Shown one piece after another: positions 1 through 48,283 of a DNA stretch of 48,283 nt. A model generated the notes under the pieces. The model was not told where the DNA came from. It saw only the letters and a program-made list of their open reading frames with translations, and searched no databases. The number at the start of each line of letters is the position of its first letter. Position 1 is the first letter of the stretch. Source of the stretch: an uncultured Elusimicrobiales bacterium (GTDB lineage: Bacteria > Elusimicrobiota > Elusimicrobia > Elusimicrobiales > Elusimicrobiaceae); contig CALUUY010000005.1 in assembly GCA_944324095.1 (NCBI GenBank), positions 1 to 48,283 on the forward strand, given 5' to 3'. A program made the translations under genes and the position numbers.

Positions 1-162
1 GGCGTGCCCCATATGCAGGGCGCCGGTAATGTTGGGTGGAGGAATAACAATAACAAAGGGTTTTTTATTTTTATCGGTCTTGGCGGCAAAAAGTTTTTTC
101 TCTTGCCATTTTTCTGCCAATTTTTTTTCTACTTCCTGCGGTTCATACGCTTTGGGTAACAT
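1..162 (-). CDS. valS: Valine--tRNA ligase, N-terminal part (gene runs off the window)
   Basis: The 54 visible codons encode the start of a class I aminoacyl-tRNA synthetase that charges tRNA-Val. A run of three prolines followed by [11 protein letters not shown] (residues 41-54) is the ValS form of the HIGH signature that binds ATP, and the N-terminal stretch (residues 1-30, MLPKAYEPQ...) is typical of short-leader bacterial ValS. The ATG at 162 follows an AAGAGGAC ribosome site. The rest of the protein, including the KMSKS loop, editing domain and coiled coil, lies outside the window. ValS rather than IleS or LeuS is inferred from the PPPN-ITG-LHMGH wording. Confidence 0.9.
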
Positions 163-191
163 GATAAGTCCTCTTGCTTGGTTAATTTCTT

Positions 192-212
192 CGCGTAATG
201 TGACTTTACGCG
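192..212 (-). promoter_or_regulatory. Perfect 7-bp inverted repeat in the valS leader
   Basis: CGCGTAA and TTACGCG flank a 7-nt loop, 30 nt upstream of the valS start. It could be an mRNA hairpin or an operator. No T-box features (AGGTGG bulge, specifier loop) are visible, and the function is unknown. Confidence 0.35.
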
Positions 213-263
213 CTTATTTATATTTTACCAATTTATAAGGGAAACGGCTTTATTGGCACAGCA

Positions 264-293
264 AAACGGGCGCCTGTTTAATGGCGCCCGTTT
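264..293 (-). terminator. Intrinsic terminator of gldA
   Basis: An 11-bp perfect stem (AAACGGGCGCC / GGCGCCCGTTT) with an 8-nt loop lies 19 bp past the gldA stop. Read on the minus strand it is followed by TTTT. Confidence 0.8.
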
Positions 294-311
294 GGTGTGA
301 AATATTTCTTT

Positions 312-1397
312 TTAGCGGCCCAGTTTATCGGCCACTTTCAGCGCGCTGAATACGGGCTGCGGGGAGACGGTAAAGGGCATATTGTGTATGGTTTCGCCCT
401 CGGCGCAGCTGGCTTGGGCAGCTTTTTGAAGGTCTTCGTCACAAACGTCTTTTAAGCCCAGCATTTCCAGCGTAGTCGGCAACCCTACTTGGCGGCAGAA
501 ATGAAGCACTTGGTTGATTTCTTCTTCCGGGGCGTTTTCCAGCACCAGTTGAGCTAGCAAGCCGAAGGCTACCTTTTCCCCGTGCATAGCGCCGTGCCCG
601 CCGGGAAGCACCGTTAGCCCGTTGTGTATGGCGTGGGCGGCGGCCAGTCCGCCGCTTTCAAAGCCTACGCCGCTCATATAGGTATTGGTTTCCACAATGT
701 TTTCTAGCGCGGTGGAAACAGTTTTGGCTTCAGCCGCCAGTTTAGCACGAAACCCGTCTTTAAACAGGCTGTCCCGGCAGGCCTTGGCAATGGCTAACGC
801 AGTGATGGGAGAGGTTCCCCCGGCAGTGGTAACTTTGCCGGAAGCAAAACAAGCGCGTGCTTCATAATACGTAGCCAGTGCGTCCCCCATACCGGCCACC
901 AGCATACGCACGGGAGATTGGGAAATAACTTGCGTGTCCACCAATACCACATTGGGGTTGTGTTTTAAAATAAGGTAACTTTCAAATACGCCTTCATCTG
1001 TATAAATGACGGAAAGGGCGCTGCAAGGCGCGTCCGTAGAGGCAATGGAAGGGGCGATAATAACCGGTAATTCAGCGTGATGGGCAACGGCCTTAGCCGT
1101 ATCCAGCGTTTTTCCTCCGCCAATGCCGATGACTACCCCTGCGTTTTTATTTTTTAAATCAGTTAAAATGCGGTTGATCTCATTTTGAGAGCATTCCCCG
1201 CCAAAAGTGTGTATCGTTAAGGCAAGCCCTGCTTTTTTAAAGTTTTCTTCCAGCTTGGCCCCGTAGTGTTTTACCATATGCGGCCCCATAACGGCGTAAG
1301 CCGTGCGGGTGCTTAGCCCAGCGGCGTATTGCGGTAGGCGTTCCAAGGCACCGGCACCTTGGACGTATTTCATAGGTGAATAAATAATTCTGTCCAT
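312..1397 (-). CDS. gldA: Glycerol dehydrogenase (zinc-dependent, iron-ADH superfamily)
   Basis: NAD-dependent oxidation of glycerol to dihydroxyacetone, or the reverse reduction when dihydroxyacetone or methylglyoxal is the electron sink; cytoplasmic. The 361-residue protein is close to the usual length of about 365-370. The GGGKTLDTAK dinucleotide loop is at 93-102. The three zinc ligands fall where the family has them: D172 (GMGDALAT), H255 (AAAHAIHNG) and H272 (GAMHGEK). The long FGGECSQNEI and STDAPCSALSVIYTDEG matches favour GldA over other members of the superfamily. The ATG at 1397 follows AAGGGGG. It is monocistronic, divergent from the MFS gene, and has its own terminator. It would fit anaerobic polyol fermentation or carbonyl detoxification. 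Confidence 0.93.
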   Translation of the reverse strand: MDRIIYSPMKYVQGAGALERLPQYAAGLSTRTAYAVMGPHMVKHYGAKLEENFKKAGLALTIHTFGGECSQNEINRILTDLKNKNAGVVIGIGGGKTLDTAKAVAHHAELPVIIAPSIASTDAPCSALSVIYTDEGVFESYLILKHNPNVVLVDTQVISQSPVRMLVAGMGDALATYYEARACFASGKVTTAGGTSPITALAIAKACRDSLFKDGFRAKLAAEAKTVSTALENIVETNTYMSGVGFESGGLAAAHAIHNGLTVLPGGHGAMHGEKVAFGLLAQLVLENAPEEEINQVLHFCRQVGLPTTLEMLGLKDVCDEDLQKAAQASCAEGETIHNMPFTVSPQPVFSALKVADKLGR

Positions 1398-1517
1398 AAA
1401 ACCCCCTTTTAGTAGTTTAATATGCTACCCCCATTATATATTAAAATGATGGTTTTTCAAGGGGGTATTGGGGATAGGTCACGAGAGGCAAGCGGCGTTT
1501 GTAGCCGCCGGCCGGTT

Positions 1518-1547
1518 TTGAAAATGTACTTTAAAAAAAGATACACT
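1518..1547 (+). promoter_or_regulatory. Candidate promoter of the MFS gene, pointing to a leaderless start
   Basis: TTGAAA (1518-1523), an 18-bp spacer and TACACT (1542-1547). The ATG at 1554 begins only 6 nt after the -10 box and has no Shine-Dalgarno sequence, so transcription would begin at or next to the start codon. Confidence 0.45.
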
Positions 1548-1553
1548 ATATAT

Positions 1554-2789
1554 ATGAAGCAACAAAAAACAACCTGGCAGGGATACTCCACAAAAAGGCA
1601 CAATTCTGCCTTTTTTTTATTTGTATTTTTGGGTATGTTAACCGCTTTCGGCCCGTTTGTGACCGATATGTACTTACCTAGTCTTCCGGCTATGACGCAA
1701 TACTTCGGCGCCAGCGTGTCTATGGTGCAGCTGGGGTTGACGTTTTCTATGCTGGGCTTAGCTGCGGGGCAGCTGGTGTTTGGCCCGCTGAGCGATAAAT
1801 ACGGCCGCCGGGCACCGTTGTTGGTGTCTATGGTGTTGTTTTTAATTTCCACCTTGGGGTGTATCTTTTCACCCAGCATAGAGCTGTTTGTTTTGCTGCG
1901 TTTTGTACAGGGTATAGCCGGGGCGGGGGGAATTGTTATATCCCGTTCTATTGCTACGGACAAATTTAAAGGCGCCAATTTAGCCAAAGCCTTAGCCATA
2001 GTGGGCGCTATTAATGGTATTGCCCCGGTGGCGGCCCCGGTGGTGGGGGGAGCGGTATTAAAAGTAACCAACTGGAGGGGCGTGTTTGCGGTGCTTTTTG
2101 TGTTGGGGATAGTTTTGTTTGGCTGTTGCGTGCATTTTAACGAATCGCTTTCCCGCGTAAAACGTTCCAAAGAAAGTTTGTATAAAACATTTTCTTTGTT
2201 TAAAACGGTGGTTTGCAACCGCAAGTTTATGCTTTATGTGTTGCAAATGGCATTTGCCCAGGGAATGTTGTTTGGGTACATTGCGGCATCGGCTTTTATT
2301 ATACAGGAGCATTACGGGTTTACGCCGTTTGCATTTAGTTTGTTTTTTGCCGTCAATGCGGTAGCTATTGGAACGGGGGCGGCAATGTCTGTTAAATTTA
2401 AACGCCAGGAAAATTGTGTATTAACCAGCTGCGCGGGGATGTTGGTGTGTAGTGTGGCCGTGCTGGGGAGCTTGTTGGCTGGAGCCAATGTATGGGTGTT
2501 TGAAGCTTTGTTGTTTGTGATGTTGTTTATGATGGGGCTTAGTTTTACGGCTTCTACCGCGTTGGCGATGGACGCCGTACGTTTACAGGCTGGAACCGGG
2601 TCTGCCCTGTTGGGGGCGGCAGGGTTTTTGTTTGGCAGCGTGGTTTCGCCTTTGGTAGGGATGGGCAATATGTTGGTTTCTACCGGCGTAACGTTTGTGG
2701 TGTGTGCGGTATGCTCGGGTGCGTGCGCGTTGCTTGCGCGTGAAAAGCACGTGGTAAAGGAGGAAAATCAAACCGGAGTAATTTTGTAA
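1554..2789 (+). CDS. MFS multidrug exporter, Bcr/CflA family
   Basis: Inner-membrane proton-drug antiporter of the DHA1 group (Bcr/CflA/FloR-like). About 411 residues and about 12 hydrophobic segments. The Bcr hallmark DMYLPSLPAM occurs after the first helix (about residues 38-47), and the MFS motif A, GPLSDKYGRR, lies between helices 2 and 3. An upstream ATG at 1422 would add a polar non-homologous extension, so the MKQQKTTW start at 1554 is chosen; Bcr proteins begin with just such a short polar lead. There is no visible ribosome site in front of it. It stands alone between gldA and the MerR region, with a terminator right behind. The substrate cannot be read from sequence. Confidence 0.85.
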   Translation: MKQQKTTWQGYSTKRHNSAFFLFVFLGMLTAFGPFVTDMYLPSLPAMTQYFGASVSMVQLGLTFSMLGLAAGQLVFGPLSDKYGRRAPLLVSMVLFLISTLGCIFSPSIELFVLLRFVQGIAGAGGIVISRSIATDKFKGANLAKALAIVGAINGIAPVAAPVVGGAVLKVTNWRGVFAVLFVLGIVLFGCCVHFNESLSRVKRSKESLYKTFSLFKTVVCNRKFMLYVLQMAFAQGMLFGYIAASAFIIQEHYGFTPFAFSLFFAVNAVAIGTGAAMSVKFKRQENCVLTSCAGMLVCSVAVLGSLLAGANVWVFEALLFVMLFMMGLSFTASTALAMDAVRLQAGTGSALLGAAGFLFGSVVSPLVGMGNMLVSTGVTFVVCAVCSGACALLAREKHVVKEENQTGVIL

Positions 2790-2809
2790 ATTGGCACTTT
2801 ACTCGTATT

Positions 2810-2841
2810 GGCCGCCTGCCTAAAAAGCAGGCGGCCTTTTT
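2810..2841 (+). terminator. Intrinsic terminator of the MFS gene
   Basis: A 10-bp perfect GC-rich stem (GGCCGCCTGC / GCAGGCGGCC) with a 7-nt loop, followed by TTTTT. Confidence 0.88.
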
Positions 2842-2868
2842 GTTATAAAAGTTCTTTAAAAATAGGTC

Positions 2869-2899
2869 TTGACTTGGAGCCAACTCCAGGCATTATAAT
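2869..2899 (+). promoter_or_regulatory. MerR-type promoter/operator 1 (19-bp spacer)
   Basis: Near-consensus TTGACT (2869-2874) and TATAAT (2894-2899) are separated by 19 bp rather than 17. The spacer carries the dyad TGGAG-N4-CTCCA (2875-2888). Over-long spacers with a centred dyad are the hallmark of MerR-activated promoters, where the regulator untwists DNA to align the boxes. It drives the merR-like gene itself, so autoregulation is expected. A second copy lies at 3886-3916. Confidence 0.82.
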
Positions 2900-2922
2900 A
2901 AATTAAAACGGAGGTATAAAAT

Positions 2923-3300
2923 ATGACCATATCCGAAGTGAGCGAAAAGTACGGCCTGCCGCCGGATACTTTACGCTATTATGAAAAAGTGGGTCTTATC
3001 CCGCCCGTTACCCGTAAAGAAAGCGGCGTGCGGGACTATAGTGAGCAAGATTGCGGCTGGGTTGAATTTATTAAATGTATGCGCGGCGCCGGCCTTTCTA
3101 TTGAAACGCTTATACGTTATGTAGCTCTTTACCGTAAAGGCAACCGCACTTTAAAACAGCGTAAACAACTGTTAATTGACGAGCGGGAAAAACTGCAAGA
3201 ACGTATTGAACAAATGCAGCAAGTGTTGAAGCGTTTAAACTACAAAATAGACCTGTATGAAGATCGCATAGTATCGTGTGAAAAAAAGTTGTTAAGTTAG
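2923..3300 (+). CDS. MerR-family regulator, AdhR/NmlR-like
   Basis: A 125-residue dimeric DNA-binding activator. Residues 1-70 form the winged helix, with the DTLRYYEKVGLIPP signature at about 15-28. Residues 80-120 form the antiparallel dimerisation coiled coil. There is no metal-binding cysteine cluster. C52 in FIKCMRGAGLSIE lies where AdhR of Bacillus subtilis has its aldehyde-sensing Cys52 (established for that family), so a response to reactive aldehydes or other electrophiles is the likely cue. C44 and a third cysteine near the C-terminus are extra. The gene is transcribed from operator 1 and is only 12 bp from the reductase at 3313, so the two form one operon. Strong GGAGG site. Confidence 0.88.
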   Translation: MTISEVSEKYGLPPDTLRYYEKVGLIPPVTRKESGVRDYSEQDCGWVEFIKCMRGAGLSIETLIRYVALYRKGNRTLKQRKQLLIDEREKLQERIEQMQQVLKRLNYKIDLYEDRIVSCEKKLLS

Positions 3301-3312
3301 AGGTAAATGTAT

Positions 3313-3852
3313 ATGGCAAAAAAAGTATTAGTTATTTCTGCCAGCCCCAGAAAGGGCGGCAATTCCGATTTATTGTGTGACCGTTTTATAGCCGGTGCGC
3401 AAGAAGCCGGGCACGAAGTGGAAAAAATTGCCCTGCGCGAGAAGAACATTCACTATTGTTTAGGGTGTGGTGTGTGCAACAATACCCACCTTTGTGTGCA
3501 AAAAGACGATATGAAAGCCGTTTTGGATAAACTGGTTGAGGCCGACGTAATTGTGCTGGCAACCCCGGTTTATTTTTATTCTATGGACGGCCAACTTAAA
3601 ACGTTTATAGACCGCACCGTCCCCAGATATACGGAAATCTCCCATAAAGATTTTTATTTTATTCTTACTGCGGCCGACACGCAACAGAAAAACCTGCACC
3701 GCACCGTGGAAGCCTTGCGCGGTTTTACCCAAGATTGTTTGGACGATGCCCGTGAAAAAGCCGTTATTTACGGGGTGGGCGCCTGGCAAGCGGGTGAAGT
3801 AAAAGATACTCCCGCTTGGCATCAAGCCTATGAAGCAGGCAAAAATTGTTAA
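3313..3852 (+). CDS. Flavodoxin-fold NAD(P)H-dependent FMN reductase / iron-sulfur flavoprotein-like
   Basis: A cytoplasmic flavoprotein of 179 residues that would move electrons from NAD(P)H or ferredoxin through FMN. The phosphate loop SASPRKGGNSD follows the first strand. The compact cysteine array C-x2-C-x2-C-x5-C (CLGCGVCNNTHLC, about residues 50-62) resembles the 4Fe-4S motif of archaeal and clostridial iron-sulfur flavoproteins. TPVYFYSMDGQLKTFIDR is the conserved FMN-side loop. ATG 3313 is preferred to ATG 3307 because AGAGG (3299-3303) is 9 nt from the former and only 3 nt from the latter. It is co-transcribed with the MerR regulator, which suggests a quinone or aldehyde stress role. 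The substrate is unknown. Confidence 0.82.
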   Translation: MAKKVLVISASPRKGGNSDLLCDRFIAGAQEAGHEVEKIALREKNIHYCLGCGVCNNTHLCVQKDDMKAVLDKLVEADVIVLATPVYFYSMDGQLKTFIDRTVPRYTEISHKDFYFILTAADTQQKNLHRTVEALRGFTQDCLDDAREKAVIYGVGAWQAGEVKDTPAWHQAYEAGKNC

Positions 3853-3885
3853 CTAAAATAAATCCTCCTTTTACAAATACAAGGC

Positions 3886-3916
3886 TTGACTTGGAGTCAA
3901 CTCTATGCCTTATACT
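3886..3916 (+). promoter_or_regulatory. MerR-type promoter/operator 2 (19-bp spacer)
   Basis: TTGACT (3886-3891), a 19-bp spacer and TATACT (3911-3916). The stretch CTTGACTTGGAG is identical to operator 1, followed by the matching half TCAACTC. The regulator encoded at 2923-3300 should therefore also control the CMD-cupin-DXS-like genes downstream. Confidence 0.82.
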
Positions 3917-3996
3917 GTTATACAGCCGGCATTTTAGTGTGCAGTTATACTGGATATATCGGCCGTTTAAAGAATGGTTTGCAAAAGGAGGATAAT

Positions 3997-4716
3997 GTGA
4001 AAACAAAAAAATTTTTATGGGCGTTGCTGCTGGGTATTGTGTGTGTAGTGGCGGCGCCTGCTAAAGAGGAAAAAATGACAACTGGTTTAACCCAAAAACA
4101 GCAAGCAGTTTCGGCCGTTGCGGCCTTAGCTGCTGTTGGAAATTTAGAAAAACTTCCCGCAGCCTATATTCAGGCATTGGAGGCTGGAGCCACCATTAAT
4201 GAACTAAAGGAAATTACCCTTCAGTTATACGCTTATACAGGGTTTCCGCGGTGTTTAAACGCGGCCGCCGTGTTGGAGAAGGTGGTAAACAGCCGGGTGG
4301 AAAAAGCCATAAAAGACCCCCAAGGCCCGGCCCCGCAAACCCTGGAACCCAATACAGATAAGTATGAATTGGGCAGAAAGAATTTAGAAGTGCTTACCGC
4401 TTCCGCCCAGCCGTCTCATCCTAAGGCCTTTATACAGGCAACGGATACGTTTTTAAAAGAGCATTTATTTGCCGATATTTTTGCCCGCGGCGTGGTGCCT
4501 TTTAAAGAGCGTGAGATGGCTACCGTTTCCGCCTTGGCTGCTTTGCAAAACGTAAACCCGCAGCTTCAAGCACATATGGCAATGGCAATGAATGTGGGCG
4601 TAACGGAGGAGGAAATGGAAGGTATTGTTTCGGTTATAAAAACCCAGTTGGGGCCTCAAGCCGCGCAAAATGCGCAGGATGTATTTAAAAGTGTATTAAA
4701 AGCGCGTAAAAAATAA
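3997..4716 (+). CDS. Exported carboxymuconolactone decarboxylase (CMD/AhpD-like) protein, two CMD repeats
   Basis: A 239-residue all-helical protein with two CMD domains (about 30-110 and 145-235). The second contains the ARGVVPFKEREMATVSALAA helix pair. The usual AhpD C-x-x-C is absent (FPRC in repeat 1), so peroxidase activity by that route is unlikely. A GTG at 3997 with AAAAGGAGG is the first good start and gives a signal peptide (FLWALLLGIVCVVAAPA). A second start, ATG 4075, sits after the signal peptide with its own GAGG 8 nt upstream and would give the cytoplasmic form. First gene behind MerR operator 2. CMD, cupin and flavodoxin genes often travel together in gut anaerobes (recollection, not searched). 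The reaction is unknown. Confidence 0.78.
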   Translation: MKTKKFLWALLLGIVCVVAAPAKEEKMTTGLTQKQQAVSAVAALAAVGNLEKLPAAYIQALEAGATINELKEITLQLYAYTGFPRCLNAAAVLEKVVNSRVEKAIKDPQGPAPQTLEPNTDKYELGRKNLEVLTASAQPSHPKAFIQATDTFLKEHLFADIFARGVVPFKEREMATVSALAALQNVNPQLQAHMAMAMNVGVTEEEMEGIVSVIKTQLGPQAAQNAQDVFKSVLKARKK

Positions 4717-4732
4717 AATGGCGGTGGAAAGT

Positions 4733-5233
4733 ATGCATTTATTCATTAAAAAAACGATGAGTCTGATCGTTTGTGTATTGGTTATAGGCGGCGGCCTTTT
4801 GCAGGCCAAAAACAAGGAGAAAAAAATGACTAAAAAATCACCCATAGACACTGTTTTTGCACAAGGGGACGTGAACCCATACGGTAAATTTTTTACCGGC
4901 ACCACGTATTTAAATATGTTAAACGCTAAAGATGATGTTTTTCAAGCGCCTATTGGTAACGTTACCTTTGAACCCGGTGCCCGCACCCATTGGCACAAAC
5001 ACGACGGAGGACAGATTCTTTTAGTGCTTAACGGCGAGGGCCGCTACCAGGAAAAGGGCCAAAAAATACGCGTCCTTAAAAAGGGGGATGTTGTTTTAAT
5101 TGCGCCCGATATTGAACATTGGCACGGAGCCGCACCGGACAGCTGGTTTGTACACATTTCATTAGAAACCAATGCCCATAAAAATGGTTCCACCACCTGG
5201 CTTAACCCGGTGACAGATGAAGAATATAAATAG
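4733..5233 (+). CDS. Exported cupin-domain protein
   Basis: A single small beta-barrel cupin of 166 residues. Motif 1 is GARTHWHKHDGGQILLVLNG (two histidines plus a third position for metal) and motif 2 ends in DIEHWHGAAPD, giving a complete metal site. ATG 4733 follows GGTGGA; the ATG at 4718 has no ribosome site. The N-terminus is a signal peptide or anchor (LIVCVLVIGGGLLQA). As in the preceding CMD gene, an internal AAGGAG plus ATG (4827) could start a cytoplasmic version (MTKKSPID). It lies 16 bp after CMD in the same operon. Such cupins are often paired with CMD proteins; substrate unknown. Confidence 0.82.
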   Translation: MHLFIKKTMSLIVCVLVIGGGLLQAKNKEKKMTKKSPIDTVFAQGDVNPYGKFFTGTTYLNMLNAKDDVFQAPIGNVTFEPGARTHWHKHDGGQILLVLNGEGRYQEKGQKIRVLKKGDVVLIAPDIEHWHGAAPDSWFVHISLETNAHKNGSTTWLNPVTDEEYK

Positions 5234-5251
5234 AAGGAGAGTTTTGTAAAA

Positions 5252-7012
5252 ATGTCTATTTTAGAAAAAGTAAACCAACCGCAGGATTTAAAGGCTTTAA
5301 CCGTAGAAGAGCTGAGAGTCCTTTCTCAGGAAATACGGGAGTTAACTATTCATAAAGTAAATGTTACGGGCGGACACTTGGCCCCTAATTTGGGGTTTGT
5401 GGAAGCTACGGTGGCTATGCATTACGTGTTTAATTCTCCGCAGGATAAAATGGTGTATGATGTTTCCCATCAAAGCTATACCCATAAAATTTTAACCGGG
5501 CGTAAAGAAAACTTTTTAAATCCGGCAAAATATCAAGCCATTTCCGGCTATACTAACCCGAAGGAAAGTGCACACGATTGTTTTTTTGTGGGGCACACTT
5601 CCACGGCGGCCAGTTTGGCGGTGGGGTTAGCTAAAGCACGGGATTTGCAAGGCCAAAAACACAATGTAATAGCCGTGGTGGGGGACGGCTCTTTAAGCGG
5701 GGGGGAAGCTTTTGAAGGCTTGGATAACGCCGCGGAATTAAACAGCAATATTATCATTGTGGTGAATGATAATGATATGTGTATTGCGCCTAACAGCGGC
5801 GGGTTATACCGCAATTTAGCCCTGTTGCGGCAAACCAAAGGCGCGGCCCCGTGCAATTTTTTTAAATCTTTAGGGTTGGATTATGTGTATCTGGATGAGG
5901 GGCACAATATGGACTTGTTGATAAAAGTATTTCAACAAGTAAAAGATTCCCCCCGCCCGGTGGTGGTGCACATCCGCACGATTAAAGGAAAAGGCTGCCC
6001 GGTGGCCCAGCAAGACCCGGAGAGTTTCCATTTTATTGCGCCCGGTCAGGTAACCAACAAGGCTCCGCAGCCGGAAGCGGAAAGTTATGCTTCGTTGACG
6101 GTAGATTATTTGCTGGAAAAACGCCGGCAGGACCCGCGTGTGATTACTATTACTCCGGCTACGCCGGGGGCGTACGGCCTTACCCCGCAGGTACGTGCAC
6201 AACTGGGGGAAGGTTTTAGTGATGTGGGGATAGCCGAAGAGCACGCTGTGGCTTATGCCTCAGCTTTAGCGGCGGGCGGTGCCAAACCGGTGCTTCAGAT
6301 ATTAAGCTCTTTTGTTCAGCGTACGTATGACCAGTTATCCCAAGATTGGGCCTTAAACAATAACCCGGCTGTGTTGCTGGTGCATTGGGGCGGAATTTCC
6401 GGCGGGGATGCTACCCATTTGGGGTGTTTTGATATACCTCTTATTAGCAATATTCCCAATATCGTTTATTTGGCGCCAACGGGTAAAAAAGAGTATTTGG
6501 CTATGCTGGATTGGGCGTTAAAACAAAATACGCATCCGGTGGCTATACGCGTTCCGTTTGGGCCGGTGGCGGATAATGGCGCACAACCCCAGGCAGATTA
6601 TACCCCGTTAAATAAATTTCAGGTAATTAGCCGGGGCAGTGAGGTGGCTGTTTTGGGGTTAGGTAACTTTTTGCGTTTAGGGCAGGAGGTTTGCGCCCAA
6701 CTGCAAAAAGAAGCCGGCATAAAAGCCACGCTTATTAATCCGCGTTATGCATCCGGTTTAGATGAGCAATTGCTGGAAGAGTTAAAAGACGAACACCGGC
6801 TGGTGCTTACGCTTGAAGACGGATGTGTAAACGGCGGTTTTGGGGAAAAAGTAGCTTCGTTTTACGGTGCAAGTTCTATGCGGGTACTCAATTTTGGCGC
6901 CCGGAAAGAATTTACCGACCGGGTTGCTTTAGACAAATTGTACGAGCGTTTCCACCTAACCAAAGAGCTTATTTGCCAAGATGCATTGGCCTGTTTAAAA
7001 GCTATCCGCTAA
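5252..7012 (+). CDS. 1-deoxy-D-xylulose-5-phosphate synthase-like thiamine-diphosphate enzyme (short paralog)
   Basis: A transketolase-type enzyme of 586 residues, shorter than canonical DXS (about 620). Seen in order: YDVSHQSYTHKILTGR (phosphate/TPP histidine), GHTSTAASLAVGLA, VVGDGSLSGGEAFEGL plus NDNDMCIAPN (Mg-TPP motif), GIAEEHAVAYASALA (activating glutamate), and the C-terminal transketolase domain. The substrate loop usually written GADGPTH is GGDATHLG here, so the specificity may differ from DXS. GGAGAG ribosome site. It sits 18 bp behind the cupin under MerR operator 2, not among isoprenoid genes. A housekeeping DXS elsewhere is expected but not visible. It could make deoxyxylulose phosphate or carboligate another aldehyde with pyruvate. 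Confidence 0.8.
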   Translation: MSILEKVNQPQDLKALTVEELRVLSQEIRELTIHKVNVTGGHLAPNLGFVEATVAMHYVFNSPQDKMVYDVSHQSYTHKILTGRKENFLNPAKYQAISGYTNPKESAHDCFFVGHTSTAASLAVGLAKARDLQGQKHNVIAVVGDGSLSGGEAFEGLDNAAELNSNIIIVVNDNDMCIAPNSGGLYRNLALLRQTKGAAPCNFFKSLGLDYVYLDEGHNMDLLIKVFQQVKDSPRPVVVHIRTIKGKGCPVAQQDPESFHFIAPGQVTNKAPQPEAESYASLTVDYLLEKRRQDPRVITITPATPGAYGLTPQVRAQLGEGFSDVGIAEEHAVAYASALAAGGAKPVLQILSSFVQRTYDQLSQDWALNNNPAVLLVHWGGISGGDATHLGCFDIPLISNIPNIVYLAPTGKKEYLAMLDWALKQNTHPVAIRVPFGPVADNGAQPQADYTPLNKFQVISRGSEVAVLGLGNFLRLGQEVCAQLQKEAGIKATLINPRYASGLDEQLLEELKDEHRLVLTLEDGCVNGGFGEKVASFYGASSMRVLNFGARKEFTDRVALDKLYERFHLTKELICQDALACLKAIR

Positions 7013-7026
7013 AAACTTTATGTGCC

Positions 7027-7062
7027 GGCCGGGTGTGAATGCTTTTGTGTATTCCCCCGGCC
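7027..7062 (+). other. GC-rich hairpin after the DXS-like gene
   Basis: GGCCGGG / CCCGGCC with inner GAAT/ATTC pairing. There is no T run, so it may be a weak attenuator or mRNA-stabilising element that lowers expression of the three downstream genes. Confidence 0.4.
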
Positions 7063-7145
7063 GAAACACATAAGACGTGCAGCGGATTAGTGGCGTAGCG
7101 TAAGGCTTTGGCGCAGTAAACAAGGCTGTTATAAGGAGAATGAAA

Positions 7146-7766
7146 ATGAAGAAAAATATTTATGCTATGTTATGTGGAGGCATCATGCTGTTAGGGCCGG
7201 TTGCCTGCGCTAAGGCTCCTTCAGAGCCGCAAACGGCTGAAGTAGCAGGTGCCGTTGCCGGCAATGCAGAAGAAAGCACCCCGGCCAAAAACCAAAAAAT
7301 TTTAGTTGCCTATTATTCTTATTCCGGCAATACACGGGCGGTGGCTCAGCAAATTGCCAAACATATAGGGGCGGATTTGTTTGAAATCAACACGGTAGAA
7401 AAATATCCCTCCGCATATGGGGAATTAACCAACCAGGCTAAACAGGAAATTAATGCCGGGTTTAAGCCGGCGCTTTCGGCTCAGGTAGAAAATATGGCAC
7501 AATACGATGTAGTGTTTATCGGATCCCCAAATTGGTGGGGCACCATTGCACCGGCGGTTTCTTCTTTTATTGCTCAATATAATTGGGAAGGGAAAAAAGT
7601 GGCCGGATTTTTTACCCACGGCGGGGGCGGTATCCAAAACTGTGGGCGCGATTTAAAACAACAGCTGCCTATGGCGGAAGTACTTCCAGCGGTAGCTTTT
7701 CCCGGCCGGTCTTCCGGCGCGCCGGAAAAGGAATTACAGGCTTGGCTTAAAGGCCTAAAATTATAG
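7146..7766 (+). CDS. Exported (probable lipoprotein) flavodoxin
   Basis: A 206-residue protein: signal peptide (about 1-21), a spacer rich in Ala, Glu and Pro, then a complete flavodoxin fold. The FMN phosphate loop is SYSGNTRAVAQQIA and the second FMN loop is GSPNWWGTIAPAVSSF, including a tryptophan that stacks on flavin. The sequence PVAC before the spacer can act as a lipobox, although Pro at -3 is unusual, so lipid anchoring is probable rather than certain. ATG 7146 (7 nt from AAGGAG) is chosen over ATG 7140 (1 nt). Flavodoxins are normally cytoplasmic, so an export signal is noteworthy. It is followed by the membrane cytochrome-like gene and a second anchored flavodoxin. Confidence 0.82.
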   Translation: MKKNIYAMLCGGIMLLGPVACAKAPSEPQTAEVAGAVAGNAEESTPAKNQKILVAYYSYSGNTRAVAQQIAKHIGADLFEINTVEKYPSAYGELTNQAKQEINAGFKPALSAQVENMAQYDVVFIGSPNWWGTIAPAVSSFIAQYNWEGKKVAGFFTHGGGGIQNCGRDLKQQLPMAEVLPAVAFPGRSSGAPEKELQAWLKGLKL

Positions 7767-7795
7767 TAATTTAAAACGAGAAAAAGGGGGCGTTT

Positions 7796-8470
7796 ATGCA
7801 GAGTAAAATAATTTTTAAAATGACGATAGACGCGCTTATGAGCGCCCTCTTTTTAATAGTGCTTGCTCCGCGTTCAACGGGTATCTTAGGGCACGAAGTG
7901 GTGGGCGTTTTATTGGGTATGCTGTTTGTTGTTCACAACGTGCTTAATAAAGAGTGGTATAAAAATTTATTTCACGGGCCGTATAATTTACATCGTGGGG
8001 TTTGGGTAGGGGTAAACATTGCTTTGTTAGCGGTAATGCTGGCTCTTATGGTAAGCGGAGTGTTAATCTCGCGTGAATTGTTTGACTTTCTGCCCATTGC
8101 CGGCGGATGGACGGCACGCCGGGTGCACACAGCAGCGGCGTATTGGGGTTTTGTTGTAACAGGAGTACATTTAGGGTTACACGGTGGGTTGTTGAAAGGA
8201 GTTTGGTGTAATCAAGTGGGCAAGTGGGGCGATTATGCAGTTAAAGTAATGTTTTGGGCAGCGGCTGTGTATGGGGTAAAAGCGTTTGTGCATTGGCATA
8301 TTGGTGCTAAATTAATGATGAGGCGCGCTTTCCAAAATTGGGAAGGTATAACTTGGGTATATTTTTTAGTCTCCCATATAGCTATATGGTGTTTGTGCGC
8401 TTGTGTGGCTTATTATACAATGCTTCTTTTGCAACGCCTCACCCTGAGAAACAAAAATAAGGAGGATTAA
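7796..8470 (+). CDS. DUF4405-type membrane cytochrome b-like protein
   Basis: 224 residues with about five or six membrane helices. Histidines placed within or at the ends of helices could ligate two b hemes: H33 and H47 (LGHEVVG...VVHNVLNKEW), H111, H125 and H129 (RRVHTAAAYWGF...GVHLGLH), plus H166, H168 and H194. The wording TGILGHEVVG, LNKEWYKNLF and FLPIAGG matches the DUF4405 family (recognised by eye), described as cytochrome-like and associated with extracytosolic flavoprotein redox systems. GGGGG ribosome site. It is sandwiched between two flavodoxin genes (30 bp and 1 bp gaps), pointing to electron transfer between the quinone pool or cytosol and the flavodoxins. Heme binding is inferred. 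Confidence 0.72.
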   Translation: MQSKIIFKMTIDALMSALFLIVLAPRSTGILGHEVVGVLLGMLFVVHNVLNKEWYKNLFHGPYNLHRGVWVGVNIALLAVMLALMVSGVLISRELFDFLPIAGGWTARRVHTAAAYWGFVVTGVHLGLHGGLLKGVWCNQVGKWGDYAVKVMFWAAAVYGVKAFVHWHIGAKLMMRRAFQNWEGITWVYFLVSHIAIWCLCACVAYYTMLLLQRLTLRNKNKED

Positions 8471-8471
8471 A

Positions 8472-9137
8472 ATGTTAAAAATTATTTTAATAGTAGTGGT
8501 AGTGGGGGGAATAATCGCAGGTGCAAGCGGGTATTTTCATCTTAGACGGGTAGCCCAGCGTAATAAGGCAGAAATGGCTCCTTATTTCGGGGCGGAAATT
8601 CCGTACAAGGCTTCTTTAGGAAAATGCCTGGTTATTTATTATTCCAAAACGGGCCATACACAGCAAATTGCCCAGCGTGTAGCGCATTATACGGGCGCAG
8701 ACGTGTACGAAATACAAACCCAAAAGCCGTTTAGTAAAGTGCCTTGGCTGGCGCTTATTTTAAAAAGACAGCTCTCCACCGGGCGTTACCCAGCCTTAAA
8801 AGAGCTTCCTGCCGATGTAAGCGGATATGATACCGTATTTGTGGGCGCTCCTGTATGGTGGTACACCGCCGCTACGCCTATGTTGGCTTTTTTGAAACAG
8901 GCGGATTTTAAAGGGAAAAAGGTGGTGTTTTTCTCTACACAAGGGAGCAATTACGGTACTTTTTTTAAAGACGTGCGTGCCCAAGCCAAAAATGCCGTTT
9001 TGTTGCCGGGTGCGGCGTTTAATAATTTAGATGCTTCTTATAATGCCGCCGTAGAAAATAAAATTATTACGTGGTTAAATAAATTAAATACGCCCACTGA
9101 TAAAGAAGTACTGGTGGGGGAGCAGTTTCACCACTAA
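8472..9137 (+). CDS. Membrane-anchored flavodoxin
   Basis: 221 residues: one N-terminal helix (IILIVVVVGGIIAGASGYF), a basic stretch (HLRRVAQRNK) and a flavodoxin domain with the FMN loop YSKTGHTQQIAQRV and second loop GAPVWWYTAATPMLAFL. The positive charges directly after the helix predict, by the positive-inside rule, that the flavodoxin domain faces the cytoplasm, the opposite side to the lipoprotein-like flavodoxin at 7146. It starts 1 nt after the cytochrome-like gene with a good AAGGAGG, so the two are translationally coupled. The pair plus the exported flavodoxin could form a trans-membrane FMN-heme-FMN relay (inference). It ends the operon. Confidence 0.82.
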   Translation: MLKIILIVVVVGGIIAGASGYFHLRRVAQRNKAEMAPYFGAEIPYKASLGKCLVIYYSKTGHTQQIAQRVAHYTGADVYEIQTQKPFSKVPWLALILKRQLSTGRYPALKELPADVSGYDTVFVGAPVWWYTAATPMLAFLKQADFKGKKVVFFSTQGSNYGTFFKDVRAQAKNAVLLPGAAFNNLDASYNAAVENKIITWLNKLNTPTDKEVLVGEQFHH

Positions 9138-9143
9138 TAAAGA

Positions 9144-9170
9144 AACACCCCGGGTGTAGCCTGGGGTGTT
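9144..9170 (+). other. Hairpin at the end of the flavodoxin operon
   Basis: AACACCCC / GGGGTGTT extended by weaker inner pairs, with no T run. It directly precedes the true terminator at 9185. Confidence 0.45.
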
Positions 9171-9184
9171 GGTACATAAAAGAG

Positions 9185-9207
9185 CCCCTGCCAATGCAGG
9201 GGTTTTT
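9185..9207 (+). terminator. Intrinsic terminator of the flavodoxin operon
   Basis: CCCCTGC-CAAT-GCAGGGG followed by TTTTT. On the opposite strand it follows the tRNA-Ser gene with a short T run, so it may also serve that transcript. Confidence 0.82.
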
Positions 9208-9210
9208 AAA

Positions 9211-9300
9211 TGGCGGAGAGGGAGAGATTCGAACTCTCGATACGGTTTCCCGTATGCAGTCTTTCCAGGACTGTGCCTTAAACCACTCGGCCACCTCTCC
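9211..9300 (-). tRNA. tRNA-Ser (anticodon GGA)
   Basis: On the minus strand, a 7-bp acceptor (GGAGAGG/CCTCTCC), a D arm GCCGAGTGGTTTAAGGC, an anticodon stem CAGTC/GACTG with loop CTGGAAA (GGA at 34-36), and a long variable arm ATACGGGAAACCGTAT typical of class II serine tRNAs. A T arm GAGAG-TTCGAAT-CTCTC follows, then G plus an encoded CCA. It reads UCC and UCU codons. Confidence 0.97.
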
Positions 9301-9386
9301 AAAAACGGTGTGTGGTATAAGAAGTACCTATTTATTATATCAAATTAATTTAGCTTTGGCATAACTGGTTTGAATAAAACTTAAGA

Positions 9387-9416
9387 TTGAAGGGCTACCC
9401 TTGGTTTTGATAAAAT
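9387..9416 (+). promoter_or_regulatory. Candidate promoter of the outer-membrane barrel gene
   Basis: TTGAAG (9387-9392), an 18-bp spacer and TAAAAT (9411-9416), 52 nt upstream of the start codon. Confidence 0.4.
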
Positions 9417-9468
9417 ATTCAAGCTGCCGTTTTAGCATACCGCAGTATTTTCTTTTATGGAGCTGGAT

Positions 9469-10227
9469 ATGTTTAAAAAGTTGTTAGGCCTGGTATTGTG
9501 TGCCGGGTTGTGGTCTCCTGCCGCGGCGTATATTCAAGATGAAGTATATGTGCGCGGTTTGCTTCCTACGGAAAATATAACCTCGTTGGAAATTAAGCCC
9601 CGTTTTAAAGCCAAAGATGACAGCGCCAATAAAACCGTGGCTACGGTGGAGATAAAGCCTTCTTTTAAATTAAACCAGAACTGGAAGTTCCAGTCCGAAA
9701 TTCCTCTTACGCGTATGTCGGACGGAGATTATTCCCAAAAAGGGTTGGGGGACATTATGGTGGCTGGATATTATACCCAATACTCGCCGGAGAAGATTTT
9801 TTCTTACGGTATCGGTTCAGAGTTGGTAATGCCCACCGCTACCGACCGGGAACTGGGAGACGGAAAATGGGTAGTAGAGCCGGAAATATTTTTGGTGTGG
9901 AAACTGAACCCTAACTTTTTTATAGAAACGGAATACCGGCATATTTTTTCTTTTGCGGGCAGCTCCGGCCGCGAAGACATTAACGAAAGCCGTTACCGTA
10001 TGATTTTTGGTTATATGTCCGCCAATCAATGGTGGTTTGAGTTTGACCCGCGTTACACGGTGGATTATGTGAATAAATCCGAAGCGGAACTGATTGGCGA
10101 ATTTGAACTGGGTACAATGATTAATGTCGGCACTTCGGCATACATACGGGGCGGCTGGCATTTGGCCGGTAATAAATATTCGCAGGATTGGGAATTGATG
10201 CTTGGGTTTAAGATATTGTATTTTTAA
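9469..10227 (+). CDS. Outer-membrane beta-barrel protein, transporter-like
   Basis: 252 residues with a signal peptide (FKKLLGLVLCAGLWSPAAA, cleavage before YIQDE). The rest shows alternating amphipathic strands rich in aromatic residues (FKLNQNWKFQSEIPL, NFFIETEYRHIFSF, QWWFEFDPRYTVDY) and a C-terminal phenylalanine (GFKILYF), as recognised by the barrel assembly machinery. Spacing of strands suggests about 10-12. It resembles the loose group annotated as MetA-pathway phenol-degradation-like or generic OMP transporters, but no specific substrate can be inferred. ATG 9469 has GGAG 6 nt upstream and is preferred to ATG 9457. Monocistronic with its own promoter and terminator. Confidence 0.75.
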   Translation: MFKKLLGLVLCAGLWSPAAAYIQDEVYVRGLLPTENITSLEIKPRFKAKDDSANKTVATVEIKPSFKLNQNWKFQSEIPLTRMSDGDYSQKGLGDIMVAGYYTQYSPEKIFSYGIGSELVMPTATDRELGDGKWVVEPEIFLVWKLNPNFFIETEYRHIFSFAGSSGREDINESRYRMIFGYMSANQWWFEFDPRYTVDYVNKSEAELIGEFELGTMINVGTSAYIRGGWHLAGNKYSQDWELMLGFKILYF

Positions 10228-10259
10228 CCCCGCAAAAGTAAAAGACTATTACCTAATTA

Positions 10260-10295
10260 ACAAATCCTCCAGGTTTTTCCTGGGGGATTTGTTTA
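10260..10295 (+). terminator. Intrinsic terminator of the barrel gene
   Basis: A 14-bp stem (ACAAATCCTCCAGG / CCTGGGGGATTTGT, one G-T pair) with a TTTTT loop and a short T tail. Confidence 0.8.
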
Positions 10296-10406
10296 TGTAT
10301 TAAAAAATATGGCCGGGTATAAATCTTTAAAAGTTTTTGTAGCGGGGCGGGGACTATTAGTATAAACAACGGTTGAGTGGTGAAAAAAGATGTTGCGGTA
10401 ATGGGG

Positions 10407-10661
10407 CTATTTATGGAAAGTTTTTATTTGAAAGCCCAACACTTTGCCTATTAACATTAAGGGCAGCACTATACATACGGTAAAAATCCCCACCAAAAGC
10501 GTCATTAAAAACCCAAATGCTAATACGAGTAACCCGCCAAAAAAGCCGCCATTATCCCCTTTGGGGCGCGCCTTATCCTGCGGGCGGTTGATAACGCGGC
10601 CTTTTTCATCTAAAATTTCCGGTTCTATGATTTCCGGTTTTTGGGTTGTATCTTTTACCAT
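10407..10661 (-). CDS. Small membrane protein of unknown function
   Basis: 84 residues: an acidic, proline-containing N-terminus with PEIIEPEILDEKGRVI (about 8-23), a basic linker, and one long hydrophobic segment or hairpin (FFGGLLVLAFGFLMTLL...LPLMLIGKVLGF). The overlapping plus-strand ORF reads as compositionally random. There is no ribosome site; the ATG is preceded by ATATATAT, and an AT-rich -10-like TATGTA lies 11 nt upstream, so initiation may be leaderless. No family recognised. It is flanked by terminator-like sequence and divergent from the ankyrin gene. Confidence 0.55.
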   Translation of the reverse strand: MVKDTTQKPEIIEPEILDEKGRVINRPQDKARPKGDNGGFFGGLLVLAFGFLMTLLVGIFTVCIVLPLMLIGKVLGFQIKTFHK

Positions 10662-10772
10662 ATATATATTTTTACATAATTGTTTGATTTTGCAAAGGGT
10701 TATAAATAATTATAAGGTCTGGATAAAATATTTAAAAGTGTTATACTATTTGTATATTTAAACGAGGTTCTT

Positions 10773-11501
10773 ATGAAAAAACTCTTTTTATTTGTAATGA
10801 TATTTGGCTTAAATATACCCGTTTGTTGGGGCGGGTTGGCGGAGACGTTGTCTGCCCGCGTACAGCAGGCTCAGCAAACCGGGGCGGCCCAAGCTCAGGC
10901 GGAGTTTGTGGCATTAATTAACAGTAAAAAACCGTTTACTTGGCCGGAGTTGGAGGCTCTTGTTAAGCGGGGGGCGGATGTAAACGCAACTTGTTTTAAA
11001 GGGGGGCGTACCGCGTTAATGGTGGCGGTGGAAAGTGTAGGCTCCAAATTTGTGTTGTTAGACGGCGGAGGGGAAGCGTGGCAGTCTGCACGGGACGAAC
11101 AAGCCCAGCACCGCCGGGCGGCTTTTGCGCGTATTGCGTATCTTATTAAAGCGGGGGCCAAGGTAAACCTGCGGGTAAATGACGGTAAAAATTCACCTTA
11201 TTTACTGTTGGCACTAACGGGGGACAGTAATGCTTTTGCTATGTTGTTAGAAGGTCTTGCTTTAGAAAAGGGGAACCCGGATTTAGCCGATGACAACGGT
11301 ATGCGCCCCATTGATTTGGCCGCCCTGCAACAAAAACCGGTTGCTTATAAACTATTGGTAAAAGCCGGGGCGGATGCTCAAAAGCCGTCCCCCGCGTTGG
11401 GTGGCAAAACGCCCCGCGCGTATGTGGAAGATTTAGCCCGCCAAGCAACCGCCGGTGATGAGGAAGGCTATCGGCAGCTACTGGAACAATTTGGTTATTA
11501 A
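10773..11501 (+). CDS. Secreted ankyrin-repeat protein
   Basis: 242 residues with a signal peptide (LFLFVMIFGLNIPVCWG). At least three to four ankyrin repeats are visible: LVKRGADVNATCFKGGRTALMVAVES, LIKAGAKVNLRVNDG...LLLALTG, and PDLADDNGMRPIDLAALQ followed by LLVKAGADAQ. The AGA-x-V/A repeat turns and the TALMVA/PIDLAA helix starts are the family's fingerprint. A non-repeat insert (about 95-115) sits between repeats 1 and 2. It presumably binds proteins in the periplasm; partner unknown. GAGG ribosome site 6 nt from ATG, and a TATACT -10 box at 10742-10747. Monocistronic. Confidence 0.8.
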   Translation: MKKLFLFVMIFGLNIPVCWGGLAETLSARVQQAQQTGAAQAQAEFVALINSKKPFTWPELEALVKRGADVNATCFKGGRTALMVAVESVGSKFVLLDGGGEAWQSARDEQAQHRRAAFARIAYLIKAGAKVNLRVNDGKNSPYLLLALTGDSNAFAMLLEGLALEKGNPDLADDNGMRPIDLAALQQKPVAYKLLVKAGADAQKPSPALGGKTPRAYVEDLARQATAGDEEGYRQLLEQFGY

Positions 11502-11512
11502 TGCATTATTTT

Positions 11513-11544
11513 ACAACACCCCGGGATTACCCCGGGGTTGTTGT
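11513..11544 (+). terminator. Intrinsic terminator of the ankyrin gene
   Basis: A stem of about 12 bp with one bulge (ACAACACCCCGGG / CCCGGGGTTGTTGT) and a 5-nt loop. The T tail is poor. Confidence 0.65.
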
Positions 11545-11578
11545 TTGTAGTGCCCGGTAAAAAGGCTTGGGAGGGGCT

Positions 11579-11606
11579 TTTACAACGGGCTACAAAATGT
11601 TATAGT
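11579..11606 (+). promoter_or_regulatory. Candidate promoter of the iron-dependent alcohol dehydrogenase
   Basis: TTTACA (11579-11584), a 16-bp spacer and TATAGT (11601-11606), 38 nt before the start codon. Confidence 0.45.
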
Positions 11607-11644
11607 AAAAAGGAAGGAAGACGCATATTTTCAGGAGGGTTTAT

Positions 11645-12859
11645 ATGTGGGAAAAAGACATTAACATTAACGAAGTACGCGAAATCCGCAGTCGCAGCAC
11701 GGTTTATTTTGGCGTGGGGGCTATTGCCAAAATTGGTGACATCTGCAAAGATTTAAAAGCGCGCGGGTTGGACAAGCTAATTGTTATGACGGGCCGCGGC
11801 GCCTATAAAAAAACCGGCGCGTGGGATCACGTTACCAAAGCATTTGCCGATAACGGCATTACTTACGTCCATTACGACCAAGTAACCCCCAACCCCAACA
11901 CGCATCACGTAAACGAAGCGGCCAAAATGGCGGCCGACTTTGGGGCCAAAGCTATGTTGGCCATTGGCGGCGGTTCTGCTATTGACGCCGGAAAAAGCGT
12001 GGCTATTTTGATGAAAAACCCGGGCAAAACGGCGGAAGATTTGTATGAGTTTAAATTTACTCCTACCGAAGCCGCTCCTATCATTGCCATCAACCTTACT
12101 CACGGTACCGGATCTGAAGCCAACCGCTTTGCGGTAGTAAGCATTGAAGAAAAGAACTTCAAACCGGCCATCGCTTATGATTGCATTTATCCGCTTTATT
12201 CCATTGATGACCCGGCTTTAATGACCGGATTATCCGAAAATCAAACCCGTTATGTGTCTATCGACGCGGTAAACCACGTGGTAGAAGCGTCCACTACGGT
12301 GGTGGCTTCTCCGTATGCTATTGATTTGGCTATTTCCGTGGTGAAACTGGTGGCGGAATATCTGCCGGTGGCGTTGAAAGATCCGTCTAACCTGGAAGCG
12401 CGCTATTTCTTGGCGTATGCGGCGTTGATTGCCGGTATCAGCTTTGATAACGGCCTCTTGCACTACACGCACGCGTTGGAACATCCGCTTTCCGGCGTGA
12501 ACCCGAACTTAACCCACGGCTTGGGATTGGCTATGTTGTTGCCGGCTGTGCTTAAAAACATTTACACGGCTCGTCCGGCCACTTTGGCGGATGTATTGGC
12601 GCCCATTGTGCCTGGCTTAAAGGGTGACGCTTCCGAAGCACAAGACGTGGCCAAAGGGGTGGAAAAATGGTTGTTCTCCGTTGGGGCTACGCATAAACTG
12701 GAAGATGAAGGCTTTAAAGCCTCTGACGTAGAAAAATTGGTGGACTTGGCTTTCAATACCCCGTCTTTGGGTGGTTTGTTGGGCATTGCTCCCACCAAGG
12801 CAGATAAAGAAGCCGTCCGCGCGATTTATACCGAATCGCTCACCCCGTACAACAAATAA
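11645..12859 (+). CDS. Iron-containing alcohol dehydrogenase
   Basis: Cytoplasmic NAD(P)H-dependent alcohol/aldehyde oxidoreductase of 404 residues. The nucleotide loop AIGGGSAIDAGKS is at about 106-118, the THGTGSEAN motif at 152-160, and the iron ligands at D207 and H211 (SIDAVNHVVEA), H276 (HALEHPLSG) and H291 (LTHGLG), spaced as in FucO/AdhB. Excellent AGGAGG site. Codon use is heavily biased toward a small set, suggesting strong expression. Together with the anaerobic RNR, it fits reduction of acetaldehyde to ethanol as a main fermentation sink. Ethanol-type activity is inferred, since 1,2-propanediol or butanol dehydrogenases share these motifs. Monocistronic. Confidence 0.88.
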   Translation: MWEKDININEVREIRSRSTVYFGVGAIAKIGDICKDLKARGLDKLIVMTGRGAYKKTGAWDHVTKAFADNGITYVHYDQVTPNPNTHHVNEAAKMAADFGAKAMLAIGGGSAIDAGKSVAILMKNPGKTAEDLYEFKFTPTEAAPIIAINLTHGTGSEANRFAVVSIEEKNFKPAIAYDCIYPLYSIDDPALMTGLSENQTRYVSIDAVNHVVEASTTVVASPYAIDLAISVVKLVAEYLPVALKDPSNLEARYFLAYAALIAGISFDNGLLHYTHALEHPLSGVNPNLTHGLGLAMLLPAVLKNIYTARPATLADVLAPIVPGLKGDASEAQDVAKGVEKWLFSVGATHKLEDEGFKASDVEKLVDLAFNTPSLGGLLGIAPTKADKEAVRAIYTESLTPYNK

Positions 12860-12877
12860 CTTTGTTTGTACTTCAAA

Positions 12878-12904
12878 AACCCCGCCGTTTAGGCGGGGTT
12901 TTTT
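12878..12904 (+). terminator. Intrinsic terminator of the alcohol dehydrogenase
   Basis: AACCCCGCC-GTTTA-GGCGGGGTT followed by TTTT. The next 286 bp (12905-13190) contain no convincing gene; the short ORF there spans this hairpin. Confidence 0.88.
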
Positions 12905-13190
12905 ATTTTGTGGGGGAAAGAGAATCGTTTAATATGGGGGGAGTTGCTTACTGCCATAAGTGGCTTAGCAGATGGGTAAAATTTCCCCCGTGTTTCACAG
13001 AAGTCTGGTTTTTTATGGATGCAGCAGGTGTTTTTGGGGTTTTGTATATGAAAAACAAAAAACTGGGGAAAAGTGCCCGCAGGTTTTAACCTTGGCTGAT
13101 AAATAGAGGGTATTTGCAGTTTATAGCCACACTTGTTTTTAACGCGAGCGGCAAAGAGTTTTGCGTCTAAGCGTAAGGTTTGTATAAAGG

Positions 13191-14498
13191 TTACAGGGTT
13201 CGGTTGGAACGAACGTATTGAAAAAAAGCTTTTACGCGCGGGTCACAATAAACGTCTTGCACGGTGATGTCTTTTTTTAAATGAACCCCGTTAAGCGTGC
13301 GGCAGCGGCTCAGCGCCACATAGGTTTGGCCGGGGGCAAAGGCGCCGCGTCCAATATCCAAATAAATACTGTCAAACGTCAGCCCTTGGGATTTGTGTAT
13401 AGTGATGGCCCAGGCCAGTTTGAGCGGATATTGTTTAAAAAAACCCTGCACTTTGGGTTCCAGTTTTTGGGTTAGCGGATTAAATTCGTATTTTATGTCT
13501 TCCCAAATGTGCGGTTCTACGGTATAAATACTGCCTTTTAATTCCACCTTAATAAAATCCGGCCCGAGGGCGTATATGGTGCCTATGTCTCCGTTTACCC
13601 AGTTATCGTCGTTAACCAACATCATAATCTTGGCGCCTTGTTTTAAGCGCAAAGTTTGTTCGGCCGGCGGGGTTTTTGTTTTAAAAGCGTCCACTATTTG
13701 GGCTTCGTAAGTAAACTCCTGCCCGGGCAGGCCAGAGAGATATAGGTTGTTACGGGCGGAGGCTTCCCGGTTGGTGGGGGATAAAATGATGCTGCTGTCA
13801 AAACTTTCCGGCAGGGCGGAGGTTTTGCGGGTGTTAAGTAGAGCGTCCAGCTCGGGCTGGGTGATGGTTTCTTCCCGTATTTTATTAAGCAGCTGGGCAA
13901 AAGCCGGGTCAGCCTGTTGGCGGAAGATACGTTTGAGTTCAAACACTTCCGTAGGCAAGCGCCGGCAGACGCGGGCCTCAAAAAAATACGGGCTTTTGTA
14001 AACGGAACGGAAATAATCAAACAGCCCGCCGGAGGGTTTTTCTTCCACCGGGGGGAGCTGGTATAAATCCCCAAACAAAACAAGTTGTTTGCCGCCAAAA
14101 GGCTCTTCGCTGTGGGTGGAGATGCGGAGAATATGGTCTATGGCGTCTAACAAGTCGGCGCGGAGCATAGAGGCTTCATCTATAATAATCACGTCCAGCG
14201 CGTCCACCGTTTTGCGCGGAAGGCGCTTTAAATTTTCCACATCCAGCAAATTGCCCGGTTTTAATCTAAAAAAAGAATGTACCGTCTGCCCGCGTACATT
14301 GATGGCGGCCAGGCCCGTGGTGGCCAGCACTACCACATTACGGGTAGTATGCTCGGCAAAATATTTAAGCAGAGTGGTTTTGCCGGTGCCGGCGCGGCCT
14401 GTTACAAAAATAAGGGGTTTAAACACCGGGGTGCTTTCCAACAAGGCTAGGGCGTCTTTAAATTCATCGGTTAAGATAATGTCGTTTTGGGCGGGCAT
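13191..14498 (-). CDS. PIF1-like / RecD-type superfamily 1B DNA helicase
   Basis: 435 residues. Walker A GRAGTGKTTLLK (about 34-45), motif Ia TTGLAAINVRGQTVHSFF, Walker B IIIDEASMLRADLLD, motif III LFGDLYQLPPV, and the C-terminal UvrD_C_2 fold with IHKSQGLTFD and TYVALSRCR. This is the PIF1/RRM3/Dda group, 5'-3' helicases that unwind G-quadruplexes and R-loops or remodel forks. The order TTGLAA-INVRG-QTVHSFF is characteristic of PIF1-like proteins in bacteria. There is no ribosome site; TATAAT lies exactly 6 nt upstream of the ATG, so the mRNA may be leaderless. Transcribed alone and divergent from zupT, with no mobile genes next to it. Confidence 0.85.
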   Translation of the reverse strand: MPAQNDIILTDEFKDALALLESTPVFKPLIFVTGRAGTGKTTLLKYFAEHTTRNVVVLATTGLAAINVRGQTVHSFFRLKPGNLLDVENLKRLPRKTVDALDVIIIDEASMLRADLLDAIDHILRISTHSEEPFGGKQLVLFGDLYQLPPVEEKPSGGLFDYFRSVYKSPYFFEARVCRRLPTEVFELKRIFRQQADPAFAQLLNKIREETITQPELDALLNTRKTSALPESFDSSIILSPTNREASARNNLYLSGLPGQEFTYEAQIVDAFKTKTPPAEQTLRLKQGAKIMMLVNDDNWVNGDIGTIYALGPDFIKVELKGSIYTVEPHIWEDIKYEFNPLTQKLEPKVQGFFKQYPLKLAWAITIHKSQGLTFDSIYLDIGRGAFAPGQTYVALSRCRTLNGVHLKKDITVQDVYCDPRVKAFFQYVRSNRTL

Positions 14499-14504
14499 AA
14501 AGTT

Positions 14505-14541
14505 ATTATAGCTTTTTGCGGGTGGTTAATTTTAGTATAGT
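14505..14541. promoter_or_regulatory. Divergent -10 boxes of the helicase gene and zupT
   Basis: Minus strand TATAAT (14505-14510) is 6 nt from the helicase ATG. Plus strand TATAGT (14536-14541) abuts ATG 14542 and is 6 nt from ATG 14548. Neither gene has a Shine-Dalgarno sequence and neither -35 region matches consensus. Confidence 0.45.
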
Positions 14542-15321
14542 ATGGATATGACGCATAATGTATTACAGGCATTGTTTTTGAGCTTTTTGGCCGGTGCGGC
14601 AACTGCTATCGGCGGGGCGCTGGCTTTTGTGATTAAAAAAGACAATTTAAAAATTTTGTCTTTAGGGCTGGGTTTTTCGGCAGGGGTAATGATTTATGTT
14701 TCTTTTATGGAACTATTGCCGGAGGCTAAGGCTTCTTTAAATGCATTGTACGGAAGCACTGTGTCCGGCTGGCTAAGTGTGGGGACATTTTTTGCAGGTA
14801 TCGTGGCCGCGTGGCTTATAGACACGCTGCTGCCTTCCCACCACGTAGAAGAGCATACGCTGGATAAATCTGCCAAATTAAAACATTTGGGGCTGTTTAC
14901 GGCGCTGGCTTTGGCGGCGCATAACTTCCCGGAAGGGTTGGCTACGTTTATGGCGTCTATGGAGAATACTTCGCTAGGTATTTCTATTGCCGTAGCGGTG
15001 GGGATACACAATATTCCGGAAGGGGTGGCCGTGGCGTTGCCTATTTATCACGCAACCGGTAAACGCGCACAGGCATTTTGGTATAGCGCGCTTTCAGGCT
15101 TGGCGGAGCCGGTAGGCGCGTTGCTTGGATTTTTGTTGTTGCGCTCTGTATTAAATGAAGCGGCTTTTGGCGTAATGTTTGCGCTTATCAGCGGGATTAT
15201 GGTGTACATAGCGTTGGATGAACTGTTGCCAACCGCACACGAATATGGAGACGGACACAAAGTTATTTGGGGTGTGGTGGCCGGAATGATGGTGATGGCC
15301 GTTTCGCTGGAATGTTTTTAA
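14542..15321 (+). CDS. zupT: ZIP-family divalent metal importer
   Basis: Inner-membrane zinc (and other divalent metal) uptake permease of 259 residues with eight predicted helices. Helix 4 has AAHNFPEGLATF and helix 5 has GIHNIPEGVAVALP; these paired HN-x-PEG motifs form the binuclear metal site of ZIP proteins and are diagnostic for ZupT/GufA. A histidine- and acid-containing loop (PSHHVEEHTLD) connects helices 3 and 4. Start 14542 or 14548 (MDM or M): if the TATAGT at 14536-14541 is the -10 box, transcription would begin near 14548. No Zur-type operator was recognised. Confidence 0.9.
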   Translation: MDMTHNVLQALFLSFLAGAATAIGGALAFVIKKDNLKILSLGLGFSAGVMIYVSFMELLPEAKASLNALYGSTVSGWLSVGTFFAGIVAAWLIDTLLPSHHVEEHTLDKSAKLKHLGLFTALALAAHNFPEGLATFMASMENTSLGISIAVAVGIHNIPEGVAVALPIYHATGKRAQAFWYSALSGLAEPVGALLGFLLLRSVLNEAAFGVMFALISGIMVYIALDELLPTAHEYGDGHKVIWGVVAGMMVMAVSLECF

Positions 15322-15327
15322 AACCAT

Positions 15328-15353
15328 AACCCCCGCTTAATGCGGGGGTTTTT
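15328..15353 (+). terminator. Intrinsic terminator of zupT
   Basis: CCCCCGC-TTAAT-GCGGGGG followed by TTTTT, with outer AACCATA/TATGGTT pairing. Confidence 0.88.
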
Positions 15354-15472
15354 ATGGTTATAAAACAGGGAATAAAACCCCTCTTTAAAAATATCCGGCA
15401 CTTTTTAAGGCCGTATTTTGGCGGTTGGGTATAGCCGGTAACATGAAGCCAAGTAAAAATTTTAAAAAAGAA

Positions 15473-15500
15473 GCCCCCTGTATAAGCAGGGGGCCTTTTT
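15473..15500 (-). terminator. Bidirectional terminator ending the gene at 15513-16271
   Basis: GCCCCCTG / CAGGGGGC with a 6-nt loop. On the minus strand it is followed by TTCTTTTTT and on the plus strand by CTTTTT. Confidence 0.82.
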
Positions 15501-15512
15501 ATAAAAGGGGGG

Positions 15513-16271
15513 TTAAAACAACCAAGGGGCTATCCAAAAGGAAATCATCATTCCCAGTGAATAACTGGTTACGTTCATAGCCAAACTTAAGTTAAAAGAG
15601 TTGGTGAGCGTTAAATATTTGCGGTTGAACAGCCAAATAAACACACTTTCAAAAAGCAGGCAGAAAATCCACAAGAAAGCCGTTTCGCGTATGTAGCCCG
15701 CCAAAAAGAACCACGTAGCAAACATACTTAATACATTTGCTGCTGCAACGGCGTATAAAATACGCAGCGGTTTGTGCATATAGGAAATGGAGGCCCAGGC
15801 GGCGGCTAACTCTAAAATTAAAATAATGAGTAAAGAGGCCCAAGCGTCTTTACGTGTAATATTGCTGTAAGGTTTTTGTTCCGGGGAAAGAGCAACCGTT
15901 AACCCGTCTTTTTCTACATACACATCAAAGCTGGAACGCAGGGCAGAAGGCGTTTTAAAAATTTGACTTTCTTTTTTGGAGCCGTCTTCAAAGCCGATAA
16001 TCAACTTTTGGTAGGGGGCGTATCCGTATGCAATGGAAAAACATTTTTCCGCCGAGCAATACAACTTTTGTAAACCATACGTTCCCAGCGGTTTGGGTTC
16101 CATACATTGGTTGTCTTGGCATTGGATTTGTTCGCTGGCGTCCGGTGCAATACGAGGATGGGTTTGGGTGTTGTAGATAAAAGAAAACTGCATTTCCGGT
16201 TTGGGGGACACATCAGCCCATAGTGCAGCAGCGGCAAAAACCAGCACGGCGGACAAAATAAGTTTTTTCAT
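15513..16271 (-). CDS. Membrane protein with a periplasmic cysteine-containing domain, unknown function
   Basis: 252 residues. Signal peptide (LILSAVLVFAAAALWA), then a periplasmic domain of about 125 residues with four cysteines, two in CQDNQC and two in YCSAEKC, that could form disulfides. Then four membrane helices beginning at about residue 145 (SLLIILILELAAAW, ILYAVAAANVLSMFATWFFLAGYI, FLWIFCLLFESVFIWLF, LSLAMNVTSYSLGMMISFWI). ATG 16271 is chosen because it follows GGGAGA and starts a proper signal peptide; an upstream in-frame ATG at 16343 overlaps the divergent gene. No family recognised. Divergent from the M29 peptidase with a shared 58-bp promoter region, and ends at a strong terminator. 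Confidence 0.7.
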   Translation of the reverse strand: MKKLILSAVLVFAAAALWADVSPKPEMQFSFIYNTQTHPRIAPDASEQIQCQDNQCMEPKPLGTYGLQKLYCSAEKCFSIAYGYAPYQKLIIGFEDGSKKESQIFKTPSALRSSFDVYVEKDGLTVALSPEQKPYSNITRKDAWASLLIILILELAAAWASISYMHKPLRILYAVAAANVLSMFATWFFLAGYIRETAFLWIFCLLFESVFIWLFNRKYLTLTNSFNLSLAMNVTSYSLGMMISFWIAPWLF

Positions 16272-16297
16272 TTTTTCTCCCGGTGTCTTTTTTTGTA

Positions 16298-16312
16298 TTA
16301 TAACATTATAAT
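16298..16312. promoter_or_regulatory. Divergent promoter region between 15513-16271 and the M29 peptidase
   Basis: Within 16272-16329, TATAAT lies at 16307-16312 on the plus strand, and overlapping TATAAT copies occur on the minus strand, all in a T/A-rich stretch. Confidence 0.45.
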
Positions 16313-16329
16313 TACCGAGGGGGAAACCA

Positions 16330-17535
16330 ATGTCTTTAACCAATACTCAAATTGCAAAATATGCAGACGTTATGATCTGGGCCTTAAAAACGGCCCGCCG
16401 TAATGGCCAATTTAAACCGTATGATGTGGTTTTGCTGCGCTATGAGCCGTTAGCCCTTCCGCTGGCGCAGGTTTTGTATAAAAAGCTGCTGGAAGACAAA
16501 TTAAATGTAATCGCCCGGCAAGACAACCCGGAACCCTTTGCCCAAGCCTTTTATACCACAGCCGATGACAAACAACTTGTTTTTTTGCCCCCGGGTGAAA
16601 AATCTTTCCAGCAAGGCATCAACGGGCTTATTTCTGTAAGAGCCCCGGCAGATTTAACCGCTTTAAAACACACCAATCCCGCCCGCCTTGGCCAAGCCGC
16701 CGTGGCGCGCAAACCCTTGCGGGAAATTTTAGACAAGCGTGAGCAGCAGGGGCTTTTTTCTTGGACGCTTTGCAACTACCCCACGCCGGAACTGGCTAAA
16801 CGGGCCGGGTTGAGCCTAAAAGAATATGCCGCCCAAATAGCCCGGGCTTGTTATTTGAACGAAAAAGACCCGGTAAAAAAATGGCAGGAGGTTACCGGCC
16901 AGATGGAAGAAATTGCCAAATGGCTGTCTTCTTTACCGGTGGAGACGTTCCGCGTGCAGTCCGCCAATATGGATTTTGAAGTGTTGCTGGGCGAGCAGCG
17001 CCGTTTTGTATCCGGCGGGGGGTGTAATATCCCGTCTTTTGAAATTTTTACCTCGCCCGATTGGCGCGGTACGCGCGGCGTGTATTTTGCGGATTTGTCT
17101 TCTTATCGCAGTGGTAATTATGTGAAAGGAATCCGGCTGGAGTTTAAGGACGGCCGCGCCGTAAAAGCCACCGCCCAGCAAGGGCAAAATTTTGTGCGCA
17201 AGATGTTGGCTATGGACGAAGGCGCCTGCCAAATAGGGGAGTTTTCTCTTACGGATAGGCGTTTTTCAAAAATTACCAAATTTATGGCCGACATTTTGTA
17301 CGATGAAAACTTTGGCGGCCGCTACGGCAACTGCCACGTAGCCGTAGGTGCCAGCTATGCGGATACTTACGCAGGGGATGTTTCCAAGCTTTCCGCCTCG
17401 TTAAAAAAGAAACTGGGTTTTAATTCTTCCGCTTTGCATTGGGACTTGATTAATACGGAGGACAAACTGGTTCAGGCCCGCTTAAAAAACGGTAAAATAA
17501 TAACCGTTTATGAAAAAGGCCAGTTCCTTTATTAG
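16330..17535 (+). CDS. M29-family metallo-aminopeptidase (AmpS/PepS/T type)
   Basis: 401-residue cytoplasmic aminopeptidase with a two-metal site. The ligand and catalytic residues of M29 enzymes can be placed: E238 (NIPSFEIFTSP), E304 (QIGEFSLT), H336 and Y343 (NCHVAVGASYADT), H370 and D372 (ALHWDLI). Residues 1-200 are the family's N-terminal domain. Length matches the usual 400-415. It releases N-terminal amino acids with broad specificity and would support peptide fermentation. The ATG follows GAGGGGG. Monocistronic. Confidence 0.9.
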   Translation: MSLTNTQIAKYADVMIWALKTARRNGQFKPYDVVLLRYEPLALPLAQVLYKKLLEDKLNVIARQDNPEPFAQAFYTTADDKQLVFLPPGEKSFQQGINGLISVRAPADLTALKHTNPARLGQAAVARKPLREILDKREQQGLFSWTLCNYPTPELAKRAGLSLKEYAAQIARACYLNEKDPVKKWQEVTGQMEEIAKWLSSLPVETFRVQSANMDFEVLLGEQRRFVSGGGCNIPSFEIFTSPDWRGTRGVYFADLSSYRSGNYVKGIRLEFKDGRAVKATAQQGQNFVRKMLAMDEGACQIGEFSLTDRRFSKITKFMADILYDENFGGRYGNCHVAVGASYADTYAGDVSKLSASLKKKLGFNSSALHWDLINTEDKLVQARLKNGKIITVYEKGQFLY

Positions 17536-17563
17536 CTAGTCACTGGTATTCTGGTATTATAGT

Positions 17564-17590
17564 AACCCCCGCCTAAAGCGGGGGTTTTTT
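17564..17590 (+). terminator. Intrinsic terminator of the M29 peptidase
   Basis: AACCCCCGC-CTAAA-GCGGGGGTT followed by a T run. Confidence 0.88.
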
Positions 17591-17819
17591 ATAGCCGTTT
17601 TTGGCAGAGAAGGAGCCGCGGAAATAAAAAGGTGCTTTGTCCTAATGGCGTTTAGGGAAGAGGGGTGAAAGGAGAGAAAAGGGGTATTGATAAGAAAAAT
17701 GCCCGCACAAACAAGGCCTAAAAAGGGCCTAGGGGGGATATAGGTCTAAAGTCTCTTGTTTCATAACGTGGTAAATTTTATCCTAATAGTAAGAAGTCGT
17801 TTTAAAATAAGGAGAGTAT

Positions 17820-18602
17820 ATGAAAAAAGGAATTGTTTTCTCTGTAATGGCAGTGTTGGTAGCCAGCTCCGTTTTTGCGTTTCCGTCCGCTTACTTCCCG
17901 GCGGGGGAAACTGATACCGTAAACGCCGCGTTGCAAAAAGCCGTGGCAGCCAAAAAACAAGATTTGCGCGCTTTGGAAAAAGCCGTTTTAACTTCCAGCG
18001 TAGCTGCAAAGGATGAAATCGCCCGTATGAAGGAACCTAAATTTAACTGGGTATTTCAGTCTTTGGTAAAAGTGATGGATGCTTACCAGGCATTGCGCAA
18101 TGTGTCTGTATCGGCGGCGCAAGCGGCTGCGGTAGAAGTAAATGCTCCGTTTAAAACCGGCTGGGGGGAAACGTTAACCATTACCCAGTTGATTAACCGC
18201 GAAAGCGTTGTATTGCAAGGTTCTGTACAGGATGATTTTAATGTGTGGGCGGCTCAGCTGCAAAAGGATGAATCTGCCTCTTTAAAAAGCCCTGCTGCTC
18301 AGCTAGTGTTGAGCCGTTTGGATACGGCCCGCCAATACATTGCTTCTGCCAAAGAGTACAACCCGTCTTTTATTCTGCAAACCTTGGCGAGTGTAATGGA
18401 TGAACACAACGCTTTGCGCAAAATCAACCCGGCTTTGGCGGCGCTTGTCAGCCACGAAATTAACAAACCCATTAAAACCGGTTACAGCAAACAGAATTTA
18501 GTAGTTTCCCGTTTTGTGGCTATGGAAAGCGTAAACGTGTATGGTTCCTTGCAGTACGAATTGGACGCTTGGGCCCAGAACATAGAAAGAGACGTAAAAT
18601 AA
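17820..18602 (+). CDS. Exported protein built of two tandem homologous repeats, unknown function
   Basis: 260 residues with a signal peptide (GIVFSVMAVLVASSVFA). The mature part is two copies of a helical unit of about 75-80 residues. Copy 1 (about 75-152) and copy 2 (about 180-256) share F-x-LQ-x-L-x2-VMD-x4-ALR, a KTG motif (FKTGWGE / IKTGYSK), an R-x4-ES-V core (NRESVVLQGSVQ / AMESVNVYGSLQ), and a WAQ/WAA end. The first repeat has FQSLVKVMDAYQALR where the second has LQTLASVMDEHNALR. Strong AAGGAG. I recognise no domain family. It could be a periplasmic adaptor or scaffold. Monocistronic, next to the pilin locus but on a separate transcript. Confidence 0.75.
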   Translation: MKKGIVFSVMAVLVASSVFAFPSAYFPAGETDTVNAALQKAVAAKKQDLRALEKAVLTSSVAAKDEIARMKEPKFNWVFQSLVKVMDAYQALRNVSVSAAQAAAVEVNAPFKTGWGETLTITQLINRESVVLQGSVQDDFNVWAAQLQKDESASLKSPAAQLVLSRLDTARQYIASAKEYNPSFILQTLASVMDEHNALRKINPALAALVSHEINKPIKTGYSKQNLVVSRFVAMESVNVYGSLQYELDAWAQNIERDVK

Positions 18603-18620
18603 ACATTTTTGACGGTTTTA

Positions 18621-18652
18621 AATCCGCCCTGTTTGTACAGGGCGGATTTTTT
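18621..18652 (+). terminator. Intrinsic terminator of the tandem-repeat protein gene
   Basis: AATCCGCCCTG-TTTGTA-CAGGGCGGATT followed by TTTTTT. Confidence 0.9.
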
Positions 18653-18683
18653 ATTGCTAGGACTAAGATCGGGAAGATAAAGG

Positions 18684-18729
18684 TATAATTTGCAAGTAAA
18701 GTAATATGGAATTAGGAGATAAAATACTC
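18684..18729 (+). other. Possible relic of a pilin promoter and leader
   Basis: TATAAT (18684-18689) and an AGGAG-containing stretch resemble the leader of the second pilin (AATATAGTATTAAGGAGA), but the start codon position reads ATA and a stop follows at once. It could be the remains of a lost pilin cassette, or coincidence. Confidence 0.25.
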
Positions 18730-18777
18730 TAGCGGACTGTTGTTGGTTTATGTTGTTTTGTGTTTGCTCGTTATTTA

Positions 18778-18903
18778 TTAACCGGGTCTTGTTTTGTTTT
18801 TTTTTTTTGATATAGTGGGTTTTGTGTAATGCTCGCAGGGGGGTAGCAGTGATGCAAAAAAATGCCGGATTTACGCTTATAGAGTTGTTAGTAGTGGTGC
18901 TAA
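18778..18903 (+). repeat. 126-bp direct repeat, copy A (pilin promoter and 5' coding end)
   Basis: Matches 19450-19575 with no length change and about four mismatches in 126 positions. It contains the T12 promoter, the GCAGGGGGGTAG ribosome-site region and the first 17 codons of pilin 1. The coding part is identical between copies. Confidence 0.95.
18789..18816 (+). promoter_or_regulatory. Pilin promoter A with a T12 homopolymer in the spacer
   Basis: TTGTTT (18789-18794), a 16-bp spacer and TATAGT (18811-18816). Twelve of the 16 spacer bases are one uninterrupted T run (18797-18808). Slippage by one base would change the spacer to 15 or 17, the classic arrangement for phase variation by transcription. 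Confidence 0.6.
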
Positions 18904-19346
18904 TAATAGGTATTTTAGCCGGGGTAGCTTTGCCGCAATATCAGGTGGCAGTAGCCAAAACGCGCATAGCGGCGCTTATCCCAATGTTACGTTCTATTCA
19001 GCAAGCACAAGAACGCTATTATATGGAGCACGGCAGCTATGCACAGGATATTCGTGATTTAGATGTTACATGTTCCTCTTATGGTACTGGAGTGCATGAA
19101 AAATGGTGCTATCTGGATGGAAAAGGTTATTCTACTGCGCATTTAGATGAGGGGCGGTATGTTGTAGCTACTGATAGCCGTATTCCCGGGGTGGGATTGT
19201 ATTATTTCTATTCGCCCCAAAGTTATGCCAGCTGTTATGCTTTTTATGGTAATAAAGATATGGCAACTCGTATATGTAAAAGTTTAAGCGGGCGTAGCGA
19301 GCCATCAGGAACTGTTATTGGCGCTGATGTATATAGGCTGTGGTAG
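18852..19346 (+). CDS. Type IV pilin-like protein 1 (PilE/PilA class)
   Basis: 164 residues. A short leader MQKNAG is followed by FTLIELLVVVLIIGILAGVALPQY, the class III prepilin signature: cleavage after Gly, methylated Phe at mature position 1 and Glu at 5. The globular domain (about 35-164) has cysteines (C68 region, CYLDG, SCYAF, RIC) that could make the D-region disulfide, and ends in SLSG...YRLW. ATG 18852 follows GCAGGGGGGTAG; an upstream ATG in frame at 18822 would lengthen the leader implausibly. It is exported, processed by the prepilin peptidase PilD and assembled into pili or pseudopili (not in the window). Confidence 0.9.
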   Translation: MQKNAGFTLIELLVVVLIIGILAGVALPQYQVAVAKTRIAALIPMLRSIQQAQERYYMEHGSYAQDIRDLDVTCSSYGTGVHEKWCYLDGKGYSTAHLDEGRYVVATDSRIPGVGLYYFYSPQSYASCYAFYGNKDMATRICKSLSGRSEPSGTVIGADVYRLW

Positions 19347-19381
19347 ATATAGACTGTAAAACTGTTTTTTGTCACCTTCTT

Positions 19382-19410
19382 CCCCTTGGGCTTTAGTTCA
19401 AGGGGTCTTT
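19382..19410 (+). terminator. Weak terminator after pilin 1
   Basis: CCCCTTG / CAAGGGG with a 10-nt loop, followed by TCTTTGTTG. Confidence 0.6.
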
Positions 19411-19449
19411 GTTGTGTAATTAGTTTTTACATAGTTTGAAAGTTGTTTC

Positions 19450-19575
19450 TTAACCGGGCCTTGCTTTGTTTTTTTTTTTTGATATAGTGGGTTTTGTGTA
19501 ATGTTAGCAGGGGGGTAGCAGTGATGCAAAAAAATGCCGGATTTACGCTTATAGAGTTGTTAGTAGTGGTGCTAA
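19450..19575 (+). repeat. 126-bp direct repeat, copy B
   Basis: Second copy of 18778-18903. Identity stops abruptly after GTGGTGCTAA, within the codons for the pilin's hydrophobic helix. Confidence 0.95.
19461..19488 (+). promoter_or_regulatory. Pilin promoter B with a T12 homopolymer in the spacer
   Basis: TTGCTT (19461-19466), a 16-bp spacer including T12 (19469-19480), and TATAGT (19483-19488). It could transcribe through the broken pilin fragment into pilin 2. Confidence 0.55.
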
Positions 19576-19589
19576 AAGTTTGTATTTGA
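19524..19589 (+). pseudogene. Truncated pilin 5' fragment
   Basis: Begins exactly like pilin 1 (MQKNAGFTLIELLVVVL, 17 residues identical), then leaves the pilin sequence and stops after KVCI (TGA at 19587-19589). It has a complete promoter and ribosome-site region but no body. The break is inside the most conserved part of pilin genes, where homologous recombination would be expected. Confidence 0.85.
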
Positions 19590-19609
19590 AAATAAATAAG
19601 AAATATAGT
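19580..19609 (+). promoter_or_regulatory. Candidate own promoter of pilin 2
   Basis: TTGTAT (19580-19585), an 18-bp spacer and TATAGT (19604-19609), just after the broken copy B and 16 nt before the pilin 2 start. Confidence 0.4.
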
Positions 19610-19625
19610 ATTAAGGAGAAAAATT

Positions 19626-20213
19626 ATGTTGAACGAGAAACAGGGGTTCACATTGATTGAATTATTGGTAGTAGTCCTTATCATTGGTATTTTGTCGGCA
19701 ATGGCCATGCCACAATATTTTAAGGCGGTAGAAAGGGCCCGCATGTCCGAAGCAGAGACATTGTTGGCTAATATTGCACAAGCACAACGTAGAAAATTTT
19801 TACAAAGTAATAAATATGTAAGAAATTTTTCAGCATTGGATGTGTCTCCTAAAGGAGCAACGGGCTCTACTTATTTTACCAAAGGAAATCCTGTAACAGG
19901 GAATGGTGGAAATGGTTTTGAAATTCTCTTAATAGGAGAGCAACCATTTACAGAAGGATATGCAAATGCTACACGTATGGATAAAGATTCTTCAGGTAAT
20001 CAGAGCTCTTTACAGTATGACTATTTTTTAAGCCGTTATTATCAAAGCGACTATACCTTATGTGTTGCTGCAAATAAGGGCGGAGCTGATTTATGTGCTG
20101 ATTTTTGTGGTGTAGATGAGAGTATTGGTTGGGTTGAAGGGTGTTGTAATAATGGACAAAAAGCAGGTGACATCTGGGGGGACGGAACGCCCTGTAAGCC
20201 TTCTAACAATTGA
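19626..20213 (+). CDS. Type IV pilin-like protein 2
   Basis: 195 residues. Leader MLNEKQG, then FTLIELLVVVLIIGILSAMAMPQY with Phe+1 and Glu+5, then a helical ERARMSEAETLLANIAQAQ segment and a globular domain. That domain ends in a cysteine-rich tail (LCVAA, LCADFCGV, EGCCNNG, PCKPSNN), so two or three disulfides are possible. Clear AAGGAG. The coding sequence is visibly more AT-rich than the housekeeping genes around it, and its body is unrelated to pilin 1, so recent acquisition or exchange of the variable part is plausible. It lies between the broken pilin 5' end and an orphan pilin 3' end. Confidence 0.9.
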   Translation: MLNEKQGFTLIELLVVVLIIGILSAMAMPQYFKAVERARMSEAETLLANIAQAQRRKFLQSNKYVRNFSALDVSPKGATGSTYFTKGNPVTGNGGNGFEILLIGEQPFTEGYANATRMDKDSSGNQSSLQYDYFLSRYYQSDYTLCVAANKGGADLCADFCGVDESIGWVEGCCNNGQKAGDIWGDGTPCKPSNN

Positions 20214-20224
20214 CATAGAATTAT

Positions 20225-20260
20225 AACAACACCCCAGTTTTACCTGAGGTGTTGTTATTT
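20225..20260 (+). terminator. Intrinsic terminator of pilin 2
   Basis: A 13-bp stem (AACAACACCCCAG / CTGAGGTGTTGTT, one mismatch) followed by ATTTT. Confidence 0.75.
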
Positions 20261-20283
20261 TGCAGGGAGAATTGATTTTTTGT

Positions 20284-20406
20284 TATTGTAGAAGAGTTTT
20301 TGACGGAGAAAATGAAAACGTGGCCCAAAAAGTGTGCGTCAGTTTAACGGGGGACACTCAACCCACCCGTAACCCCGATAATTGGGGATACACCTTGTGG
20401 AAATAG
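20284..20406 (+). pseudogene. Orphan pilin 3' end (C-terminal fragment)
   Basis: In one frame, 20284-20406 reads about 40 residues ending KVCVSLTGDTQPTRNPDNW then GYTLWK and TAG. This resembles the end of pilin 1 (RICKSLSGRSEP...YRLW): C-x-SL-x-G followed by a polar loop and a terminal tryptophan. There is no start codon, ribosome site or hydrophobic helix, and the terminator hairpin of pilin 2 precedes it. It looks like the 3' remnant of a former pilin gene, possibly the one whose 5' end survives at 19524. Confidence 0.65.
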
Positions 20407-20564
20407 TCTCTTTTATGGGCGGATGTAAATCCCAATACGAGGTGCTAGTATTAACAGGGCAGTCTTTTGCCATCCCCTTCTCTGTTTACAATATTGCTTT
20501 TCCAAAGGGGTATTAGGGCCCAAATTAGGGGTTTTAAAATTTCAGCCAAGTAGCAGAAAAAGAA
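20407..20564. other. Intergenic region between pilin relic and nrdG
   Basis: No gene, terminator with a T run, or repeat is recognised here. The stretch is more balanced in base composition than the pilins. Confidence 0.4.
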
Positions 20565-21188
20565 CTACAGCTCTTTATGCATTACCTTAAGGGCGGCTTT
20601 TTCTTTGGTTACGGGCAGGCATTCCTGCACGCGGTAGTGTTGTTCGTCGGTTAAAGAGCGTATGGCGGAAATATCTTCATCCGTCAGTACTTCTTTATCA
20701 TAGGTGGTACGGAATTGGTAGGGAACACCGGATTCTTTGATGAGTTTCATAGACTCTTTGATGATTTCCGGGTTAAAATCTACTCCGGTAATGGCCGAGT
20801 ATTTTTCCAGCGGGGCTTTTAAGTCCATGGCCACATAATCTAATAACTTGCGTTGATAGGCTTCCCGCAACATCTCGGGCCGTGTGCCATTAGTGTCCCA
20901 TTTAATGGCAAAGCCCATTTGTTTTATTTTGGCCGTAAAATCCAGAATCTCTTCGTGTAAGGTGGGTTCTCCGCCGGTAATTACCACGCCTTCCAGCGTG
21001 CCTTGCCGGCGCTTTAAAAAGGCAAATAAGTCTTCTTCAGGCATAGGTTCTAAAAAAAGGTGGGGGTAAACCAGTTCCGGGTTATGGCAGTAGCGGCAGC
21101 GAAAGTTACACCCCTGCGTAAACACCACGGCGGCCGGACGGCCCGGAAAGTCTATCAATGTAAATTTAATCAACCCGCCAATTTTCAT
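20565..21188 (-). CDS. nrdG: Anaerobic ribonucleotide reductase activase, radical SAM
   Basis: 207 residues. The radical SAM cluster motif C27-x3-C31-x2-C34 (CNFRCRYC) is followed by VVITGGEPTLHEE, the SAM-binding GGE motif. The enzyme uses a 4Fe-4S cluster and SAM to put a glycyl radical on the reductase. Wording such as LIDFPGRPAAVVFTQGC matches the NrdG group found in Thermotoga, Clostridia and Spirochaetes. It is last in a minus-strand cluster after nrdD and the separate glycyl-radical gene (27 bp gap). In this genome the radical target should be the small protein encoded just upstream rather than the large subunit. Confidence 0.92.
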   Translation of the reverse strand: MKIGGLIKFTLIDFPGRPAAVVFTQGCNFRCRYCHNPELVYPHLFLEPMPEEDLFAFLKRRQGTLEGVVITGGEPTLHEEILDFTAKIKQMGFAIKWDTNGTRPEMLREAYQRKLLDYVAMDLKAPLEKYSAITGVDFNPEIIKESMKLIKESGVPYQFRTTYDKEVLTDEDISAIRSLTDEQHYRVQECLPVTKEKAALKVMHKEL

Positions 21189-21215
21189 AGAAGCCTATGC
21201 CTTTAGAAAATAACC

Positions 21216-21416
21216 TTATTTATCGCATCCGCATTCAACGTGCATCGTTTTGCGCATAGCAAATTCTTCTTTTTTGCCTTTGTTCCAGTTCTGTACCGGG
21301 CGCAAATACCCCACCACGCGGGAGTACACTTCACATTTAGAACCGTGTACTTCGTTCAATTCTTTTTTAAGTTCGGAAATTTTGTTTTCTACTACTTGTC
21401 TTTCTTGAGCGGTCAT
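21216..21416 (-). CDS. Stand-alone glycyl-radical domain of class III ribonucleotide reductase
   Basis: 66 residues. An N-terminal helix with heptad-like charge (QERQVVENKISELKKELNEV) is followed by RVVGYLRPVQNWNKGKKEEF, which is the radical loop normally found at the very C-terminus of NrdD (compare the GY and GK-x-EE pattern of E. coli NrdD). The radical glycine would be G36. A CGC near the C-terminus may be redox active. ATG 21416 is chosen over ATG 21440 because AGGAG lies 7 nt upstream of it. It sits between nrdD and nrdG. NrdD itself lacks this segment, so the reductase is split into two polypeptides. Confidence 0.88.
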   Translation of the reverse strand: MTAQERQVVENKISELKKELNEVHGSKCEVYSRVVGYLRPVQNWNKGKKEEFAMRKTMHVECGCDK

Positions 21417-21542
21417 TTTCTTTCTCCTAAATACATCCATACTTCTTGTTGGCCGTACGCGGCCTATATATACAGCATAGCGCTTTTACACGCACGGTTA
21501 CAACTGCTTTTTTAGATTATTTTTAACCTAAAAAAGGTAATA

Positions 21543-23603
21543 CTATTTGCTGTAAAGCTGTTCTTCCAGCAGTTTAATTTGATGTTCCAGCTCCTGCATA
21601 CGTTCGGCTTTGCATTTGGGGCATTCAAAATGTTCGCCTTCAATGTAGCCGCATTTGGGGCAGACGCTGAACGTAGGCGTGATGGAAAAATACGGTAAAG
21701 TGTATTTTTCGCACACGGTTTTGATGAATTTCTTCATCGCTTCCAAATCTTTTATTCTTTCCCCGGTAAAGATGTGCTGTACCGTGCCGCCGGTGTATTT
21801 GGCTTGAATGGTGCTTTGCAAGTCAAGCATTTCAAATACGTCGTCCGTATAGTTTACAGGCAGCTGGGAAGAGTTGGTATAGAACGGCTGATGCCCTTGT
21901 TTGTATAAGGCTTCGTTGGCGCAGATAATTTCTGGGTAGCGTTCTTTATCCAGTTTGGCCAAACGGTAAGAGGTACCTTCGGCCGGGGTGGCTTCCAAGT
22001 TGTAGTTGTTGCCAGTTTCTTCCTGAAATTTTACTAAGGTTTCACGCATAAACGTAAGCGTTTTTTCGGCAAAGGCGCGGCCTTTTTCCGTACCGATGTC
22101 TTCCCCAATTAAGTTGATGGAAGCTTCGTTTAAGCCCACCAAGCCAATGGTGGAGAAGTGGTTCTTCCAGTATTCGTTAAAGCGCTGTTTGATGGTGCGC
22201 AGGTAAAAACTCATATACGGATACAAATTACCGGCGGTAAAACGTTCAATAACTTTACGTTTAATTTCCAAGCTGGTTTTGGCCACTTCCATCCGGTCTT
22301 TTAAGTTTTTAAAGAATTCATCTTCATCTTTAGACAAATATCCCAAACGCGGCAAGTTGATGGTTACTACGCCAATGGAACCCGTAAGCGGAGCAGAACC
22401 GAATAACCCGCCGCCGCGTTTTCTAAGTTCGCGGTTGTCGATACGCAACCGGCAGCACATAGAACGGGCATCTTCCGGGTTCATATCGGAATTGATGAAG
22501 TTTGCAAAATACGGGATACCGTACTTAGCCGTCATTTCCCACAGGGGGGTAAGTTTGGGGTTGTCCCAGTCAAAATCTTTGGTGATGTTGTAGGTGGGGA
22601 TAGGGAACGTAAACACGCGGCCCTTGGCGTCACCGGCCAGCATTACTTCGCAGAAGGCGCGGTTGAGCATATCCATTTCGGCCTGGAATTCCCCATACGT
22701 TTTGTCCTGCAGTTTGCCGCCAATAATGACCGGCTGGTCTTTGTAATAAGACGGCACGGTCAAATCCAACGTTAAGTTGGTAAACGGCGTTTGGAACCCT
22801 ACACGGGTAGGTACGTTTACGTTAAATAAAAACTCCTGCAAGGCCTGTTTTACTTCTTCATAAGTTAATTTATCGTAATAGATAAACGGCGCTAGTAAGG
22901 TATCAAAATTGCTAAAAGCCTGCGCGCCGGCGCTTTCGCCCTGCAACGTATAGAAAAAGTTTACTACTTGGCCCAAAGCGGTGCGTAAGTGTTTGGCGGG
23001 TTTACTTTCTGCTTTACCCACCACGCCTTTAAAACCGCTTAACAGCAAGTCTTGCAAATCCCAGCCGACGCAGTATGCACCCAACAGGCCCAAGTCGTGC
23101 AAATGGAAATCACCTTCCGAATGCATACGGCGTACATTTTCCGGATAAATCTTATTTAACCAATATACTTTGCTGATTTCGGAAGAAATATAGTTGTTAA
23201 GCCCCTGCAAGGAATACCCCATATTGCTGTTTTCGTTTACTTGCCAGTCAATCTTTTGCAGGTATTGATCTACTAAATCTACGTTAAATTTGGACGAAAT
23301 TTCACGCATACGGGCGTGCTGATCGCGGTACAGGATGTAGGCTTTAGCCGTTTTATGGTGGTTAGAGGTAAGCAATACGTCTTCCACAATATCCTGTACG
23401 TTTTCCACGTTGGGGATGGTGTCCGCATAAAGTTGTTGGATAATGTTTATGGCGCGGATAGTCAGTTTTTTTGCGGTTTCTAGGTCAAACTCTCCGGTAG
23501 CTTCTGCCGCTTTTGCAATGGCCTTAGTAATCTTTTTGGGGTCAAAAGGTTGGGTAGAACCATCCCTTTTGACAATACTGGTGATGACTTCTGCGTTTTC
23601 CAT
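21543..23603 (-). CDS. nrdD: Anaerobic (class III) ribonucleoside-triphosphate reductase, catalytic part lacking the glycyl-radical tail
   Basis: 686 residues. The N-terminal ATP-cone (about 1-95, VKRDGSTQPFDPKKI) senses dATP/ATP, followed by the ten-stranded barrel with NLPRLGY and LRKRGGGLFG. Near the C-terminus are the zinc finger cysteines CPKCGYIEGEHFECPKC. In usual NrdD this finger is followed directly by the radical glycine loop, but here the protein ends with a helix (ERMQELEHQIKLLEEQLYSK). The missing loop is encoded separately at 21216-21416. The ATG at 23603 is preferred to a TTG 33 nt upstream. It makes dNTPs in the absence of oxygen. First gene of the nrdD cluster. Confidence 0.95.
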   Translation of the reverse strand: MENAEVITSIVKRDGSTQPFDPKKITKAIAKAAEATGEFDLETAKKLTIRAINIIQQLYADTIPNVENVQDIVEDVLLTSNHHKTAKAYILYRDQHARMREISSKFNVDLVDQYLQKIDWQVNENSNMGYSLQGLNNYISSEISKVYWLNKIYPENVRRMHSEGDFHLHDLGLLGAYCVGWDLQDLLLSGFKGVVGKAESKPAKHLRTALGQVVNFFYTLQGESAGAQAFSNFDTLLAPFIYYDKLTYEEVKQALQEFLFNVNVPTRVGFQTPFTNLTLDLTVPSYYKDQPVIIGGKLQDKTYGEFQAEMDMLNRAFCEVMLAGDAKGRVFTFPIPTYNITKDFDWDNPKLTPLWEMTAKYGIPYFANFINSDMNPEDARSMCCRLRIDNRELRKRGGGLFGSAPLTGSIGVVTINLPRLGYLSKDEDEFFKNLKDRMEVAKTSLEIKRKVIERFTAGNLYPYMSFYLRTIKQRFNEYWKNHFSTIGLVGLNEASINLIGEDIGTEKGRAFAEKTLTFMRETLVKFQEETGNNYNLEATPAEGTSYRLAKLDKERYPEIICANEALYKQGHQPFYTNSSQLPVNYTDDVFEMLDLQSTIQAKYTGGTVQHIFTGERIKDLEAMKKFIKTVCEKYTLPYFSITPTFSVCPKCGYIEGEHFECPKCKAERMQELEHQIKLLEEQLYSK

Positions 23604-23764
23604 AATATTTTCCAATCCTAGGTATCCGCTGCGCAAACAATTTATGCGCCCCCTCTCCCCGGCCCGTTCCCCGTGGCCGGAGGCGTTTTTAGAAGGTGTT
23701 GTAATGAAATAAAAAAGCGAAAAAACTTGTTCTTAAAGGATGTTTAAAAACAGGCTAAGAAACA

Positions 23765-23792
23765 TTATTATTTATAAAAAAGGGTTTGTCAA
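23765..23792 (-). promoter_or_regulatory. Candidate nrdD promoter
   Basis: On the minus strand, TTGACA (23787-23792, perfect consensus), a 16-bp spacer and TAATAA (23765-23770). Transcription would start near 23758 and leave a 5' leader of about 155 nt. Confidence 0.6.
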
Positions 23793-23989
23793 ACATAAGT
23801 TTAAAATAGGTTAAAACGGGTTTTGTTTTTGCTTAAAAAATAGTTAAAATCCGTTTACCAGGCGGTAGGTAAAGCGCGGTCAAAAGTTGTAGCTCAAAAC
23901 CCCGTTTTTGGTTTGTTCTCTTCTAAAAAATAAAAAAGGAGCTATGGGCCCAGAATTAAAAATAGGTCTTTTTTCTTTTTTTAACCCCC

Positions 23990-24018
23990 TTGACGCTTTG
24001 GCGTGAAACTGATTTAAT
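23990..24018 (+). promoter_or_regulatory. Candidate promoter of the DUF948-like gene
   Basis: TTGACG (23990-23995), a 17-bp spacer and TTTAAT (24013-24018). Confidence 0.6.
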
Positions 24019-24041
24019 TTAAAAAAAGAAAAGGGGGCCTT

Positions 24042-24299
24042 ATGGATTTTTATCAATGGTGTGTTTTAGTTGCCGTGGTGGCATTTGTGGTAATGGTGTT
24101 TTTTGTGGTGCGTACGATGATTCAGCTGTACCGCACGGCCGAATCGGTGGAGTATTTGACCGTGGTGACCGCTGAAAATGTGGAAAAAACCCGCCCGGCG
24201 TTTGATTTAGTGGAAAATGTCTCCACCTTGTTGGACAGCACCTTCTACCGCGCCATGAAATTAGGGGTGGATTTAGTAAACAAATACCGCAAGCGCTAA
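24042..24299 (+). CDS. Small single-pass membrane protein, DUF948-like
   Basis: 85 residues: an N-terminal helix (VLVAVVAFVVMVFFVVRTMIQLY) followed by a heptad-patterned cytoplasmic or periplasmic helix (TAESVEYLTVVTAENVEKTRPAFDLVENVSTLLDSTF) and a basic end. This is the layout of DUF948 proteins found in many bacteria, and the match is by eye. Function unknown; these are often associated with envelope stress or cell division. AAAAGGGGG ribosome site, own promoter and strong terminator. Confidence 0.65.
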   Translation: MDFYQWCVLVAVVAFVVMVFFVVRTMIQLYRTAESVEYLTVVTAENVEKTRPAFDLVENVSTLLDSTFYRAMKLGVDLVNKYRKR

Positions 24300-24315
24300 A
24301 GGTTTGTTTTATTGT

Positions 24316-24345
24316 AAAGGCCCGCGTATCACGCGGGCCTTTTTC
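24316..24345 (+). terminator. Intrinsic terminator of the DUF948-like gene
   Basis: AAAGGCCCGCG-TATCA-CGCGGGCCTTT with a T run. Confidence 0.9.
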
Positions 24346-24379
24346 GTTTTAACAGAAGGGTTTAGGCTTTTGCGCGGCC

Positions 24380-24853
24380 TTAACGGTTAAGCAGGTAAAA
24401 AGCGGCATTTAAATAAGCCGCAAACCCCAGCCACGCGGTATAAGGCAGCATTAACCAGGCTGTTTTTTTATGCTTGGGCAGCAATTCTTTTTGCAGCCAC
24501 AATACTTGGGCTATCATTACTAATAGCAGCACCAAAGCCGGCCCCAGTTTATGCAGTTCAAAAAACAAGGGTGTCCATAAACTGTTTAGTACAAGTTGTA
24601 TAATAAAAAGAGAGAAAAGCTTTTTTTGTGAACGATACCCTTGTTTAAAAATCAGCCAGGCGCATGTTCCCAGCAGCAAGTACAATATCCCCCACGCCAG
24701 GCCAAACACGGCATCCGGTGGGTTTAAAGGCGGCAGAGTTAAGGCGTGATACCACTGCAAATTGGCCTTTACGGCCGGGGCCCCTACTAAGCCGGGCAGC
24801 TGGCACAGCGCCAGCCAAAACAACAAGTGCAGAACTTGGATTATTCTTTTCAT
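24380..24853 (-). CDS. tspO: TspO/MBR-family tryptophan-rich membrane protein
   Basis: 157 residues with five membrane helices, the family's fixed topology. Conserved landmarks: LPPLNPPDAVFGLAWGILYL (the P-x3-FG-x2-W-x2-LY core), a GTCAWLIF helix, LNSLWTPLFF, and LPYTAWLGFAAYLNAAFYLLN at the end. Family members bind porphyrins or cholesterol and affect oxidative or light responses; the ligand here is unknown. ATG 24853 is used (the in-frame TTG upstream is a weaker choice); there is no ribosome site. Divergent from accB and apparently monocistronic. Confidence 0.92.
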   Translation of the reverse strand: MKRIIQVLHLLFWLALCQLPGLVGAPAVKANLQWYHALTLPPLNPPDAVFGLAWGILYLLLGTCAWLIFKQGYRSQKKLFSLFIIQLVLNSLWTPLFFELHKLGPALVLLLVMIAQVLWLQKELLPKHKKTAWLMLPYTAWLGFAAYLNAAFYLLNR

Positions 24854-24932
24854 ATCAAGCAAGTTAGCATTTTTTGGCGGGTTTGGCTGAAAGAGAAAAT
24901 GATTAGACCCGGGTGCGAAGGGCGCATAAAAA

Positions 24933-24941
24933 TGGTAAAAT
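24933..24941 (+). promoter_or_regulatory. Extended -10 promoter of the accB operon
   Basis: TGGTAAAAT, a TG-n extended -10 box. The same 15-mer AAAATGGTAAAATAA occurs in front of rlmN at 35538-35552. Confidence 0.5.
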
Positions 24942-24979
24942 AAAAAATAAGATTTTTAAGTTATCAACCAGAGGAAACC

Positions 24980-25354
24980 ATGGATACAAAGTTAATTAAA
25001 GAAGTGACCGATTGGCTTAAAACTACTGATTTGGCTGAATTTTGTTATGAAAAAGACGGAGACTCCATTGAAGTAAAAACCAAAGAAGCCTTGCCCGAAC
25101 CGGCAAAGTTTACTTGCTCTCTTTCTGCGGTATGTGCGCCGGCTATCGGCATTTACAAAACGGCCGCCAAGGGTAAAAATCTGGTTTTAAAAGAAGGCGA
25201 CAGTGTAAAAGAAGGGGATTCTTTGGGCGTGGTGGAAAGCGTTTCCAAACAGCATCCTGTTACGGCGCCGGTGTCTGGCAAGCTGCGCGTAATTGCGGCC
25301 GAAGACAGTAAACCGGTGGAATTTAACCAGCCTTTGTTTTTTATTGAACCCTAG
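24980..25354 (+). CDS. accB: Biotin carboxyl carrier protein (BCCP)-like, shifted biotin motif
   Basis: 124 residues. Short N-terminal domain, then a lipoyl/biotinyl fold (about 47-124: CAPAIGIYKTAAKGK...LKEGDSVKEGDSLGVVE...TAPVSGKL...VEFNQPLFFIEP), which aligns without gaps with E. coli AccB. The biotin loop, normally E-A-M-K-M or E-S-M-K-L, reads E86-S-V-S89-K90: the biotin lysine position is Ser and a Lys stands one residue later. Short total length (E. coli 156). It lies 11 bp before accC, so it should carry carboxybiotin for acetyl-CoA carboxylase. If BirA needs the canonical motif, biotinylation is doubtful. AGAGGAAA ribosome site. Confidence 0.8.
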   Translation: MDTKLIKEVTDWLKTTDLAEFCYEKDGDSIEVKTKEALPEPAKFTCSLSAVCAPAIGIYKTAAKGKNLVLKEGDSVKEGDSLGVVESVSKQHPVTAPVSGKLRVIAAEDSKPVEFNQPLFFIEP

Positions 25355-25365
25355 GAGCGCTGTTT

Positions 25366-26757
25366 ATGACTGCCAAAGTAACCATTACTCCCTTTAAAAA
25401 AGTTTTAATTGCAAACCGTGGCGAAATTGCTTTGCGTGTTATTCGCACGCTGCGGGAAATGAACATCAAGTCCGTAGCTATTTATTCAGAGGCGGATCGC
25501 AACTCTTTGCACGTGCGTATGGCGGATGAAGCTGTTTGTATTGGTGCGGCGCCGTCTTCTATGAGTTATTTGGATATAGACGCAGTAGTAACCGCGGCCA
25601 AGGTAACAGGGGCGGACGCGGTTCACCCCGGTTATGGCTTTTTATCTGAGAATGCGGATTTTGCCCGCGCTGTAACCAAAGCGGGGCTGGTGTTTATCGG
25701 GCCGACGGCTGAGGCTATTGAAATGTTAGGTGTTAAATCCACCGCGCGTGAGATTGCTTTAAAAGGCGGGGTGCCCATAACGCCCGGTTCTGACGGTGTA
25801 GTAGGTAAAAACTATCACGAAGTGGCCCGCAAAATTGGCTTTCCTATTATGATTAAAGCCGCCTTGGGCGGCGGCGGGAAAGGTATGCGCGAGTGTTTGC
25901 GCGAAGAAGACCTTGACCGTATGATGAAAACCGCTCAGGGTGAAGCTAAAGCCAACTTTGGCGACGACCGTATGTATTTTGAAAAGTTGGTTTTAAACCC
26001 GCGCCATATTGAAGTGCAAATGGCGGCCGACAATTACGGCAACGTGGTGGCCTTTGCCGAGCGCGACTGCAGTATGCAGCGCCGTCACCAAAAATTGGTG
26101 GAGGAATCACCCTCTCCGTTTGTGGACGAAGCCACCCGCGCCAAATTGCAGGAAGCTGCCTGCCGCTTAGCCAAAGCCGCCAATTACCGCGGTGTAGGTA
26201 CGGTGGAATTTTTAATGGCGCAGAATAAAGAATTTTATTTTATGGAAGTAAACACCCGCCTGCAGGTGGAGCACCCGGTAACGGAATCCGTTTGCGGGTA
26301 TGATTTGGTAAAAATGCAAATCCAAATAGCCCAGGGTGAGCCACTGCACGTGACGCAAAAAGAAGCCGGTGCGGTAAAATGCCACGCCATTGAACACCGC
26401 ATAAATGCTGAAAACAGCGAACTTAATTTTACTCCCTGCCCCGGTACCATTACGGAATGGATTCCGGCCGGCGGTTTGGGGGTACGGGTGGATAGCCACG
26501 TATATACGGGGTACACCATTCCCAGCTATTATGACAGCCTGATTGCCAAATTGATTGTAACGGCGCCGGACAGAGAAAAACTGTTAAACCGCTGCCGCCG
26601 TTGCTTGGGCGAATTTAAAATTGGCGGGGTGGAAACCACCATTCCTTTTCATCAAAAAATAGTAAACAACCCGGATTTTGTAGCCGGGAATATGGATACC
26701 GGCCTGATTGAACGTATGATGGCCGAGGACAAAAAAGCCAGTGAAAGCAAAAAATAA
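25366..26757 (+). CDS. accC: Acetyl-CoA carboxylase, biotin carboxylase subunit
   Basis: 463 residues. Pre-ATP-grasp domain (KVLIANRGEIALRVIRTLRE, about 12-31), ATP-grasp domain with glycine-rich loop KAALGGGGKGMR and ligands in MEVNTRLQVEHPVTE, then the biotin carboxylase C-terminal domain (about 345-455). This is the full-length, intact enzyme. It uses ATP and bicarbonate to carboxylate BCCP-bound biotin, feeding malonyl-CoA to fatty acid synthesis. A related reaction (other acyl-CoA carboxylases) is possible. Overlaps the end region of rfaE2. The CT subunits accA/accD are not here. Confidence 0.93.
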   Translation: MTAKVTITPFKKVLIANRGEIALRVIRTLREMNIKSVAIYSEADRNSLHVRMADEAVCIGAAPSSMSYLDIDAVVTAAKVTGADAVHPGYGFLSENADFARAVTKAGLVFIGPTAEAIEMLGVKSTAREIALKGGVPITPGSDGVVGKNYHEVARKIGFPIMIKAALGGGGKGMRECLREEDLDRMMKTAQGEAKANFGDDRMYFEKLVLNPRHIEVQMAADNYGNVVAFAERDCSMQRRHQKLVEESPSPFVDEATRAKLQEAACRLAKAANYRGVGTVEFLMAQNKEFYFMEVNTRLQVEHPVTESVCGYDLVKMQIQIAQGEPLHVTQKEAGAVKCHAIEHRINAENSELNFTPCPGTITEWIPAGGLGVRVDSHVYTGYTIPSYYDSLIAKLIVTAPDREKLLNRCRRCLGEFKIGGVETTIPFHQKIVNNPDFVAGNMDTGLIERMMAEDKKASESKK

Positions 26758-26761
26758 AATA

Positions 26762-27205
26762 ATGGGGCGGCGCACGCTCAAAAAATTTGTGGAAGAGCAG
26801 CGCGCGCAAGGCCGCAAAATAGTGTTTACCAACGGGTGTTTTGATATTTTACACGCGGGGCACGTGAGTGTGCTGGAGTTTTCGCGTGCAAAAGGGGACG
26901 TGCTGGTAGTAGGCATGAACAGTGATGAGTCCGTACGGCGCTTAAAAGGGCCCACCCGCCCGGTAAACACGCAGGCGGACAGAGCTTTGGTACTGGCGGC
27001 GTTGGAGAGTGTGTCCGCCGTATGTATTTTTGAAGAAGACACACCGTACAATTTGATTAAACTTGTTCAGCCGGACGTACTTGTGAAAGGGGGGGACTAT
27101 AAACCTTCCGAAATAGTCGGGCGCGAGTTTGCAAAAAAAGTGGTTCGTTTTGCCCTTTTGAAAGGCCGTTCCACCACCAATATTATTAAAAAGGTAAGTA
27201 AATAA
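26762..27205 (+). CDS. rfaE2: D-glycero-beta-D-manno-heptose 1-phosphate adenylyltransferase-type protein
   Basis: About 147 residues from ATG 26762 (an overlapping GTG start at 26741, 17 bp inside accC, would add seven residues). A stand-alone nucleotidyltransferase with FTNGCFDILHAGHVSVLEFSR, whose H-x-GH motif binds ATP, and GMNSDESVRRLKGPTRPVN and VKGGDY later. It makes ADP-heptose for the LPS inner core. The first enzyme domain (RfaE1 kinase) is not fused, as in bacteria with split HldE. It lies in a lipid and envelope operon (acc genes, spt). The ending KGRSTTNIIKK matches the family's GYSTTAII. Confidence 0.85.
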   Translation: MGRRTLKKFVEEQRAQGRKIVFTNGCFDILHAGHVSVLEFSRAKGDVLVVGMNSDESVRRLKGPTRPVNTQADRALVLAALESVSAVCIFEEDTPYNLIKLVQPDVLVKGGDYKPSEIVGREFAKKVVRFALLKGRSTTNIIKKVSK

Positions 27206-27268
27206 GGCCGGGCACGCTGTGCTGTATGGCGCGGGCGGGCTTGGCTTTTTGCCAAAGGGATAGATAAA

Positions 27269-28459
27269 ATGTCTGATATTTTTGAGAAATGCAGAAATTA
27301 TAAAGACGCCAAATTGGCTATGCGTATGGGTATTTACGGCTATTTCCAGCCGTTGGAATCTGCGCAAGGGCCGGAAGTGGTTATCGGCGGCAAAACGTAT
27401 ATTATGGCCGGTTCCAATAACTACTTGGGTTTGGCTAATGACCCGGAAATGAAAAAAGCTGCTGCAGAAGCTGCTTTAAAATACGGTACCGGTTGTGCCG
27501 GTTCCCGCTTTTTGAACGGGAACACCAAAGCCGCTGATGAATTGGAACAGCGCATTGCGCGCTTTAAGCGCAAACAGGCGGGGTTGATTTTTTCCACCGG
27601 GTACCAGATGAACTTGGGGGTTGTATCCTGCTTGCTCAAAAAAGGCGATTATGCCATTGTGGATAAATTAGACCACGCCAGCATTTTGGACGGGGTAAAA
27701 CTGTCCGAAGGTGAAATGGTGCGTTTTAGACACAATGATATGGCGGATTTGGAACGCGTCCTCTCTAAACTGCCGGAAGAAGCCGGTAAATTGATTATTG
27801 TGGACGGCGTATTTAGTATGGAAGGGGACATCTGCCCCTTGCCCGACATTGTAAAAATCGGCAAAAAATACGGGGCGCGTATTATTGTGGATGACGCCCA
27901 CGCCACGGGTATTATCGGCAAAACGGGCCGCGGCACCTGCGAGTATTTCGGCCTAGAAAACGGCGAGGTGGACTTGGTGGTGGGCACCTGCTCTAAAACT
28001 TTTGCCACGGTGGGCGGCTTTGTAGTGGGGGATGAAGACATTATCCATTATATCCGCCACAATGCCCGCAGCCAAATTTTTTCTGCGGCTTTGCCTCCGG
28101 CTTCTGTTGCCTCCATCACCAAAGCGTTGGAACTTATTGAAAACGATACTTCCCGCCGGGATAATTTATTCCGCTTAACGGATAAATTAAAAGCCGGTTT
28201 GCGCGAATTAGGTTTTGATTTGGGCCACAGCACGACGCCTGTTATTCCGGTGCACGTAGGCAGCAACGAAAACTGCTTTAAGATGTGGCGCTCGTTGCAC
28301 GAGCAAGGCATCTTTTCTAACCCGGTGGTTAGCCCGGCTGTGCCTCCAGGCCAGGCGCTTATGCGTCTTACGCTGATGGCCACGCATACGGATGAACACG
28401 TTGAAAAAATCATCCAAGCGTTTGCCCAAGCGGGGCGTGAGGTTGGCATAATAAAATAA
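27269..28459 (+). CDS. spt: Serine palmitoyltransferase-like alpha-oxoamine synthase
   Basis: 396 residues, PLP fold type I. Key residues: H136 (DKLDHASILDG, stacking on PLP), D209 and H211 (VDDAHATG), K243 (GTCSKTFATVGG, Schiff base). The lead YGYFQPLESAQGPEVVIGG and MAGSNNYLGL are typical of bacterial serine palmitoyltransferases (Bacteroides, Sphingomonas) rather than Kbl (2-amino-3-ketobutyrate ligase) or BioF, though these are close relatives. It would condense serine with a long acyl thioester to 3-ketosphinganine. In the same operon as acc and rfaE2, with a YghO-like acyltransferase just beyond; see that entry. Kbl activity cannot be excluded. Confidence 0.78.
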   Translation: MSDIFEKCRNYKDAKLAMRMGIYGYFQPLESAQGPEVVIGGKTYIMAGSNNYLGLANDPEMKKAAAEAALKYGTGCAGSRFLNGNTKAADELEQRIARFKRKQAGLIFSTGYQMNLGVVSCLLKKGDYAIVDKLDHASILDGVKLSEGEMVRFRHNDMADLERVLSKLPEEAGKLIIVDGVFSMEGDICPLPDIVKIGKKYGARIIVDDAHATGIIGKTGRGTCEYFGLENGEVDLVVGTCSKTFATVGGFVVGDEDIIHYIRHNARSQIFSAALPPASVASITKALELIENDTSRRDNLFRLTDKLKAGLRELGFDLGHSTTPVIPVHVGSNENCFKMWRSLHEQGIFSNPVVSPAVPPGQALMRLTLMATHTDEHVEKIIQAFAQAGREVGIIK

Positions 28460-28474
28460 ATTTATCAGATGACA

Positions 28475-28511
28475 AAACCCCATTTTAAATTTTAAAATTA
28501 AAATGGGGTTT
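28475..28511 (+). terminator. Intrinsic terminator after spt
   Basis: A perfect 14-bp stem (AAACCCCATTTTAA / TTAAAATGGGGTTT). The loop is A/T only and a weak T tail follows. Confidence 0.7.
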
Positions 28512-28522
28512 ATAAAAATATA

Positions 28523-28753
28523 ATGAATTTTTTAATAGTTATAGGAAATTTATTGTTTCTTTTTGTTTTATCAAGACTACTTAAAGCTTCTACAATGAGA
28601 GGAGCTATTAATGTTTGTAGCGTTTTATTGGTAATAATATTTTTAAGTGCTTGTTTGATTCCTTCTCCATGGAATTGGGTCGTTGGTGTGTGGGCTGGTA
28701 TTGATATTGTTTTGGTCTTAGATTATGTAGGCCAAGATAAGAATGATGAATAA
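28523..28753 (+). CDS. Small AT-rich membrane protein, unknown
   Basis: 76 residues with two predicted helices (FLIVIGNLLFLFVLSRLL, INVCSVLLVIIFLSACLIP) and an acidic end. The coding sequence is far more AT-rich than both neighbours, as if inserted between spt and the acyltransferase. There is no ribosome site; TATAAA (28511-28516) is exactly 6 nt from the ATG, just behind the spt terminator, so a leaderless transcript is possible. No family recognised. Confidence 0.5.
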   Translation: MNFLIVIGNLLFLFVLSRLLKASTMRGAINVCSVLLVIIFLSACLIPSPWNWVVGVWAGIDIVLVLDYVGQDKNDE

Positions 28754-28765
28754 AGTGGGCAAATT

Positions 28766-29875
28766 ATGAATGTGGAAATAAAAGAAGTAAACGCTAAAAA
28801 TTTAAATGAGTTTATTGATTATCCTTTCCAGCTTTATAAGAATGATCCGTATTGGGTGGGGGAGTTAAAGGCCGATACCCGCAAATTACTCTTGCCCAAT
28901 AATGCCTTTTGGACGCACGCCGAAAACAAAATGTTTTTAGCGTATAAAGACGGCAAAATCGCCGGGCGTATAATGGCGTTGGTAAACCGCGCTCATAACG
29001 AATATCATAAAGAACACATAGGTTTTTTTGGCTTTTTTGATTGTGAAGAAGATACGGATGTTTCCCACGCTTTATTTGAAGCAGCTGAAAACTGGCTGCG
29101 TTCGCGCGGGGTAAATGCAATGCGCGGGCCGGCCAATCCGTCCAGCAACCACGTATATGGGTTATTGGTGGACAGTTTTGATAAAATGCCCGCCATTATG
29201 ATGCCGTACAACCATCCTTATTATGCCGATTTAATCACGGCGGAAGGGTTTAGCAAAGTAAAAGACGTATTGGCTTTCCAACGCAGTAAAAATGAAAAAT
29301 TTTCCGACCGGTTTTTAAAAGTATGTGCCCGCTGCGCGCGGCAAAAAGGCATTACTCTACGCCGCATTGATTTAAAAAATATAGAAAAAGAAGCGCAAAT
29401 TATCCGGGATATTTATAACAAAGCCTGGGCCGATAACTGGGGCTTTGTGCCGATGCGCGAACAGGAAATGGCCGATATGGTGCAAGAATTAAAAATGATC
29501 GTACGCCCGGAAGGCACCTGCGTGCTGGAAGTGGACGGCGTACCAGCCGGGTTTTACATTGCCATACCCAATATGAACCACGTTTTAAAGGAGTTGAAAG
29601 GTTCCCTGGCTAACCCGTGGCGCGTATTAAAGGCGTTGTGGGCGTGGCGGCGGATTAAAGACGCACGGCTTATTATGTTGGGTGTAGCGCCTGAGTATCG
29701 CCACCGCGGGATTGATTTAATTTTAATTAAACACATTATAGACCACGGTGTAGCGGTATGGAACGAGGCGGAACTTTCCTGGGTATTGGAAGACAACCAA
29801 GGCATTATCCGCGGGATATTGGAATGCGGCTGTTGGCAGAGCAAACGCTACCGGCTGTATCAAAAACCGTTATAA
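28766..29875 (+). CDS. YghO-like GNAT-superfamily acyltransferase, candidate bacterial ceramide synthase
   Basis: 369 residues. Wording that matches YghO-type proteins by eye: an N-terminal LYKNDPYWVGELK, then NAFWTHAENKMFLAYKDGKIAGRI, GFFGFFDCEEDTDVSHALFEAAENWLRSRGV, MRGPANPSSNHVYGLL and MMPYNHPYY, and a second GNAT-like half with GVAPEYRHRGIDLILI (acyl-CoA pocket). The ceramide synthase of Caulobacter is of this type (established knowledge, from memory), so near spt it may N-acylate the sphingoid base. Weak GTGGG site. The downstream ceramide reductase and acyl carrier genes are not in the window. Confidence 0.72.
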   Translation: MNVEIKEVNAKNLNEFIDYPFQLYKNDPYWVGELKADTRKLLLPNNAFWTHAENKMFLAYKDGKIAGRIMALVNRAHNEYHKEHIGFFGFFDCEEDTDVSHALFEAAENWLRSRGVNAMRGPANPSSNHVYGLLVDSFDKMPAIMMPYNHPYYADLITAEGFSKVKDVLAFQRSKNEKFSDRFLKVCARCARQKGITLRRIDLKNIEKEAQIIRDIYNKAWADNWGFVPMREQEMADMVQELKMIVRPEGTCVLEVDGVPAGFYIAIPNMNHVLKELKGSLANPWRVLKALWAWRRIKDARLIMLGVAPEYRHRGIDLILIKHIIDHGVAVWNEAELSWVLEDNQGIIRGILECGCWQSKRYRLYQKPL

Positions 29876-29885
29876 ATAGTCATTC

Positions 29886-29917
29886 CACCTCCTGCTTAAA
29901 CAGGGGGTGTTTTTTTG
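29886..29917 (+). terminator. Intrinsic terminator of the YghO-like gene
   Basis: A 9-bp stem CACCTCCTG / CAGGGGGTG (one G-T pair) with loop CTTAAA and a T7 tail. Confidence 0.85.
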
Positions 29918-29980
29918 CATAAAATAGGGCTGTATTTTCTGCTGAAGTTTTTTGTTTTTGTATGTTGTGGTTTAGACATA

Positions 29981-30011
29981 AACACCCCCCGGTTTAATGC
30001 CGGGGGGTGTT
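29981..30011 (-). terminator. Terminator of the pgm-eno-ftsB-lgt operon
   Basis: A perfect 12-bp stem AACACCCCCCGG / CCGGGGGGTGTT with a 7-nt loop, 29 bp past the pseudouridine synthase stop. The minus-strand tail starts TTTATG. Confidence 0.8.
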
Positions 30012-30040
30012 TGTATTAACAAGTTTAAACAGGCCAAAAT

Positions 30041-30955
30041 TTATTTTTTATTTTGGGTGACTTCTTTCCACGCGGTGGTAAAATCAGCCGGAACCGGGGC
30101 TTCAAACTTTAGTTTTTTACCGGTGTACGGGTGGTTAAATTCCACCTGGCGGGAGTGCAACATCAGGCGCGGTGCCGTGGCCCCTTTGTACAGCCAATCC
30201 CCCAACACCGGGTAACCCAGCCAGCTTAAATGCACACGCAGCTGGTTGGTGCGCCCGGTAACCGGGTGCAGTTGCACGCGGGTAAAACCGTTTTTGCGTT
30301 CCAGTACTTTGTATTCGGTAATGGCTTCACGCCCTAAATCGGAGGCTTTTATTTTGCCGCCCGCTACGCGGCCAATGGGTACGTCTATCACGCCTTCATC
30401 GTCTGGAATTTCACCGCAGGCGATGGAATGATAGGTTTTGCGTACCTGGCGTTGGGCAAAAAGTTCCGTCATACAGTTTTGAAAGATAGCATTTTTTGCC
30501 ACCAGCATTACGCCGCTGGTTTCTCTGTCTAAGCGGTGCACCAAGCCCGCACGGGGGGTGGAGTCATCAAACCCTTGGGGCGGATTGGCCAGAATAACGG
30601 AAACCAAGGTCTCCTCAAAGGTAAATACGGCTTCGGGGTTGGTTTCCCAAATAGGGCTTTGCGGGTGTACCAACATACCGGCCGGCTTAATGATGACAAA
30701 GAAGTCCTCGTCATCATAAATCATTAAATCTTTTAAAGAGGTTTGTGTTTTTTGATTAGAGGGCAATTCTATTTCTATCGTTTCTCCGGGGGTAAGCGGC
30801 CAGGAGGGTTTTACTGCTTTTCCGTTAACCGTTACTTTGCCGTCTTTAATCAGGCGTTGAATAAGAGAGCGGGGAAACTTCTCCAGCTCGTCGCACACAA
30901 AAACGTCTAAACGGCGGGAATAGCCGTCAAAAATAATTTTTTTCTTTTCAGCCAT
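30041..30955 (-). CDS. RluA/RluD-family pseudouridine synthase
   Basis: 304 residues. N-terminal S4-like RNA-binding domain (about 14-65, SLIQRLIKDGKVTVNG) and a catalytic domain with GLVHRLDRETSGVMLVAKN, where the Asp is the nucleophile, and KTYHSIACG. Modifies uridines in 23S rRNA (RluD: 1911, 1915, 1917) or a related target; the exact RluA subgroup is not settled. Its start overlaps the end of lgt by 8 bp. It is last in the operon. Confidence 0.9.
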   Translation of the reverse strand: MAEKKKIIFDGYSRRLDVFVCDELEKFPRSLIQRLIKDGKVTVNGKAVKPSWPLTPGETIEIELPSNQKTQTSLKDLMIYDDEDFFVIIKPAGMLVHPQSPIWETNPEAVFTFEETLVSVILANPPQGFDDSTPRAGLVHRLDRETSGVMLVAKNAIFQNCMTELFAQRQVRKTYHSIACGEIPDDEGVIDVPIGRVAGGKIKASDLGREAITEYKVLERKNGFTRVQLHPVTGRTNQLRVHLSWLGYPVLGDWLYKGATAPRLMLHSRQVEFNHPYTGKKLKFEAPVPADFTTAWKEVTQNKK

Positions 30956-31733
30956 TTTTCGGCTCCTTCATAAAAAACCAATATACGTACGCCGCCGCCA
31001 CTACCGTGCAAACGGCTAACGCCTGGGAGGGGGACATCCCCAAAATGTATGCACCGCGGTAATCCCCTCTAAAAAACTCTATCACAAACCGCATCGCGGC
31101 GTAACCAATAACATATTGCAGCAATACACTGCCCGGTTTGTGCTTGCGTTTGGAAGCATAGTGCAGCCAAACAAATAAAAGGATGTTGCCTGCGGCTTCG
31201 TAAAGCTGGGTGGGGTGCAGGTGTATGCCGCGCAGTTCGGGCGGAACCAAGGTATCGGGGTTAGTAAATACCACGCCAAAAGAGGAGCCCGTCGGCCGTC
31301 CGTAACAGCAACCGGCCAAAAAGCAGCCCACCCGCCCTAGTGCGTGCCCTAAGGGTACGCCGGTAATTAAAAAGTCCGCGGTGGGTAAAAGCGGCAGTTT
31401 TTTCTTTTTGATGTACCATATAAGCGAGCCGACTGATACAATCATCCCGCCAAAAAACACAAACCCGTACCGGAAATTTTGCACAATATTGGTTAATTTT
31501 TCGGCCAAGGTGTCTCCCAGCAGCGGCCAAGAAACAATAATATACAGCAGTTTGCTGCCCACCAACGCCCCAACAAAGGCAATAAAAATTAAATTCCAAA
31601 AGGTATCTTTATCTAGTTGGGTTTGCTTTATTTTACGCAACAAATACCAAGCCGCCGCCCCGTAACCCAAGGCTGTCATTAGGCCGTAGCTGGCCATTTC
31701 AAAAGAGCCTATTTTAAAGAGTATGGGGTGCAT
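30948..31733 (-). CDS. lgt: Prolipoprotein diacylglyceryl transferase
   Basis: 261 residues with about seven membrane helices. The Lgt signature is GHALGRVGCFLAGCCYGRPT (residues about 128-147). Other conserved parts are MASYGLMTALGYG, the FVFFGGMIVS segment and the HPTQLYEA loop. It transfers the diacylglyceryl group from phosphatidylglycerol to the lipobox cysteine of prolipoproteins. That makes it the enzyme needed for the exported flavodoxin and the small lipoprotein in this window. Starts 1 nt inside the MBL gene stop (TAATG overlap). Confidence 0.95.
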   Translation of the reverse strand: MHPILFKIGSFEMASYGLMTALGYGAAAWYLLRKIKQTQLDKDTFWNLIFIAFVGALVGSKLLYIIVSWPLLGDTLAEKLTNIVQNFRYGFVFFGGMIVSVGSLIWYIKKKKLPLLPTADFLITGVPLGHALGRVGCFLAGCCYGRPTGSSFGVVFTNPDTLVPPELRGIHLHPTQLYEAAGNILLFVWLHYASKRKHKPGSVLLQYVIGYAAMRFVIEFFRGDYRGAYILGMSPSQALAVCTVVAAAYVYWFFMKEPKNG

Positions 31734-32341
31734 TAGAGTATAGCCTCGTCTTTTATGGCGTTACGCATAAAGGGGTTGTTCAGGCGTTCATAGCTGATAA
31801 ATGAGCTGGATTTGCCCCCATAGCTGTGGCCGGCAAAAATTTGAGTATCGTCCGGCAGTTTGGAAAGGCGCAGCAGGCTTTTGCGCATATCGCGCGGGTT
31901 GGAAGACGGCAAGTCCACCCGTCCGCACGCACCGGGGAATAAGGTGTCCCCCGTAAATACGGCGTTTTCTATTTGTATGCAAACTCCGCCTGCCGTATGC
32001 CCCGGAGTGGGAATAATGTGAACGTTAAACGGGCCAATTTGCAGGTTTTGCTCGCCCGAATAAGTATGCAGATATTCAGGGTCTATGCCGCTTAAGTTGG
32101 CGTCCTGCCCTTCAATATAAGCTTTTAAACCGTGGGCTTTTAGCAACTCTTGCGAAAATTTAACGTGGTCAAAATGCCCGTGCGTAAACAATACGGCTAA
32201 TAAATTTAAGTTTTTGGTCTTAAGCGTATGTTCTATAAAATTTATGTCCCAGGCGGGGTCTATCAGCAGGGCGTCTTGCCCTTCGGTAATCAGATAAGTG
32301 CAGTTATCCATAGGGCCCAGGTTTAAAATATCAATGTGCAT
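31733..32341 (-). CDS. Metallo-beta-lactamase-fold hydrolase (glyoxalase II-like)
   Basis: 202 residues. H54-x-H56-x-D58-H59 (THGHFDH) plus a histidine at PTPGHTAGG and an aspartate at FTGDTLFPG form the two-metal site. A C-terminal AGHSYGGKSS segment completes it. Length and sequence match the short YcbL/GloB-like group that hydrolyses thioesters such as S-lactoylglutathione or bacillithiol adducts. The substrate here cannot be fixed. Coupled to lgt by overlapping stop and start. Confidence 0.85.
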   Translation of the reverse strand: MHIDILNLGPMDNCTYLITEGQDALLIDPAWDINFIEHTLKTKNLNLLAVLFTHGHFDHVKFSQELLKAHGLKAYIEGQDANLSGIDPEYLHTYSGEQNLQIGPFNVHIIPTPGHTAGGVCIQIENAVFTGDTLFPGACGRVDLPSSNPRDMRKSLLRLSKLPDDTQIFAGHSYGGKSSSFISYERLNNPFMRNAIKDEAIL

Positions 32342-32358
32342 AAGGTTGCTCCTTGCGG

Positions 32359-32661
32359 TTATTTGGTTTGAAAACGAAATTCCATCTCGCCCGGTTTTGT
32401 CATGTGGTAACGGGTGCGGGCCAGGTGTTCCAGATATTGGGGGTCTTCTTTTTTTAAAAGGTTTAATTTTTGCGAGAGGCGCTGATACTCTTCATCTAAT
32501 TGAACGGTTTGGCGGTTTAGTTTTTTTAGTTCAGATTTATTATGAAATAAACTTAAAATGCTTCCGCCTAAAAAAGCAAAAATCACTGCCAGGAGCACAA
32601 CGGCCCCCAGCAGCGGTTTTTTGTTTTTTTGGATGAAACGTCTTAATTCATTGGAAATCAT
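32359..32661 (-). CDS. ftsB: Septum formation initiator, FtsB/DivIC family
   Basis: 100 residues: a basic N-terminus, one membrane helix (PLLGAVVLLAVIFAFLGGSIL, about 16-36) and a periplasmic coiled coil (LKKLNRQTVQLDEEYQRLSQKLNLLKKEDP) ending in YLEHLARTRYHMTKPGEMEFRF, the family's tail. Part of the divisome FtsBLQ subcomplex. The ATG overlaps the eno stop (ATGA). The eno-ftsB pairing is common in bacteria and supports the call. Confidence 0.88.
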   Translation of the reverse strand: MISNELRRFIQKNKKPLLGAVVLLAVIFAFLGGSILSLFHNKSELKKLNRQTVQLDEEYQRLSQKLNLLKKEDPQYLEHLARTRYHMTKPGEMEFRFQTK

Positions 32662-33929
32662 TTTTTAAATACGGCGTCTTTGGCATAGACGGCCTGTTCT
32701 CCCAATTCCAACTCAATTTGAAGCAGCCGGTTGTATTTGGCTGTACGCTCCGCACGTGCCGGGGCACCTGTTTTAATGGCCCCTGCATTAACGGCCACCG
32801 CCAAATCTGCAATAAAGCTGTCTTCCGTTTCGCCGGAACGGTGCGATACGATGGTTGTATAACCATTAGCGTGTGCTTTTTGTATCACGTCCACCGTTTC
32901 CGATACGGTACCTATTTGGTTTAGCTTAATTAAAATGGAGTTGGCTGTTTTCTGCTCTATCCCCTTTTGCAGGCGATGCGGGTTGGTAACAAATAAATCA
33001 TCCCCCACCAGGTTAATTTTTTTGCCTAGTTTTTGGGTGATGTAGGCCCAGCCTGCCCAGTCGTCTTCCTGTAAGGGGTCTTCGATGGAAAGGAGCGGAT
33101 ATTTTTTGTACCAATCTGTGTAAATATCCGTCATTTCTTGGGCGGTGTAGGTAGATTTTTCAAAATGATAATGCCCGTCTTTATAAAATTCGCTGGCGGC
33201 ACAATCCACGGCCAGGGCCATTTGCGGGTATCCCGCGTTTTTGGCGGCGGATAAAATGGTTTTAAACACGTCTTCGTGTTTGGTGATTTTGGGGGCAAAC
33301 CCACCTTCGTCCCCCACCGCTATGACCATACCTTGTTCTTTGAGTAAATTTTTTAAACTGTGGTAGGTCTCGCTGGCGGCGCGCAGCGCTAGCGAAAAGG
33401 ACGCAAAGTGCAGCGGCAAAATCATAAATTCCTGTACGTCTAGGCCGGAGTCTGCGTGTTTGCCGCCATTAATGATGTTAAGCATAGGAGCGGGCAGCAG
33501 GTAAGTATCTTGTTTAAGTTCATACACGTTACGCAGATGTTTATACAAAGGCGTGTGGGCGTGGTGGCAGCCGGCACGCAAAACCGCCATAGACACCGCC
33601 AACATAGCGTTGGCGCCCAGGTTGCTTTTGTTTTCGGTGCCGTCTAAAGCAAGCAGGCTGTCATCAATTAAGCGTATGTCATACGGGTTCATACCAGCCA
33701 GTTGTTGGGAAATGCGCTCCACATTGGCTACGGCTTTAAGCACGCCTTTGCCGTTGTAGCGTTCGCCGCCGTCCCTCAGTTCCAGTGCTTCGTGCGAGCC
33801 GGTGGACGCCCCGCTGGGCACACTGGCTGTACCTACGGTACCGTCATCCAGTAGTACATCTGCCGCCACGGTGGGAAAACCGCGGGAATCCAACACTTCT
33901 CTTGCTGTTATTTTTTTAATGCGAGGCAT
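32658..33929 (-). CDS. eno: Enolase
   Basis: Glycolytic 2-phosphoglycerate dehydratase, 423 residues from ATG 33929 (GGAGGGGG in front; an upstream in-frame ATG at 33947 is not used). N-terminal ITAREVLDSRGFPTV (loop), PSGASTGSHEA, Mg ligands in the barrel (VGDEGGFAP, SIEDPLQEDDW, VGDDLFVTN), catalytic lysine in ILIKLNQIGTVSET, and HRSGETEDSFIADLAVA. Length is typical. It lies 27 bp after the phosphohexomutase gene and overlaps ftsB. Confidence 0.96.
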   Translation of the reverse strand: MPRIKKITAREVLDSRGFPTVAADVLLDDGTVGTASVPSGASTGSHEALELRDGGERYNGKGVLKAVANVERISQQLAGMNPYDIRLIDDSLLALDGTENKSNLGANAMLAVSMAVLRAGCHHAHTPLYKHLRNVYELKQDTYLLPAPMLNIINGGKHADSGLDVQEFMILPLHFASFSLALRAASETYHSLKNLLKEQGMVIAVGDEGGFAPKITKHEDVFKTILSAAKNAGYPQMALAVDCAASEFYKDGHYHFEKSTYTAQEMTDIYTDWYKKYPLLSIEDPLQEDDWAGWAYITQKLGKKINLVGDDLFVTNPHRLQKGIEQKTANSILIKLNQIGTVSETVDVIQKAHANGYTTIVSHRSGETEDSFIADLAVAVNAGAIKTGAPARAERTAKYNRLLQIELELGEQAVYAKDAVFKK

Positions 33930-33956
33930 ACCCCCTCCCGCCTGCATATTGCAGGA

Positions 33957-35444
33957 CTATATGATACTGTCTATAATTTTTTTGCCTTCTTTAATAAGCG
34001 CCGCCGGTATTTTTTCGTCCGGGGCTTCGGCGTACATACGGATCAGGCGTTCCGTGCTGGACGGGCGTATAGCCAACCAGCTGCCACCTTTTAAAATAAA
34101 TTTGAATCCGTCCGTAGAGTCAATACGCCAAACGGATGTTTTATTGACCGACAGCGGCGGCTTAATATCCAGCCGTTCCATAATGCGGTTAATTTCGGTT
34201 TCCGTTTTGGGGATACTGACTTTCTGGTCATAGAGCGGTTTGTATTTTTTGTAGAAAGAAGCCCGCAACTGTTTTAGGCTCTTGCCTTCTACCGCCAGCA
34301 TGTCCACAATTAAAAAGCACGCTAACAGGCCGTCTTTATCCGGGATGTGGTTGGCAATGGCTATGCCGCCGGATTCTTCCATCCCCAGTAAATATTGGCC
34401 GGTGGTCATTAACTCGGTAATGTATTTAAAGCCTACGGGGGTTTCTCTTAACATAAGCCCGTGGGCTTTGGCTACTTGGTCTAATAAGTTGGAAGTAATA
34501 ACGCTGCGGCATACGCGCCCTTTGATGTTTTTGTTGCGTACAATGTGCTCCAAAAGCATAGGGATGATTTCATTGGGGGAGACCCAATTCCCATCGCTGT
34601 CTATAATGCCAAATTTATCACAATCCGGGTTGCAGGCAATGCCCAAGTGCATTTTTTTGGAGGTAACCAGCTTTTTTAATTCTTCCAAACTCACCGGCCC
34701 CGCGTTAGGTACTTTGCCGCCGAAGAGGGCATCCGTCCCTTCGTGTATGCCTTCTACGGTAATGCCGTATTTTTCCAACAAATCGCGGAAGTAGTTTTTG
34801 GCCGTTCCAAAAAGTGGATCCACCGCTATTTTAAGTTTGGATTTTTTTAACGCTTTTACGTCCAATAATTTTTCAATATGGGCGATGTAATCTTTGCGTA
34901 AGTCTTTAGTAACGATGACCGCCGCGTTGAGGTAATCAAACTCGGTAGAAGACGCTTTTAAAATTTGGGAAGACGGCGCCGGAATACGCCTTTCAATATC
35001 GCTTACAATTTCGTTATTGGCAATACCGCCGTAATAAGAAATCCATTTTACGCCGTTTACGTAATATTCGCTTTCGCTTCCGGTAATTACAATGGCCCCC
35101 ACTGCACATTCATTTAATACGGCCCATTCGGCCACTGGTGTTGGCAGCGGCAATTCGGCCATTTTTACGGTAATGCCGCTTTGTACCAGCGCGTTAGCCG
35201 CCACGGCTGCAAACTGGCGGGATAGAAAGCGTGTATCGTGCCCCACCAAAACCAACGGTTTTTTGGGTTTTTTGCCGCGTTCTTGGCAGTGTTTTTGGTA
35301 TCCGGTACCTTCAAATCCATAGAAAGGATGTTCCAAAATGTGTTCGGAAATCCCGTAAGCTAAACGTTGTACGGACTGGGCGGTCATCCCGTCCGCGGTA
35401 ACGGTCCGGAAACCGGCCGTGCTGAATTTAATTTCTTGGGTCAT
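33957..35444 (-). CDS. Phosphohexomutase family protein with unusual active-site motifs
   Basis: 495 residues with the four-domain alpha-D-phosphohexomutase plan. Recognisable sites: phosphoserine loop IVITGSESEYYVNGVKW, where the canonical TASHNP is TGSESE; metal loop GIACNPDCDKFGIID, where the canonical DGDADR is NPDCDK; sugar loop GMEESGG; and the phosphate-binding GSWLAIRPSSTERLIRMYAEA, which is normal. The Ser is in place but the neighbouring His/Asn and the first metal Asp are changed, so activity may be altered. It could still act as phosphoglucomutase/phosphomannomutase. First gene of the minus operon; TATAAT lies 9 nt from its ATG and no ribosome site is visible. Confidence 0.82.
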   Translation of the reverse strand: MTQEIKFSTAGFRTVTADGMTAQSVQRLAYGISEHILEHPFYGFEGTGYQKHCQERGKKPKKPLVLVGHDTRFLSRQFAAVAANALVQSGITVKMAELPLPTPVAEWAVLNECAVGAIVITGSESEYYVNGVKWISYYGGIANNEIVSDIERRIPAPSSQILKASSTEFDYLNAAVIVTKDLRKDYIAHIEKLLDVKALKKSKLKIAVDPLFGTAKNYFRDLLEKYGITVEGIHEGTDALFGGKVPNAGPVSLEELKKLVTSKKMHLGIACNPDCDKFGIIDSDGNWVSPNEIIPMLLEHIVRNKNIKGRVCRSVITSNLLDQVAKAHGLMLRETPVGFKYITELMTTGQYLLGMEESGGIAIANHIPDKDGLLACFLIVDMLAVEGKSLKQLRASFYKKYKPLYDQKVSIPKTETEINRIMERLDIKPPLSVNKTSVWRIDSTDGFKFILKGGSWLAIRPSSTERLIRMYAEAPDEKIPAALIKEGKKIIDSII

Positions 35445-35453
35445 CGTGCAGGT

Positions 35454-35459
35454 ATTATA
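35454..35459 (-). promoter_or_regulatory. -10 box of the phosphohexomutase-eno operon
   Basis: TATAAT on the minus strand, 9 nt upstream of the first start codon, with ATGAAA 17 bp further upstream. The 5' leader would be only about two to three nucleotides. Confidence 0.5.
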
Positions 35460-35540
35460 CTAAAATAATGCTTATTTTTCATCCGGGTTAAAAAAATGGG
35501 TTTAAAAACCTTTTCCGGGCGGTTTTATAAGCTTGTAAAA

Positions 35541-35549
35541 TGGTAAAAT
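35541..35549 (+). promoter_or_regulatory. Extended -10 promoter of rlmN
   Basis: TGGTAAAAT, identical in sequence and context to the accB promoter. Transcription would begin near 35556, about 24 nt upstream of the chosen start. Confidence 0.55.
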
Positions 35550-35579
35550 AATATGAAGTCTATATATAGGTGTAAAAGT

Positions 35580-36605
35580 ATGAATTTTGAAGCTGTAAAA
35601 GAATACATTAAACAACAGGGGCTGCCCAATTTCCGCATAGCGCAAGTGCAGGAAGCCGTGTTTAAACGCGGTATTAGCTCTTGGGACGAAGCCACCGCCC
35701 TGCCCGTTTCTATACGGGAAGAGTTAAAACAAAAATATCCCATTTTAAGTTTTACCGTTAGCAAGATGGTGTTTTCCCAAAAAGACAAAGCCGCCAAGGC
35801 CCTGCTTACGCTGCAGGATGGGTTGCAAATAGAAACCGTTTTGTTAAAACCGCAGGATAGTTGGAGCGTGTGCGTATCCAGCCAGGTGGGCTGCCCGCTG
35901 AGGTGTTCTTTTTGCAGCACCGGCAAGATGGGCTTTAAGCGGGATTTAACCCAAGAAGAAATTACCGACCAGGTTTTGATGTGGTACCAATACGTGCGTA
36001 AAGAAAAACTGGCCGAACGTATTTCCAGCGTAGTTTTTATGGGGATGGGGGAACCGCTGCTTAATTATTTAAACGTGATAAAGGCCGCGCGGGATTTATC
36101 CAACCCCGATTATTTAAATATTGGTGCACGGCACATTTCCATTTCTACGGCCGGTATTGCCGATAAACTGCATAAGCTGGCGGTGGATTTGCCGCAGGCC
36201 AATTTGGCGGTTTCTCTGCACAATGCCGACGACGGCGAACGCAGTAAAATGATGCCTGTTAACCGCCGGTTTAATTTAGAAGAATTGCAAAAAGCGGTGG
36301 AAGAATACATCGCTATGACGGGGCGGCAGGTGTTTTTGGAGTATTCGGTATTGGAAAACGTCAACAGCCGCCCGGAGCATATCCGTAAGTTAGCTAAATG
36401 GATTTTTGGTATTAAAGACAATTACTTAATACACGTTAACTTAATAGCCTGCAACTTGGGCCGCGGGGCCAAAACGGATGATAAGGTGGTAAAAGATTTT
36501 GCCGCCGCCGTGAAAGCGATGGGTATTGGTGTTACCATTCGTAAAAGTATGGGCAACGATGTGTTGGCAGCCTGCGGGCAGTTGGCGGCGCGTACGCGTA
36601 AATAA
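35580..36605 (+). CDS. rlmN: Dual-specificity RNA methyltransferase RlmN
   Basis: 341 residues, radical SAM. CPLRCSFC at C105, C109 and C112 binds the 4Fe-4S cluster. SVVFMGMGEPLLNY and VTIRKSMGNDVLAACGQL (with the C-terminal catalytic cysteine) are diagnostic. It adds C2-methyl to A2503 of 23S rRNA and to A37 of some tRNAs. Start 35580 (AGGTG 7 nt upstream) is preferred over ATG 35553, which sits within 4 nt of the -10 box. First gene of the plus operon that ends at 39588. Confidence 0.95.
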   Translation: MNFEAVKEYIKQQGLPNFRIAQVQEAVFKRGISSWDEATALPVSIREELKQKYPILSFTVSKMVFSQKDKAAKALLTLQDGLQIETVLLKPQDSWSVCVSSQVGCPLRCSFCSTGKMGFKRDLTQEEITDQVLMWYQYVRKEKLAERISSVVFMGMGEPLLNYLNVIKAARDLSNPDYLNIGARHISISTAGIADKLHKLAVDLPQANLAVSLHNADDGERSKMMPVNRRFNLEELQKAVEEYIAMTGRQVFLEYSVLENVNSRPEHIRKLAKWIFGIKDNYLIHVNLIACNLGRGAKTDDKVVKDFAAAVKAMGIGVTIRKSMGNDVLAACGQLAARTRK

Positions 36606-36622
36606 TAAAGGAGGATCCTCTT

Positions 36623-37060
36623 ATGAAAAAACTTATTTTTTTATCCGCTTTGCTTGTTTGCTTGGGGGGATGTGCAACGCTAGACCAAGTGAATATGGAT
36701 TGGATTGCCATTGGGCCTGATTTTCCGCCCAATAAATCCGGTAAAGTGGAATTAGTAACCGGCCGCGAGGACATCACCCGCCCGTACGGCAACTTGGGGT
36801 TGTTGCGTATTAAGAACGTAAGCCCGGATAGAGATTCCCTGCGCCGCGGTGTGGAAAGAGGCCGCAAATTTGTGGCTTCTAAAGGGGCGGATGCTATGCT
36901 GCTGGGGCAGTATAACAGTGCTGAGGACGGAGCTTCTGTACCTAAAGTAACGCTGATTATTTATGCCATTAAATACGTGGATGATTTGACCGAAGAGGAC
37001 AAAAAAGCCATTGAAGATTTTGAAGTATTGGGGATTTTAAATGAACGTACTAATAGCTAA
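36623..37060 (+). CDS. Lipoprotein of unknown function
   Basis: 145 residues. Signal peptide with a clean lipobox LGGC (LLVCLGGCATLD, Cys at about 17). The mature part is mixed alpha/beta with charged residues (DRDSLRRGVERGRKFVASKGADAMLLGQY), a pattern seen in small secreted lipoproteins with no named family. AAAGGAGGA site. The end overlaps the comB-queC fusion start by 20 bp, so they are co-translated. Lgt, encoded in the neighbouring operon, should modify it. Confidence 0.7.
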   Translation: MKKLIFLSALLVCLGGCATLDQVNMDWIAIGPDFPPNKSGKVELVTGREDITRPYGNLGLLRIKNVSPDRDSLRRGVERGRKFVASKGADAMLLGQYNSAEDGASVPKVTLIIYAIKYVDDLTEEDKKAIEDFEVLGILNERTNS

Positions 37061-38735
37061 AACCAAAGAAGAATGTAAAATTTGGAAAGATATTGCCGTG
37101 GTGGTGGACGTCCTTCGCAGTGCTACCACCGTTTGCCAGCTGTTGCAGGCGGGCAAAAAGGACATTTTGATTTTTGAAAACGTAGAGCGGGTGGTAGCTT
37201 TTAAAAACGAATATCCGCAGTGCGAAGTGTATTCGGAGCTGGAGTTTCCGGCCGGGTTTGAACATAAGGATAATTCTCCGGCTTTGGCTTCCAAAGCCAA
37301 CCCCAATATCCCTGCCTTGGTGGTTACTACGGCCGGCACCAAAGCTGTTTTTGCGGCCCGGCAGGCTTACCAAATATTTATGGGTGGTTTTTGTAACTTT
37401 TATGCGTTGGCAACCCATTTAAAAAGCCAGAATAGAGATGTGTTGTTAATCCCCAGCTCTTTGTTTGGCAATCCGGAAGATGCGGAAGACTTTTTGTGTG
37501 TGAACGCAATGAAAGATTTTTTACAGGGATTTGGCAATGCAGAAGCGACGGCCGCTGAGGTAAAGAACACAATCCGCTATATAGAATTTGTGAAAAACGG
37601 CCCCAAAACCGCCAAACAAGACGCCGAGATTGCTTTGCGTGTAAACGGCTTGCCCGTTATTGCCGCTATGCAGTTTAAAGAAGGGGAAGATTTTGCCGTA
37701 TGTACGGCTTATGGAATGGAAGCCCCCCGTTCTTGCGGGCAGGAACCAAAAGTAACTATGCCTTCTTTAGAAGGGGGGTTGGCTTCGGCGCAGCCGGCTG
37801 CTGCCCCCGTGCAGGAAAAAACTTCCACTTCCAGCAAGTTAACCGGTTTGCTGCGCGGTTTTTTTAATACCGTAAAAAAGGAAGAAGAAGATTTAAAGGC
37901 TGATTTGTCCAGTAGCTTACATAAAAAGCCCGAGTATGCCGGCACCAATAAGCCGGTTATGGATAGAGTGGATGAGCTGTTGCAACAGGGAGAGGCCTCT
38001 TCAGCGCAAGTGGTGGCGCAACCGTCTTCTGCTTTAGCTGCAGGCACGCCCCAAACTGGAAAAAAGAAAAAAGCCATTGTGCTTTTTTCCGGCGGGTTAG
38101 ATTCTACCACTTGTTTGTATTGGGCCTTGAATGAAGGTTATGAATGTGAAGCTATAACCGTTACTTACGGCCAACGGCACGACCGGGAAGTGGTATCGGC
38201 GGAGTTTATTGCCAAAAAATTGGGTGTTAAACTGCATAAAGTGGAGCTTAATTTCCCGTGGCTTAAAAGCAGCTCGCTGGTGGATAAAAGCCAAGTTCTG
38301 CCGGATTTAACCTTGGAGCAAATAGAAGGGAGTGGTATTCCTTCTACCTACGTTCCGGGGCGCAACTTGATGTTTTTGTCCATCGCGGCTTCGCTGATGG
38401 ATTCTGTGGGGGCCTGTGCTATTGTGGCAGGGCCTAACGCGGTGGATTTTTCGGGTTATCCGGATTGTACCCCGGCGTTTTTTAAAGCCGCGGCCGAAGC
38501 CATCAACCGCGGTACCAAAATGGGTGTAAGCGAAGGGGTGGAAGTGTTAGCGCCGCTTATGCGCTTGTCTAAAACGGACATCGTGCGGATGGGTGCCAAG
38601 CTGAAAGTACCTTTTGAGCTTACGTGGAGCTGCTATGCCGGCGGCCAAAAACCGTGCGGCCATTGTGACTCTTGCAAATTGCGCGCCAAAGGCTTTGCCG
38701 AAGCCGGTATCAAAGACCCTGCCGTAGAAGGCTAG
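37041..38735 (+). CDS. queC: ComB-like domain fused to QueC (7-cyano-7-deazaguanine synthase)
   Basis: 564 residues in one frame. Residues 1-235 resemble 2-phosphosulfolactate phosphatase (ComB): VVVDVLRSATTVCQLLQAG, FEHKDNSP where ComB has FD-x-GNSP, and VVTTAGTKAV where ComB has TTNGT. Residues 235-345 are a low-complexity, Ala/Ser/Lys-rich linker. Residues 345-564 are QueC, with the PP-loop FSGGLDSTTCLYWAL, ITVTYGQRHDRE, PSTYVPGRN, and the zinc site CGHCDSCKLR. QueC makes preQ0 from 7-carboxy-7-deazaguanine for queuosine or archaeosine-type tRNA modification. The fused ComB-like part has no obvious place in that pathway. No stop or frameshift occurs between the parts. Confidence 0.85.
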   Translation: MNVLIAKTKEECKIWKDIAVVVDVLRSATTVCQLLQAGKKDILIFENVERVVAFKNEYPQCEVYSELEFPAGFEHKDNSPALASKANPNIPALVVTTAGTKAVFAARQAYQIFMGGFCNFYALATHLKSQNRDVLLIPSSLFGNPEDAEDFLCVNAMKDFLQGFGNAEATAAEVKNTIRYIEFVKNGPKTAKQDAEIALRVNGLPVIAAMQFKEGEDFAVCTAYGMEAPRSCGQEPKVTMPSLEGGLASAQPAAAPVQEKTSTSSKLTGLLRGFFNTVKKEEEDLKADLSSSLHKKPEYAGTNKPVMDRVDELLQQGEASSAQVVAQPSSALAAGTPQTGKKKKAIVLFSGGLDSTTCLYWALNEGYECEAITVTYGQRHDREVVSAEFIAKKLGVKLHKVELNFPWLKSSSLVDKSQVLPDLTLEQIEGSGIPSTYVPGRNLMFLSIAASLMDSVGACAIVAGPNAVDFSGYPDCTPAFFKAAAEAINRGTKMGVSEGVEVLAPLMRLSKTDIVRMGAKLKVPFELTWSCYAGGQKPCGHCDSCKLRAKGFAEAGIKDPAVEG

Positions 38736-38736
38736 T

Positions 38737-39072
38737 ATGTGGAAATACTACGGCTTTTTAATGGGTGCCATTTTGTGCGAAATTATTGGCACCAATGCGC
38801 TTAAAGCCACCCAAGGTTTTACTAAGCTGTGGCCGGCTGTAATAACGGTGTGCGGGTACGCGGCGTCTTTTTGGTTGTTGGGAATGACCTTAAAAGGAAT
38901 GGCACTGGGAGTAGCGTATGCCATTTGGGCCGGGGTGGGTATTGTGCTTACGGCGCTGTTAGCCTTTATTATTTTTAAGGAAAGACCAGACGTCCCGGCT
39001 ATGCTTGGTATGGGGCTTATTATAGCGGGAGTAGCGGTTATTCATTTATTTTCTAAAACTGTTGGAAGCTGA
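38737..39072 (+). CDS. Small multidrug resistance (SMR) exporter, EmrE/SugE-like
   Basis: 111 residues with four membrane helices. The membrane-embedded glutamate of SMR proteins is E15 in MGAILCEIIGTNALKAT. Other landmarks: GYAASFWLLGMTLKGMALGVAYAIWAGVGIV and GMGLIIAGVAVIHLFS. Proton-coupled export of quaternary cations or guanidinium. Directly 1 nt behind queC. SugE versus EmrE subfamily is unclear. Confidence 0.88.
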   Translation: MWKYYGFLMGAILCEIIGTNALKATQGFTKLWPAVITVCGYAASFWLLGMTLKGMALGVAYAIWAGVGIVLTALLAFIIFKERPDVPAMLGMGLIIAGVAVIHLFSKTVGS

Positions 39073-39081
39073 GGTGAAAAG

Positions 39082-39588
39082 ATGAAAAAGATTGTTTTTT
39101 GTTTGATTCCTTTTATAGCCGCAGGGTTGTGTTTGGCGGGGGAAGAATCTTCCCAGCCGGTGGCAGCACAACAAACAACCCAAGCGCAACCCAAAGAACC
39201 GAACACGGTGGCCAAAGTATTGCCTGTTTTTGAAAGCGAAAAAGAGGCTAAAAAAGCTTTTAAAGAACGCCGCAAGCGGATTAGTAAATTGGTAAAGCAG
39301 TACAAAAAGGCCAGCGCGCAAGAAAAGCCGATAATTAAAGAAGAACTGTATCAAATTGTGTCTGAAAGTATGGATTTAGGCCTTACCAGTATGAAAACCC
39401 GCATTGCCCGCCAAAAAGCTAATTTGGCGCGGTGGGAAAGCAAACTGGCGGAAAGTGAAGCTCAGTGGGACGAATTAAAAGCCCAGCGGGTTGAGGATTT
39501 ACTTTCTGGCGAAGCGGAGCGCAAATACAAATTGGCACAAAAGGCCTGGAAGCAAGAAATGAAAGACCGCAAAAAACAAATGGATTAA
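39082..39588 (+). CDS. Exported coiled-coil protein, unknown
   Basis: 168 residues. Signal peptide (IVFCLIPFIAAGLCLA), a Gln/Ala/Pro-rich linker, then a strongly charged, almost entirely helical segment (about 55-168: KEAKKAFKERRKRISKLVKQYKKA..., WESKLAESEAQWDELKAQRVEDLL, AERKYKLAQKAWKQEMKDRKKQ). The layout suggests a periplasmic coiled coil that may bind peptidoglycan or nucleic acid. No family recognised. Last gene of the rlmN operon, GAGGTGAAAA site. Confidence 0.65.
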   Translation: MKKIVFCLIPFIAAGLCLAGEESSQPVAAQQTTQAQPKEPNTVAKVLPVFESEKEAKKAFKERRKRISKLVKQYKKASAQEKPIIKEELYQIVSESMDLGLTSMKTRIARQKANLARWESKLAESEAQWDELKAQRVEDLLSGEAERKYKLAQKAWKQEMKDRKKQMD

Positions 39589-39612
39589 CCCCGGCTTGCT
39601 CCGGGGTTTTTA
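39587..39612 (+). terminator. Terminator of the rlmN operon
   Basis: AACCCCGG-CTTGCT-CCGGGGTT with a T run. Confidence 0.88.
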
Positions 39613-39820
39613 TTTGCCGGTTAAAATGAAATGTTACCTGCAAAAATACGCCCATTTCCTGCCTCTGATTTTGTCCTTTGGACGTAAATCCCTAGAAGCT
39701 AAACTTTTCATTTTATTTGTAAGGAGTAAAGGGGATGGCAAGATTTTAAAAAACCAACTATATTTTTAAACCAAAAAAACGAAAATGATTGAGGTGCAGC
39801 ATTGTGCGCCGCCCTAGATG

Positions 39821-39849
39821 AAAACCCCCGTTTATAAAACGGGGGTTTT
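39821..39849 (-). terminator. Terminator of the ACT-domain gene
   Basis: A 13-bp stem AAAACCCCCGTTT / AAACGGGGGTTTT with a 3-nt loop, 20 bp past the stop. It also works in the plus direction. The region 39613-39820 between the two terminators holds no recognisable gene. Confidence 0.85.
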
Positions 39850-39868
39850 GTGTAAAAAGAAAGGTTGT

Positions 39869-40282
39869 TTAACTATTAAACAGCCCGCTGCTTTCCAAAG
39901 CGTTTAAGGCTTTGGCAATGTCGTTTACTATAATTACCCAGCGGCTCATACCGCCTTCCATAGCGGCGCCGTAAATGGTGGTAATGTTGATGCCTTGTTT
40001 AAATAACACGGCGCCAATGTCGCGGGCTAGGCCTACGCGGTCTTTAACGTCCAGGCAGATGGCGTCCGTCTTTACGCTGGTAAAGCCGGCCTTGGTCAGC
40101 GCGTGGCTGATTTCTTCGTCATACTTGACGGCAATTCTCACCACGGCAGCGTCATAGCGAACGTCCTGAGAAATCGCAATAATGTTTACGTTTTCCCGCA
40201 CAAAAAGCTCGGCAAAGTTTTTCAGCGCGCCGGGTTCATTCATTAAAAATACGCTGTATTGTTTTATCACATTGATAGACAT
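39869..40282 (-). CDS. Double ACT-domain protein
   Basis: 137 residues consisting of two ACT domains (about 5-68 and 72-137). ACT pattern elements: SVFLMNEPGALKNFAELFVRENVNI and KDRVGLARDIGAVLFKQGINITTIYG. It would sense an amino acid or similar ligand, possibly regulating a pathway in trans. Such paired ACT proteins occur in many anaerobes. The ATG follows AAAGGGG. The minus-strand TGCTATAAT (40326-40334) is a good extended -10. Confidence 0.85.
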   Translation of the reverse strand: MSINVIKQYSVFLMNEPGALKNFAELFVRENVNIIAISQDVRYDAAVVRIAVKYDEEISHALTKAGFTSVKTDAICLDVKDRVGLARDIGAVLFKQGINITTIYGAAMEGGMSRWVIIVNDIAKALNALESSGLFNS

Positions 40283-40325
40283 TCAAACCCCTTTCAAACA
40301 ATAAACGTTTTTGGCATTTACTTTC

Positions 40326-40334
40326 ATTATAGCA
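40326..40334 (-). promoter_or_regulatory. Extended -10 promoter of the ACT-domain gene
   Basis: On the minus strand TGCTATAAT, a consensus extended -10, about 45 nt upstream of the start codon. Confidence 0.6.
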
Positions 40335-40387
40335 CAAAAGAAACGCCTTCCCTGTTTTTTAGTAACAAACAAGAAAATTTGCCATTT

Positions 40388-41164
40388 TTAACGGGCCAAA
40401 ATATTTTTCATTTCCGTGTGAATTTTGCCGTTAGAAGCCAAAATTTCACGGCCAAAATCCTGCATTTTGGGCCATTTTTTGCCGTTAAAATCAGTAACTT
40501 TACCGCCGGCTTCGGTAAGGATGAGTGTGCCGGCAGCCACGTCCCACGGGTTTAAATTTTGCTCCCAGTATCCGTCCAGCCGGCCTGCTGCCACCCAGCA
40601 TAAGTCCAACGCGGCTGAACCTAGGCGGCGCACATCGTGGCAGGCCCGCAGAAAGTTTTCAAACCGGGTGAGCAGTTGCGGCATAATCTCGTTGCGGTTA
40701 TAGGGAAAGCCCGTTACCAAAAGTGCTTCGTGCACTTTTTTTACTTGAGATACGTGTATTTTTTTGCCGTTTAAGGTCGCCCCTTTGCCTTTTTGCGCCA
40801 GAAACAATTCTTGTGTAATGGGGTTTAATACGCCCCCCAGTATCACTTGGTTTTTATGAAACAACGCAATGGAAATACTGCATTGGGGAAAAGTGTGGGC
40901 AAAGTTGGTGGTTCCGTCTATGGGGTCAATTACCCAAGTATAGGGGGAACCGGTGTTTTTGCGGGCGTTTTCTTCGCCCAAAAAATCGTGCGAGGGAAAT
41001 GCTTTTTTTATAACACCTATGGCGGCTTTTTGGCTGGCCAAATCGGCCTCGGTTACCAAGTTGGCTTCGGCTTTTAAGCGGTAACCCACTTTACCAAAGC
41101 GGCGGCGGACGGCTTTGCCCGCCGTTTCTAAAGCCAGTTTAAGTGTTTGCATTTCAAGGTTCAT
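40388..41164 (-). CDS. suhB: Inositol monophosphatase family protein
   Basis: 258 residues. Metal and phosphate motifs: GEENA (loop with Glu), WVIDPIDGTTNFAH (about 77-90) and WDVAAGTLILTEAGG near the C-terminus. Hydrolyses inositol-1-phosphate or related sugar phosphates or PAP; in E. coli SuhB also binds transcription complexes. Starts 4 bp inside the end of the nuclease gene. Confidence 0.92.
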   Translation of the reverse strand: MNLEMQTLKLALETAGKAVRRRFGKVGYRLKAEANLVTEADLASQKAAIGVIKKAFPSHDFLGEENARKNTGSPYTWVIDPIDGTTNFAHTFPQCSISIALFHKNQVILGGVLNPITQELFLAQKGKGATLNGKKIHVSQVKKVHEALLVTGFPYNRNEIMPQLLTRFENFLRACHDVRRLGSAALDLCWVAAGRLDGYWEQNLNPWDVAAGTLILTEAGGKVTDFNGKKWPKMQDFGREILASNGKIHTEMKNILAR

Positions 41165-42639
41165 TTTTTTAAGTCCAATACTTCGGCGTTTTTTAGTTTG
41201 TCTTCCAAATATAGCATTGCTACGCAGTCGTCTTCGTTGTACATTAATACTTTTTTAAGCAGCTCGTCATTACCGGTTTTAAGCCAGTTGATAAAATAAA
41301 CCATACTGTCCATAGCGCCGCAGTCGTCTTGGCGCCATTTGAATCCAAAGGCCGGGGCCGCCGCCTTGAGCGAAAAGCTGGGCGCCGGCAGGTAGAAGGC
41401 TTTGTTTACGGCTACTTTTAAGTCAAAACAAATATCGCACAACGCGTTTAATTTGGCGGCGTCTTGCGGGTATTTGGCAGCCAGGTTACGCATTTTTTTA
41501 ACTTCGTATTCCGTCCAGTGGTAGAGGGCGGTGTTATTAAAGTCCTGCACGTAATCGTAAAATTGTTCAAAAATGCGGATTTCTTCTTCCGGCGTTTTTG
41601 CTACAAAGCTGATGTATTTGTTTTCTTCTTTATCCCAAATGCCAATTAGATAGACAAAAGAAACATTGTTTTTGGTGAAAGTTTCCGTGGCTTCAAAGTC
41701 AAAATACAAATTGCGCTTTTTGGCCGGGGGCGGAAAGTGCCCCGCTTCGCGCAGAACAGGTTTGTTATGCAGATAAGCTTGGGAATTGTAATAAGCGTCT
41801 TGCGCGTAGGGCTCTTCCAGAATGGTTTTTAAAAAATTTAAATCGGCCTTAGCTACATCGTCCGTGGTAAAGATGCCGTTTATTTTTAAGGCTTGGCGCA
41901 TTTGGGCGCTTAGAGCCGGCAGCATTTGCAAATCTTTGGTTTGCGCCACTATTTTATTGGCGTATATCCGCCAAGGGGAATTGGCTGCCTTGGGCGGTTT
42001 GTGGGCTTCGGGGCGGGCTTTGCCGTCCCGTATTAAACGCCAGAATGCCAGCTCCTGGCCGAGGCGTTCCTGGTGATCGCGGTAATCTACATCAATGGTT
42101 TTGTCTTTTAAAAACACGCGGGTTTGATAGGGGGTAAACCCCTGTACGCTGCCTAAAATGCGGTTAAGCAGGCTTACCTGCAGGGCGTAATGTTCTTTTA
42201 AATCGTGTGCGCGTTTAAATTGAAAAATACGGTAATACCAATCCCCCAGTTTGCTTTTTGCGTCCGTGCTTTTTACCAGCAAATTGATGCTGCCGTACAC
42301 ATTTTCCGGCAGGTTCCACAGCACGGCGTTGGCAATGGCGCTTTGGCCTTCCAACATAGCTTTGAGGGTATTTTTAAAACGGTCGGCTTCGGTTTCGCCG
42401 GATACAAATACCACTTGGGGGAATTCTTCTTTAATCCAAGCGTCGCGGGCGTTTCGGTCGGTGCGGACTTTTAGGTTTTCGTAACGGTTTATTTCGTTTA
42501 CGGCTTCTTCTTTGGGGGCGTGGAAGAAACACCAAATACCAAAGGGGTCTTCTAACAAAGAAAACATTTTGGAGGCGTTAAAATCCTGTTTGCCCGGGGT
42601 ACGCCCGGCCGAAAGGGTATTGTATAGGCTTTCTAACAT
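41161..42639 (-). CDS. TM0106-type RecB-like nuclease with RNase H-like exonuclease domain
   Basis: 492 residues. An N-terminal RecB/Cas4-like region (about 1-195) in which the family's D-x-K is not evident (RIFQFKRAHDLKEHYALQ), a middle helical region, and a C-terminal RNase H-like (YprB) exonuclease with YFDFEATETF, ALYHWTEYEVKKM and LMYNEDDCVAMLYLE, that is an intact DEDD set. The likely role is DNA or RNA processing. There is no ribosome site; TAAAAT (42649-42654, minus) is 9 nt from the ATG, so the transcript may have almost no leader. It is divergent from the EIIA gene. Confidence 0.78.
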   Translation of the reverse strand: MLESLYNTLSAGRTPGKQDFNASKMFSLLEDPFGIWCFFHAPKEEAVNEINRYENLKVRTDRNARDAWIKEEFPQVVFVSGETEADRFKNTLKAMLEGQSAIANAVLWNLPENVYGSINLLVKSTDAKSKLGDWYYRIFQFKRAHDLKEHYALQVSLLNRILGSVQGFTPYQTRVFLKDKTIDVDYRDHQERLGQELAFWRLIRDGKARPEAHKPPKAANSPWRIYANKIVAQTKDLQMLPALSAQMRQALKINGIFTTDDVAKADLNFLKTILEEPYAQDAYYNSQAYLHNKPVLREAGHFPPPAKKRNLYFDFEATETFTKNNVSFVYLIGIWDKEENKYISFVAKTPEEEIRIFEQFYDYVQDFNNTALYHWTEYEVKKMRNLAAKYPQDAAKLNALCDICFDLKVAVNKAFYLPAPSFSLKAAAPAFGFKWRQDDCGAMDSMVYFINWLKTGNDELLKKVLMYNEDDCVAMLYLEDKLKNAEVLDLKK

Positions 42640-42739
42640 CTTAATTCTATTTTATATCTTTTGTAAGCGGAAGGGAAACGCTTTTTTGGCGTCTTGCCAA
42701 GCGCGGCAGATATTTGTTAACATAAAAATTCGAGAGATT

Positions 42740-43216
42740 ATGTCAGTTAAAGAGCATAAATTTAATTTAGGTAGTTTGCTTTCTCCCGCTAAGATTTTAG
42801 TGGAAAAGGAAAGCGTAACCAAAACGGCGCTTATTAAAAAATTGATAGACGCTGTTTGCCAGGGGGAACCCAAACTGGACGGGGCTGATATTTTGGCCCA
42901 AGTCTTAAAGCGGGAAGAAGGCATCAGCACCACCTTAGATACAGGCCTTTCCATTCCGCACGCCCGTTTGGAAGAAATAACAGACTTCAAGGCCGCTTTG
43001 GCGGTTTTGCCTTCCCCGGTGCAAGATCCGGTAAATCCCAACTTATCTATAAAAGCGATGTTTTTGTTTCTGTCGCCTGCTAAACCGGTGTTTTTCCAAA
43101 AACATTTGCAGATATTGTCTTCCTTGGCGGAGACGTTTAAGCCGGAATTTATAGATGAGTTGATTGCTTTGGGTGAACCGGCCCAAATTTTTGCCCGGCT
43201 GGAAGGACAGCGTTAA
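42740..43216 (+). CDS. PTS EIIA domain protein, fructose/nitrogen type (PtsN-like)
   Basis: 158 residues. Active-site histidine H74 in GISTTLDTGLSIPHARLEE and the conserved core AMFLFLSPAKPVFFQKHLQILSSLAE. Start ATG 42740 (weak GAGAG); the frame is open far upstream on the antisense of the nuclease, and that part is not homologous. Stand-alone EIIA-Ntr-like proteins regulate transporters by phosphorylation state. It lies 3 bp before a permease gene, so it is likely to control it (inference). Confidence 0.88.
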   Translation: MSVKEHKFNLGSLLSPAKILVEKESVTKTALIKKLIDAVCQGEPKLDGADILAQVLKREEGISTTLDTGLSIPHARLEEITDFKAALAVLPSPVQDPVNPNLSIKAMFLFLSPAKPVFFQKHLQILSSLAETFKPEFIDELIALGEPAQIFARLEGQR

Positions 43217-43219
43217 ACA

Positions 43220-45247
43220 ATGTCTTCATCATCTTCTTCGTCGCAAAGTCCTTTGCGCGTAAAAAAAGTGGTTGTTATTACAACGGCCATGCTCACGTTT
43301 ATTCCTTTTTGGAAAGCCGCCGCTATTGTGTTGTGTGATTTTGGCTCCAGCGCGTTTTATGCGGGCGGTATTGCTATGCGGGCCTTTGGGCCGGCTTTTC
43401 CGTGGTATATTTTGGCGGTGATGTTGTTTGCAGGCCTTTTGCTGATGTTAGAGCTGGAGGCCTGTTCTTTATTTGTACGCGGGGGAGCGTATAAAATTGT
43501 ACGGGAAGGCTTGGGCGACAGGATGGCTAAGCTGGCGGCTTCCGCCTTGGTGTTTGATTTCCTGCTTACGGGGCCTATCAGCGCGGTAACAGCGGGGCAT
43601 TATTTGGGGGGATTGGTTAACTCGTTTTTAACACAGTTTGGGGCTTCGTTTCATTTGCCGGAAGGCGGGTTTGCGGTAGTGTTTGGGCTGCTGGTAACGG
43701 GGTATTTCTGGCGGCAAAATGTAAAAGGGATAGAAGAGTCCAGCTCTAAAAGCGCCAAGATTATTGCCTTTTCTTTAGCGGTGTGTTTTTTGCTGGCAAT
43801 ATGGTCTTTTATTACCATAGCTTTGCAAGGGGCGCATATCCCGCCTACTCAGTTGGATTTTGCCCCCGGGGCATTGGGTTGGGCCGGTAAGATAGACTGG
43901 ATGAAAGCGGTGGGATTATTGGGGATGATGATGGCGTTTGGGCATAGTATTTTGGCCTTGTCTGGTATTGAGACGCTGTCGCAGGTGTACCGGGAAATTG
44001 AATATCCCAAAGCACAGAACTTAAAAAAAGCGGCCTTGCTTATCTTTATTTTTGCGTTATTGTTTACGGGCGGGTTGACGTTTTTGTCTGCCGTAATCAT
44101 TCCGCCGGATTTAATTGCCAGCAAATACGGGGATAATTTACTTTCCGGGTTGGCTATGTCTATGGCGGGGCCGGGGTTGCTAAAGCTGCTGATGCAAACC
44201 TTGGTGGTGGTGGCGGGTGTGGTGATGCTTAGTGGAGCGGTAAACACATCGCTTATCGGCTCTAACGCGCTGATGAACCGCATTGCCGAAGATGGTATTT
44301 TGACGGATTGGTTCCGTAAAATCCACCGCAAATACGGCACCACGTATCACGTTATTCACTTGATTGCGGCTTTGCAGGCGGTAATTATTATCGTCTCCGG
44401 CGGGAATGTGTATTTATTGGGTGAGGCGTATGCGTTTGGGGTAATGTGGTGTTTTGTGCTGGAAGCGGCGGCCATTATCGCCCTTCGCTTGAAGCGCAGA
44501 GGGGAAAAAAGGGATTTCTTGTTTCCGCTTAATATCCGTTACGAAAATTTCTACATTCCTGTGGGGCTTGGATTATTAAGCCTGTTTTTGCTGTCCATAG
44601 CGGTAGTAAATTTGTTTACCAAATCTATCGCCACGGTGGCGGGTATTTCTTTTACGGTATTTTTGTATGCGGTGTTTACGCTTTCGGAACGGCTCAACGC
44701 CAAGAAGGCCAACACAATGTTTGAAGAAGGGTATAGAGAACGGGTAAACGCGCAAACCGCCTTGGATTTAAAGGACGCGTTGGATGATTTATCCCAGCCC
44801 AACCGCGTATTGGTGGCCGTAAAAACGCCCGAACATCTTTATCACCTAGAGGAAACCCTGCGCACCGTCAACCCGGATGATACGGACGTGATTGTTTTGT
44901 ATTCCAAACCCGTGGAAAACCTGCTTTACCGGCAGGATATGCGTTCTGCCGCGGTGGACGAGCACGAGTTGTTTACCCAAGTTATCTTTTTAGCTGAAAA
45001 ATACGGCTTGCCCATTACGCCCGTTATGGTGCAGTCTAACGATGCTTTTTATGCTATTGCCCAAGTGGCGGCGGTGGCAGACGCCAAGGAAATTATTATG
45101 GGGGTTTCCGGCCTGCACGGCGCCCAAACGCAAATGGAGCGTATTGTAATGGCGTGGGGGGCGGTAAAAGAGCGGGAACTCAAACACCCTGTAAAAGTAC
45201 GTATTTTGTGGGAAGGACGTGAAATTTCCTACGGTTTTACCAACTAG
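43220..45247 (+). CDS. APC-superfamily amino acid permease with UspA-like C-terminal domain
   Basis: 675 residues. A polyserine N-terminus (MSSSSSSSQSP) and about 12 membrane helices (about 18-490) of APC type (DFGSSAFYAGGIAMRAFGPAFPWY, FGHSILALSGIETLSQVYREIEYP). A cytoplasmic tail (about 520-675) resembling the universal stress protein fold follows: RVLVAVKTPEHLYHLEETLRTV, VIVLYSKPVE, and a nucleotide-type glycine loop GVSGLHGAQTQMERIVMAWG. The substrate is unknown. With the EIIA gene 3 bp upstream, the pair would make a transporter regulated by phosphorylation and nucleotide. Confidence 0.82.
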   Translation: MSSSSSSSQSPLRVKKVVVITTAMLTFIPFWKAAAIVLCDFGSSAFYAGGIAMRAFGPAFPWYILAVMLFAGLLLMLELEACSLFVRGGAYKIVREGLGDRMAKLAASALVFDFLLTGPISAVTAGHYLGGLVNSFLTQFGASFHLPEGGFAVVFGLLVTGYFWRQNVKGIEESSSKSAKIIAFSLAVCFLLAIWSFITIALQGAHIPPTQLDFAPGALGWAGKIDWMKAVGLLGMMMAFGHSILALSGIETLSQVYREIEYPKAQNLKKAALLIFIFALLFTGGLTFLSAVIIPPDLIASKYGDNLLSGLAMSMAGPGLLKLLMQTLVVVAGVVMLSGAVNTSLIGSNALMNRIAEDGILTDWFRKIHRKYGTTYHVIHLIAALQAVIIIVSGGNVYLLGEAYAFGVMWCFVLEAAAIIALRLKRRGEKRDFLFPLNIRYENFYIPVGLGLLSLFLLSIAVVNLFTKSIATVAGISFTVFLYAVFTLSERLNAKKANTMFEEGYRERVNAQTALDLKDALDDLSQPNRVLVAVKTPEHLYHLEETLRTVNPDDTDVIVLYSKPVENLLYRQDMRSAAVDEHELFTQVIFLAEKYGLPITPVMVQSNDAFYAIAQVAAVADAKEIIMGVSGLHGAQTQMERIVMAWGAVKERELKHPVKVRILWEGREISYGFTN

Positions 45248-45277
45248 CTGTTTTACCTGAGTGTTGTTTTTATAGCC

Positions 45278-45306
45278 CGCGCAAAGAAAAAATCTTTGCG
45301 CGTTTT
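45278..45306 (+). terminator. Terminator of the EIIA-permease operon
   Basis: CGCGCAAAGA / TCTTTGCGCG with an AAAAA loop and TTTTATTT tail. Confidence 0.88.
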
Positions 45307-45512
45307 ATTTAGTTAAAATCTCCAATCCTGTGTTTTTAAATCCTTAATTTCCGTTTGGAATAATGAAAAAGGGGTTTCACATAAATCTCTCTCCCTAAAG
45401 AACAAAACATTTTTTAAGTTTTGGTGGGCGTGCTTTTTATAGGCTGCCAGTTATAGGTTTGATTGGGTGGAGGGAAGAGGTTTTTTAGGGCCCTTTTGTA
45501 CTAATACAAAAA

Positions 45513-45542
45513 ATAGGCCCACCTGTTTACAGGCGGGCCTAT
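45513..45542 (-). terminator. Terminator of the DJ-1/PfpI gene
   Basis: A 13-bp stem with one mismatch (ATAGGCCCACCTG / CAGGCGGGCCTAT), loop TTTA; the minus strand continues with TTTTTT. Confidence 0.87.
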
Positions 45543-45556
45543 GAACGTACCAGAAA

Positions 45557-46099
45557 TTATTTGTAATAGATTTCCTTTTTCGTTTGGTCGGCCGTTTCTT
45601 TACCAGCTACGGCTTCCAATACCATAAAAGCAAAGTCTATGGTAGCGGCAGCGGATTTACCGGTAATTACGTTGCCGTCCTGCACGGCGTAATCTTCTTG
45701 ATAGGTGCCGCCAAAATCCTGGTTCATAGCGGTAAAACAGGTGTATTTGCGGCCTTTTAAATAGCCGGCGCGCCCCAAGATGGTGGGGCCGGCGCAGATA
45801 GCGGCGGTTATGCGGCCGGTATCCATAAAATCCCGTATGGTTTGTTGAACGTGAGCGTCAGCTTCCAGCTCTTTAAACTGCGGGCCGCCGGGGATGACCA
45901 GTGCGTCATAATGGGCGGTGTCTATTTGGTCGAACGGGAGCAGCTTGGCACAAGTTACGCCAAAACGGCCGGTGGCTTCACTTCCGGCCAGGCTGTACAC
46001 ATCTACGTCCAGCCCGCCGCGGCGCAAAATGGCATAGGTGCCGATGGCTTCAATCTCTTCAAAACCGTTGGTAACAATCATACAAACTTTTTTGGTCAT
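45557..46099 (-). CDS. DJ-1/PfpI family protein (YajL-like)
   Basis: 180 residues from ATG 46099 (AGGAGG in front; a longer frame starting at 46273 overlaps the previous gene and is not homologous). Key residues: VCMIVTNGFEEIEAIG with Glu14/15, GGPQFKELEA, and the nucleophilic elbow AAICAGPTILG (C102). Members act as protein or nucleic-acid deglycases toward methylglyoxal, or as chaperones. Translationally linked to the C_GCAxxG_C_C gene (1 nt gap). Confidence 0.9.
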   Translation of the reverse strand: MTKKVCMIVTNGFEEIEAIGTYAILRRGGLDVDVYSLAGSEATGRFGVTCAKLLPFDQIDTAHYDALVIPGGPQFKELEADAHVQQTIRDFMDTGRITAAICAGPTILGRAGYLKGRKYTCFTAMNQDFGGTYQEDYAVQDGNVITGKSAAATIDFAFMVLEAVAGKETADQTKKEIYYK

Positions 46100-46100
46100 A

Positions 46101-46556
46101 TTATTCCTCCTCAGGGGAACGTTCTTCATATTTTTCAAACTGGCCGGGGAAAAGGAAATCTTCCACCAGGCGTGCGCAGTCAGCCACGCAGCCGCGGCAG
46201 GAGCGGAGCCGATCCGTCTTTCCGTCCGTCCCGCGCAAATCGGCGCATTGGTAGGATGAGTTCCACTCAGCAAATTTATCCATCATTTTGCCGCCCAGTT
46301 CAAAGGTGGCAAATTTAGAGGCCGGAGCCTGTAAATTGGCGTCGCTGTTTTTTAACCCGGCTAGCATAATCATAGCACATACGGAGCCGCAGGTGGCGTA
46401 TTTTTTGGATATTCCCAACCCGTAGGCTTCCACCGAGCGGAAGGCGGTTTTTTCGTCCATACCCAACAAATCGCAATAGGTGCAGGCTACGGCTTGGGCG
46501 CAGTTATAGCCGTTTTTATGACGGTTTTTTGCGTCTTGTACTCTGGATTTCATCAT
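46101..46556 (-). CDS. C_GCAxxG_C_C family protein (redox-active cysteine protein)
   Basis: 151 residues. Conserved cysteines in NCAQAVACTYCD, ATCGSVCAMIMLAGL, QCADLRG and the C-terminal SCRGCVADCARLVED, as in the family of that name. The precise reaction is unknown. In anaerobes it is often next to redox or heavy-metal genes. The ATG at 46556 or 46553 gives the start; no strong ribosome site is visible. Linked to the DJ-1 gene by adjacent start and stop, downstream of metK and separated from it by a terminator. Confidence 0.85.
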   Translation of the reverse strand: MMKSRVQDAKNRHKNGYNCAQAVACTYCDLLGMDEKTAFRSVEAYGLGISKKYATCGSVCAMIMLAGLKNSDANLQAPASKFATFELGGKMMDKFAEWNSSYQCADLRGTDGKTDRLRSCRGCVADCARLVEDFLFPGQFEKYEERSPEEE

Positions 46557-46580
46557 AATAAAAAATACCTCTTAAAAAAT

Positions 46581-46601
46581 ATCCCGGAGTTCATCCGGGA
46601 T
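46581..46601 (-). terminator. Terminator of metK
   Basis: ATCCCGG-AGTTCAT-CCGGGAT; the minus strand continues with ATTTTTT. Confidence 0.82.
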
Positions 46602-46607
46602 AAAAAA

Positions 46608-47768
46608 TTATTTAGCTGCTTTCTGCAACGCGGCCACCTTGTCTGTGGCTTCCCACGGGAAACCCTTGCGTCCAAAGTGTCCGTAAGCGGCGGTTTGCAG
46701 GTAAACCGGGCGGCGCAGTTTAAAGTGTTCAATAATACCGCGCGGCGTAAGCGGAAAGATTTTCCGGGCGATAGACGCCAGTTTTTCATCCGCTATTTTG
46801 CCGGTTCCGTCCGTATCTACATAGAAACCCACGGGTTCATCTCTCCCGATGGCGTAGGCAATTTGCACGGTGCATTCGCTAGCCAGCTTGGCTGCCACGA
46901 TGTTTTTGGCAATGTAGCGCGCCATATACGCGGCGGAGCGATCCACTTTTGTCGGGTCTTTGCCGGAGAAGGCACCCCCGCCGTGCGGGCAGCGGCCGCC
47001 GTAAGTATCCACGATGATTTTGCGGCCGGTAAGGCCCGTATCACTTTGCGGGCCGCCGATGACAAACTTGCCGGTGGGATTGATGTAAATTTTAGTGTCT
47101 TTGTCTATCCATTTTTTTACCACGGGCAAAATGGCCACGGCTTCAATTTCTTTTTTGGATTTTTCGGTAATTTTGTTTCCGGTTCTATCCAAAATGTCCT
47201 CAGTATGTTGGGTGGAAAGGACGATCGTGTCCACGCGTTGGGGTTTGCCGTCCACGTATTCCACGGTTACCTGGCTTTTTGCATCCGGCCCCACATAAGG
47301 CAGGGTTTTGGTTTTGCGGGCTTTTTCTAAATTTTTCAAAATATCGTTGGCCAGCACCAAGGAAAGCGGCATGTATTCCAGGGTTTCGTCCACGGCATAA
47401 CCCACCATTAAACCTTGGTCTCCGGCGCCGCCCACGTCCACGCCTTGGCTGATGTCCGGCGATTGTTTGCCGATGACGTTTACCACGGCGCAGGTATCGC
47501 CGTTAAAACCGTATTTGGAGTCCGTATAGCCGATGTCTTTAATCACATTACGGGCAATTTGCTCCACGTCCACCCAGGTGTGAGTGGTGATTTCTCCGCC
47601 GACAATAACCAACCCTCTCGTGATGTACGTTTCGCAAGCAACGCGGGCGTTTTTGTCTTTGGCTAAAATTTCGTCCAAAATAGCGTCGGAAATTTGGTCA
47701 CACACTTTATCGGGGTGGCCTTTGGAAACCGATTCAGAAGTGAAGTAGAATTTTCCTTGTCTAATCAT
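46608..47768 (-). CDS. metK: S-adenosylmethionine synthetase
   Basis: 386 residues. N-terminal [27 protein letters not shown] and Mg loop [13 protein letters not shown]+ and phosphate loop [26 protein letters not shown]-terminal [11 protein letters not shown]. Complete and normal length. Makes SAM for NrdG, RlmN and other SAM enzymes in this window. ATG 47768 with GGGAG; the in-frame extension to 47978 runs through the divergent xthA region and is not homologous. Confidence 0.96.
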
Positions 47769-47829
47769 ATATAAACACTCCCGGCGGGTTGAAATTTGAG
47801 GGGTGGGTGCCGCCTTTTTATGAAGTTTA

Positions 47830-47847
47830 TTATAATAATCATTATAG
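47830..47847. promoter_or_regulatory. Overlapping divergent promoters of metK and xthA
   Basis: A near-palindromic AT stretch, TATAATAATCATTATA, offers -10 boxes on both strands. The divergent genes start at 47768 and 47884. Confidence 0.4.
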
Positions 47848-47883
47848 CAATTTAGAGACGGATTAATGCCGGAGGGAATTTTT

Positions 47884-48283
47884 ATGTTTAAACGTTTTAT
47901 TTCTTGGAATGTAAACGGATTGCGCGCCGTAGAGAAGAAAGGATTTTTAGATTTCTTGGCTTCTTCTAATGCCGACATTCTGGCCGTTCAGGAAACCAAG
48001 GCCGAGCCTGCTCAGTTGTCTTCGGCATTGGTTAATCCGCCTGGTTACCACGCGTATTTTTCAAGTGCTGTTCGCAAAGGGTACAGCGGGGTGGCCTGTT
48101 TTTGTAAAGAAGAGCCTCTTAATGTGGCGTATGGCCTGGGCGTGGAAGAGTTTGACCGCGAAGGCCGCACGTTGATTTTGGAATACCCTTCTTTTTATTT
48201 TTTAAATATTTTTTTTCTTAACGGCGGCTAGGGGGAAGACCGCATAGATTTTAAACTTAGGTTTTATGATGCTTTTCTTAAAA
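47884..48283 (+). pseudogene. xthA: Exodeoxyribonuclease III-like gene with in-frame TAG, partial at window end
   Basis: Residues 1-115 are the start of a class II AP endonuclease/exonuclease [47 protein letters not shown], and REGRTLILEYPSFYFLN. Codon 116 is TAG (48229-48231), right after NGG. The same frame then continues without interruption with GEDRIDFKLRFYDAFLK, which matches the family's next block (FYDAFL). Good GGAGG site. Either the gene is broken by a nonsense change, the sequence has a single-base error, or the TAG is read through. TAG ends several intact genes here, so a code change is unlikely. Confidence 0.75.

Follow-up and report, generated by a model that had tools for sequence, protein, structure and literature searches.

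Gene content of the locus

The window, a stretch of 48,283 nucleotides from contig CALUUY010000005.1 of a 1.58-Mb Elusimicrobiaceae MAG that represents a gut bacterium of the phylum Elusimicrobiota, carries three consecutive genes whose open reading frames were all found intact and whose products all score above the cut-offs of their Pfam families, in agreement with the earlier note on this DNA. The first, designated Fld1 (7146..7766, + strand), encodes an exported flavodoxin lipoprotein of the Flavodoxin_4 family; the second (7796..8470, + strand) a putative six-helix membrane cytochrome of the DUF4405 family, assigned from its Pfam match, the invariant histidines His33/47/111/125 and its structural model; and the third, Fld2 (8472..9137, + strand), a protein in which an N-terminal membrane helix is followed by a flavodoxin domain that the charge pattern predicts to be cytoplasm-facing. 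A single nucleotide separates DUF4405 from Fld2. The Fld1 reading frame is open already from 7140, and the start at 7146 was preferred to it because a GGAG at 7135-7138 lies 7 nt upstream of 7146 and because relatives begin M-K/R-K-N at the matching position.

The trio forms the tail of a run of genes in the same direction, all on the + strand, consisting of an NmlR/AdhR-like MerR regulator with Cys52 (2923..3300; Pfam MerR_1, 7e-19), a cytosolic iron-sulfur flavoprotein of the Isf type (3307..3852; Pfam FMN_red, 1e-25), an exported two-domain CMD-family protein (3997..4716, GTG start; Pfam CMD, 5e-21), an exported cupin (4718..5233; Pfam Cupin_2, 2e-11) and a DXS-like TPP enzyme (5252..7012; NCBIfam PRK12315, 832 bits). 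A Bcr/CflA-type efflux MFS gene (1422-2789), whose product may carry a flavin or the stressor, is conserved directly 5' of nmlR in most relatives. Export signals were present on the CMD, cupin and Fld1 products, so that the claim of exported CMD and cupin proteins as neighbours was sustained after correction of the CMD start; TTG 3886 was rejected as the start of this gene, since that position belongs to a promoter/operator and CMD begins at GTG 3997. Against the NCBIfam mandelonitrile lyase model the cupin reached 131 bits, under the cut-off of 140. The DXS-like gene is an optional member of the cassette, found in only part of the relatives; two MAGs of gut Alphaproteobacteria/Rickettsiales (L059 and L117) also have a gene of this PRK12315 type next to related ones.

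NmlR-type operators and the probable regulator

Two promoter/operators of the MerR type were located on the + strand, one belonging to nmlR (2869..2899; TTGACT-19 bp-TATAAT, with a GGAG-N4-CTCC palindrome in the spacer) and a second, NmlR-type one before CMD (3886..3916; TTGACT-19 bp-TATACT). A whole-genome search for this operator, allowing up to two mismatches, returned four sites in the window's own genome; none departs from the pattern at more than one position, and the spacer is 19 bp in each. With the pattern reversed as a control, there was a single match. Of the two sites outside the window (G000:C23:16785-16804, locus L151, and G000:C36:12218-12237, locus L152), one is followed by a gene for an exported alpha/beta hydrolase of the DLH type, the other by a gene for a DUF362 lipoprotein. 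Together the four operators define a small, mostly exported regulon comprising the operon from CMD to Fld2, the alpha/beta hydrolase and the DUF362 lipoprotein. Among relatives the operators before nmlR and before CMD are kept, and in two sister-genus loci (L031 and L042) one lies directly before Fld1.

The regulator scored 153.5 bits against the NCBIfam NmlR model (NF041849), under the equivalog cut-off of 175, and was therefore named NmlR-like. The conserved cysteine of the group, Cys52, is present within the motif FIKCMR, as read from the sequence; Cys52/54 is described as a defining feature of NmlR/AdhR regulators, and AdhR of B. subtilis likewise controls a CMD gene, YraC (PMC4776306).

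The exported flavodoxin and its cofactor

Both flavodoxins matched Pfam Flavodoxin_4 (PF12682), with E values of 5e-30 and 1e-24 (104 and 87 bits; cut-off 24). The earlier description of Fld1 as a flavodoxin with a signal peptide was borne out, as the signal sequence ends in an invariant lipobox Cys in all 19 Fld1 proteins (C23 if counted from 7140), with some 20-30 residues of linker behind it. Export of Fld1 in folded form by the twin-arginine route was rejected, the RR motif being absent from the signals. The FMN loop SxSGNT and the Trp loop are kept, the former reading YSYSGNT with no insertion, and the closest solved structures are PDB 3klb (E 1e-33) and its relatives. The flavinylation motif D-x-x-[ST]-G-[AS]-[ST] was found in none of the 19 Fld1 proteins, and no ApbE was detected in the 66 genomes of the genus, in a search whose positive controls matched in 7. 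Covalent flavinylation of Fld1 was rejected on these two grounds, and the FMN should therefore be held non-covalently.

DUF4405 and the question of heme

The product of the middle gene scored 41.6 bits against Pfam PF14358 (gathering cut-off 26.7; E 2e-10). In an alignment of 21 sequences, which takes in a distant group at 24-31% identity, His33, His47, His111 and His125 are invariant in all 20 intact relatives, and all four are kept in six of seven plasmid homologues. The two residues of each histidine pair stand 14 residues apart, with one helix per pair, and the predicted structure (pLDDT 87) has six long membrane helices. This four-histidine spacing fits two stacked b hemes; assuming that the N-terminus is inside, His33/His111 would lie near the outer face of the membrane and His47/His125 near the inner face, the customary layout for such a pair of hemes. 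A Foldseek search with the model gave no significant match, and VIA returned Z scores of 7-8 for TRP channels and b-type cytochromes alike. Some copies of the gene are damaged: in L021/L042 (8501-9040) the second histidine pair is gone through an internal deletion, and in G077:C7 and G259:C32 only C-terminal remnants adjoin an intact Fld1; all of these are probably decaying copies.

Ferrochelatase and cytochrome bd were absent from all 66 genus genomes searched and ALAD from all 41, with control genomes positive for each. As the lineage lacks ferrochelatase and ALAD, the known route to heme is closed to it, and any heme in DUF4405 would have to be scavenged. A four-histidine protein of cytochrome type is nonetheless retained in this lineage. 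The same absences lend some weight to a reading in which DUF4405 is heme-free here and serves as an apo membrane anchor or metal binder; this we consider unlikely, as a heme-free protein would not account well for four histidines kept in every intact relative, and gut anaerobes commonly scavenge heme. The earlier assignment as a b-type cytochrome stands as far as the four invariant histidines and the heme b of a related DUF4405 protein (PMC11334425) are concerned, the heme itself being uncertain in this genus.

Predicted topology of Fld2

Fld2 begins directly with a hydrophobic helix, which is followed by a cluster of Lys and Arg residues. Lys and Arg after the helix outnumber those before it in 15 of 15 DUF4405-linked copies and in 85 of 96 proteins of a wider set; in the sister genus, for example, the N-terminus reads MYSEFSAW and VKKKK follows the helix. 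The AlphaFold model (pLDDT 86) shows a helix at residues 2-38 and a flavodoxin domain. Apparent in-frame stops in some Fld2 and DUF4405 matches were put down to the profile running on past the ordinary stop codon, and the Fld2 reading frames that were re-read are open. The positive-inside bias agrees with the cytoplasmic placement of the Fld2 flavin domain that had been deduced from charge, and, taken with the lipobox Cys of Fld1, predicts that the two flavodoxins face opposite sides of the membrane, as had also been claimed. The topology remains a positive-inside prediction, although one resting on independent, divergent sequences.

Linkage of the three genes and the place of Fld2

Both in the genus and in its sister genus the run MFS, MerR, FMN_red, CMD, cupin, (DXS), Fld1, DUF4405 and Fld2 is found again with minor variations. 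A full DUF4405 was found in 28 of 66 genus genomes, and in all 28 Fld1 adjoins it with a gap of 50 bp or less (Fisher p 1e-13 for the association in the genus); Fld1 without a full DUF4405 occurred in only five of the 66, two of which hold a DUF4405 remnant. Fld2 follows DUF4405 at 17 of the 28 genus loci, 13 of them read directly, including the window, and four inferred from coordinates. Conservation of the order Fld1-DUF4405-Fld2 across these 13 read and four inferred cases shows that it is no product of chance, and the counts of 28/28 for Fld1 and 17/28 for Fld2 describe the trio as a Fld1-DUF4405 pair with an optional Fld2. Gene linkage gives the Fld1-DUF4405 step good support and the Fld2 step no more than moderate support.

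A profile scan of 84,980 species genomes gave 226 Fld2 relatives, of which the best 80 were analysed; these came from Elusimicrobiota, gut Alphaproteobacteria and a few other groups. Among these best 80 of 226, no Fld2 outside the clade adjoins DUF4405, and a DUF4405 above cut-off was found nowhere in 50 of 50 Fld2-bearing genomes sampled from them outside the clade. The constant partners of Fld2 are instead the NmlR-like regulator and Isf, with NmlR-Fld2-FMN_red the usual order at Elusimicrobiaceae loci that lack DUF4405. In UBA1436, one member of the window's genus, Fld1 and Fld2 are adjacent and DUF4405 is missing between them. The three-gene set proposed earlier therefore recurs within the genus but has no counterpart in the sampled genomes outside, and the idea of one obligate unit found no support, given that Fld2 mostly occurs without DUF4405.

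The Isf protein of the window carries the motif CX2CX2CX5C, and CX2CX2CX4-7C was found in 29 of 29 homologues. Isf proteins accept electrons from ferredoxin, and the position of Isf beside Fld2 in many loci suggests a transfer of electrons from Isf to Fld2. A compact cysteine motif of this kind defines the iron-sulfur flavoproteins (PMC3164229).

These distributions could also mean that Fld1 and DUF4405 alone make up the redox pair, with DUF4405 drawing on a membrane pool or another cytosolic donor, and that Fld2 is a membrane-bound reductase working with Isf in the cytoplasm and merely sharing the regulon. The zero count outside the clade, the 11 of 28 genus DUF4405 loci without Fld2, the non-significant association of Fld2 with DUF4405 across the genus (13/13/6/14; Fisher p = 0.23) and the fact that the NmlR-Fld2-Isf order is the norm in the rest of the family are all what such a division would produce. 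It explains less well why Fld2, where both are present, comes directly after DUF4405, and does so in DUF4405-linked Fld2 proteins that fall into two well separated clades; the two were probably joined more than once, which gives mild support to a working link. We regard a separate role for Fld2 as a serious but doubtful alternative.

Apparent exchange of the exported partner on plasmids

Plasmids of Sinorhizobium, Rhizobium, Agrobacterium, Ensifer and Peribacillus carry a DUF4405 homologue directly after a gene for an exported P460-type cytochrome with a signal sequence and a CxxCH motif. This pair is mostly preceded by CMD and cupin genes or by alpha/beta hydrolase genes (L141-L147); at the Priestia plasmid locus (L144) no annotated P460 was seen before DUF4405. 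The plasmid cupins and CMDs share 33-43% and about 35-43% identity, respectively, with their counterparts in the window; for the operator-linked hydrolase of this genome and the plasmid hydrolases the values are 43% and 35-37%. Since P460 stands in the place of Fld1 while CMD, cupin and hydrolase are kept, the exported partner of DUF4405 has apparently been exchanged. No paper linking P460 with DUF4405 was found in a literature search. A plasmid of Ruminococcus albus (L140, 4735-5759) carries a flavodoxin fragment before a DUF4405 in which the fourth histidine is Tyr.

The exchange bears on the direction of flow. Exported cytochrome P460 relatives include oxidases, and their occurrence in the position of Fld1 would suit an inward path, in which electrons that Fld1 gains from the oxidation of an envelope substrate are carried inside by DUF4405 and Fld2. 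The semiquinone/hydroquinone couples of flavodoxins, however, are low-potential donors, and the system sits in the stress regulon of an anaerobe together with a ferredoxin-type Isf, so that inward flow appears quite improbable.

A proposed electron relay

The genes and their order, the operators, the export signals, the conserved His and Cys residues and the adjacency statistics are all read from sequence, and the reading we prefer combines them in an NmlR-controlled envelope redox module with outward flow, from ferredoxin or NAD(P)H through Isf, Fld2 and DUF4405 to Fld1, to which we assign a probability of roughly one half. In this module an NmlR-like regulator of the aldehyde/thiol-stress type would switch on Isf, Fld2, DUF4405, Fld1 and the exported CMD and cupin. 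Reduced ferredoxin or NAD(P)H would then most likely supply Isf, and Isf would reduce Fld2 at the inner face of the membrane. From Fld2 electrons would pass to two b hemes of DUF4405, the inner one held by His47/His125 and the outer one by His33/His111, and from the outer heme to the non-covalent FMN of the lipoprotein Fld1. Fld1 would deliver them to an envelope reaction in which, probably, CMD, cupin and the exported hydrolase help to repair or remove a reactive small molecule. The core would be Fld1 and DUF4405; Fld2 would be an optional input, working in the absence of DUF4405 too. Heme loading, topology, the direction of electron flow, the partners and the substrate are the parts of this scheme that we infer. 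Several observations were counted against it: heme would have to be imported, as the genus lacks ferrochelatase, ALAD and cytochrome bd; the presence of Fld2 does not track that of DUF4405; UBA1436 has Fld1 next to Fld2 and lacks the intervening DUF4405; and the fold matches of DUF4405 were no better than middling ones to helical bundles.

A more specific form of the preferred reading is put forward tentatively, at a little short of even odds: a complete, ApbE-free FMN-(2 heme b)-FMN wire spanning the inner membrane, with a non-covalent flavodoxin at either face, scavenged heme and an NmlR-type electrophile switch. It would be one version of a broader module whose exported DUF4405 partner is exchangeable, being a flavodoxin in anaerobes and P460 in aerobes. 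If this is true, the stress response of anaerobic gut bacteria could push electrons into the envelope without covalent flavins, which would run counter to the view that, outside the cytosol, a flavodoxin keeps its FMN only if ApbE tethers it. The exchange of P460 for flavodoxin beside shared CMD, cupin and hydrolase genes gives DUF4405 its first functional setting beyond apbE and ferrosome clusters, and does the same for the exported CMD and cupin proteins of many genomes.

Comparison with known systems

A literature search on flavodoxins with CMD, cupin or MerR found nothing. The statement of the earlier note that no such system had been described nevertheless did not hold, as an Oscillospiraceae DUF4405 protein with six helices and four central histidines has been reported to show a heme b spectrum in vitro, and DUF4405 there adjoins a flavinylated Flavodoxin_4, with trans-membrane electron transfer to the extracytosolic flavin proposed (Huang et al. 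2024, mSystems, PMC11334425). An earlier archaeal study has placed the DUF4405 family near cytochrome b561. The present locus resembles the system of Huang et al. in having an exported Flavodoxin_4 protein beside a six-helix, four-histidine DUF4405, but differs from it in the lack of ApbE across 66 genomes and of a flavinylation motif or inserted loop, in the additional anchored flavodoxin predicted to face the cytosol, and in its NmlR control in place of an apbE cluster.

With the NmlR/AdhR regulons of Neisseria, Haemophilus and B. subtilis (PMC4776306) it shares a MerR regulator with Cys52, the 19-bp spacer and a CMD gene, whereas no adhC or estD is adjacent here and the targets are mostly exported or membrane redox proteins. 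The rhizobial and Bacillus-type plasmid clusters have homologous hydrolase, CMD, cupin and DUF4405 genes in the same order, but encode an exported c-type cytochrome P460 in place of the flavodoxin, contain no Fld2, and have annotated neighbouring regulators that are mostly of the LysR type. The Isf protein conforms to its family in its FMN_red domain and compact CX2CX2CX5C motif and differs in adjoining NmlR and, often, Fld2. Fld1 and DUF4405 are therefore a known kind of pair, and it is the present arrangement and its control that are the new details.
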